From Patescibacteria group bacterium (GTDB lineage Bacteria; Patescibacteriota; Patescibacteriia; Patescibacteriales; BM507): DNA of 34,016 bases. The position numbers and the translations under genes were made by a program. Every line of letters begins with the position of its first letter. The first letter of the stretch is position 1. Shown piece by piece: positions 1-34,016 of the stretch. The stretch spans positions 1-34,016 of the forward strand of contig JAQIDC010000010.1 of assembly GCA_027858235.1 (NCBI GenBank), written 5' to 3'. The notes under the pieces are model-generated. The model ran no database searches. It was not told the origin of the DNA and saw nothing but the letters and a program-made list of their open reading frames with translations.

Positions 1-18
1 TATTTTTTCAGCAAATAT

Positions 19-285
19 TTAATAAATAAAAATATAGGGTACCCCATAGAGTACTCTATAGGGTACTCTATTTATGAAATATAGCAATACATTAAATCTA
101 TGTATGCAGAGAACAAGACCTGACCCTAAGCTCCTTTCGAGGCTTGGAACTTCAGACTTAAGTGGTTGTTCTAACTGCTTGTTTCTTTGGTCAAATTTTT
201 TAATTAATCTTACGCCGATTTCCTTTGATTTCTGCACAGATCTCCCAGCTGCTTCTCGAAATTTATGATATGGAGTGTCACTCAT
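19..285 (-). CDS. Small hypothetical protein running into repeats (doubtful)
   Basis: An 88-codon frame starts at an ATG preceded by AAGGAA with reasonable spacing (revcomp of 283-297). The first ~45 residues look like a plausible basic helical protein (MSDTPYHKFREAAGRS, then KSKEIGVRLIKKFDQR). The last ~35 residues are translated from repeat DNA, first the 103-126 repeat and then the 12-bp array, so the native C-terminus is probably lost or this is a passenger of a repeat element. I recognise no family. The frame is continuous upstream with a helicase remnant but has its own ribosome-binding site. Confidence 0.35.
   Translation of the reverse strand: MSDTPYHKFREAAGRSVQKSKEIGVRLIKKFDQRNKQLEQPLKSEVPSLERSLGSGLVLCIHRFNVLLYFINRVPYRVLYGVPYIFIY
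34..72. repeat. Three tandem 12-bp near-palindromic units (copy 1)
   Basis: Three consecutive 12-bp units of the form ATAG(A/G)GTAC(C/T)C(T/C) can be read directly, each nearly self-complementary around GTAC. A second three-unit array lies at 10091-10128, about 10 kb away. The period is a multiple of three, so the reading frame that crosses it gives four-residue repeats (RVPY, RVLY, GVPY), which argues that the C-terminus of the overlapping small frame is not genuine protein. Function unknown; a dispersed repeat or protein-binding array is possible. Confidence 0.8.
103..126 (-). repeat. GGGTCAGGTCTTG-type dispersed repeat
   Basis: Read on the minus strand this is GGGTCAGGTCTTG followed by a short TGCATA tail. 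It matches 318-341 at 21 of 24 positions in the same orientation and is related to an inverted copy at 1385-1404 and to the GGGGTCAGGTACC repeats at 1531-1578. Repeats of this kind are often linked to REP-associated Y1 (IS200-like) transposases. That link is inference, since no such transposase is in the window. Confidence 0.65.
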
Positions 286-317
286 TTGGTGTTCCTTTCT
301 GTTGAAACCAATGGGGC

Positions 318-341
318 TATGCAAAAAACAAGACTTGACCC
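318..341 (-). repeat. GGGGTCAAGTCTTG-type dispersed repeat
   Basis: Direct-repeat partner of 103-126 (21 of 24 identical). The two copies bracket about 190 bp containing the start and body of the small frame at 19-285. The repeat sits exactly where the similarity to DEAD-box helicases ends, so it may mark an insertion junction. Confidence 0.65.
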
Positions 342-351
342 CAAACTCCGT

Positions 352-498
352 GTCTTTTCTTTCAAGGCTATGTGGGATTGATTTTAATTGAATAGGCGTG
401 GGAACTAAATACCCAAGCTCTGTTAAAATGCCAAGAATTTTTGGAGCAATGCCAAGGCCATTAAAACCTTGTGCTCCTTGTTGTATATTTTTATTCAT
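352..498 (-). pseudogene. DEAD-box RNA helicase remnant (N-terminal Q-motif region only)
   Basis: Residues read as FNGLGIAPKILGILTELGY then PTPIQLKSIPHSLERKD, the classical N-terminus of DEAD-box helicases: upstream aromatic, a conserved spacer and the Q motif PTPIQ. What should follow (Walker A AxTGxGKT, DEAD, SAT, HRxGR) is absent. After about 49 residues the frame enters a GGGGTCAAGT repeat and then an unrelated small frame. No SD lies before the ATG at 498. This is a truncated gene, most simply explained by repeat insertion or deletion. Confidence 0.7.
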
Positions 499-531
499 AA
501 TTTTAGTGACCCGAGTTCTTGAAATAGTCAC

Positions 532-774
532 TAATAGAAAGAATCAAATGACAGAATAAGTTCGAGTCCGTGCTCAATAGTTAGAGCAATATTTTCCGCT
601 TAATCACGGATATTGTATTTTAAGTGTAGCATTAATGTTATGTTTTGTCTTGCTCGCCACCCTGGTCGAAGTGGGAACTTTTTTACAAAATCCTATATAA
701 AAAAGAACCATTATTCAGACGGTCCTTTTGCGCCGGTGGAGGTGGACTATGTTAGAATCTGTTTATTGTAAAAG
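532..774. other. Non-coding interval, no gene seen
   Basis: I see no convincing reading frame here. The stretch contains a tRNA-like string (TTCGAGTCC at about 564, then a GCTC...GAGC arm) that cannot be folded into a complete tRNA, and an imperfect CCAC/GTGG inverted repeat near 658-675. It looks like decayed or repeat-derived DNA. Confidence 0.5.
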
Positions 775-812
775 AAAAAGCCCCAAGTAGTTTTACTACA
801 TGGGGCTTTATT
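775..812 (-). terminator. Hairpin terminator after the lipoprotein gene
   Basis: AAAGCCCCA-x-GTAG pairs across TTTT with CTAC-x-TGGGGCTTT, a strong GC-rich stem. On the minus strand it lies about 30 bases past the lipoprotein stop and is followed by a T-rich run (CTTTTTCTTTT). It could also work from the other side. Confidence 0.75.
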
Positions 813-840
813 AATTAATCTTATGAGCAATTAGATAATA

Positions 841-1269
841 CTATTTTTCATATCCATCATCAGCGCCACCGCCCAATTCTGAAGAATCACCACGAAAATC
901 TATGTCAGGAAGAATCGACTGCGGCTTGAACACCACGCGGTGGTGGTAGACACTAACATCCGCAAACGTTAACTGTTCAGCGAAATAAGTCACGTTGTCA
1001 GACAAACCAAGAAAATGTTTCTTGTATTCGTTCTTAGCGGTCTTGCAAGTAACCTCCAGCTGATTACCTTGATCCTCGATTGAACATCGCCCCTCTATTG
1101 AGAGCATATATTCTCCCGTGATACCATTGTAAAATACAATTCGTCGATCAATCTCGAACATATCAGCGGCCTCTGATAAATTCCGTGACGCTATCTGAGC
1201 GTCCTTCTGACATCCAGTAACCAAAGACATTACAAATAACACTAAAATAACTGTTAAAAAATTTTTCAT
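841..1269 (-). CDS. Small lipoprotein of unknown function
   Basis: A 142-residue exported protein. The ATG at 1269 is chosen over the GTG six bases upstream because AAAGGAGAG sits 7 bases before it. The N-terminus is a textbook lipoprotein signal: MKNF, a hydrophobic stretch, then a lipobox VTGC with Cys around residue 20, followed by QKDAQ. The mature part is soluble, with two further Cys (in GRCSIEDQ and VTCKTAKN) that could form a disulphide, and ends in an acidic, glycine-rich tail. I recognise no family. It stands alone between a terminator and repeat DNA, with inverted GGGGTCA-type repeats at 318-341 and 1385-1404 on either side, so it may have moved as a cassette. Its strong SD differs from the core genes. 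Confidence 0.75.
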   Translation of the reverse strand: MKNFLTVILVLFVMSLVTGCQKDAQIASRNLSEAADMFEIDRRIVFYNGITGEYMLSIEGRCSIEDQGNQLEVTCKTAKNEYKKHFLGLSDNVTYFAEQLTFADVSVYHHRVVFKPQSILPDIDFRGDSSELGGGADDGYEK

Positions 1270-1384
1270 AACCACTCTCCTTTTAGTCTGTTGTGTTTTT
1301 CAGAGATTGCCCAATGCTTTCTCTCGATAACAAAAATATAGATATGTTTCTTGAATTTTTTTTAATGAACAATAACGAGATAAT

Positions 1385-1404
1385 GGGGTCAAGTCTTGTA
1401 TTTT
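1385..1404 (+). repeat. GGGGTCAAGTCTTG repeat, inverted copy
   Basis: GGGGTCAAGTCTTG followed by TATTTTGA matches the 318-341 copy in opposite orientation. The two inverted copies enclose about 1.04 kb containing the lipoprotein gene. Confidence 0.6.
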
Positions 1405-1516
1405 GACATTTTTGTTATATTCCACCCCGCCACAGTCCACCGTCGACGAACCACAATATTGTTATATATTTATCTTTCTCCATTTTCCATCCTAAACTTC
1501 CATCTATACTTAAAGT

Positions 1517-1750
1517 CTATACTCCAAAGAGATAAAAGGTACCTGACCCCTTTATCTTCTCTGACCCCTTTATCTTCCTAGGAATGAAATCAGGACCCCA
1601 GCCAATTTCATGGTGCAACTCCTGCCAGGTTTCTGGTGAATTTAATGAAAAGTTTTTTGCATCTTCTTCTGTTAAGGTTGAACTTGTTCTTCTTTTAAGC
1701 ATATGCTCTAAATCCATCAATCTGTTCGTGATTCTCTTTTTTCTTTCCAT
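1517..1750 (-). CDS. Small basic protein, possibly autoregulated, C-terminus altered by a repeat
   Basis: A 77-residue frame. The ATG at 1750 is preferred because GGAGGT lies 7 bases before it; upstream in-frame starts have no SD. The N-terminus is strongly basic (MERKKRITNRL, then KRRTSS), followed by an acidic-amphipathic part (TEEDAKNFSLNSPETWQE) and a conserved-looking IGWGPDF. The last ~18 residues come from the tandem repeat at 1531-1578, so the native end is probably missing or replaced. No family recognised. A near-consensus promoter with a palindrome across the -10 lies upstream, as expected for a small self-repressing DNA-binding or antitoxin-like protein. That role is only inference from size, charge and promoter layout. 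Confidence 0.55.
   Translation of the reverse strand: MERKKRITNRLMDLEHMLKRRTSSTLTEEDAKNFSLNSPETWQELHHEIGWGPDFIPRKIKGSEKIKGSGTFYLFGV
1531..1578 (-). repeat. GATAAAGGGGTCAG(GTACC) repeat, tandem duplicated
   Basis: An 18-bp unit CTGACCCCTTTATCTTC(T/C) occurs twice in tandem (1543-1560 and 1561-1578), and the outer part GATAAAAGGTACC...CCTTTATC forms an imperfect palindrome. It belongs to the same broad class as the GGGGTCAAGT repeats to the left. The repeat is translated as the C-terminal residues KIKGSEKIKGSGTFYLF of the overlapping small gene. Confidence 0.7.
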
Positions 1751-1813
1751 TTTTTTACCTCCTCTTTCTGTTTTACTTCCAATTACTTTTCTGTGAATAT
1801 ACCACAACAAAAA

Positions 1814-1842
1814 ATCATAACACATGTTATGACCTTTGTCAA
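1814..1842 (-). promoter_or_regulatory. Strong promoter with overlapping palindromic operator
   Basis: On the minus strand: TTGACA (1842-1837), 17-base spacer, TATGAT (1819-1814). A perfect 7-bp inverted repeat CATAACA-CA-TGTTATG (1816-1831) covers the downstream half of the spacer and most of the -10, the usual position for a repressor site. It drives the small basic gene starting at 1750. Confidence 0.75.
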
Positions 1843-1984
1843 TGCTGCTCAGGATGTTGAACGATGTTCGAACTTATTATTATTGATGACTCTTAATAGG
1901 TAGCCAAAATACAATCTTAAAAATAACGTCAACAATAAAAATAATGCTCGGGACTTATTGGGAACTCAATATAGCAAAAAATAT

Positions 1985-2012
1985 AAAATAAAAGCCAGCT
2001 ATTTGCTGGCTT
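1985..2012 (-). terminator. Rho-independent terminator of the radical SAM-to-kinase operon
   Basis: Stem GCCAGC / GCTGGC with a 5-base loop (1994-2010), extended by AA/TT. On the minus strand it is followed by TTTTATTTTATATTTTTT. It lies directly after the kinase stop codon. Confidence 0.85.
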
Positions 2013-2014
2013 AA

Positions 2015-2554
2015 TTATAAATAGGTTAAAATTTCATTAACCACCTGATCTGCACTAAAATTTACGGTGTTTATTTTAACTAAATTATCAAATGAACAAT
2101 ATTTTTCTTGAACAAGGGCTAGTGTTTCTGAATCACGATCTTTTCTTGTAGTTTTTCTTTCGGAAATTCTTTTTTTGCGCTCTTCCTCATTAACTATCAG
2201 GAGAAAGGTAATATGAGGTTTTGATATTGGAAGGATCTTATCAAGAGGAATATTTTGAAGAAACCTTAACCCATATACAATATGGTAGATCCACGTTGAA
2301 TAAATATAGCGATCACATATAACATGGTCATTTTTCAAGAGCTTTCTTATTTCAAAAGACGAGATAATCGTTGCTGTAATAAAATATGCAAATCTTATTA
2401 ATGCGGGTGCATTTTCAAAGTATTTTCTAAAATTTGCTAAAAAACCGCTTGGTGTTTTAAAACAAATTCCTTTGAGTCTTTCAGCTAATTTTTTTGTAAC
2501 TGTCGTTTTCCCGCAACCATCAATTCCTTCTATAGCAATAAATAGATTACTCAA
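2015..2554 (-). CDS. Thymidylate kinase-like P-loop kinase
   Basis: A 179-residue P-loop NMP-kinase-fold protein of the dTMP kinase family, expected to phosphorylate dTMP (or a related nucleotide) with ATP in the cytoplasm. Walker A GIDGCGKTT is at residues 9-17 after an IAIEG strand, as in Tmk. The DR(Y/F) motif appears as CDRYIYSTW near residue 80, and a basic LID-like segment KKRISERKTTRK lies near residue 135. It is shorter than typical Tmk (about 205-215) and diverged, so it may be an orphan kinase with another nucleotide substrate. The start is TTG at 2554, overlapping the last 8 bases of the GreA-like gene, with GAGGTGA 6 bases upstream inside that gene: translational coupling is likely. 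Last gene of the operon. Confidence 0.8.
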   Translation of the reverse strand: MSNLFIAIEGIDGCGKTTVTKKLAERLKGICFKTPSGFLANFRKYFENAPALIRFAYFITATIISSFEIRKLLKNDHVICDRYIYSTWIYHIVYGLRFLQNIPLDKILPISKPHITFLLIVNEEERKKRISERKTTRKDRDSETLALVQEKYCSFDNLVKINTVNFSADQVVNEILTYL

Positions 2555-3035
2555 TTTTTATCACCTCACATTCTCTTTTCACCCCTGAAATATTAAGAGT
2601 GAATTCGTCCCCCTCTTCTCTGTTTAATAATTTTTTTCCCAAAGGAGAAGCGGGTGTAACAATTTTAAGACCATTAATTTTTTCTCCACCCAAGGTAGGA
2701 AACAAAAAATATTTTTCAATTATGCCATTTTTATCTCCTATTTCAATTATAGATCCAACTCGTCCCCTGCCGTTATCTTTGAATGCTTTAAAGTATAAGA
2801 TTGCTTCCTTTGAAATTTCAAGATTTTCAGTAGCCTTGTTGTACTTATTTTTCAGACCTTCTGCGAGATACTGGCCCTCTTCCTTGAAGGTGCTATACCT
2901 AGAATGCATTGCACCCTCTTCTTCATTAGCTCTATTCTGGGCGTCTTTGTATATTTGGCGACTTTCAGTTATATTGCTACTACACTTCGATAAAATAGCC
3001 TCAAAAATTTGGTTACGTAGTTTGTTAGCTTCCAT
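2547..3035 (-). CDS. GreA/GreB-like transcription factor
   Basis: 162 residues with the two-part layout of the Gre family: an N-terminal alpha-helical coiled-coil (about 1-85) and a C-terminal FKBP-like domain whose signature TPASPLGKKLLNREEGDEF (residues ~127-145) matches the Gre motif around SPLG..L. Gre factors enter the RNA polymerase secondary channel and stimulate cleavage of backtracked RNA. At the coil tip the usual acidic DLSENAEY is replaced by NEEEGAMHSRYSTFKEEG, closer to short Gre paralogues than to canonical GreA, so cleavage activity is uncertain. AAGGAT precedes the ATG. The 3' end overlaps the downstream kinase start by 8 bases. Confidence 0.75.
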   Translation of the reverse strand: MEANKLRNQIFEAILSKCSSNITESRQIYKDAQNRANEEEGAMHSRYSTFKEEGQYLAEGLKNKYNKATENLEISKEAILYFKAFKDNGRGRVGSIIEIGDKNGIIEKYFLFPTLGGEKINGLKIVTPASPLGKKLLNREEGDEFTLNISGVKRECEVIKIE

Positions 3036-3065
3036 TATATATCCTTTTCTTCTAGTGAATAGTTA

Positions 3066-3668
3066 TTAAAGGTTTTGGTTATTAAGAAAATTTTCTGGTA
3101 GTATGCCGTTTGCAGACTTCATAACTTCAAAGTAATGTCTGAAACTTTCCTTAACTTCTGGTAAAACTATTTTATTCTCCCAGTCAGTTCGAATTTTTCT
3201 TGAAGCATCTTCCAAGAGCGATTCAATACTTTTTTTCGGACTTTCGTAGAACCAGAGATGGTAGAATGGTCCCAATAAATGAGAAGCTCCATCAGCTGAT
3301 GATACTATTTTTACCTCTATCGAAGCGGCTAGAATTTTATCAGAATCTTTTGAGTCGATAATTTCAATTAAATTTATCACTTTTTGGGAAAAATCTTCAG
3401 GGAAATTAAGTTCTAAAAGTAGTTTTTCCCCACTTAGCTGTGTTTCTTGGTATTGATCGTTCATGTTGATTATTTTCCCATAATCATGCATCCACACCAA
3501 GGCCATCACTAAGTCAATATCAGCTTCCTTGTAAATATCACATAATTCCAAGGCTATCTTTTCAGCTATCTCTAAATGATATTTAACAAACCACTTGTGG
3601 TGTAAAAAATCCTTATTCCCTGCTAATTGTTTTATTTTATTTTTAAGGTTCAAAGTTAAATTTTCCAT
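3066..3668 (-). CDS. HD-domain phosphohydrolase
   Basis: A 200-residue metal-dependent phosphohydrolase of the HD superfamily. The expected H...HD...D set is visible: His31 (KYHLEIAEK), His61-Asp62 (WMHDYGK) and Asp126 (SSADGASHL). A typical helical body lies between, with no extra nucleotide-sensor domain. Family members hydrolyse nucleotides, cyclic nucleotides or other phosphoesters; the substrate cannot be read here. The gene starts 19 bases after the CYTH gene with a good AAGGAG SD, and the next gene follows after 30 bases. Pairing with a CYTH enzyme and a nucleotide kinase suggests nucleotide or polyphosphate chemistry (inference). Confidence 0.8.
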   Translation of the reverse strand: MENLTLNLKNKIKQLAGNKDFLHHKWFVKYHLEIAEKIALELCDIYKEADIDLVMALVWMHDYGKIINMNDQYQETQLSGEKLLLELNFPEDFSQKVINLIEIIDSKDSDKILAASIEVKIVSSADGASHLLGPFYHLWFYESPKKSIESLLEDASRKIRTDWENKIVLPEVKESFRHYFEVMKSANGILPENFLNNQNL

Positions 3669-3687
3669 TTTAATCTCCTTTAATATA

Positions 3688-4218
3688 TTAAAATTTTAAT
3701 TCCTTGATTTTTTTTAAATCTATCCCGATTGATGCGTAAAGCTTTTCTCCTACAATATCAGATGTATCTTTTCTTTCGTATCCAAGCAAAGCTAAGCCTT
3801 TATCAACATTTTCATTGGAATCTGATTCAATCTCTATGTATGGATTGAGTTTCGGCCAAGTATCTATGTCAAAAAAAGTTTTACCATATTTGTATTTTGC
3901 ACGTTTATTCTCCTGATAATTTTCTAGAACCAAACCAATTGAAGTTAAAAAATTTATCGTTTCTTCAAGGTTGTCTACTAAAACTGTATGTTCAATATCA
4001 TTTTCATCACCTCTTTGCTTATAGCTTAGTTCAATGATGTTATTTACCTCTCTTAATCTAACCCAGGCATTCTTCTCTCTTAGAGACTGACTTGGGTAGT
4101 CAAAGATGTATCTTTTTTGTAAAGCTTCAGAATGGATTTCTTCAGCTCCGCTTTTTTTGAGTTTATTTATGATTTCTTCCTTGTTGATGTTTAGGATTCT
4201 TGTTTCAAATTCTTTCAT
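3688..4218 (-). CDS. CYTH-domain protein (adenylate cyclase class IV / triphosphatase type)
   Basis: A 176-residue single-domain CYTH protein. The N-terminal signature ExExK appears as E3-F-E5-T-R7 (Arg in place of Lys). It is followed by charged beta-strand motifs facing the tunnel: WVRLREV, IELSYKQRG, then FFDIDTWPKLNPYIEIES with the acidic ExE on a late strand. CYTH enzymes bind triphosphate groups and divalent metal, acting as class IV adenylate cyclase, thiamine triphosphatase or inorganic triphosphatase; which applies is not readable. Unlike its operon neighbours it has no SD. A 78-bp gap with a small hairpin (4264-4284) separates it from the radical SAM gene, so expression may be set separately. 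Confidence 0.8.
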   Translation of the reverse strand: MKEFETRILNINKEEIINKLKKSGAEEIHSEALQKRYIFDYPSQSLREKNAWVRLREVNNIIELSYKQRGDENDIEHTVLVDNLEETINFLTSIGLVLENYQENKRAKYKYGKTFFDIDTWPKLNPYIEIESDSNENVDKGLALLGYERKDTSDIVGEKLYASIGIDLKKIKELKF

Positions 4219-4263
4219 ATGAAAAGATTAATTATAAATATTTAAAATAGTTACTTTTAGAAT

Positions 4264-4284
4264 GCCAGGATAATTAGTCCTGGC
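4264..4284. repeat. Small intergenic hairpin inside the operon
   Basis: GCCAGG and CCTGGC pair across a 9-base loop between the radical SAM and CYTH genes. On the minus strand it is not followed by a T-run, so an mRNA processing or stability element is likelier than a true terminator. Confidence 0.45.
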
Positions 4285-4296
4285 GATTAAATTAAA

Positions 4297-5694
4297 TTAT
4301 ATGCAAATAGGAACTTTGATGTCATTAATAACCTCGTTCGCGATAAATCGCTCTTTGTATTCAGGGTCAAGAAGTGGATTGACATTGCGATTACCTGTTC
4401 TAATGGCAAGTTGGTCAAATCCCCAAATCAATTGTTCTCTTGTTAGACTTTCTGGACAAGCAACTGGTTGTTTATGCGTAAAGCGATTCAAGTCGTTTAC
4501 AAACAACTCATTGCCACTTTCAAGCGGAAAGATTCCATCTTGTGGATGGGGTGTCCAAAAAGTTCCGTAAACAACAGTCTGAGGGTAAGTTCCAAGGCTT
4601 TCTAAAAATTGCAAAGTAATTTCTAAATCCTCAATCGTTTGGCCAGGAATCCCGATAATGAATATCGGATTGATTTTTAAACCATGCTCCAAAACATTAT
4701 TCAATACCTTGGCAATCATGGCGGAATTAACTTTACCTCCCTTGTCGATTTTTTTTAGTAGTTTATCACTTACGGTTTCAACACCAAAGTGAATATAATC
4801 CACTCCTGCAAAAATCATAGTTTCGAGAAGCTTGTTGTCTACAATCCCATCGATACGTGATTTTAACTTGATACCTAGACCAAGACCTTCTTCTCCAATT
4901 GCTTGGAAAAGATTCAGAGAATAGCTATCCTTAACGGTTAGGGTTTCGTCTTTGAGGTGGACTCGTTTGAATCCTCGTTCCTTTAAGAATCGCATTTCTT
5001 TAACAATGTTTTCAACTGGTCTTGTTCTATACTTTCTTTCCCAAAACTTACTAACGCTACAAAAACTACAAGCAAAGGGACATCCACGACTGCACATGAC
5101 ATGGGCATTGGTATATTTTCGGTAAACATCCAACGGAAGCTTTTCGTATGTCTGGACATTAATTTCCGGAAGCACACATAAGAGTTGCTGTTTTTTATTG
5201 TGAATAATTTCACCCTGGTCATTGATGAAGGAGACACCAGGAATATTTCCCAGATAAACGGAGTCTATTTTTCTGATTGAAAATGCATTTAATAAATTTA
5301 TAAATGAGATTTCACCTTCCCCTGAAACCAAATAATCGACTGATGAGTGCCCTAGGCAATAGTCTCTGTTTTGAGTTGGAAATATTCCCCCAAGTATTGT
5401 AATTTTCCCTAGCTGCTTTGCAATTTTGAATAGCCTGACAGTTTCTGGAAAATCACTAGATGAAGAACCAATAGCTATGACGTCAAAATTCCTGAAGTCA
5501 TCCTCTGGATTAATATTCGTTGTTCCTGTCTCTAGTGCTTGCAATCTGTAGTCTAGAATTTCAAAGTTGTGATTTGAATTTTCTTTCAAATATTGACCTA
5601 AATTCAAATATGATAGAGGAATACCAATTTCTTGCTTATCTCCTACGGGAAATTTTACAAGTGGCTTTACAAACAATATATTTAATGTTTTCAT
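4297..5694 (-). CDS. B12-binding-type radical SAM protein
   Basis: 465 residues. Residues ~1-150 resemble the cobalamin-binding domain of BchE-type radical SAM enzymes (a GSSSSDF loop, then ILGGIFPT and LVSGEGE), but the DxHxxG cobalamin ligand motif is not evident. The radical SAM core follows with CSRGCPFACSFC, the CxxxCxxC 4Fe-4S motif, at about residue 200, then YIHFGVET and IFIIGIPGQT in the barrel. Such enzymes cleave S-adenosylmethionine to make radicals for methylation, ring formation or other difficult steps; the substrate is unknown. It starts at an ATG with AAGGAG 6 bases upstream, behind a near-consensus promoter, and is the first gene of the operon ending at 2015. Confidence 0.85.
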   Translation of the reverse strand: MKTLNILFVKPLVKFPVGDKQEIGIPLSYLNLGQYLKENSNHNFEILDYRLQALETGTTNINPEDDFRNFDVIAIGSSSSDFPETVRLFKIAKQLGKITILGGIFPTQNRDYCLGHSSVDYLVSGEGEISFINLLNAFSIRKIDSVYLGNIPGVSFINDQGEIIHNKKQQLLCVLPEINVQTYEKLPLDVYRKYTNAHVMCSRGCPFACSFCSVSKFWERKYRTRPVENIVKEMRFLKERGFKRVHLKDETLTVKDSYSLNLFQAIGEEGLGLGIKLKSRIDGIVDNKLLETMIFAGVDYIHFGVETVSDKLLKKIDKGGKVNSAMIAKVLNNVLEHGLKINPIFIIGIPGQTIEDLEITLQFLESLGTYPQTVVYGTFWTPHPQDGIFPLESGNELFVNDLNRFTHKQPVACPESLTREQLIWGFDQLAIRTGNRNVNPLLDPEYKERFIANEVINDIKVPICI

Positions 5695-5765
5695 CCTTAT
5701 CTCCTTTGCTTTTCAGCACTGTTACTATTTGCTTTTTTATAATTCTTTAAAGAGCTGTTCAAAAT

Positions 5766-5794
5766 ACTATATAATTATTATCATCTTTTGTCAA
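5766..5794 (-). promoter_or_regulatory. Promoter of the radical SAM operon
   Basis: On the minus strand: TTGACA (5794-5789), 17-base spacer, TATAGT (5771-5766), about 65 bases before the radical SAM leader with its AAGGAG. One of the best sigma-70-type promoters in the window. Confidence 0.8.
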
Positions 5795-5798
5795 TGGT

Positions 5799-5828
5799 TT
5801 GCACTCGACCATGCATAGAAGGTATAAT
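5799..5828 (+). promoter_or_regulatory. Divergent plus-strand promoter towards the transposase
   Basis: TTGCAC (5799-5804), 18-base spacer, TATAAT (5823-5828). Its -35 lies 4 bases from the -35 of the divergent minus-strand promoter. The transcript would carry a leader of about 230 bases, including the large hairpin at 5955-6016, before the transposase. Confidence 0.6.
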
Positions 5829-5954
5829 ACATAATGTGATTTGGCAGAAGATAATTATTCGTAAATTTTTAAAGTATTTCAGAAATAAATATTTTTGCCT
5901 TTCAATGTTTTGGCATTATTTTGAGATTGAAAAAGATTTTAATATTTTAATAAA

Positions 5955-6016
5955 AAAAGAACATGAGTTAAAATAGTGGTGTTAACTAACTATTAAAACT
6001 AAATTCATGTCCTTTT
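5955..6016. repeat. Large imperfect hairpin upstream of the transposase
   Basis: A 15-base arm AAAAGAACATGAGTT (5955-5969) is complementary at 13 of 15 positions to 6002-6016, with further pairing inside (AAAATAGT against ACTATT). It may be the left end of the insertion element or a translational control hairpin. I found no matching copy right of the transposase. Confidence 0.5.
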
Positions 6017-6066
6017 GTTCAATTGTAATGTCTTACAAAGAAAATTGCAAAGTTGAGGGTGAGATT

Positions 6067-7245
6067 ATGACTAAATTCAAAATTGCCCGTATGTATTTTG
6101 CTTCAAGCAAGAAACAAAATGCTATCAGTGAATACCTAAATTGCCACAAAAATACCGTTCTAGGGATAATTAGAGCCTGCAAGGTTCATGATCCCAGTAA
6201 TGAAATATGGAAATATTTAAAGGATAAAAACTTACACATCTCTGAAGAGAAGCTAAAGTCACTATTTTCATTTTTTGCCCATCAATCAAGAGCGCCACTT
6301 AGGAATAAAAGTGCTATTCAAAAAGACAGTGATGAAGAGAAATTGATTATTGAAAAATTTGAAGATAAAAAATGGGGACCAAAAAGAATGTATCGTAATT
6401 TAGCTAGACAAGGATTTGATATGAATATTTATTCATTGGGCAAAATTAAAGGAGTTCACAAGAGAAATGAGTTTAAAACTAGAAAAATACGGACTTTTAA
6501 TGGTGAACGGAGATCCTTGTATAATTATGATGAAATTGAAGCATTTGAATATTTGCAATATGACACCAAAACCATTGCAGACAAACATGCTCTACCAAAA
6601 GACATATACGATAAATTTAAGTATGGTGAGCAATTACCAAAAATTCAATGGACGATAATTGATGCTAAAACAAAAACCAGGTTTTTGGCCTGGTCATATA
6701 ATCGTTCTAGTACCTTTGGACTTAAATTCTTGCTATTTGTTATTAGTTGGCTGAGGTCACATGGAATACGAACAAAAATAAATATTCAGGTAGATATGGG
6801 GATGGAATTCTACTCTGGCTCAAAAATTAAACAGGAGATATGGAACGAAGAATTAGAAAAATACAATGCTTATGCCTATGATACAGAAGGAGTTAAGTGG
6901 AAACAGAATATTGTAGAACGATCACACAGAGTTGATGATGAAGAGTTCTACTGTCCTAGAGGTGAGAAAATCAATGACAAAACAGAGTTTATGATTGAAG
7001 GACAATTTTGGATTATCTATTACAATCATCGCCCTAGCTACAGTATTGGCTTAAATGGAATATCGCCGAAAGAAAAAATGGAGAAACTAGGAATTTACAA
7101 TGCTGAAAAAATTGCAAATTTCCCTTGTTTAATTTTAGAAGACTTTTTCCAACCTTTACTTTTATTTTTCAATAATAGTAATCAAAAAATCTTGGAAGAA
7201 AAATCACAAAATGTTTTGACTAATTACCATGATATTAAATCCTAA
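6067..7245 (+). CDS. DDE transposase (integrase-core, IS481/IS3-like)
   Basis: 392 residues from the ATG at 6067, chosen because GAGGGTGAG precedes it; the frame is open further upstream. An N-terminal helix-turn-helix-like part (KIARMYF, AISEYLNCHKNTVLGIIRA) is followed by a retroviral-integrase-type core: first Asp in YLQYDTKTIAD, second Asp in NIQVDMGMEFYSG, Glu in the QNIVERSHRVDDEEF region. Then comes YYNHRPSYSIGLNGISPKE, the usual C-terminal hallmark (YNxxRPHxxLxxxTPxE). It catalyses DNA strand transfer. The catalytic triad appears intact, so activity is possible, but clear terminal inverted repeats on both sides are not seen. Exact IS family uncertain. Confidence 0.85.
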   Translation: MTKFKIARMYFASSKKQNAISEYLNCHKNTVLGIIRACKVHDPSNEIWKYLKDKNLHISEEKLKSLFSFFAHQSRAPLRNKSAIQKDSDEEKLIIEKFEDKKWGPKRMYRNLARQGFDMNIYSLGKIKGVHKRNEFKTRKIRTFNGERRSLYNYDEIEAFEYLQYDTKTIADKHALPKDIYDKFKYGEQLPKIQWTIIDAKTKTRFLAWSYNRSSTFGLKFLLFVISWLRSHGIRTKINIQVDMGMEFYSGSKIKQEIWNEELEKYNAYAYDTEGVKWKQNIVERSHRVDDEEFYCPRGEKINDKTEFMIEGQFWIIYYNHRPSYSIGLNGISPKEKMEKLGIYNAEKIANFPCLILEDFFQPLLLFFNNSNQKILEEKSQNVLTNYHDIKS

Positions 7246-7351
7246 ATCCTAAATTCGAAATTCTAAACAAATAATAAATTCAAAAGAGTTTTGATGTTTG
7301 CATTTAATTTTTAGAATTTGTTTGGGCTTTAGAATTTAGGGCTTAGTATTT
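7236..7351. repeat. Palindromic non-autonomous repeat element
   Basis: The left arm (AAATCCTAAATTC, AAATTCTAAACAAAT) and right arm (AATTTGTTT, TTTAGAATTTAGGGCTTAG) are about 35-base imperfect inverted repeats around a short AT-rich centre. It begins within the last codons of the transposase gene. It looks like a MITE-like or REP-like palindrome unrelated to the transposase ends. Confidence 0.65.
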
Positions 7352-7396
7352 TTACTTTACTAGCTTTTATGCAAACAAGAGTGTATTTTTCATGCA

Positions 7397-7425
7397 TTGA
7401 TTATTAATTTAGAAGATTGTATAAT
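7397..7425 (+). promoter_or_regulatory. Promoter for a leaderless transcript
   Basis: TTGATT (7397-7402), 17-base spacer, perfect TATAAT (7420-7425). Only 7 bases separate the -10 from the ATG at 7433, so transcription should start at or next to the start codon. It probably serves the small membrane protein and the mraY cluster behind it. Confidence 0.75.
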
Positions 7426-7432
7426 CAAGATA

Positions 7433-7864
7433 ATGTTTAATAAAAGTATTTCAAAATTTATTGATCTCGCTTATTCTTGGTGGGATTATTTTACGTCGGA
7501 GATATCAAGTGTTTTTAGCTTCCTTTATGTTAAAATATATTTTGTTTTTTTTATAGCTGTTAATGGAATCAACTGGTTATTTTCTTATTATATTTTCTCA
7601 AATATATTGCCAGAGACAAGGGAGCTAATCGCTCTTCATTACAATGTTGAGTTTGGAGTTAATTTAATAGGAAATGCCAACAATATTTTTATATTGCCTA
7701 GTTTAGGGCTACTTATTATTGTTATTAATTTTTCCTTACTGTTGAGCATTTATAAATTAAAAAATTCTAAATTCCTGGGTAATTTTTTACTTCTTCCGGC
7801 TCTTATTTCCAATGTATATCTATTAATAGGTCTTGTTTCTATATACCTAGCTAATTTCAAATAA
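7433..7864 (+). CDS. Small multi-pass membrane protein of unknown function
   Basis: 143 residues from the ATG at 7433, placed by the promoter just upstream; the TTG at 7397 overlaps the -35 and is rejected. Three hydrophobic segments are visible: VKIYFVFFIAVNGINWLFSY (~35-55), FILPSLGLLIIVINFSLLLS (~87-107) and the LLLPALISNVYLLIGLVSIYL region (~115-138). The family is not recognised with certainty. It ends 20 bases before mraY and has no terminator, so it is likely co-transcribed with the peptidoglycan precursor genes. No SD. Confidence 0.7.
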   Translation: MFNKSISKFIDLAYSWWDYFTSEISSVFSFLYVKIYFVFFIAVNGINWLFSYYIFSNILPETRELIALHYNVEFGVNLIGNANNIFILPSLGLLIIVINFSLLLSIYKLKNSKFLGNFLLLPALISNVYLLIGLVSIYLANFK

Positions 7865-7884
7865 AAATTTAAATATTACTTTAT

Positions 7885-8937
7885 ATGCAAGATTTCTACA
7901 TTATACGAATATTTTTACTTACTGCCGCTGCTTTTGTCTTTACTATTTTTTGGACACCTCTTTTTACTCATTTTTTGTATAAGTATAAATTGGGAAAAAA
8001 AATAAGATCAAGCGGTGATACTCCTATTTATACAAAAATGCATGCTCACAAAACAGGGACTCCAACTATGGGAGGGGTTTTGATATGGGTTACAGTGCTA
8101 ATTTTTTCACTCCTATTTTTTTATTTAGCCAAATTTTTTCCGGGAGGTTTTATTGAAAATCTAAATTTTCTAAATAGAGCAGAGACTCTTCTTCCCCTAG
8201 GCGTTTTAGTCGCTTCGGCCCTAATCGGTCTTTTTGATGATTGGCTGGATGTTCGAGGTATTGGTGTTCGAGGCGGAGGGGGACTTAGCATGGGCCACAG
8301 ATTATTAATCTATACTTTCATCGCGATCGTCGGAGCTTTCTGGTTTTATTTTAAGCTTGGGTGGGATGTTTTTCACGTCCCTTTTTTGGGAGACTTTACT
8401 CTTGGTTGGTCCTATATTTTAATATTTATAATTGTAATAGTTGCAACTTCATTTTCTGTTAATGAAACCGATGGCCTGGACGGACTTGCCGGGGGTGTGC
8501 TTCTTTTTTCTTTTGCTTCCTATGCTGTTATTTCTTTTTCAATGGGGAAATATGAATTAGCTACTTTTTGTGGAGTCATTGTTGGCGCTCTACTAGCTTT
8601 CTTGTGGTTTAACGTAATCCCTGCTCGTTTTTATATGGGAGATACTGGTGCAATGAGTCTTGGAGTTACCCTCGGAGTAATAGCCATGCTTACAAACACG
8701 GCTTTAATACTACCTATTATTGGGTTTGTCCTAGTTTTGGAATCTGTTTCAGTTATTTTACAAATTGGATCTAAAAAGTTACGTGGAGGCAAAAAAATAT
8801 TTTTGTCTGCACCAATTCATCATCATTTTGAGGCGAAGGGCTGGGCTGAACCAAAAATAGTTTTTCGTTTTTGGATAGTTTCGGGGATGACTGCAGTTAT
8901 TGGAATAATGATATTCTTACTTGATCATTCATTATAA
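7885..8937 (+). CDS. mraY: Phospho-N-acetylmuramoyl-pentapeptide transferase
   Basis: 350 residues. Transfers phospho-MurNAc-pentapeptide from UDP to undecaprenyl phosphate at the inner face of the membrane, making lipid I. Ten or so membrane segments are apparent. Family motifs: GTPTMGGVLIW near residue 57, DDW around residue 117, NETDGLDGLAGG (Mg-binding, ~193-203), FYMGDTGAMSLG (~254), and the cytoplasmic HIS motif PIHHHFEAKGW (~311). Length is normal. The stop codon abuts the ftsW ATG with no gap. No SD precedes the start. Confidence 0.95.
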   Translation: MQDFYIIRIFLLTAAAFVFTIFWTPLFTHFLYKYKLGKKIRSSGDTPIYTKMHAHKTGTPTMGGVLIWVTVLIFSLLFFYLAKFFPGGFIENLNFLNRAETLLPLGVLVASALIGLFDDWLDVRGIGVRGGGGLSMGHRLLIYTFIAIVGAFWFYFKLGWDVFHVPFLGDFTLGWSYILIFIIVIVATSFSVNETDGLDGLAGGVLLFSFASYAVISFSMGKYELATFCGVIVGALLAFLWFNVIPARFYMGDTGAMSLGVTLGVIAMLTNTALILPIIGFVLVLESVSVILQIGSKKLRGGKKIFLSAPIHHHFEAKGWAEPKIVFRFWIVSGMTAVIGIMIFLLDHSL

Positions 8938-10080
8938 ATGGGAAGATTAATACAAAAATTTAAACGTCTCCTTGGCGCTGGTCCAAGAGAACATGCCCCT
9001 GACTATATTTTAATAGGGAGTGTTTTTGTGATGATTTTATTTGGTCTTATTATGCTCTCCAGCGCTTCATCAGCGAAAGCATATCTAGACTTCAAAAATA
9101 CTTATTATTATTTCAATCATCAGTTGTTTGGAATCGGAATTGGTCTTATCGCATTTTTTATTTTTTCAAGACTAAATTATCGAATATTGCAAGACTATGC
9201 TGGTTGGTTTTTGATTGGTTCTATATTTCTTTTACTTCTAGTATTTATTCCAGGTCTTAGCGCTAGTTACGGGAAGGCAAGGTCATGGATAAATGTTTTT
9301 GGTTTCTCTCTCCAGCCATCAGAATTTGTTAAGATATCTTTTTTGCTTTATTTGTCTGCTTGGCTTGATAGGCGAGGGATGAGCTTGAAAAATATTTCCG
9401 AGGGGATTGGCCCCTTTGTTTTAGTTCTCGGTTTCATTGGCCTATTAATGCTTTTGCAACCAGACTTCGGCACACTTTTTATAATAGGATTTACTTCTTT
9501 GATTATTTATTATGTTGGTGGAGGAAGCAAAAGACATATCGCCTATATTTTTCTTTTTAGTCTCCTTGGGTTTATTCTAATGGTTAATATGCGACCCTAT
9601 CAAATGGATAGAATAAAATGTATGATGGACCCAGGATACAGTCCTGATGATGTTTGTTTCCAAATAAATCAGTCTTTAATAGCGGTTGGCTCTGGTGGTT
9701 TTTGGGGACGTGGCTTTGGGGAGTCTAGACAAAAATTTTCATATTTACCTGAGGTGAGCAGTGATTCAATTTTTGCAATTATCGGAGAAGAAACAGGGAT
9801 GCTATTTGGAGTGATTCTCCTAGGTCTATATTTTGTAATATTTTATCGTGGAGTAATGATAGCCAAAAAAGCACCCGATGGATATGGACGTATTCTAGCT
9901 ACGGGTATTGTAACTTGGATTTCAGTTCAGGCTATTATTAACATAGGAGGAATAATAAATCTTATGCCCATGACAGGAGTTCCCCTGCCTTTTATAAGTT
10001 ACGGGGGTTCGGCTATGCTAGCTTCTCTAATCGCAGTTGGGATACTTGTAAACATTTCAAAACAAACTAAATTAAGATAA
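8938..10080 (+). CDS. ftsW: FtsW/RodA family SEDS glycosyltransferase (lipid II polymerase)
   Basis: 380 residues, about ten membrane segments, SEDS family. It polymerises lipid II into glycan strands together with a class B penicillin-binding protein. Visible signatures: GIGLIAFFIFSRLNY, FSLQPSEFVKISFLLYLSAW, LQPDFGTLFI, the extracellular loop GRGFGESRQKFSYLPEVSSD with IFAIIGEE, and C-terminal PFISYGGSAMLASLIAVGIL. Location directly after mraY and before murG matches ftsW in the dcw cluster, so FtsW is preferred to RodA. It begins at the base after the mraY stop and has no SD of its own, so reinitiation is likely. murD, usually next to ftsW, is absent from this window. Confidence 0.92.
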   Translation: MGRLIQKFKRLLGAGPREHAPDYILIGSVFVMILFGLIMLSSASSAKAYLDFKNTYYYFNHQLFGIGIGLIAFFIFSRLNYRILQDYAGWFLIGSIFLLLLVFIPGLSASYGKARSWINVFGFSLQPSEFVKISFLLYLSAWLDRRGMSLKNISEGIGPFVLVLGFIGLLMLLQPDFGTLFIIGFTSLIIYYVGGGSKRHIAYIFLFSLLGFILMVNMRPYQMDRIKCMMDPGYSPDDVCFQINQSLIAVGSGGFWGRGFGESRQKFSYLPEVSSDSIFAIIGEETGMLFGVILLGLYFVIFYRGVMIAKKAPDGYGRILATGIVTWISVQAIINIGGIINLMPMTGVPLPFISYGGSAMLASLIAVGILVNISKQTKLR

Positions 10081-10090
10081 TAATCAGGTA

Positions 10091-10128
10091 ATAGGGTACT
10101 CTATAGGGTACTCTATAGAGTACCCTAT
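10091..10128. repeat. Three tandem 12-bp near-palindromic units (copy 2)
   Basis: ATAGGGTACTCT twice, then ATAGAGTACCCT, the same three-unit structure as at 34-72. It occupies almost the whole ftsW-murG gap. The third unit is inverted relative to the first two, so it can fold into a stem and may also affect ftsW-murG read-through. Confidence 0.8.
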
Positions 10129-10138
10129 TTTTAATTGT

Positions 10139-11203
10139 ATGGATAAAAAAATAAAAATATTATTTTCAGGAGGAGGAACAGGTGGTTCAGTTACCCCTCT
10201 CTTGGCAATCTATGATTCTCTTGATAGAGAAAAATATGATTTTTGGTGGATTGGGACAAAAAACGGTCCAGAAGAAAAAATGGTTGAAAAAAAAGGAATT
10301 AAATATAGATATATTCATAGTGGAAAATTGAGAAGATATTTTTCTTGGAAAAATTTTACTGATCCAATGTTTATCTTCTTTGGATTTTTAGAATCATTCT
10401 ACTTTCTTTTGTTTAGAAGGCAAGATTTAATTATAACAGCAGGTTCATTTGTTTCTGTGCCTCTTGTTTGGGCAGCCCGTATTTTGCGTATTCCGGTTAT
10501 TGTTCATCAACAAGATATTCGCCCAGGCCTAGCCAATAGACTGATGTCAAAATCGGCAAAAGTGGTTACTACAGTTTTTGAGAAATCTTTGCGTGACTAT
10601 GGTAAAAAGGCAGTCTGGACAGGGAATCCAGTTAGGGAAACCTTAAAAACAGAAAAAAATCATAAATATTTTGATTTTAATGGTCTTATTCCAACTGTTC
10701 TCGTAATTGGAGGAGGAACTGGGGCTACTAATCTAAATAAAATAGTCTATGGAACTCTAAATAATTTATGCTCAAAAATACAAATAATTCATATTGCAGG
10801 CAAGGGAAAAATTAAAAAACAAATTGACAATGATAACTATAGACAGTTTGAGTTTTTAGAAGAGAGAGACTTGGCCAAAGCTTATGCAATTTCGGATATT
10901 GTAATTTCTAGATGCGGGATTGGTGTCTTAACTGAACTTTCATTTTTATCTAAGCCAAGTATTTTAATCCCAATGCCAAATTCACATCAGGAAGAAAATG
11001 CAAAAGTTTTTAGAGAGAAGAACGCTGCCGTAGTTCTTGATGAGAAAAAATTAGATAAATACTCACTAATTATTTCTGTAGAAGAACTATTAAATGACGA
11101 AGGTAAACGAAAAATTTTGAGTAGTAATATTAATGAAGTAATGAAGAAAAATACTAATCAAAAAATGATTGAAATCATAGAAAAATTGACCCTCCTACGC
11201 TAA
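10139..11203 (+). CDS. murG: UDP-GlcNAc:lipid I N-acetylglucosaminyltransferase (MurG-like)
   Basis: 354 residues, GT28 / GT-B fold, adding GlcNAc to lipid I to form lipid II at the membrane. N-terminal glycine loop SGGGTGGSVTP at residues 10-20; second part TAGSFVSVPLVWAARILRIPVIVHQQD; C-terminal donor-site region SRCGIGVLTELSFLSKPSILIP followed by NSHQEENAKVF. Order and length fit MurG. One oddity: the His of the usual GGTGGH loop is Ser17 here. The last residues (TLLR and stop) lie in a GC-rich hairpin repeat at 11190-11214, so the C-terminus was probably remodelled by it. No SD. It follows ftsW and precedes murC. Confidence 0.88.
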   Translation: MDKKIKILFSGGGTGGSVTPLLAIYDSLDREKYDFWWIGTKNGPEEKMVEKKGIKYRYIHSGKLRRYFSWKNFTDPMFIFFGFLESFYFLLFRRQDLIITAGSFVSVPLVWAARILRIPVIVHQQDIRPGLANRLMSKSAKVVTTVFEKSLRDYGKKAVWTGNPVRETLKTEKNHKYFDFNGLIPTVLVIGGGTGATNLNKIVYGTLNNLCSKIQIIHIAGKGKIKKQIDNDNYRQFEFLEERDLAKAYAISDIVISRCGIGVLTELSFLSKPSILIPMPNSHQEENAKVFREKNAAVVLDEKKLDKYSLIISVEELLNDEGKRKILSSNINEVMKKNTNQKMIEIIEKLTLLR

Positions 11204-11214
11204 AGCTTCGGAGG
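11190..11214. repeat. GC-rich hairpin repeat at the murG stop codon
   Basis: CCCTCC pairs with GGAGGG, with inner GC/GC pairing around TAAA. The murG TAA stop lies inside it, and GCGGGCCC follows. Its GC content contrasts with the surroundings, suggesting an inserted palindromic element. No long T-run follows, so termination would be partial at best. Confidence 0.6.
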
Positions 11215-11296
11215 GCGGGCCCTTTTACTTCACTGGGTGGAGGATTTGATAGGCCCATTACTGTTTTAAAGTATTGGATAATTAAAAAATATAATA

Positions 11297-12712
11297 ATGA
11301 TTGATATAGATAAAACAAAAAATATTTACATGATTGGAATAAAAGGCGTTGGCATGACCATGCTAGCACAATTTTTGCATTCCCTTGATAAAAAAATTAC
11401 TGGCTCAGATACCACGGAGGTCTTTATGACTGACAAGATTCTGGCTGATTGTGGGATAGGGGTCTCTGAAGAATTTGCTAGTGAAAATATTCCAAAAAAT
11501 ACCGATTTAATTATCTATTCTACGGCCTATAACGAAAAAGACAATATTGAAGTAAAAACCGCCCTAACTGGTAAAATAAAAACTCTTACATATGCGGAAG
11601 CCCTAGGGGCTATTTTTAACCAAAGCTATGGGATAGCAGTGGCTGGGAGTCATGGGAAAACAACAACGAGCGCCTGGCTAGGATTTGTTCTCGATAAGGC
11701 TGGGAAATCTCCGAGTGTTATGGTTGGTTCTAATGTGCCCCAGTTTGGGGGAGCAAGTATTAGCGGTAAATCAGATTTACTTGTAATAGAAGCTGATGAG
11801 TATCAAAACAAGCTAAAACATTTTAATCCTAAAATTGCCCTTCTTAACAATATTGATTACGACCATCCTGATTATTTTCCAACTCAAGAAGATTATAATC
11901 AGGTTTTTATTAATTTTATAAAAAGGATTTCGGCGAAAGGATTTTTGGTTACAAATTTCGATGACCCAATTATTAGGAGAATGGCTTATGTAAATTCAAA
12001 ATGTAAAGTAATTTCATATGGAATAGACGAATCAGCTGATTATGTGGCTTTTGATATTAAAGAAAATGAAGGAGTTCAGCATTTTAGAGTTAAAATGGGA
12101 GTTGAATATAGTGACGATGAAGATGAAATGAGCGATAGTTCACTTGGAGATTTTCAAATAAACTTAATAGGAAAACATAATATTTATAATGCCTTAGCAG
12201 TTATAGCAACTTCAATTGAGTTGGGAGTTGATTTATTCACAATTAGAAAATATTTAGGAGAGTTCGAAGGAACTACAAGGCGAATGGATGTGATGGGAAC
12301 TTATAGAGGAGCAACCATAATAGATGACTATGCCCATCACCCAACAGAGATAAAAACTACACTTGAGGCAGTAAAAAAGAATTATAAGAACAAGAATATA
12401 ATAACTGTTTTTCATCCTCACACATTTACAAGAACAAAGGGATTTTTTGATGATTTTGTAAATAGCTTTGAAAGTACGGATGAATTAATAATTCTCGATA
12501 TTTACGGTTCAGCCAGAGAAGAACAAGGAGGAATTCATAGTAAAGATCTCGTAAAAGCCATTCTAAAAGAAAGTCCAGACAAAAAAGTTATCCATATTTC
12601 AACGCTAGAAAAATGCACCGAGTATTTGAAAAAGGAAATTGGAAATGGAGATGTGGTTATTTTAATGGGTGCAGGTGATGTATTTAGGATAGGAGAGGAG
12701 CTTATAGCCTAA
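11297..12712 (+). CDS. murC: UDP-N-acetylmuramate--L-alanine ligase
   Basis: 471 residues, Mur ligase family; ATP-dependent addition of L-Ala to UDP-MurNAc in the cytoplasm. Three-domain layout: N-terminal nucleotide-sugar domain with IGIKGVGM (13-20), central ATPase with GSHGKTTT (117-124), EADEY and NNIDYDHPDYF (~170-195), and a C-terminal domain with TTRRMDVMG and DDYAHHPTEI (~330-350), then FHPHTFTRTK. These fit MurC (or the related Mpl recycling ligase); context favours MurC. No SD. A strong terminator follows, closing the mraY-ftsW-murG-murC unit. Confidence 0.93.
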   Translation: MIDIDKTKNIYMIGIKGVGMTMLAQFLHSLDKKITGSDTTEVFMTDKILADCGIGVSEEFASENIPKNTDLIIYSTAYNEKDNIEVKTALTGKIKTLTYAEALGAIFNQSYGIAVAGSHGKTTTSAWLGFVLDKAGKSPSVMVGSNVPQFGGASISGKSDLLVIEADEYQNKLKHFNPKIALLNNIDYDHPDYFPTQEDYNQVFINFIKRISAKGFLVTNFDDPIIRRMAYVNSKCKVISYGIDESADYVAFDIKENEGVQHFRVKMGVEYSDDEDEMSDSSLGDFQINLIGKHNIYNALAVIATSIELGVDLFTIRKYLGEFEGTTRRMDVMGTYRGATIIDDYAHHPTEIKTTLEAVKKNYKNKNIITVFHPHTFTRTKGFFDDFVNSFESTDELIILDIYGSAREEQGGIHSKDLVKAILKESPDKKVIHISTLEKCTEYLKKEIGNGDVVILMGAGDVFRIGEELIA

Positions 12713-12737
12713 ATATTTTTATACAATAGAGAAAAAG

Positions 12738-12767
12738 AAAAGAGCAAGGATATATTCTCGCTCTTTT
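12738..12767 (+). terminator. Terminator after murC
   Basis: AAAAGAGC pairs with GCTCTTTT, with further inner pairing AGGA/TTCT, and ends in a T-run. It lies 25 bases after the murC stop and is followed at once by the convergent minus-strand gene, so it may serve both. Confidence 0.85.
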
Positions 12768-12773
12768 TTGATA

Positions 12774-13133
12774 CTAAGATAGTTTAGTAATTTGAAAATC
12801 TGGGCATGGGTCAATAACGAATTGTTTTGCTGGTAATTCATTTATTCCCAAAATTATTGCTTTTATAATGCGATGCCAACCATCCATTATATATCCATCA
12901 GAACGTAATATAATCGGTTCACCAAGGCATAGGTCAATATCAGTTATCTTATTAAAATGAACAATAAAGTCATGAAAATTATTTAATTGCCACCTGATCT
13001 TTTCGCTTAAAATTAAGTCACTGTCTACGGTAAAGATTAAAAGAGGAAGGGCCTCGCATGCCTTTTTTAGGGAATTTCTCTTATAAGCTCCTCCGTGTTC
13101 ATCTATAAAACAACCCCTGGGATTTTCTGTCAT
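12774..13133 (-). CDS. ParB/sulfiredoxin-like small protein
   Basis: 119 residues. The recognisable part is near the C-terminus: EPIILRSDGYIMDGWHRIIK then AIILGINELPAKQF, which matches the ParB/sulfiredoxin nucleotide-binding fold (strand, DGxHR loop, helix, LGxxxxPA). The rest (GCFIDEHGGAYKRNS, LPLLIFTVDSDLILSEK) is not assigned. The fold occurs in ParB CTPases, sulfiredoxin, kinases and nucleases; no DNA-binding HTH follows, so it is not a chromosome-partition ParB. It has a very strong SD (AGGAGG, 5 bases before ATG) and its own promoter with a palindrome over the -10. It is transcribed against its neighbours between murC and the ABC exporter, which suggests later insertion. Confidence 0.65.
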   Translation of the reverse strand: MTENPRGCFIDEHGGAYKRNSLKKACEALPLLIFTVDSDLILSEKIRWQLNNFHDFIVHFNKITDIDLCLGEPIILRSDGYIMDGWHRIIKAIILGINELPAKQFVIDPCPDFQITKLS

Positions 13134-13226
13134 TACTGCCTCCTTGTGTATTTTTTATGATAGAAAAGTATAGTGAGCGTCGATGAAGAGAATTAAATAT
13201 TTTTTGAACATATTACCACGATGGTG

Positions 13227-13267
13227 TATAGTAGAATGATACTATAGTAAAAATCATAGCTAGTCAA
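13227..13267 (-). promoter_or_regulatory. Promoter with palindromic operator for the ParB-like gene
   Basis: On the minus strand: TTGACT (13267-13262), 17-base spacer, TAGTAT (13244-13239). A perfect 7-bp inverted repeat TATAGTA-gaatga-TACTATA spans 13227-13246, over the -10 and the expected start of transcription. The layout suggests repression, possibly autoregulation. Confidence 0.6.
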
Positions 13268-13410
13268 CATTCCTAAGGTTAAATGAGAAAAATATTCAGA
13301 AAATATGTATGGTGCCAGGGAAGAACTTGGGTATAGAATGTAACCTTAACAAGGTTTAACGTATTATTATAGGAGTGATAAAAGCACTTTTTTCATCTAG
13401 AGTAATAAAT

Positions 13411-15177
13411 ATGGGGAAAAATAAAAAAAATAAGAAGAGTTTTTGGAAAGATTTCTGGCGATTCATGAAAGAACATCAAAAAAAGTTAATTTCAATAATG
13501 ATAGTAACTTTTTTTCTAGAACTCTTTAGGCTGATTGGCCCATATATTCTCAAGCATATTATAGATAGAATCATAGAATTTAGAGCAGAGGATATTTCTG
13601 TTATTCTTTTTTTAATCGCTTTAATGTTCATTGTTGATCAAACAAATTCTATTTTATTCTATTTTAATGATAAAAGAGTTCTAAAATTCGAAATAGGCTT
13701 ACATAAAAGCTTGTTTATTAGAGCTCAAAAAAAGATAGTATTCCTGCCTTTAAGTTATCATGAAAGAGAAAATACTGGAAATAAAATAACAAAAATTACC
13801 CACGGGATTGATAGAATTATTGAATTAATTGGAAGTCTATACTGGGACGTTGTCCCATCTATGTCGCAGCTTTTACTTACTTTCTCAGTTTTGTTGTTTG
13901 TTGATTACAGACTTGCTCTTTCTATGGCATTTTTTGCACCAATGTTTATATGGGTTTCATACGATATAAATAAAAAGTTAAGGCCTGTTAGGAACAAAAG
14001 ATATAGGGATAATGAAAAAGCTTCCGGTAAAATGGTTCAGAGTATCTTTAATATAAATACTGTAAAGTCATTTGTGCAGGAAAAAAGAGAAGTAGCAGAC
14101 TATAGAAAAATTAGGACTGAGATTGCCCAAAATGAAGAAAATGAATGGGTGAGATTCTTTAAAACTATTAGGGTCAGAAATTTGATAATAGACCTAGGAA
14201 GATCGATGACTTTACTTATTGGTGTTTACTTAGTTTATAACAAATTAATAAGTGTTGGAACTTTAGTTTTTGTGATTACATTATCAGAAAAATCGTATTT
14301 CTCTCTTTATCGAGTTTCAAGAATATACGATAGGATAGAAGAGGGAAGAGAAGCGGTGGACAGGTTTATTGATTTGGAAAATGAGAAATCGGATCTTTTG
14401 AATAAGAAAAATGCTATAAAGCCAAAAAGTATTTCAGGAAAAATTGTTTTTAAGGATGTTTATTTTTCTTACAATAATAGCGAATTAAAGGCTTTGAAAA
14501 ATATAAATTTAAAAATAAATGAAGGATGTGTCACAGCATTAGTTGGGCCATCTGGCGGAGGTAAAACCACTATCGCAAGAATGATTTACAGGCATTATGA
14601 TCCACAAAAAGGCGTAGTTAGCATAGACGGAGTTGATTTACGTGATTATGATATATATTCTTTTAGAAAGTTTATTTCAATCGTTCCTCAGGAAGTAGAA
14701 ATTTTTAGTGATTCAGTTGAAAATAATATTTCGTACGCCAAGCCCAGCGCAGGGAGGGAGGAAATGTTAGCGGCTGCAAAAATTGCTAACGCACACGAAT
14801 TTATAGAGAAATTATCGAAAGGTTATAAAACTGAAGTTGGAGAGAGAGGAATAAAACTATCTGGAGGTCAAAGACAAAGGATAGGGATTGCAAGGGCTAT
14901 TTTAGCTAATCCTCGAATTCTTATTTTTGATGAAGCCACAAGCAGCCTTGATAGCCAAAGCGAGCGTTTAATTCAAGATGCTATGGATAAAATAAGTAGG
15001 GGGAGGACGGTGATTATTATAGCTCATAGACTAAGTACTATTAAAAAAGCTGATAAAATAATCGTACTCGAAAACGGTGGAGTAGTTCAAGAAGGAAGTC
15101 ATTATGAGTTATCGAAAAATACTGGAGGACTCTATTCTAAATTAATAAAATTACAAGAATTAGGAGAACTTGATTGA
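13411..15177 (+). CDS. MsbA-type ABC exporter (permease-ATPase fusion)
   Basis: 588 residues from the ATG at 13411 (an in-frame GTG at 13375 would add 12). An N-terminal transmembrane domain of six segments (~25-310) is followed by a nucleotide-binding domain: Walker A GPSGGGKTT (~380), Q-loop IVPQEVEIF, signature LSGGQRQR, Walker B ILIFDEATSSLD and H-loop IIIAHRLST. It works as a homodimer exporting lipids, peptides or drugs; the substrate is not readable. Placed between the murC terminator and murB it could export an envelope component, but that is inference. It is preceded by an AACCTTaacAAGGTT inverted repeat (about 13342-13357) and no good SD. It ends in TGA, 35 bases before murB. Confidence 0.9.
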   Translation: MGKNKKNKKSFWKDFWRFMKEHQKKLISIMIVTFFLELFRLIGPYILKHIIDRIIEFRAEDISVILFLIALMFIVDQTNSILFYFNDKRVLKFEIGLHKSLFIRAQKKIVFLPLSYHERENTGNKITKITHGIDRIIELIGSLYWDVVPSMSQLLLTFSVLLFVDYRLALSMAFFAPMFIWVSYDINKKLRPVRNKRYRDNEKASGKMVQSIFNINTVKSFVQEKREVADYRKIRTEIAQNEENEWVRFFKTIRVRNLIIDLGRSMTLLIGVYLVYNKLISVGTLVFVITLSEKSYFSLYRVSRIYDRIEEGREAVDRFIDLENEKSDLLNKKNAIKPKSISGKIVFKDVYFSYNNSELKALKNINLKINEGCVTALVGPSGGGKTTIARMIYRHYDPQKGVVSIDGVDLRDYDIYSFRKFISIVPQEVEIFSDSVENNISYAKPSAGREEMLAAAKIANAHEFIEKLSKGYKTEVGERGIKLSGGQRQRIGIARAILANPRILIFDEATSSLDSQSERLIQDAMDKISRGRTVIIIAHRLSTIKKADKIIVLENGGVVQEGSHYELSKNTGGLYSKLIKLQELGELD

Positions 15178-15206
15178 TGGATTGTTTAAATAAATTCTGT
15201 TAAAAT
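15178..15206 (+). promoter_or_regulatory. Possible promoter for leaderless murB
   Basis: TAAAAT (15201-15206) lies 6 bases before the murB ATG, with a weak TGGATT 17 bases further upstream. The spacing would give a transcript starting near the start codon. The -35 is poor. Confidence 0.4.
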
Positions 15207-15212
15207 GCAAGC

Positions 15213-16163
15213 ATGAACATTGAAGAAAAAATACAAGAAAATATAGACCTGTCAAAGAGAACCAGTTTTCGAATCGGAGGTCCTGCTAAATATTATATAG
15301 ATATAAAAGAAAAAGAAGATTTAGTTGAGGCCATAAAATGGGCGAATGAAAAAAGTCTTAAGATTTTTTATTGGGGAGGAGGAACTAATGTTTTAGTAAG
15401 CGATAAGGGCATTGATGGCCTGGTAATTAAGTTCTCAAACATTGAGATTAAGGTGAAGGGAGATAGAGTTGAATGTGGAGCTGGCGCTTCTTTAATGCGG
15501 GCCTCACGGATGGCGGCTTCTGAAAAATTGAAAGGCTTTGAGTGGGGGATAGGCATTCCTGGAACTATAGGTGGTGCAGTAAAAGGAAATGCAGGGGCTT
15601 ACGGGTCTTATATTGGTGACTACATAGAAACACTTCAGGTTTATGATATTAACAAAGAAAGGTTTTTTACTATGAGTAGAAATGATTGTCATTTTTCATA
15701 TAAAAAAAGTATCTTTAACTCAAGATCCGACTTATTGGTTTGGGATGCCGTTTTCAAATTCGAGAAAGGTATTATTTTTGAGATAGATAAATTAGGAGAG
15801 GAATATATGTTGTATAGAAAGAAGACTCAACCTAACTTGCCCAGCGCTGGTTGCATCTTCAAAAATGTTTCTTATGATAAAGTAAAGATTGATAACCCTG
15901 AACTAGCTAAACAAATAGAGATTGATCACAAAAAGTTTGTAGAAAGAGGAATGGTTCCTGTTGCTTGGTTACTTGAGGAGCTTGATTTGAAGGGCAAAGT
16001 AATTGGAGGGGCTAAAATCAGCTTAGAACATGCAAATTTTATTGTAAATACAGGCAACGCTTCATCCGAGGATGTTATTATTCTTATTAGCTATATAAAA
16101 CAACAACTTAGAGATAAATTTCATATCCAGTTAAGTGAAGAAATTCAATACCTTGGTTTTTAG
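15213..16163 (+). CDS. murB: UDP-N-acetylenolpyruvoylglucosamine reductase
   Basis: 316 residues, FAD-dependent, NADPH-using reductase making UDP-MurNAc. FAD-binding motifs: RTSFRIGGPAKYYIDI, FYWGGGTNVLVSDKGIDGLV, and GIPGTIGGAVKGNAGAYG. The substrate domain has KKTQPNLPSAGCIFKN, where the usual catalytic Ser of (G/A)GS(V/I)F is Cys, and C-terminal AKISLEHANFIVNTGNAS then SEEIQYLG with the conserved Glu. The compact C-terminal half fits type II MurB. It is separated from murC by two genes and closed by its own terminator. No SD. Confidence 0.93.
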   Translation: MNIEEKIQENIDLSKRTSFRIGGPAKYYIDIKEKEDLVEAIKWANEKSLKIFYWGGGTNVLVSDKGIDGLVIKFSNIEIKVKGDRVECGAGASLMRASRMAASEKLKGFEWGIGIPGTIGGAVKGNAGAYGSYIGDYIETLQVYDINKERFFTMSRNDCHFSYKKSIFNSRSDLLVWDAVFKFEKGIIFEIDKLGEEYMLYRKKTQPNLPSAGCIFKNVSYDKVKIDNPELAKQIEIDHKKFVERGMVPVAWLLEELDLKGKVIGGAKISLEHANFIVNTGNASSEDVIILISYIKQQLRDKFHIQLSEEIQYLGF

Positions 16164-16185
16164 CTAATATTAGTAATATATAGTA

Positions 16186-16216
16186 AAAAAAGATAAATAT
16201 TAAATTTATCTTTTTT
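16186..16216 (+). terminator. Terminator after murB
   Basis: A perfect 13-bp AT-rich stem, AAAAAAGATAAAT / ATTTATCTTTTTT, with a 5-base loop and T-tract, 22 bases after the murB stop. Confidence 0.8.
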
Positions 16217-16232
16217 GTTTGCCTAAAAGGAC

Positions 16233-16261
16233 TTGACTAAAATAATATCTTGTGCTATATT
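16233..16261 (+). promoter_or_regulatory. Promoter for the sigma4/HARE-HTH gene
   Basis: TTGACT (16233-16238), 17-base spacer, TATATT (16256-16261). It leaves a leader of about 70 bases without an SD before the ATG at 16339. Confidence 0.7.
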
Positions 16262-16338
16262 AAAAAAAATCGAGTTAATTATAATAATTTTTATTAAAAC
16301 GTGCAAGTCTCCCATGCATTGCTGCGTCAATAATTAGT

Positions 16339-17544
16339 ATGGAAAATAAAAGTATTTTGGATCAAATCCTTTTGAACCAAAAAGTAGAGGAGGTAGCAAA
16401 ATTGAATGCTGTTGAAATAATCAATAATCTTTTCTCAGAGCTAAATGAGAGAGAATCTGACATTATTGTTAGAAGATTTGGATTGCACGGAGAGAAAAAA
16501 GAAACATTGGAGAACATAGGTAATGTTCATAATTTGACTAGAGAGAGAATTAGACAGATTGAAACCTATAGTATTAAAAAACTACAACAGCTAGATGTTC
16601 TTGAAAAGCATCTACAAAGTTTAAAGAAAATTATTGTTGCCTTAATCGAAGAACACGGTGGTTTGATGGAAAAGGAATATCTTTTAGATGTTTTAGTCAA
16701 GTTTTCATTAAATAGCGGTTCAGAAATCAAGAACGAGAATGTACACAAAAAATATCTTAATTTTTTAATTACTAAGCTCTTGCATACTGAATTTGAAGAA
16801 CTTAATTCTTCAATGCATTTACTTCCTTCGTATAAGTTAAAACATCAGACAATCAACCATTTTGAAGAAATAATCGATGAGTTGACCAAAAAAGTCAAAG
16901 AAGAAGCTGATGTTAAAAGAACTGAAGAAGTTTTAAGTAAAATAAAAGAAGAATTAGATTCATATAAAACGCATCAAGAAAAAGTTGACATTGAAGATAC
17001 TATCGATATATCAAGTGCTCTAAATAATGAATTATTTGAAGAGAATTATGACTTAATTAATAAAAATAAAGTTTTGTATTCAGCTCTTAAGGCAGCAAAA
17101 AGAATAAATCAGAATAAGTTTGGTCATTGGGGTCTTCATGACTCGAAAGAGATTAAACCAAAAACTGTAAATGACAAAATATATTTAATTCTAAAATACA
17201 AAAGCAAACCAATGCATTTTGTTGAGATTGCTGACGAGATTAACTTTATTGCTTTTGATAAAAAGAAAGCAAATCCAGCCACAGTCCACAATGAGCTAAT
17301 TTTGGATGACAAATTTATTCTTATTGGCCGAGGTCTGTATGGTTTAAACGAGTGGGGTTATAAAAGAGGAACAGTCGCCGATGTTATTGAGGAAATTTTG
17401 AAAGAAAAAGACTCAGGATTAACTAGAGATGAAATAATTGATGAAGTTTTAAAACGTAGAGTAGTTAAAAAAACTACAATTATTCTAGCCCTTATGAATA
17501 AAGATAAATTTTCAAGAGATAATGGAGCGTATATTTTAAAATAA
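16339..17544 (+). CDS. Sigma-70 region 4 / HARE-HTH fusion regulator
   Basis: 401 residues. Residues ~28-85 form a sigma-70 region 4 helix-turn-helix (LNERESDIIVRRFGLHG, TLENIGNVHNLTRERIRQIE, KKLQQL), the part that contacts the -35 element. No region 2 or 3 is present, so it cannot act as a full sigma factor. A middle stretch (~160-230) is charged and probably coiled-coil. The C-terminal ~275-345 is a HARE-HTH domain (KIYLILKYKSKPMHFVEIAD, HNELILDDKFILIGRGLYGL), as in the RNA polymerase delta subunit, with a second small winged-helix-like part at the end. It is probably a transcription factor acting with RNA polymerase. It has its own promoter and terminator. Confidence 0.75.
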   Translation: MENKSILDQILLNQKVEEVAKLNAVEIINNLFSELNERESDIIVRRFGLHGEKKETLENIGNVHNLTRERIRQIETYSIKKLQQLDVLEKHLQSLKKIIVALIEEHGGLMEKEYLLDVLVKFSLNSGSEIKNENVHKKYLNFLITKLLHTEFEELNSSMHLLPSYKLKHQTINHFEEIIDELTKKVKEEADVKRTEEVLSKIKEELDSYKTHQEKVDIEDTIDISSALNNELFEENYDLINKNKVLYSALKAAKRINQNKFGHWGLHDSKEIKPKTVNDKIYLILKYKSKPMHFVEIADEINFIAFDKKKANPATVHNELILDDKFILIGRGLYGLNEWGYKRGTVADVIEEILKEKDSGLTRDEIIDEVLKRRVVKKTTIILALMNKDKFSRDNGAYILK

Positions 17545-17559
17545 AACAATTCAAATAAG

Positions 17560-17592
17560 AAAAGCAACTTAGAGATTTAAGTTGCTTTTTTT
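17560..17592 (+). terminator. Terminator after the sigma4/HARE-HTH gene
   Basis: 12-bp stem AAAAGCAACTTA / TAAGTTGCTTTT, 6-base loop, then a T-tract, 16 bases after the stop codon. Confidence 0.85.
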
Positions 17593-17615
17593 ATTTAAAA
17601 AAAAGTTTTATCCAT

Positions 17616-17645
17616 TTGCTGGAAAGTAGTGAAATGTGGTAAAAT
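17616..17645 (+). promoter_or_regulatory. Possible promoter of the TraG-partner operon
   Basis: TTGCTG (17616-17621), 18-base spacer, TAAAAT (17640-17645) with TG two bases before it. It is followed by a leader of about 65 bases to the ATG at 17717. Confidence 0.55.
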
Positions 17646-17716
17646 AATAAAAAGAAAAAAAATTATTAATTTTAAAATTTATTTAAAACTAGTATTTATA
17701 AACGAGATTTTATATC

Positions 17717-19312
17717 ATGAATATAGAAATTGACATTTCATCTATAGTCGAGCTTTTAAATATGCCACCAACAGAGATGGCAATTTCTCTTTTTTTCCTT
17801 TTTGGCTGGATTCCCTTGGCTCTTGTTTTTCTCTGGGGATCTTTTCTTGTTTGGGTTAATTATCGCAATGGACAATGGAGTGCTACGAACAAGTTTATAT
17901 TTATGGCTATAGATATCCCAAAGAATAATCAGCAATCTCCAAAAGCAGTTGAAAATCTTTTTACATACTTGGCAGGAGCTCATACTACCTTAGATTTGAT
18001 AGAAAAATACTGGGAGGGAAGATTTCAATTATCTTTTAGTTTTGAAATTGTAAGCATAGAAGGATATACTCAATTTTTAATCCGTACTCCTGAGAAATTT
18101 AGAAATTTGGTTGAAACAGCTGTTTATTCTCAATATCCAGACGCTGAAATAACGGAAGTTAGTGATTATACTGATTCCGTTCCATCAGTTTTCCCAGATT
18201 CGGAGTGGGATGTTTGGGGCGGTGAGTTTATGTATGTTAATCCTGATTGTTATCCCATCAAAACATATGAACAATTCGAACATAAGTTTGGGGAACCAGA
18301 ATTTCATTTTAAGGACCCCCTTGCTTCCTTGATGGATCTTAATGCTTCACTTGGTGATGGAGAGCAACTTTGGTATCAAATTGTTGTAAAACCAATTGGT
18401 TTTGATTGGCCAGAAAAAGGTGAGAATGAAGTAAGAAGAATATTGAATGAAAAAAATTCTTCAAAAGAAAATATTGTAGATAAATTAATGAACGTATTAC
18501 TGGGAGGGCTTAGAGCGCTAGTAGATATTTTTTCTCCCGAGTATGAAGAATCAACTGAGGAGAAAAAAGATGAAGCACTTAAAATGCTTGAACTAAGACC
18601 AGCCGACAAAGAAAAAGTAGAAGCTATTACCTTGAAAATGAACAAACTTGGTTTTGATGCTAAAATAAGAGTTGTGTATGCTGCGAAAAAAAATGTAATG
18701 AATAAGCCAAAGGTTGTAAATGGTTTTGTCGGATATGTTAAACAATTCACTGATTTAAATCTAAACAATTTAAAACCAGATATGAAAAAAACCGTGACCA
18801 CGGCAACATATTTTTTTAAAAAGAAAACCATATTAAGAAAAAAAAATACAATAGTTAGTGCCTATAAATCAAGAAGTACAACTGTCGGAAGATCATTAAG
18901 AACCATGACCATTGATGAATTAGCGACACTTTGGCATTTCCCTGTTGATTCTGTTGTAAAAGCACCCTTAATACAAAAGGCGGCTGGTCGAAAAGTTGAA
19001 CCTCCTATGACCCTCCCAACATCTGGTGAAAGTAGAGATACTGAGGAGACATTTAAATCTGACTTTAGAGATATGGTGGCTGAAGATTCAACTTCAGATG
19101 AGAAAAAAGCAAGTAATCATTCTCAAGATAAGCTACATAATGATAGCGAGAATAGCGGAGGGGATATGGAAAGTATTTTCATTGAAGATCAACCAAAAGC
19201 AAACTTTAAAAAAGATATTTTATCAAAAAAAGAAGAAGATAATACTTCGGCGAGCTCAGCACGAAGAAAGGATGACGATGAGGAAATTCCTGAAAATCTT
19301 CCCTTTGCATAA
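17717..19312 (+). CDS. Membrane-anchored partner of the TraG-like ATPase
   Basis: 531 residues. One long hydrophobic region near the N-terminus (ISLFFLFGWIPLALVFLWGS, ~23-47) is followed by a large soluble part with globular motifs (KYWEGRFQLSFSFEIVS, QFLIRTPEKFRNLVETAVYS, YPDAEITEVSDYT) and a very hydrophilic, probably disordered C-terminus (from ~430). Proteins of this type stand next to TraG/VirD4-like ATPases in CPR genomes; I do not know a proven function. The ATPase gene starts 5 bases downstream, so the two are surely co-expressed and probably form a complex at the membrane. No SD. Inference: scaffold or receptor of a simplified type IV-like DNA or protein translocation machine. Confidence 0.7.
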   Translation: MNIEIDISSIVELLNMPPTEMAISLFFLFGWIPLALVFLWGSFLVWVNYRNGQWSATNKFIFMAIDIPKNNQQSPKAVENLFTYLAGAHTTLDLIEKYWEGRFQLSFSFEIVSIEGYTQFLIRTPEKFRNLVETAVYSQYPDAEITEVSDYTDSVPSVFPDSEWDVWGGEFMYVNPDCYPIKTYEQFEHKFGEPEFHFKDPLASLMDLNASLGDGEQLWYQIVVKPIGFDWPEKGENEVRRILNEKNSSKENIVDKLMNVLLGGLRALVDIFSPEYEESTEEKKDEALKMLELRPADKEKVEAITLKMNKLGFDAKIRVVYAAKKNVMNKPKVVNGFVGYVKQFTDLNLNNLKPDMKKTVTTATYFFKKKTILRKKNTIVSAYKSRSTTVGRSLRTMTIDELATLWHFPVDSVVKAPLIQKAAGRKVEPPMTLPTSGESRDTEETFKSDFRDMVAEDSTSDEKKASNHSQDKLHNDSENSGGDMESIFIEDQPKANFKKDILSKKEEDNTSASSARRKDDDEEIPENLPFA

Positions 19313-19317
19313 CAACT

Positions 19318-21207
19318 ATGGAAAATAAAGACATGACAGTATTTGCCGAAACTAATTTTCGCAACAAATACAGAAAATTTGGAATAAAAACAGATGACAA
19401 AAGACGTCATATGTATTTGATTGGAAAAACTGGTATGGGAAAATCAACAGTGCTGGAAAACATGATAATTGACGATATTTGGGCAGGGAAAGGAGTTGCC
19501 ATAGTTGATCCTCATGGTGATTTGGCAGAAAAAATTATCGAATATATTCCAGCCAACAGGGTAAACGACGTTGTTTATTTCAACCCAGCAGATATGGAAA
19601 ATCCAATAGCATTTAATGTTGTAGAACAGGTTGAGCCTCATTTGAGACATCTTGTTGCTTCAGGATTGATTGGAGTTTTCCAAAAACTTTGGGCGGACTC
19701 TTGGGGGCCTAGACTAGAATACATTCTAAGAAACACAATTCTCGCTATTCTTGATTACCCAGGTTCTACTTTGCTCGCTGTTATTAGGATGCTTTCTGAT
19801 AAGGGTTTTCGTGCAAAAGTTGTTGAGAATATATCCGACCCCGTTGTTAGGGCTTTTTGGGTAAATGAATTTGCGGGCTATGCCGATAAATTTGCTTCAG
19901 AGGCTGTGTCTCCTATTCAAAATAAGGTTGGTCAATTCCTTTCAAGTTCCTTAATTAGAAATATAGTCGGACAAGTAAAATCAAATATCGACATGCGAGC
20001 AATAATGGATGAAGGAAAAATATTAATCCTAAATCTGAGTAAAGGAAGAATTGGAGAAGATAATTCTCAGCTTTTGGGAGCTATGATGATTACAAAGATA
20101 CAATTGGCTGCCATGAGTAGAGTTGATATTTCAGAAACAGAAAGAAAGGATTTTGTTCTTTACGTTGATGAGTTTCAGAATTTTACTTCCGATAGTTTTG
20201 CTAATATTTTATCAGAAGCCAGAAAATATCGACTAAACTTAATTTTGGCCCATCAATATATCGAGCAATTATCAGAAACTATTAAACCAGCTGTTTTTGG
20301 AAATGTTGGCACTATGATTGTTTTCCGAGTTGGGGCAACCGACGCCGAAGAACTTGTTAAAGAGTTCTCGCCAGTATTTACCGAGGAGGATATCGTGAGT
20401 CTCCCAAAATATGAATTTTACTTGAAACTAATGATAGATGGCATTGCTTCTGATCCTTTTTCGGCTCGTGGCTTGCCTCCGAAAACCGAGGCTGAGAAAA
20501 CAGGGAATTTAGAAAAAGTTATTGGTGTGAGTAGAGAGAGATATGCAGAAAAGAAAGATATAGTAGAAGAGAGAATTAATCTTTGGCATTCTGACGTAGA
20601 AGAAGTTATCTTACAGAATAGGGCGGCAAAAGCAAAAAAATCAAATTATAAGCAAGGCCCTAAACCACAGACCTTTAATGCCAACAACAACGACAAATCT
20701 TTTGATTCAGTCATTGTTCAAGGTGGAAATAATAAAATTTCGCAAACAAGCGGTGGCGGACAAGTTCAAACTCAAACAAGAAATGACTCCGATGTTTATA
20801 AAAACGAAGCAGTTTGTGCTCGTTGCAATGAGACAACCAGGATTTCTTTTGTTCCAGACGGGATTAGACCAGTCTATTGTAAAGCATGTTTAAATATTGC
20901 TAAGCAAGAAAAAAGTCAGGAGTTGGAGCAAAGAAGAAGAGCCAAGGAATTGGAATTAGAAAAACTAGGAAAACAACAGCAGACCTTTGTTAAAAAAGAT
21001 AATAGCACTCCTCAGGCACCCTCAGTTAAAGAGCTTTCTCTTAGCGATGCCATAGGAATGGGAGCAGTTGATTTTAAAGGAAGAAAACAAGAGAGCCGGC
21101 CCCCAGATTCAACTCCGAGGAATAATCATTCCGAGAAAAACTCTTCATCAAAACCAGAGCAGAAGGAAGAAGACCTAGAAGAAGATAAATTAGTAGTATT
21201 TAAATAA
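19318..21207 (+). CDS. TraG/VirD4-like type IV coupling ATPase with zinc ribbon
   Basis: 629 residues. P-loop ATPase of the VirD4/TraG/HerA-FtsK group: Walker A GKTGMGKST (~38-46), then IVDPHGDLAEKIIEYIP, Walker B LYVDEFQNF (~280) and NLILAHQYIEQL (sensor region, ~318), with FRVGATDAEELV as in TraD/TraM-recognition proteins. After ~430 comes a zinc-ribbon CxxC-x17-CxxC (CARC ... CKAC, ~500-525), then a disordered, charged tail. No membrane segment is visible, so membrane placement probably depends on the preceding gene product. Expected role: ATP-driven pumping of DNA or protein. No relaxase, VirB4 or pilin gene is in the window, so this is not a complete conjugation system here. Confidence 0.85.
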   Translation: MENKDMTVFAETNFRNKYRKFGIKTDDKRRHMYLIGKTGMGKSTVLENMIIDDIWAGKGVAIVDPHGDLAEKIIEYIPANRVNDVVYFNPADMENPIAFNVVEQVEPHLRHLVASGLIGVFQKLWADSWGPRLEYILRNTILAILDYPGSTLLAVIRMLSDKGFRAKVVENISDPVVRAFWVNEFAGYADKFASEAVSPIQNKVGQFLSSSLIRNIVGQVKSNIDMRAIMDEGKILILNLSKGRIGEDNSQLLGAMMITKIQLAAMSRVDISETERKDFVLYVDEFQNFTSDSFANILSEARKYRLNLILAHQYIEQLSETIKPAVFGNVGTMIVFRVGATDAEELVKEFSPVFTEEDIVSLPKYEFYLKLMIDGIASDPFSARGLPPKTEAEKTGNLEKVIGVSRERYAEKKDIVEERINLWHSDVEEVILQNRAAKAKKSNYKQGPKPQTFNANNNDKSFDSVIVQGGNNKISQTSGGGQVQTQTRNDSDVYKNEAVCARCNETTRISFVPDGIRPVYCKACLNIAKQEKSQELEQRRRAKELELEKLGKQQQTFVKKDNSTPQAPSVKELSLSDAIGMGAVDFKGRKQESRPPDSTPRNNHSEKNSSSKPEQKEEDLEEDKLVVFK

Positions 21208-21290
21208 ACCCAACATTAGACAAAACAGGGGTTTTAATATATTCTTTATATGATTGAGCTTTAGGAGTAAGCTTTGTTTGTTATAGAAAT

Positions 21291-22886
21291 ATGAATTACT
21301 TAAAAATTGGGAAAGCTACTGACCTTAGTGGTGGCGAACGAAAATTGTACAGGAGGCTTGAAATGCTACCTGCCTTTTTGTCGTGGGTAACTCTTATTGG
21401 ACTTGTTGTTCTTTCATATTTTTTCCCAGTGAAGGTTGCTTTTTTTGTTATCGCTTTTGATGTCTACTGGCTTCTCTTGGTTGTTTTCTTGGGGATTCAT
21501 CTTATTGTTGCATATAGAAAGATGCAGAAAAATATTAAAATAAATTGGGAGGAAAAATGTATATTCCTGGAATCTGATGTTGGTAAATATGAAGAACAAA
21601 AAGAGAAGTACAGTGAAGAAAAAAACATTCCTCTCAAATATAAATATAAGTGGACAGATTTGTATAATATAGTTGTTCTTCCAACATACAATGAAGGAAT
21701 GGAAATAATAAGACCAAGCATTGATGCGATTGCAAAAGATACTTTTCCAAAAGAAAAGATGGTTATTATTTATGCTGTTGAAGCGCGTGGCGGAGAACAA
21801 GCCCTAAAGAGAGCTAATCAAGCGAAACAGAAATACGGAAATATGTTTATGGATTTTATTATATCAGTGCATCCTGACGGTATAGAAGGGGAGCTCAAAG
21901 GTAAGGGTGCTAATCAAGCCTGGGCAGCTCAGGTTATGCGAGAAGAGTTAATCGACAAGGAACAACTTAATTACAAAAAAATACTAATTAGCGTTTTTGA
22001 TATTGATACTATTATAGAGCCTGGATATTTTCATAATTTAGTTCATACTTTTTTGACAGTCGAGAATGCCTATAGGGCAAGTTATCAGCCAGTTCCTGTG
22101 TATCATAATAATATTTGGCAGGCACCCTTTTTCGCTCGGATGGCAGCTTCCTCAAATACTTTTTGGCAAATGATGCAACAGATTAGACAAGAAAAACTAG
22201 CTACCTATTCATCGCATTCCATGACATGGCAAGCCTTAGTTGATATCGGATTTTGGTCAACGAAAATGGTTTCAGAAGATTCGCGTATTTTTTGGCATTG
22301 TTTTTGTCACTACAAAGGAGATTACCGAGTAGAGCCGATGAATTATCCTGTTTCAATGGATGTTTGCGTGGGGGAATCAAAACTAGATACAGCTCGAAAT
22401 TTATATAAACAACAGCGTAGATGGGGATGGGGAGTAGAGAATGTTCCTTACCTTATTTTCAATACAATTAAAGATTGGAAAAATATTCCGAAAGGTAAAT
22501 TTATAGGAAGAATAATGGTCCAAATTTACGGCTTTCATTCTTGGGGAACGAATGCTTTAATTATTGCAGTCGTTGGTTGGATGCCTCTAATTCTTGGTGG
22601 AGATAGATTTAACTCAACTGTTCTTTCTGGAAACTTGCCAGTCGTCACAAGAGCCTTAATGACCATGGCTATGGGCGGTCTTGTATTGTCGGCCATTCTT
22701 TCAACCATGATATTACCGAAAAAACCGAAGGGTGTAAAAAAAAGGAAATATCTCTCAATGGTTGGGCAGTGGATACTTTTGCCTTTTAGTATAATTATTT
22801 TTGGAGCTATTCCAGGACTTGAAGCACAAACGAGATTAATGTTTGGTAAGTATATGGGTTTCTGGGTAACACCTAAATCAAGATAA
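21291..22886 (+). CDS. Processive family 2 glycosyltransferase
   Basis: 531 residues. Two N-terminal membrane segments (~27-70), a cytosolic GT-A domain and three or four C-terminal membrane segments, the layout of cellulose/hyaluronan-synthase-like GT2 enzymes. Motifs: VVLPTYNEG (nucleotide-sugar site, ~126), FDIDT (DxD, ~240), SEDSRIFWH (catalytic ED, ~325) and QQRRWGWG (QxxRW, ~378), the processive-synthase signature. It probably polymerises a sugar chain from UDP- or GDP-sugars while moving it across the membrane; product unknown. A possible -10 (TATAGA) lies just before the ATG. The DUF4105 gene begins 3 bases after its stop. Confidence 0.85.
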   Translation: MNYLKIGKATDLSGGERKLYRRLEMLPAFLSWVTLIGLVVLSYFFPVKVAFFVIAFDVYWLLLVVFLGIHLIVAYRKMQKNIKINWEEKCIFLESDVGKYEEQKEKYSEEKNIPLKYKYKWTDLYNIVVLPTYNEGMEIIRPSIDAIAKDTFPKEKMVIIYAVEARGGEQALKRANQAKQKYGNMFMDFIISVHPDGIEGELKGKGANQAWAAQVMREELIDKEQLNYKKILISVFDIDTIIEPGYFHNLVHTFLTVENAYRASYQPVPVYHNNIWQAPFFARMAASSNTFWQMMQQIRQEKLATYSSHSMTWQALVDIGFWSTKMVSEDSRIFWHCFCHYKGDYRVEPMNYPVSMDVCVGESKLDTARNLYKQQRRWGWGVENVPYLIFNTIKDWKNIPKGKFIGRIMVQIYGFHSWGTNALIIAVVGWMPLILGGDRFNSTVLSGNLPVVTRALMTMAMGGLVLSAILSTMILPKKPKGVKKRKYLSMVGQWILLPFSIIIFGAIPGLEAQTRLMFGKYMGFWVTPKSR

Positions 22887-22889
22887 TAT

Positions 22890-23684
22890 ATGACTATAAT
22901 ACTTTTATCAATTTTATTTATAAGCTCCCTTCTCTATTTTAAGAAACCAAAACACAACAGAGATTGGAGACCAGAGCAAAGCAAGTTACCAATTGCGACT
23001 ATTGATGGTGATGAAATTTTTATAAAAAATATCAGAAATTGTTCTTATAAAAGTGAGAATGATGTTGAACTAGATTATTATGATAAAAAATTTAGTTTAA
23101 AAAAAATAAAATCAATTGATCTTATAATACAGCCATTCAAAAAAATGTCTTTTATGTCTCACATATTTTTAAGCTTTGGTTTTGAAGGAGGAGAATATAT
23201 TTCTGTTTCTGTGGAAGCCCGCAGAAAAAATAAAAAAAGTTTTTCTATTTTTGGTGGTTTTTTCAGGATGTTTGAAATAATTTATATTATTGCAGACGAA
23301 AAAGACATTATGAGACTTCGGCCACTTCATCATAAAGATAATGTTTATATTTACCCTCTGAAAATAAAAAAATCAAAAATCAAAAACATATTTCTAGATA
23401 TTCTTAAAAGAGTAAACAGGATAGAAGGGAAGTCAGAATTCTATAATACTTTGACTAATTCATGTGTAACAAACATTCTTGATCACATGAAAGAGAATGG
23501 GGTTGTCGGTATTCCAAGTAGTTGGAGATTTTACATCCCGTCAAAAATTGATAAGTTGCTTTATAAAACGAAGCTATTGAAAACAAAACTTCCATTCAAT
23601 AGTTTTAAAGAAAATCATCGAATAAATGATAGGGCAGAGAAATATAAAGATGATGCAGACTATTCAGCTAAAATAAGGAGCTAA
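22890..23684 (+). CDS. DUF4105-type membrane-anchored protein
   Basis: 264 residues. A short N-terminal hydrophobic anchor (IILLSILFISSLLYF) is followed directly by KPKHNRDWRPEQSKLP and IRNCSY, the start of the DUF4105 domain (Lnb N-terminal-like). It continues with SHIFLSFGFEGGEYISVSVEAR, YIIADEKDIMRLRP and NSCVTNILDHM. The conserved His (SHIFLSFGF) and Cys (NSCVTN) resemble a thiol-hydrolase pair, as in NlpC/P60-like folds. It is probably surface-exposed; the exact reaction is unknown. It starts 3 bases after the glycosyltransferase stop (same operon) and is followed by a terminator, so it may process or attach the polymer (inference). Confidence 0.75.
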   Translation: MTIILLSILFISSLLYFKKPKHNRDWRPEQSKLPIATIDGDEIFIKNIRNCSYKSENDVELDYYDKKFSLKKIKSIDLIIQPFKKMSFMSHIFLSFGFEGGEYISVSVEARRKNKKSFSIFGGFFRMFEIIYIIADEKDIMRLRPLHHKDNVYIYPLKIKKSKIKNIFLDILKRVNRIEGKSEFYNTLTNSCVTNILDHMKENGVVGIPSSWRFYIPSKIDKLLYKTKLLKTKLPFNSFKENHRINDRAEKYKDDADYSAKIRS

Positions 23685-23702
23685 AATTAGCTACAACAAA
23701 TG

Positions 23703-23730
23703 AAAAGCACCTAATGTTAGGTGTTTTTTT
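23703..23730 (+). terminator. Terminator after the DUF4105 gene
   Basis: CACCTA / TAGGTG stem with a 4-base loop, flanked by A-rich and T-rich strands and ending in T7, 20 bases after the stop. Confidence 0.8.
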
Positions 23731-23750
23731 GTTGAATAAAAACAATTATA

Positions 23751-23779
23751 TTGACAAAAACATTAAAATGTTCTATGCT
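23751..23779 (+). promoter_or_regulatory. Promoter for the orphan gene at 23876
   Basis: Consensus TTGACA (23751-23756), 17-base spacer, TATGCT (23774-23779). The leader of about 90 bases contains an AGAACA...TGTTCT hairpin (23826-23847) before an AAGGAG SD. Confidence 0.65.
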
Positions 23780-23875
23780 AAAAAGTTAATGAAAATGAAA
23801 TACCGCTATTTAAAAATTTTAAAAAATAGAACAGCATGGGGTTGTTCTAAAATTCCCAAAAAAAAGGAGCAAATC

Positions 23876-24508
23876 ATGAGTAAATTGAAGATGACTATTG
23901 TAAGTGGTTTAGGGGAATTAGAGGTTAATACAGATTTGATTCTTGCTCTCAGGGAGCTTGAAATCAAAACTTGCCTGTATTTGTGTGGCAACCCAAATGT
24001 GTCCGTTAAAGATCTTTTCTGGAAAGTGTTTTCCGATAATTATTTTGTTGACAAACGCTACAGTCAAAAAACAAGGACAGTCGTTTCATCATATTGGAAT
24101 TCAAATGTGATGATATCCCTTTCTATAATTTCTCGGTATCAGGGAAACTTTGACTCCATTTTAGACAGAGTATTGGATAAACGTGGTTTGAAAGGGAAAG
24201 TGGATATCCCTAAGAATGAAATTGAAAGAATATCGGCTACGGCCGCCGCAGTGGTCATTCCAGCTTTTGAAAAATATGCTGGGCCTATCGCGAATGAAAG
24301 TCCTATCCATAAAAAGGTTAGGTATAAATTTCAAAACATGCTTTTAAAAAGGATCGAAAGAAATAAAAATGTGATAGCAACTACCGCACAACCGAAGCAA
24401 ATGGGGAAAGTTATCAAAATTGGTCCGTCTCAAAATGCTTCAAAAGATAAAAAATTCACCAGGAAGGTGAAATCATTTAAAGCATTGAAGAGATACGGAT
24501 TTAATTAG
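23876..24508 (+). CDS. Hypothetical protein, unrecognised
   Basis: 210 residues from the ATG at 23876, chosen because AAGGAG lies 7 bases upstream. The frame is open further left but there overlaps the promoter and a terminator. The protein is basic and soluble, with no signal peptide or membrane segment. Notable parts are YFVDKRYSQKTRTVVSSYW, IISRYQGNFDSILDRVLDKR and a strongly basic C-terminus (KFTRKVKSFKALKRYGF), which suggests nucleic-acid binding. I recognise no family. It is a single-gene unit with its own promoter and SD, directly followed by a structured RNA candidate. Confidence 0.65.
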   Translation: MSKLKMTIVSGLGELEVNTDLILALRELEIKTCLYLCGNPNVSVKDLFWKVFSDNYFVDKRYSQKTRTVVSSYWNSNVMISLSIISRYQGNFDSILDRVLDKRGLKGKVDIPKNEIERISATAAAVVIPAFEKYAGPIANESPIHKKVRYKFQNMLLKRIERNKNVIATTAQPKQMGKVIKIGPSQNASKDKKFTRKVKSFKALKRYGFN

Positions 24509-24516
24509 AAACACTC

Positions 24517-24775
24517 GCGCGGTATGTTGAGTACGTTGGCTTGGTAAAAGAACCATAACCAAGTATCTTAGCCTCAAAGCCGCATAAAAATCTGAACGGA
24601 CGAAAGTCCGAAAATGACCCGCAACGACGGGTCGCTGGAAGACTATCTTTATACCTCAAGAGGAAAAGGATTCTCTGAAAGCAAAAGCCTGACGGCAAAC
24701 CCTAACGTTAGTTAGTAGCTATTCAAAAGGAAAGAAACTTTTGAAAAGTGAAAACTACGTTAGGGTTTTTTATTT
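24517..24775 (+). ncRNA. Structured non-coding RNA candidate with terminator
   Basis: This 260-base gap holds several strong hairpins: a long-range stem GCGG (24519) / CCGC (24580) enclosing CTTGGT/ACCAAG (24540-24563); CGGAC-GAAA-GTCCG with a GNRA tetraloop (24597-24610); GACCCG/CGGGTC (24616-24633); and a final compound element in which CCCTAACGTTAG (24700-24711) pairs with CTACGTTAGGG (24755-24765) around TTCAAAAG/CTTTTGAA, followed by TTTTTT. The GC content exceeds that of the flanks. It ends before the ATPase promoter, so it is either a free-standing RNA or a 3' element of the preceding gene, not an ATPase leader. RNase P, tmRNA, SRP and 6S signatures were looked for and not found. Confidence 0.5.
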
Positions 24776-24810
24776 ACAAAATTTCGAAATTAACTTTTAA
24801 CTCTCATCTT

Positions 24811-24838
24811 TTAACTTTCTACTAAAATATGTTATAAT
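24811..24838 (+). promoter_or_regulatory. Extended -10 promoter of the P-type ATPase
   Basis: TTAACT (24811-24816), 16-base spacer, perfect TATAAT (24833-24838) with an extended TGn. An AAGGAG SD (24863-24868) precedes the ATG at 24872. Confidence 0.75.
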
Positions 24839-24871
24839 AAAAACAATATAAATACTAAAACCAAGGAGAAA

Positions 24872-27556
24872 ATGCTAAATTTCCATAGTGAAGATTTTAA
24901 GTTTGCAATCGATAAATTTAAGACCACCTTTGATGGTCTAACTCAAGTTGAAGCTCAAAAAAGGCTGGATTCAAACGGAAGAAACGAGCTTCCCTCTAAA
25001 AAACCAATAAATAAGACTGCTATTTTTTTCAGTCAGTTTAATAATGCTCTTATATATATTTTGTTAATAGCTGGGCTTTTGTCTTTTGTTCTTAAAGATT
25101 ATATCGATGCTGCTATTATATTTGCGGCTATTTTTATAAATACAATGATTGGTTATGTCCAGGAATTGAAGGCCAGCAATGCCCTATCTAAATTAAAACA
25201 GTTAGTTGAACACAAAGCTTTTGTCTTTCGTGATGGACATGAAATAGAAATAGACTCGATTGATATAGCCGTAGGAGACGTTGTTTTTGTTAAGGCTGGG
25301 AATAAAGTTCCTGCTGACTGTAGATTGTTAGAAGCTATTAATTTGCAAGTGAACGAATCAAGTTTGACTGGAGAATCTGTTCCTTCAACAAAGACAATTA
25401 ATTCTGTTTCTGTGGGCGCGGCTGTAGCCGATAGAGATTGCATGATTTACGCCGCTACAGTGATTGCTCGTGGTTCAGGAAGGGCTGTTGTGGTTGCTAC
25501 TGGTGTTGATACTGAGATAGGAAAAATAGCTAAAATGGTTTCAGAAGAGAAAGAAGAGCAAACTCCACTGCAGAAAAGATTAACCGTGTTTAGTAAACAA
25601 ATTGGTATTTATGTTGTTTTGCTGACACTCGGCATTGTAGTTATTGGGGTTCTTCAAGGCAGAACTTTATTTGAAATGTTTTTGACAGGAGTTGCTTTAA
25701 TTGTTGCAGCTATTCCAGAAGGACTAACGGTGGCGTTGACGGTAGTTTTAACTATTGGTATGCAGCAAATTCTCAAACACAAAGCTTTAGTTAGAAAGTT
25801 AGTAGCAGCAGAAACTTTAGGTTCAACCACTGTTATTTGTACTGATAAAACTGGAACTCTAACTGAGGGAGTGATGCATGTTGCCCATATTGTTATCGGT
25901 GAAAAAGAGTTTGAAGTTGATGCCCTTGGATCTAGGCAAAATCAAAAAGAAGCAAAAATTGTTAGTCTAGCCTTGCAAACTGCTATGATGTGTAACGATG
26001 CTCTTATCGAGAATCCTCAAGATGAATTATCGATTTGGAGGATAATTGGAGGATCAACTGATGTGGCACTTTACTCGGCGGCGCTTCAGTCAGGTCTCAA
26101 TAAAGACAAACTTTTAAAGATAGAACCATTAATTGACGAGTTGCCCTTTGAGAGTGATTTGAAATATATGATTAGTCTTCATAAAAGAAAAGAAGGCTAT
26201 GTAATGTATGAAAAAGGTGCACCAGAAAAAATTATTGATAAATCCGATTACTTTTTTCATCAAGGTAAAAAAACAAAGTTAACATCAAAAGACAAGCTAA
26301 GTTTAAATAAAAATTATAAAAAACTTGCATCTAAGGGACTTCGGATAGTTGCAGTGGCGTATAAAGAATTTGATAGTCTTGAATGGGAGGTAGGCGATAA
26401 GTGGGAGACTATAGACAATAAATTAATTTTTATAGGCTTCATTGCTCTCAAGGATCCACTTCGAGCTGAAGCAAAAGAGACTATCGAAATTTGTCGTAGT
26501 GCAGGTATCCGACCTATTATTATTACGGGGGACTACCACCTAACAGCAAAAGCAATTGCCTCTGAGCTTGGAATGAAAGTTAGCGATTCGCAGATATTAA
26601 CTGGGCCGGACCTCGATAAAATAAACGATGATGAATTAAAAGCAGTTGTAAAAAATATTAGTATTTATGCTAGAGTTAATCCTCATCACAAACTAAGGAT
26701 AGTAAAAGCATTGAAACAAAGAGGGGAGGTTGTTGCAATGACAGGCGATGGTATAAATGATGCTCCTGCCCTAAAGGCAGCTGATATTGGTATCGCCCTT
26801 GGTACTGGTACTGATATTGCCAAAGAGACCTCGGACATGGTTCTCCTTGATAGCAATTTTAAAACGATAGTGGATGCGGTGAGATACGGCAGAGTTATCT
26901 TTGATAATATTAGAAAAGTTATTACTTTCCTAATATCTGATTCTTTTTCCCAAATTATTCTGATAGCAGGCTCGATTGTTTTAGGTTTCCCTCTAGCTCT
27001 CTTGCCAGCTCAAATTCTTTGGATGAATATAGTACAGGACGGTATCCCTGGGTTTACTCTGGCCAAAGAGCAGGATAGCAGTGGGGTTATGGACAGAAAA
27101 CCCATTAAGAAAGATGAACCAATTTTAAATAAGGAGATGAAATTGATAATATTTACTGTTGGTCTTTCTCGCGATTTTTTAATTTTTATAATTTTTATTT
27201 TTATGGTGAAAACTTCTGTCGACATCAGCTATACTAGAACATTTATTTTCGCTGCCCTGTCTACTAATTCTTTGATGAATCTATTCAGCATCAGATCATT
27301 AATAAACCCAATTTGGAATTCAAATCCATTTTCAAATAAATATCTAAATATTGGCGCTATGATTAGTTTTCTTCTCTTGCTAGTAGCGGTATATTTTCCC
27401 CCACTCCAATCAATCCTTTCGACAGTCCCTCTCGGCTTCTATACATGGGGAGTAATAATATTACTTGGCATATCCACAATGTTACTGATAGAATTAGTAA
27501 AACATATGTATTCTAATGTTTACATCAAGAGTACGAAAAAAGAAAAAAATGTTTAA
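24872..27556 (+). CDS. P-type cation-transporting ATPase (Ca2+/type II-like)
   Basis: 894 residues, membrane pump driven by ATP through a phospho-aspartate. Order of parts: N-terminal cation ATPase domain; actuator with NESSLTGESVP (~165); M4 AAIPEGLTVALTV (~286); phosphorylation site CTDKTGTLT (~330); nucleotide domain with YEKGAPE; KDPLRAEAKE; hinge MTGDGINDAPALKAADIGIALG (~625); M5-M10. Layout is type IIA (SERCA/PMCA-like). The M6 Asn...Asp pair (MNIVQDGIPG) is present, but the M5 position normally occupied by Glu (NVGE) reads SFSQ and the M6 Thr is Gln. The transported ion is therefore uncertain. It has its own promoter and strong SD, and its last 8 bases overlap the FtsB-like gene. Confidence 0.9.
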   Translation: MLNFHSEDFKFAIDKFKTTFDGLTQVEAQKRLDSNGRNELPSKKPINKTAIFFSQFNNALIYILLIAGLLSFVLKDYIDAAIIFAAIFINTMIGYVQELKASNALSKLKQLVEHKAFVFRDGHEIEIDSIDIAVGDVVFVKAGNKVPADCRLLEAINLQVNESSLTGESVPSTKTINSVSVGAAVADRDCMIYAATVIARGSGRAVVVATGVDTEIGKIAKMVSEEKEEQTPLQKRLTVFSKQIGIYVVLLTLGIVVIGVLQGRTLFEMFLTGVALIVAAIPEGLTVALTVVLTIGMQQILKHKALVRKLVAAETLGSTTVICTDKTGTLTEGVMHVAHIVIGEKEFEVDALGSRQNQKEAKIVSLALQTAMMCNDALIENPQDELSIWRIIGGSTDVALYSAALQSGLNKDKLLKIEPLIDELPFESDLKYMISLHKRKEGYVMYEKGAPEKIIDKSDYFFHQGKKTKLTSKDKLSLNKNYKKLASKGLRIVAVAYKEFDSLEWEVGDKWETIDNKLIFIGFIALKDPLRAEAKETIEICRSAGIRPIIITGDYHLTAKAIASELGMKVSDSQILTGPDLDKINDDELKAVVKNISIYARVNPHHKLRIVKALKQRGEVVAMTGDGINDAPALKAADIGIALGTGTDIAKETSDMVLLDSNFKTIVDAVRYGRVIFDNIRKVITFLISDSFSQIILIAGSIVLGFPLALLPAQILWMNIVQDGIPGFTLAKEQDSSGVMDRKPIKKDEPILNKEMKLIIFTVGLSRDFLIFIIFIFMVKTSVDISYTRTFIFAALSTNSLMNLFSIRSLINPIWNSNPFSNKYLNIGAMISFLLLLVAVYFPPLQSILSTVPLGFYTWGVIILLGISTMLLIELVKHMYSNVYIKSTKKEKNV

Positions 27557-27968
27557 CAGGAAAAAGAAAAATTTATTTTCAAGACTATTTTTCAATCAAT
27601 ATTGGATTGCAGTTTTTGTTTTAGTTTTGCTTTTTTTGATTAGTATTCCTCTTGCAAGAAACATAAGTAAAAAATATGATATTGATTCAGAGGTTCGAGC
27701 ATTGGAGGATGAAATAGCAGGCTTGCAAAAAAAGAATATTGAACTAGAAAAATTTATTGATGACTATGGGTCTTCTGATTTCGTTGAAGAAATAGCAAGA
27801 CTAAATTTAGGTCTCAAAAAAGAAGGGGAAGAAGTTCTTGTAGTTAAGAGGGGGAATATAGATAACACCAATGAGAACAGCTTAGGAATAAATAAGGAAA
27901 TCGAATTTGTTGGAGATGTAAAAGAAAACAATCCAAGTAAATGGTTAAGATATTTTTTTAAAAAATAA
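27549..27968 (+). CDS. FtsB/DivIC-like septum formation protein
   Basis: 139 residues from the ATG at 27549 (an upstream in-frame start at 27516 lies inside the ATPase gene). Basic cytosolic N-terminus (MFNRKKKNLFSR), one membrane segment (YWIAVFVLVLLFLISIPLA, ~20-40), then a coiled coil (EVRALEDEIAGLQKKNIELEKFI) and the SDFVEEIARLNLGLKKEGEEVLVV tail, the FtsB/DivIC signature (EE.AR..LG...pGE). In the divisome such proteins bridge FtsQ and FtsL and activate FtsW/FtsI. The start overlaps the ATPase stop by 8 bases; the next gene begins 3 bases after its stop. Confidence 0.82.
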   Translation: MFNRKKKNLFSRLFFNQYWIAVFVLVLLFLISIPLARNISKKYDIDSEVRALEDEIAGLQKKNIELEKFIDDYGSSDFVEEIARLNLGLKKEGEEVLVVKRGNIDNTNENSLGINKEIEFVGDVKENNPSKWLRYFFKK

Positions 27969-27971
27969 ACT

Positions 27972-29429
27972 ATGTCAGAGAATAAAAGTATTGATGGAAT
28001 AAAAAAACTTTCAAAAGATGAAGTTAAAAAAGCAAGAAAAATCTTGCTTGATTATATTGGGGAAGATTCTAAGAAAAAAGACGAGGTGAATGCCGGAGGA
28101 AGAGAGGGTGGCCTGGGCCAAGAAAAAGTCCCTAAACCCAAAAACATGGACGGGATACTCAGTGGAATTAATTTTAAGAAAAGAGAGAGTCGAGAAAAGA
28201 AAGAACACAAAAAAACTGAAAACACAAAAAAAGAAAGAGAGGCCTTGAAAAAAGAACTAGGATTTACAGATAAGGTAAAAGAAGTTAAGGATGAAGCAGA
28301 CAAAAATATAGGTGGAGCGTTTTTGCGAATGGCAGAAAAAAGTGAAAAGAAAAAAAAGAAAGAAATTAATAGGAAAAGTATAAATGAGAGAAGAAATGCT
28401 TTGGAACTAAAAGAAGATCGAAAAGCAAAAGTCAAAAAAGAGCTAGAAGATAAGAGAAAAAAAATAATTGAGGAAAAACAAGTAAAAGAAGAAGATACTC
28501 AAAAAACACTCAAGATAAAAGAAGAGTTAGAAAAAGAAAAAAAACATCTTGAAAAAATTAAAAAGGAAAAAACTGAAAAGAAAAAAAGAAAAAAAATCGA
28601 AGACAGTTTGGCTGAAATAAAAAAGAGAGAAAAAGAAAAGAAAGAGAAAAAGAAAAGAATTAAAAAGAAAATAAAATTATTTAAACACAAGGCTCATAAA
28701 AGAATTCTCGACACATGGCTTGAGATAAAAGAAAGAAGAAAAAAAATAGTTATATCTATTCTCCTGTTGATAATTTCTTCTTTGCTTATTTATTTATTTT
28801 TTGTAGTTATTCTAGTTAGATTTAATCCGGATAATAAAGTAAGTAGATTTATAGCTGACTTTATGCCAGTCCCTGCACTCATTTCCTCTTCAGGTGCTCT
28901 CGAATATTATGATTATATTGATAAAAAAAGTATTATTATTTCAGAGCTTAATGTGAATGACCCAGCCAGTATTAACAAGGTATTTGCACTGGATTTTGTA
29001 TTAAATAGTTTGGTTAAAAAATACAATATTAATTACAGAGACGAGAACTTCAAAGCTCAAGTTGAGCAAAGCTTGTTAACCGATCTGGATGTAAACAATG
29101 TTGCGATTAAAAGAATAGGCAAAATTAAGAGTCTAATAGAAGAAGGTGGTAATTTTGTACAAGTTTCTGAGAAGTATGGTGATCAGGTTGATAAAGTTGA
29201 TTTTAAAAATGAGGAAGAGGCTTTAGAGTCTTTTGGAAGCTCGCTAGCTGGTCTTAGAATTGACGAGGTTAGTGATATTGTTGTTCACTCAGATGGATAC
29301 TATATTTTCAAAAGATATAAAAAGAATAATACATTTTCTCTAAGCTATGTCTATATATCGTCAGTTACTCTTGATGAGTATTTGAATGAAAAAGCGACAA
29401 AATTAAAGATTTGGAGCTTGGTTGATTAG
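27972..29429 (+). CDS. Lys/Glu-rich membrane protein with parvulin-like C-terminus
   Basis: 485 residues. Residues ~1-250 are extremely rich in Lys and Glu (for example EKEKKHLEKIKKEKTEKKKR), predicting a long, highly charged cytosolic helix or coiled coil. One membrane segment follows at ~258-283 (IVISILLLIISSLLIYLFFVV), then an extracytoplasmic domain of about 200 residues. In it, FGSSLAGLRIDEVSDIVVHSDGYYIFKRY resembles the end of a PpiC/parvulin isomerase domain and the SurA-like N-terminal helix region (LNSLVKKYNINYRDENFKAQV). Probably a periplasmic-type chaperone or foldase relative; catalytic activity is uncertain. It starts 3 bases after the FtsB-like gene and has no SD. Confidence 0.65.
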   Translation: MSENKSIDGIKKLSKDEVKKARKILLDYIGEDSKKKDEVNAGGREGGLGQEKVPKPKNMDGILSGINFKKRESREKKEHKKTENTKKEREALKKELGFTDKVKEVKDEADKNIGGAFLRMAEKSEKKKKKEINRKSINERRNALELKEDRKAKVKKELEDKRKKIIEEKQVKEEDTQKTLKIKEELEKEKKHLEKIKKEKTEKKKRKKIEDSLAEIKKREKEKKEKKKRIKKKIKLFKHKAHKRILDTWLEIKERRKKIVISILLLIISSLLIYLFFVVILVRFNPDNKVSRFIADFMPVPALISSSGALEYYDYIDKKSIIISELNVNDPASINKVFALDFVLNSLVKKYNINYRDENFKAQVEQSLLTDLDVNNVAIKRIGKIKSLIEEGGNFVQVSEKYGDQVDKVDFKNEEEALESFGSSLAGLRIDEVSDIVVHSDGYYIFKRYKKNNTFSLSYVYISSVTLDEYLNEKATKLKIWSLVD

Positions 29430-29444
29430 TTTTATAGATAAGAA

Positions 29445-29852
29445 ATGAATATGAATTCAAGAATTCAGAGAATTACTGCGAAGGGGATTATTTATAGAGA
29501 TAATAAAATTTTGTTATTGAAAGATTCAAAAAATGTTTGGGAGTTACCTGGAGGAAAAATTGAATTTGGAGAAAGTCCCGAAATTTCTTTAGTAAGAGAA
29601 TTTAGAGAAGAAATAGGTTGGAATGATCTAGGCATAGGCAAACTTGTTGATGTGTGGGATTTTACTTCAACTTTTGAAACAATTGATTATCAGTTTTTAG
29701 TGGTTGTTTTTGCTTGCAATTCTACTGAAGAGAAGATTGTATTAGACAAAGAATCAATTGAATATGATTGGGTTGCTGTTTCCGAAATTGAAAAATTAAA
29801 AATGAAAGATGGCTACAAGAATTCAATAAATAAATTTTTAAAAGAAATATAA
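29445..29852 (+). CDS. Nudix hydrolase
   Basis: 135 residues, a single Nudix domain. The box GX5EX7REUXEEXGU is complete: GKIEFGE at ~35-41, then SPEISLV and REFREEIGW. It hydrolyses a nucleoside diphosphate linked to another moiety (oxidised dNTPs, NUDP-sugars or similar), with Mg2+ held by the box glutamates. The substrate cannot be read. The start ATG GAA-like context has no SD; an internal ATG two codons on is an alternative. It follows the parvulin-like gene by 15 bases and ends at a strong terminator. Confidence 0.88.
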   Translation: MNMNSRIQRITAKGIIYRDNKILLLKDSKNVWELPGGKIEFGESPEISLVREFREEIGWNDLGIGKLVDVWDFTSTFETIDYQFLVVVFACNSTEEKIVLDKESIEYDWVAVSEIEKLKMKDGYKNSINKFLKEI

Positions 29853-29864
29853 GTATATTATTTA

Positions 29865-29897
29865 ACATAAAAAGAGCTCGTATAGCTCTTTTTATGT
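29865..29897 (+). terminator. Terminator after the Nudix gene
   Basis: A perfect 14-bp stem ACATAAAAAGAGCT / AGCTCTTTTTATGT with a 5-base loop, followed by TTTAATTTTT. Confidence 0.85.
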
Positions 29898-29907
29898 TTT
29901 AATTTTT

Positions 29908-29940
29908 AAAAGTACGTACTTAAGTGAAGTACGTACTTTT
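29908..29940 (-). terminator. Perfect hairpin facing the minus-strand gene fragment
   Basis: A perfect 14-bp inverted repeat AAAAGTACGTACTT / AAGTACGTACTTTT with a 5-base loop, only 10 bases from the previous hairpin. On the minus strand it lies 31 bases past the stop of the split gene at 29972 and is followed by T/A-rich sequence, so it is probably its terminator. The core GTACGTAC is itself palindromic. Confidence 0.7.
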
Positions 29941-29971
29941 GTTTATCTGGATTTTAGAAAAGGGTGAGTTT

Positions 29972-30211
29972 TTAAAAATATTTTATATGTTTCTTTTTTT
30001 TATTTTCCAGCTTTTTTAATTGCTCTGGACATTTTTCACAGTTTCCAAAATACCATTTTTTTAATTCATCACGAGCATCGCACCAATCATTTGTAGCCTT
30101 GAGGCCTTTATGGGCGTTTATTAATTATGATATCTGCATAACTAAGAATGAAATAAGTCCGAAAGAGAGAAACGAAATAAAAATAATAAACAAAATTTTT
30201 ATAAGAATCAT
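29972..30211 (-). pseudogene. Small membrane protein gene split by an in-frame stop
   Basis: From the ATG at 30211 (AAGGAA 7 bases upstream) the frame encodes 28 residues of almost pure membrane segment (MILIKILFIIFISFLSFG...). It meets TAA at 30125-30127, then stays open in the same frame for 50 more codons encoding a soluble, convincing domain (NAHKGLKATNDWCDARDELK, WYFGNCEKCPEQLKKLENKK) with three Cys. Without that one stop it would be a 79-residue single-pass protein. Either a nonsense mutation has inactivated it or the two parts are separate; the second has no start codon or SD. Family not recognised. Confidence 0.55.
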
Positions 30212-30253
30212 AGTTGATTCCTTTTGAAGTATTGAAAAAGAACAGCTTATTTG

Positions 30254-30301
30254 AGCCGACCAATGGATTTGAACCCTTAACCTACGGTTTACGATACCGT
30301 T
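30254..30301 (-). tRNA. 3' half of a tRNA-Thr(CGT), truncated
   Basis: Read on the minus strand: a perfect 5-bp anticodon stem ACGGT/ACCGT with loop ATCGTAA (anticodon CGT), a variable region, a T-arm with TTCAAAT and one stem mismatch, and acceptor strand GGTCGGC. The 5' acceptor strand and D-arm are missing and replaced by GC-rich repeat sequence (GGCAGGCGGGG). It is a pseudo-tRNA fragment with the same anticodon as the intact gene next to it. Confidence 0.65.
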
Positions 30302-30321
30302 GCCCCGCCTGCCATCGTCTG

Positions 30322-30394
30322 AGCCCACGACCAGATTCGAACTGGTTACCTATGCTTTACGAGGGCATTGCTCTACCTATTGAGCTACGTGGGC
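30322..30394 (-). tRNA. tRNA-Thr(CGT)
   Basis: 73 bases that fold as a full cloverleaf: acceptor GCCCACG/CGTGGGC, D-arm GCTC-AATAGGTA-GAGC, anticodon loop CTCGTAA (anticodon CGT, Thr ACG codons) on a stem with one C-A mismatch next to the loop, variable AGGTA, and T-arm ACCAG-TTCGAAT-CTGGT. CCA is not encoded. Palindromic repeats lie directly on both sides. Confidence 0.9.
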
Positions 30395-30395
30395 C

Positions 30396-30431
30396 GAGGC
30401 GATGGCGGGCAGGTCTACCATTGACCTGCCT
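30396..30431. repeat. GGCGGGCAGG-type hairpin repeat beside the tRNA
   Basis: CGATGGCGGGCAGG followed by a perfect 8-bp hairpin GGCAGGTC/GACCTGCC (30408-30430). An inverted, related copy (CCGCCTGCCATCG, 30305-30317) lies on the other side of the tRNA, and a partial relative (CATTTCGGGCAGG) occurs near 30510. These are GC-rich islands in AT-rich DNA. Confidence 0.65.
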
Positions 30432-30608
30432 ACCTCGAAGTTAATTTCTAGTTTTCATAAAAAAATGAATATTTCTTTCTACTTCCATTTTCTAGTTATT
30501 TCGTTCACGGCATTTCGGGCAGGGCCAGGTCGGTATTACTTCATCAAAGATTTTAAGATGATAATATTTTGGATATTTTTTTGCATAAACATGTAATTTT
30601 AGCATGTT

Positions 30609-30635
30609 TTGTTTACACTTAATTTATGTTATAAT
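30609..30635 (+). promoter_or_regulatory. Extended -10 promoter of the RlpA-S11 gene
   Basis: TGTTATAAT (30627-30635) is an extended -10; a weak TTGTTT sits 15 bases before the hexamer. The leader is about 30 bases and has no SD. Confidence 0.6.
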
Positions 30636-30673
30636 AAATATCATAATAATTCAACAATAAGAAATTAAAATAA

Positions 30674-32278
30674 ATGAATAAATCCCAGATTTCTGTTTTA
30701 GGACTTTTAATAGTCCTACTATTTTCGGGGCAATTAGTATTTGCTCAAGATGAAAACATAACCTTAAAAGAAGCACCACTAAATAAAGAATACAGCATTA
30801 GGCTAGATAAGGAAACTATAGCAAAGGGCTATACGGTAACCGCATTTGATAAGTTAAAATTATCTCTGGTTCCAGGAATTCTAAATGAGGCAACACCAGT
30901 TGAAGTGATAGAGCTAAACGAAGAGATGCCAATGCCATGGCAATTTGAAAAAATAAGCAATATATATCAGTTTGAGTTTACAAACAAACTCGCCTACGAC
31001 AATCACAAACCTTTTTATATTGAATTTCATTATGAAGAGTTAGATGGAGGATATAAGCAAGTTTATTTTTTTGACAAGAATTTTGGTTCATGGAGGCCAC
31101 TTCCAACAAAAGATTATCCAGAAGAAAAATTCGTTCGTTCTTTGATTCATTTGCCCTATGCTCGCATCGCAGTTTTTTCAGACAACAAAAGAATGACCAG
31201 TGGAGAAGCTAGTTGGTATGCATATAAGGGAGGGAATTTTGCAGCGTCACCTGATTTTCCAAAAGGTTCAATTCTTAGAGTGACTAATACTTATAATAAT
31301 AAATATGTAGATGTTGTAGTGAATGACTATGGTCCCGATAGAAGCATTTTCCCGGACAGGGCGATAGATTTAGATAAATTAGCTTTTGCAAAAATTTCAC
31401 CACTTGGAGCAGGGATTATTGATGTTAAAATTGAACCATTAAAAATACTCTCAGATGCTGACGGGAGAGTAGTTGGAGTGAGCGCTCAAGGAGCCCGAGA
31501 AGAGCCTGATATTAGCTCTAGAGCAGCTATAATTTACAATGAAGAAACAGAAGAAATTCTATTCAAAAAAAAGGCAACGACTACAATGCCTTTGGCAAGC
31601 CTAACAAAACTAGTTGCTATGAAGATTTTTCTGGACACTAAGCCAAGTTTAAATCAGGTGGTTGAGTATAAATATCAAGATGAAGCGTATAATTATGAAT
31701 GGGTAAAATCATGGGAGTCGGCAAGACTGAAGGTTGAAGAAGGTGAAACAATGACAATCGAAGATCTTGTTTATTCATCCTTGGTGGGATCAGCGAATAA
31801 TACAATAGAGAGTTTAGTTAGAGTTAGTGGTTTGCCACGTGACACTTTTATAAAAAAAATGAATGATACAGTTAAGTCTTGGGGGGCAAGTTCAACTGTA
31901 TTTCTTGAGCCAACTGGTCTTTCTCCTGAGAATATGACAACTGCTTATGACTATGCTTTAATAACCAAGCAAGTATTTAAAAATCCTATAATACAAAAAG
32001 CAAGCACAATGCCTAAATACGAATTTTATACAGAAAACACAGAGGACTATCATAGATTGGTTAATACAAATAATCTAGTAAGACATTCCCATCTTAATTA
32101 CGATATTACGGGATCAAAAACAGGATATCTTCACGAAGCGCTCCATTGTTTGATGGTTCGTCTAAAAGATGCTAACGGTGATCAGCTAGTAGTTGTTACT
32201 CTTGGATCAGAGACGAAAGATATTAGTTTAAATGAGACACAAGAGTTAATGGATTTTGCATTAAAAATCAATAATTAG
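30674..32278 (+). CDS. Exported RlpA-like / S11 D-alanyl-D-alanine carboxypeptidase fusion
   Basis: 534 residues. Signal peptide ~1-24 (VLGLLIVLLFSGQLVFA). Residues ~25-165 are an unassigned beta-rich domain. Residues ~173-255 are an RlpA-like double-psi beta-barrel (GEASWYAYKGGNFAASPDFP, LRVTNTYNNKYVDVVVNDYG, RAIDLDKLAF), shortened by lack of the FHGR segment. The C-terminal ~275-534 is a DD-peptidase: SLTK (309-312, Ser nucleophile and Lys), SAN (373-375), KTG (482-484), the full S11 triad. It would bind glycan strands through one domain and trim peptide stems with the other, outside the membrane. It has its own promoter and lies 1 base before ftsE. Confidence 0.88.
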   Translation: MNKSQISVLGLLIVLLFSGQLVFAQDENITLKEAPLNKEYSIRLDKETIAKGYTVTAFDKLKLSLVPGILNEATPVEVIELNEEMPMPWQFEKISNIYQFEFTNKLAYDNHKPFYIEFHYEELDGGYKQVYFFDKNFGSWRPLPTKDYPEEKFVRSLIHLPYARIAVFSDNKRMTSGEASWYAYKGGNFAASPDFPKGSILRVTNTYNNKYVDVVVNDYGPDRSIFPDRAIDLDKLAFAKISPLGAGIIDVKIEPLKILSDADGRVVGVSAQGAREEPDISSRAAIIYNEETEEILFKKKATTTMPLASLTKLVAMKIFLDTKPSLNQVVEYKYQDEAYNYEWVKSWESARLKVEEGETMTIEDLVYSSLVGSANNTIESLVRVSGLPRDTFIKKMNDTVKSWGASSTVFLEPTGLSPENMTTAYDYALITKQVFKNPIIQKASTMPKYEFYTENTEDYHRLVNTNNLVRHSHLNYDITGSKTGYLHEALHCLMVRLKDANGDQLVVVTLGSETKDISLNETQELMDFALKINN

Positions 32279-32279
32279 A

Positions 32280-32957
32280 ATGATAAAATTAGAAAACGTT
32301 ACAAAACTTTATAATAAATATAAAGCCCTCGACAGGGTTAGTCTTCATATAAAACCAGGGGAGTTTGTTTCTTTGGTGGGTCAGTCTGGAACAGGAAAAA
32401 CAACTATTGTTAAATCTTTGATTGGAGAGGAAAAAATACAAAATGGGAAAGTTGTCGTAGGTGGATGGGATATTACAGATATTCGCAACAGAGAAGTTCC
32501 TTATTTAAGAAGACAGATTGGGGTTATTTTTCAGGATTTCAAATTATTACCCAAAAAGACCTTGTATGAAAATGTTGCTTTTGCGATGCAGGTTTGCGGG
32601 GTGGGATCAAAAAGAATAAGAACAATCGTCCCTCATGTTATGAAGATAGTTGGTCTTGATCAAAAAATGCATAGATATCCTTTTGAGGTATCTGGTGGAG
32701 AGCAACAAAGAGCTGCCATCGCTAGAGCATTGGTGCATAGACCAAAAATACTTCTTGCCGATGAGCCAACAGGAAATCTAGATTCAATCAATGCTAATGA
32801 TATTATCGATTTGCTTTTGCGTATCAACAAATTCGGAACAACCGTTGTTCTTGTAACGCACAACAGAGAAATAGTAAATAAATTAAAAAGAAGAGTAATA
32901 GTTCTTGATAATGGATTAGTGATTTCCGATGAAGAAATAGGAAAGTATGTTTTATAG
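32280..32957 (+). CDS. ftsE: Cell division ATP-binding protein FtsE
   Basis: 225 residues, ABC ATPase of the FtsE family. Walker A GQSGTGKTT (~34-42), Q-loop IGVIFQDFKLLPKKT (typical FtsE QDFrLL), signature VSGGEQQR, Walker B LLADEPTGNLD and switch His VTHNRE. With FtsX it forms the septal complex that uses ATP to activate peptidoglycan hydrolases. The start lies 1 base after the carboxypeptidase stop, an arrangement that fits joint control of wall hydrolysis. No SD. Confidence 0.93.
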   Translation: MIKLENVTKLYNKYKALDRVSLHIKPGEFVSLVGQSGTGKTTIVKSLIGEEKIQNGKVVVGGWDITDIRNREVPYLRRQIGVIFQDFKLLPKKTLYENVAFAMQVCGVGSKRIRTIVPHVMKIVGLDQKMHRYPFEVSGGEQQRAAIARALVHRPKILLADEPTGNLDSINANDIIDLLLRINKFGTTVVLVTHNREIVNKLKRRVIVLDNGLVISDEEIGKYVL

Positions 32958-32983
32958 TTTTAGACTTCTTGAAAAATAATCTT

Positions 32984-33895
32984 ATGATTTTATCTTTACT
33001 TAGAGCAATAAAATTTAGTGTACAGGATTTTTATAGAAATATTTGGCTTTCGCTTGTGACAATTATTATTATTGTTTTAGCCTTGTTTTCTGTTAACATG
33101 CTTTTGACAGTTAAGGTAATAGGGGACACGGCGGTCCTGGCCATAAAGGATAAAATAGATGTTTCTTTATTTCTAAACACTGACGCAACTGAGGAGAGTG
33201 TTTTTTCACTAAAAACAACAATAAGTACTTTGGCACAAGTGGAGGAGATTACATATATTTCTAAAGATGAGGCCCTTGCTGACTTTAAAGAAAAAAATAA
33301 AAGTAATCCAGAACTTCTTGAATCACTAAAACAACTAGGAAAAAATCCATTAACTCCAACACTTGTTATTAAACCAAAAAATATTGATCACCTAGATGAA
33401 CTTATTGCAAACTTAAATAAAATAGAAGACCCAATTATAGAATCACGTAATTTTACAAACTATAAATTAATGCTAAATAAAATAAACGGAATTACTGATA
33501 AAGTAAGTGAAGCGGGGATTCTTATAAGTATGATTTTTGTTTTTATCACCTTGCTTGTAGTTTATAATTCAGTGAGAGTTGCCATATATACACATAAAAC
33601 AGAGATTGCAGTCATGAAGTTGGTTGGAGCTTCTAATTCATTTGTCTATCTCCCTTATGTCTTCTCAGCCTTGATTTATACAATCGTTGGACTTCTTATT
33701 ATAATGCTGATTTTCTATCCATTTCTAACCCTCTTGCAACCATACCTTGCAACATTCTTTATTGGATATAATATTAATATTGTAAGTTATTTTACTTCTA
33801 ATGTTTTTCAGATTTTTGGCTTACAATTTTTAGTAGCCTCAACCATAAACGTTGGAGCTAGCTTGATTGCTGTAAAGAAATACGCCAACGTCTAG
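32984..33895 (+). CDS. ftsX: Cell division permease-like protein FtsX
   Basis: 303 residues from the ATG at 32984 (a TTG at 32969 would add five). FtsX topology: a first membrane segment (IWLSLVTIIIIVLALFSVNM), an extracellular domain of about 110 residues (DVSLFLNTDATEESVF, ITYISKDEALADFKEKN, NPLTPTLVIKPK), then three C-terminal membrane segments with the conserved TEIAVMKLVGAS loop. Partner of FtsE. The gene ends 121 bases before the window edge and no terminator is seen. Confidence 0.9.
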   Translation: MILSLLRAIKFSVQDFYRNIWLSLVTIIIIVLALFSVNMLLTVKVIGDTAVLAIKDKIDVSLFLNTDATEESVFSLKTTISTLAQVEEITYISKDEALADFKEKNKSNPELLESLKQLGKNPLTPTLVIKPKNIDHLDELIANLNKIEDPIIESRNFTNYKLMLNKINGITDKVSEAGILISMIFVFITLLVVYNSVRVAIYTHKTEIAVMKLVGASNSFVYLPYVFSALIYTIVGLLIIMLIFYPFLTLLQPYLATFFIGYNINIVSYFTSNVFQIFGLQFLVASTINVGASLIAVKKYANV

Positions 33896-33929
33896 GTATG
33901 TGCAAGACCACGAACATAATTGACACTTT

Positions 33930-34016
33930 TTATTTATAACTTCTATCTAGTTTTTTATCTATTTGGTCCATTAATTTGGCTATTTTCTTCCTATTTTTCA
34001 TCTTTCTAGAGTTGGC
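33930..34016 (-). CDS. Partial basic frame at the window edge
   Basis: Read from the right edge on the minus strand, 28 codons (ANSRKMKNRKKIAKLMDQID then KKLDRSYK) end in TAA at 33930. It may be the C-terminus of a basic protein whose gene lies mostly outside the window. Too short and Lys-rich to be certain. Confidence 0.3.
   Translation of the reverse strand, partial: ANSRKMKNRKKIAKLMDQIDKKLDRSYK

Follow-up and report, generated by a model that had tools for sequence, protein, structure and literature searches.

Among described systems, the pair of pVip and VakA is one of the closest to the locus considered here; its eukaryotic counterpart is RSAD2 with CMPK2, and VakA, which PADLOC lists without a description, is presumably a viperin-associated kinase. 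PADLOC also holds a candidate, PDC-M51, composed of a radical SAM (rSAM) protein (PDC-M51A) and a Tmk-like kinase (PDC-M51B). Viperin analogues stop phage RNA synthesis (PMC12926258). Two antibiotic pathways also bear comparison. By its description, the 4'-thiothymidine cluster thmA-thmB-thmC combines an rSAM enzyme and a nucleoside kinase with a protective nucleotide triphosphatase that provides self-resistance, the product being a secreted antibiotic (PMC12691670), and for oxetanocin A the B12-dependent rSAM enzyme OxsB is paired with the HD phosphohydrolase OxsA, acting on adenine deoxynucleotides (PMC7074753). With regard to RNA polymerase, GreA accelerates cleavage adjacent to a nucleoside antibiotic once this has been incorporated (PMC6821320), and TFIIS removes analogues from Pol II, whereas mitochondrial POLRMT stays sensitive (PMC3499576).

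Here we describe five minus-strand genes, in the order rSAM, CYTH, HD, Gre-like and Tmk-like (Table 1), in a window of 34,016 nucleotides (the whole stretch of DNA that was analysed) from a Patescibacteria group bacterium. Like pVip and VakA, the locus has an rSAM gene near that of a Tmk-like kinase, and like PDC-M51 it has an rSAM protein and a kinase of matching type. Unlike PDC-M51 it adds CYTH, Gre and HD proteins; no Gre occurs in the thm cluster, and kinase, CYTH and Gre are extra when set against OxsB-OxsA. In the literature we found no description of this gene set, no paper on PDC-M51, and no mention of CYTH or Gre proteins as partners of viperin.

Table 1. Genes and expression signals of the five-gene locus (positions are those of the window)
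Feature	Position	Strand	Details
rSAM gene	4297..5694	-	465 aa; Pfam Radical_SAM and B12-binding
CYTH gene	3688..4218	-	176 aa; Pfam CYTH
HD gene	3066..3668	-	200 aa; Pfam HD
Gre-like gene	2547..3035	-	162 aa; Pfam GreA_GreB C-term
Tmk-like gene	2015..2554	-	179 aa, TTG start; Pfam Thymidylate_kin
Sigma-70-type promoter TTGACA-N17-TATAGT, 5' of rSAM	5766..5794	-	11/12 consensus bases
Second promoter-like site ATGACA-N18-TATAAT, 5' of CYTH	4296..4325	-	11/12 consensus bases
GC-rich hairpin, 7 bp, in the rSAM-CYTH gap, without U-run	4264..4284	-	-12.2 kcal/mol for the gap
Intrinsic terminator	1992..2012	-	after the Tmk-like gene

A first-pass annotation had placed five genes here, named their families, and described short gaps, an overlap of the last two genes, a terminator after the last, and strong Shine-Dalgarno sequences that, CYTH excepted, set the operon apart from the core genes. 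All of this was borne out: the open reading frames are all present, Pfam backs each family name, the gaps measure 78, 19 and 30 bp and are followed by an 8-bp overlap of Gre and Tmk, the terminator was found, and Shine-Dalgarno sequences precede rSAM, HD, Gre and Tmk and are absent 5' of CYTH and from most core genes in the window. The single near-consensus promoter it proposed does exist in front of rSAM, but where the rSAM gene ends, immediately upstream of CYTH, there is an equally good promoter-like site, with the 7-bp hairpin coming after it. Sites of this 11/12 grade number only three in the 34 kb window, all on the minus strand and preceding accessory genes (expected, 0.18 per 5 kb on both strands). 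Given this second promoter the operon may be transcribed as two units. Neither GC content nor codon use bears a mark of recent horizontal gain of the operon, and comparison with a same-genus genome (G380) for an empty site is uninformative because its contig stops inside mraY.

Judged by its sequence, the kinase is an accessory Tmk of the PDC-M51B/VakA-like kind. It matches Pfam Thymidylate_kin at 6e-23, has the P-loop GIDGCGKTT and a DRY motif, and among the PADLOC models matches PDC-M51B at 3e-27 and VakA at 9.1e-16; the housekeeping Tmk of the same genome matches PDC-M51B at 5e-8 and VakA not at all. Against the dTMP kinase model TIGR00041 it scores 74.9 bits, below the cut-off of 83.25, and in the tree the accessory clade is separate from the housekeeping Tmk (SH-aLRT 99). 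A housekeeping role was ruled out, since the genome has its housekeeping Tmk as a different gene, on contig C70. Kinases of the accessory clade appear as defence candidates in PADLOC, and the kinase of locus L111 matches the VakA model at 3.5e-21.

The rSAM enzyme of the window is a B12-binding-type member of the BchE/HpnJ-like superfamily, outside the known subfamilies. It matches Pfam Radical_SAM at 1.7e-25, has a CX3CX2C motif (CPFACSFC) and falls just under the B12-binding cut-off (6e-7, 29.7 vs 32.1 bits); its top NCBIfam match, TIGR02026, reaches 133 bits, far under the 481-bit cut-off. No close relatives were found in 380 genomes of the phylum. The PADLOC pVip model gave no match, and being B12-type the enzyme differs from pVip in not belonging to the viperin family; its sequence matches OxsB weakly (5ul2, 1.1e-5). 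The match to PDC-M51A (7.7e-16) was dropped as evidence because it is unspecific: unrelated B12 rSAM paralogues score as well, one in the same genome at 2.8e-18.

The CYTH protein (Pfam CYTH, PF01928, 3e-11) belongs to the triphosphate tunnel family. Its family profile has TTM Saci_0718 as top match (2e-22), and R54, R56, K67, R106, D119, E129 and E131 are invariant across eight relatives, the first motif reading EFETR in place of ExExK. The HD protein (Pfam HD, 8.7e-5, just above the cut-off) is an HD-superfamily phosphohydrolase whose metal ligands H31, H61-D62 and D126 are invariant in six orthologues. No significant match was found among PDB sequences, nor was OxsA among the matches, and a single-sequence structure prediction (pLDDT 46) was left unused. 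As its orthologues in the 380 genomes (five) each stand alone and a search of viral contigs returned none, HD was ruled out as a conserved member of the module; it belongs to the set only in the window. At locus L213 an HD gene neighbours the kinase, a weak parallel only because the HD subfamily is different.

The Gre-like protein (Pfam GreA_GreB C-term, 2.2e-7) is, according to its AF2 model (pLDDT 84), a Gre-family member with a full coiled coil and C-terminal domain, as in GreA, GreB and Gfh1. The model has an N-terminal coiled-coil hairpin and a C-terminal RNAP-binding domain, and its top Foldseek match is Gfh1-RNAP (3aoi, E 3.3e-8). Unlike these secondary-channel factors it has nucleotide enzymes as neighbours, is the third Gre gene of its genome (which has two further ones) and carries the tip N..EG.M.SRY.T..EE. 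At this tip S48 stands where the YDT motif of relatives has D, E40, E52 and E53 are kept, and the position of GreA D41 aligns to N. Because of S48, and because the top structural matches are to Gfh1, an anti-cleavage factor, transcript cleavage by this protein is not assured.

We note that the gene set is a recurring association and not an accident. Collecting accessory-clade kinases by kinase similarity alone gave 14 besides that of the window; CYTH and/or Gre lies within 3 kb of eight of these, whereas the 116 other Tmk genes include no such case (Fisher p 2e-9), and an rSAM gene adjoins 6/14 as compared to 2/116 (p 1e-5). For instance, L108 and L206 have rSAM, CYTH, Gre and Tmk; L207, L209 and L211 have rSAM, CYTH and Tmk (the CYTH of L211 is weak); and L111 has Gre, Tmk and a CYTH-like gene. 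Several accessory kinases are without a nearby Gre. On the phage contig L218, Tmk, rSAM and Gre are overlapping genes near a portal gene; single-protein searches of phages and plasmids returned nothing, or distant generic matches.

An rSAM of some class adjoins the kinase in the window and at L108, L206, L207, L209, L211, L212 and L218. Kinase, CYTH and Gre recur, while the rSAM can be exchanged between the B12-type and MoaA-like classes: the window Tmk stands with a B12 rSAM, and its sister (L108/L079) is accompanied by a MoaA-like one. With the class swapped between loci, the rSAM chemistry varies. The L108 rSAM lies below every curated cut-off, with MoaA nearest in NCBIfam, and was ruled out as a viperin since an unrelated SPASM peptide maturase gives an equal pVip score, pVip matches of rSAMs being unspecific. 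The L108 contig also bears PD-Lambda-2 B and C and a type II methylase, and is the only defence-island contig demonstrated. The earlier view of the five genes as one system therefore stands for Tmk, Gre, CYTH and rSAM, found together in other genomes, and for Tmk, rSAM and Gre in phage, but not for HD, a member only in the window; gene order is not kept among relatives, and a B12-type rSAM is not a fixed member. Since Tmk, Gre, CYTH and rSAM recur together, its hypotheses of a modified nucleotide acting on transcription, or of defence, are sound, the latter also in view of the PADLOC candidates.

We propose, at somewhat less than even odds (about 45%), that the locus is a conflict module which makes a nucleotide analogue in the manner of viperin, though by means of an enzyme of another family, and which would act against phages or rivals. 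A nucleotide would be altered by the rSAM enzyme, which is of the B12 type in the window and MoaA-like in its nearest relatives, and the accessory Tmk/VakA-type kinase would phosphorylate the substrate or the product of this enzyme; by analogy with pVip and VakA, an RNA-terminating nucleotide would be expected. The analogue triphosphate would enter RNA and cause a stop or stall, which might be most useful in phage transcription or under stress. Gre might provide self-protection from within the secondary channel of the host multisubunit RNA polymerase, either by enabling the polymerase to excise the faulty 3' end or by excluding the analogue. CYTH, and here also HD, might dephosphorylate excess or leftover nucleotides. 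Alternatively, they might catalyse one of the steps of the pathway, the role that OxsA has alongside OxsB.

Other readings deserve consideration. A hypermodified nucleotide might be built into DNA or RNA deliberately, as a genome or tRNA modification, with Gre aiding the polymerase through modified templates or transcripts. Kinase, rSAM and hydrolases would suit such a pathway, one copy of the module is in a phage (L218), and the phage rSAM weakly matches the QueE-like model of PHROGs; we nevertheless consider this unlikely, as no polymerase, transferase, glycosylase or DNA-modification gene stands beside the module in the loci read and the rSAM class changes while Gre and CYTH recur. It is less likely still that the genes form a biosynthetic cluster whose nucleoside antibiotic is exported, CYTH, HD and Gre making the producer itself resistant. 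Such a cluster would follow the logic of thmA-C (PMC12691670) and of oxsB/oxsA (PMC7074753), but the operon is without exporter or regulator, and the phage copy and the PD-Lambda-2 contig (L108) better suit conflict with mobile elements. It is also improbable that the genes are loose cargo, independent accessory genes sharing an insertion spot, with rSAM and HD especially as passengers. The second promoter does split rSAM from the remaining genes, and HD orthologues and B12 rSAMs are otherwise unlinked to this Tmk subclade, but the kinase recurs with CYTH or Gre far above the Tmk control and, as listed above, repeatedly adjoins an rSAM. A second messenger, one of the suggestions of the annotation, would require CYTH to act as a class IV adenylate cyclase, HD as the phosphodiesterase and Gre as output on RNA polymerase. 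This is very improbable and little backed, because with 25.0 bits the CYTH of the window stays below the CyaB cut-off of 57.95 (TIGR00318), although that of L108 passes it (65.9), and the module has two CYTH subfamilies, relatives are without HD, and no role is left for rSAM and kinase.

Returning to the analogue-making conflict module, we advance more tentatively the wider idea that it may represent an undescribed immune or conflict class. In such a class interchangeable rSAMs (B12-type, MoaA-like, perhaps ThiC-like) and a VakA-like kinase would make RNA-poisoning nucleotides, the module's own Gre would spare the host multisubunit RNA polymerase and not single-subunit phage polymerases, and phages would have captured it.

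Even with another product, Gre, a nucleotide kinase and CYTH with swappable rSAMs, phage included, form a combination for which we found no description in the literature. The gene set named here is small and can be tested. If our reading is true, new nucleotide analogues are predicted, the viperin principle would extend to other radical SAM chemistries and Gre would be an encoded immunity factor against an RNA-terminating nucleotide, which would explain how a cell poisons RNA synthesis without halting its own.

The accessory, Tmk-like kinase of the window recurs in other genomes beside the same partners. A Tmk search of 21 relatives led to contig 92 of genome G389 (locus L108), where the Gre and Tmk genes overlap, the radical SAM (rSAM) and CYTH genes form a divergent pair, and the Tmk and Gre proteins are 50% and 43% identical to those of the window. 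Kinase scans added L109 and L111, and a further scan, covering 334 genomes of the class, added L206-L213; locus contents rest on neighbourhood reading and Pfam checks. L206 holds a MoaA-like rSAM with CYTH, Gre and Tmk, and L207 a MoaA-like rSAM with CYTH and Tmk. A B12-type rSAM accompanies CYTH and Tmk at L209, Tmk and a weak CYTH (19.4 bits, not reaching the cut-off of 23.2) at L211, and Tmk at L212, at a contig end. L111 combines Gre and Tmk with a CYTH-like gene not recognized by Pfam, L109 and L210 each pair CYTH with Tmk, and at L104 a B12 rSAM gene overlaps a more distant Tmk-like gene. The first-pass annotation had treated five genes as one set; this is borne out in relatives for rSAM, CYTH, Gre and Tmk (L108, L206) but not for HD, whose five orthologues in 380 genomes of the phylum (39-52% identity), together with one Calothrix plasmid HD gene, adjoin none of the module partners.

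As a control, every Tmk gene in the fetched loci was handled alike, excluding loci not found through kinase similarity. CYTH or Gre lay within 3 kb of 8/14 accessory-clade kinases (7/14 if the weak L211 CYTH is dropped) as compared to 0/116 other Tmk genes (Fisher test, p 2e-9), and rSAM within 3 kb of 6/14 as compared to 2/116 (p 1e-5). Because the search profiles were derived from module members, the independent Pfam hits are important.

In the kinase tree the window and other module kinases form one set of 16 rows (SH-aLRT 99), outside which fall the L104 gene and the housekeeping Tmks, that of the window genome among them. The sister of the window kinase (L108/L079) is linked to a MoaA-like rSAM, whereas the window rSAM is B12-type, and the B12-linked kinases of L209, L211 and L212 form another subclade; rSAM type has thus been exchanged among module loci. 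The five kinases of the clade that lack CYTH and Gre are accompanied instead by DUF1846 or a ThiC-type rSAM. DUF1846 and the accessory Tmk are adjacent in L208 and L112 and fused in L213, which suggests that DUF1846 may work together with a nucleotide kinase; L213 (5959-9769) also carries an HD gene 1 bp upstream of the fusion and a PEP-utiliser protein. The ThiC-type rSAM is the partner in L110 (by Pfam) and L113 (by resemblance). These loci (Hoeflea, about 5062-9594; Magnetospirillum, about 5055-9576) have in common a four-gene set of ThiC-type rSAM, Fe-alcohol dehydrogenase (read by eye), toroid-like protein and accessory Tmk, the last matching the PADLOC model PDC-M51B (5e-21 in L110).

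The positions first given for the five window genes are correct, and each name is backed by Pfam. The start codon of the kinase gene is TTG, and 8 bp of the gene overlap the Gre gene. A one-promoter operon had been proposed; its promoter and terminator do exist in the sequence, but an equally good promoter-like site precedes CYTH, so rSAM may be transcribed separately from CYTH-HD-Gre-Tmk. The rSAM-CYTH gap holds a 7-bp hairpin without a U-run. The window contains only three promoter sites with 11/12 matches; each is on the minus strand and precedes an accessory gene (chance expectation 0.18 per 5 kb, both strands). The third near-consensus promoter overlaps the palindrome ATAACATGTGTTAT; downstream, a small ORF (ATG about 1750), preceded by a strong SD, continues into GGGGTCAG-type repeats, and the element resembles an accessory gene that is truncated and under regulation.

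Features of the window
Feature	Position	Strand	Remark
Transposase/integrase-like ORF	6007-7245		412 aa; divergent from operon
Promoter	5794-5766	minus	before rSAM
rSAM (B12-type)	5694-4297	minus	
Promoter-like site	4325-4296	minus	ATGACA-N18-TATAAT; before CYTH
CYTH	4218-3688	minus	
HD	3668-3066	minus	
Gre-like	3035-2547	minus	
Tmk-like kinase	2554-2015	minus	
Terminator	2012-1992	minus	intrinsic
Third promoter element	1517-1842		TTGACA-N17-TATGAT, extended -10
Lipoprotein-like ORF	841-1275		GC 0.416, above surroundings

The window genome has two other Gre genes, a separate Tmk fused to a dUTPase-type part read by eye (contig C70) and only distant B12-rSAM relatives; no second CYTH gene was found in it. 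Its second B12 rSAM (L105, 906-3890) adjoins an aminotransferase-like gene. Across 380 genomes of the phylum the window rSAM matched only itself at E<=1e-60 and the Gre protein had one weak match; in the same-genus genome G380 no match to the rSAM reached the threshold used.

The P-loop and DRY motif are retained in the window kinase, whose matches to PDC-M51B and to VakA, also a PADLOC model, are far better than those of the housekeeping Tmk. Its DRY region presumably resembles that of human CMPK2, viperin's partner kinase; the PDB search returned no CMPK2 structure among its matches. Among solved structures, that of the triphosphate tunnel enzyme Saci_0718 lies nearest to the CYTH family (2e-22). 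The tunnel residues are invariant in 8 relatives, and the HD protein keeps its metal ligands. The predicted structure of the window Gre (pLDDT 84) is a complete Gre factor, closest to RNAP-bound Gfh1 (3.3e-8). Its tip shares the motif N..EG.M.SRY.T..EE, but the window has S at the relatives' D, so the protein is at most a candidate for cleavage activity. Another apparent CYTH-HD pairing occurs at L036 (genome G059, 5999-9762), where a MazG-like ORF, CYTH-like ORF, distant HD, CYTH and Nudix-like ORF form what looks like a nucleotide clean-up cluster; the MazG, the first CYTH and the Nudix assignments were made by eye.

On the 62.7-kb viral contig L218, Tmk, rSAM and Gre are overlapping genes, with a gene for a portal protein (phrog_113, 2.4e-67) <1 kb away; none of about 27 further Tmk genes on viral contigs has a module partner beside it. 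On L219 and L220, from the viral collection and with a host that looks actinobacterial, CYTH adjoins an rSAM of the L218 type. These CYTH and MoaA-like rSAM pairs (5376-8285 and 5857-7607), one followed by a PCMT-type methyltransferase, are possibly a biosynthetic cluster. The L108 contig also carries a type II methylase fused to LexA, as well as PD-Lambda-2 B and C. The transposase-like ORF adjoining the window operon has no Pfam match at E<=0.1, and the operon is unremarkable in both GC content and codon use. The lipoprotein-like ORF matches PF25682 very strongly (Mycobacterium phage VG64 family, 1.4e-54).

Since an rSAM of exchangeable class occurs with a nucleotide kinase, the set points to nucleotide chemistry, for which viperin (PMC12926258), OxsB/OxsA (PMC7074753) and the 4'-thiothymidine genes thmA-C, among which the nucleotide triphosphatase by itself confers resistance (PMC12691670), are precedents. 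A Gre factor within the set is best explained by a product acting at the RNA level. TFIIS removes analogues, 3'-deoxy-AMP among them, from Pol II, in contrast to mitochondrial RNA polymerase, which remains sensitive, and the same authors suggested that prokaryotic factors may excise analogues likewise (PMC3499576); with oxazinomycin incorporated, adjacent GreA-assisted cleavage is >10x faster (PMC6821320). Based on these precedents and the observed gene association, we infer the module's product, target and role, and favour a reading in which the rSAM and kinase would yield an RNA-poisoning nucleotide, with self-protection through Gre, CYTH and, in the window only, HD, and in which the module would most likely act against phages.
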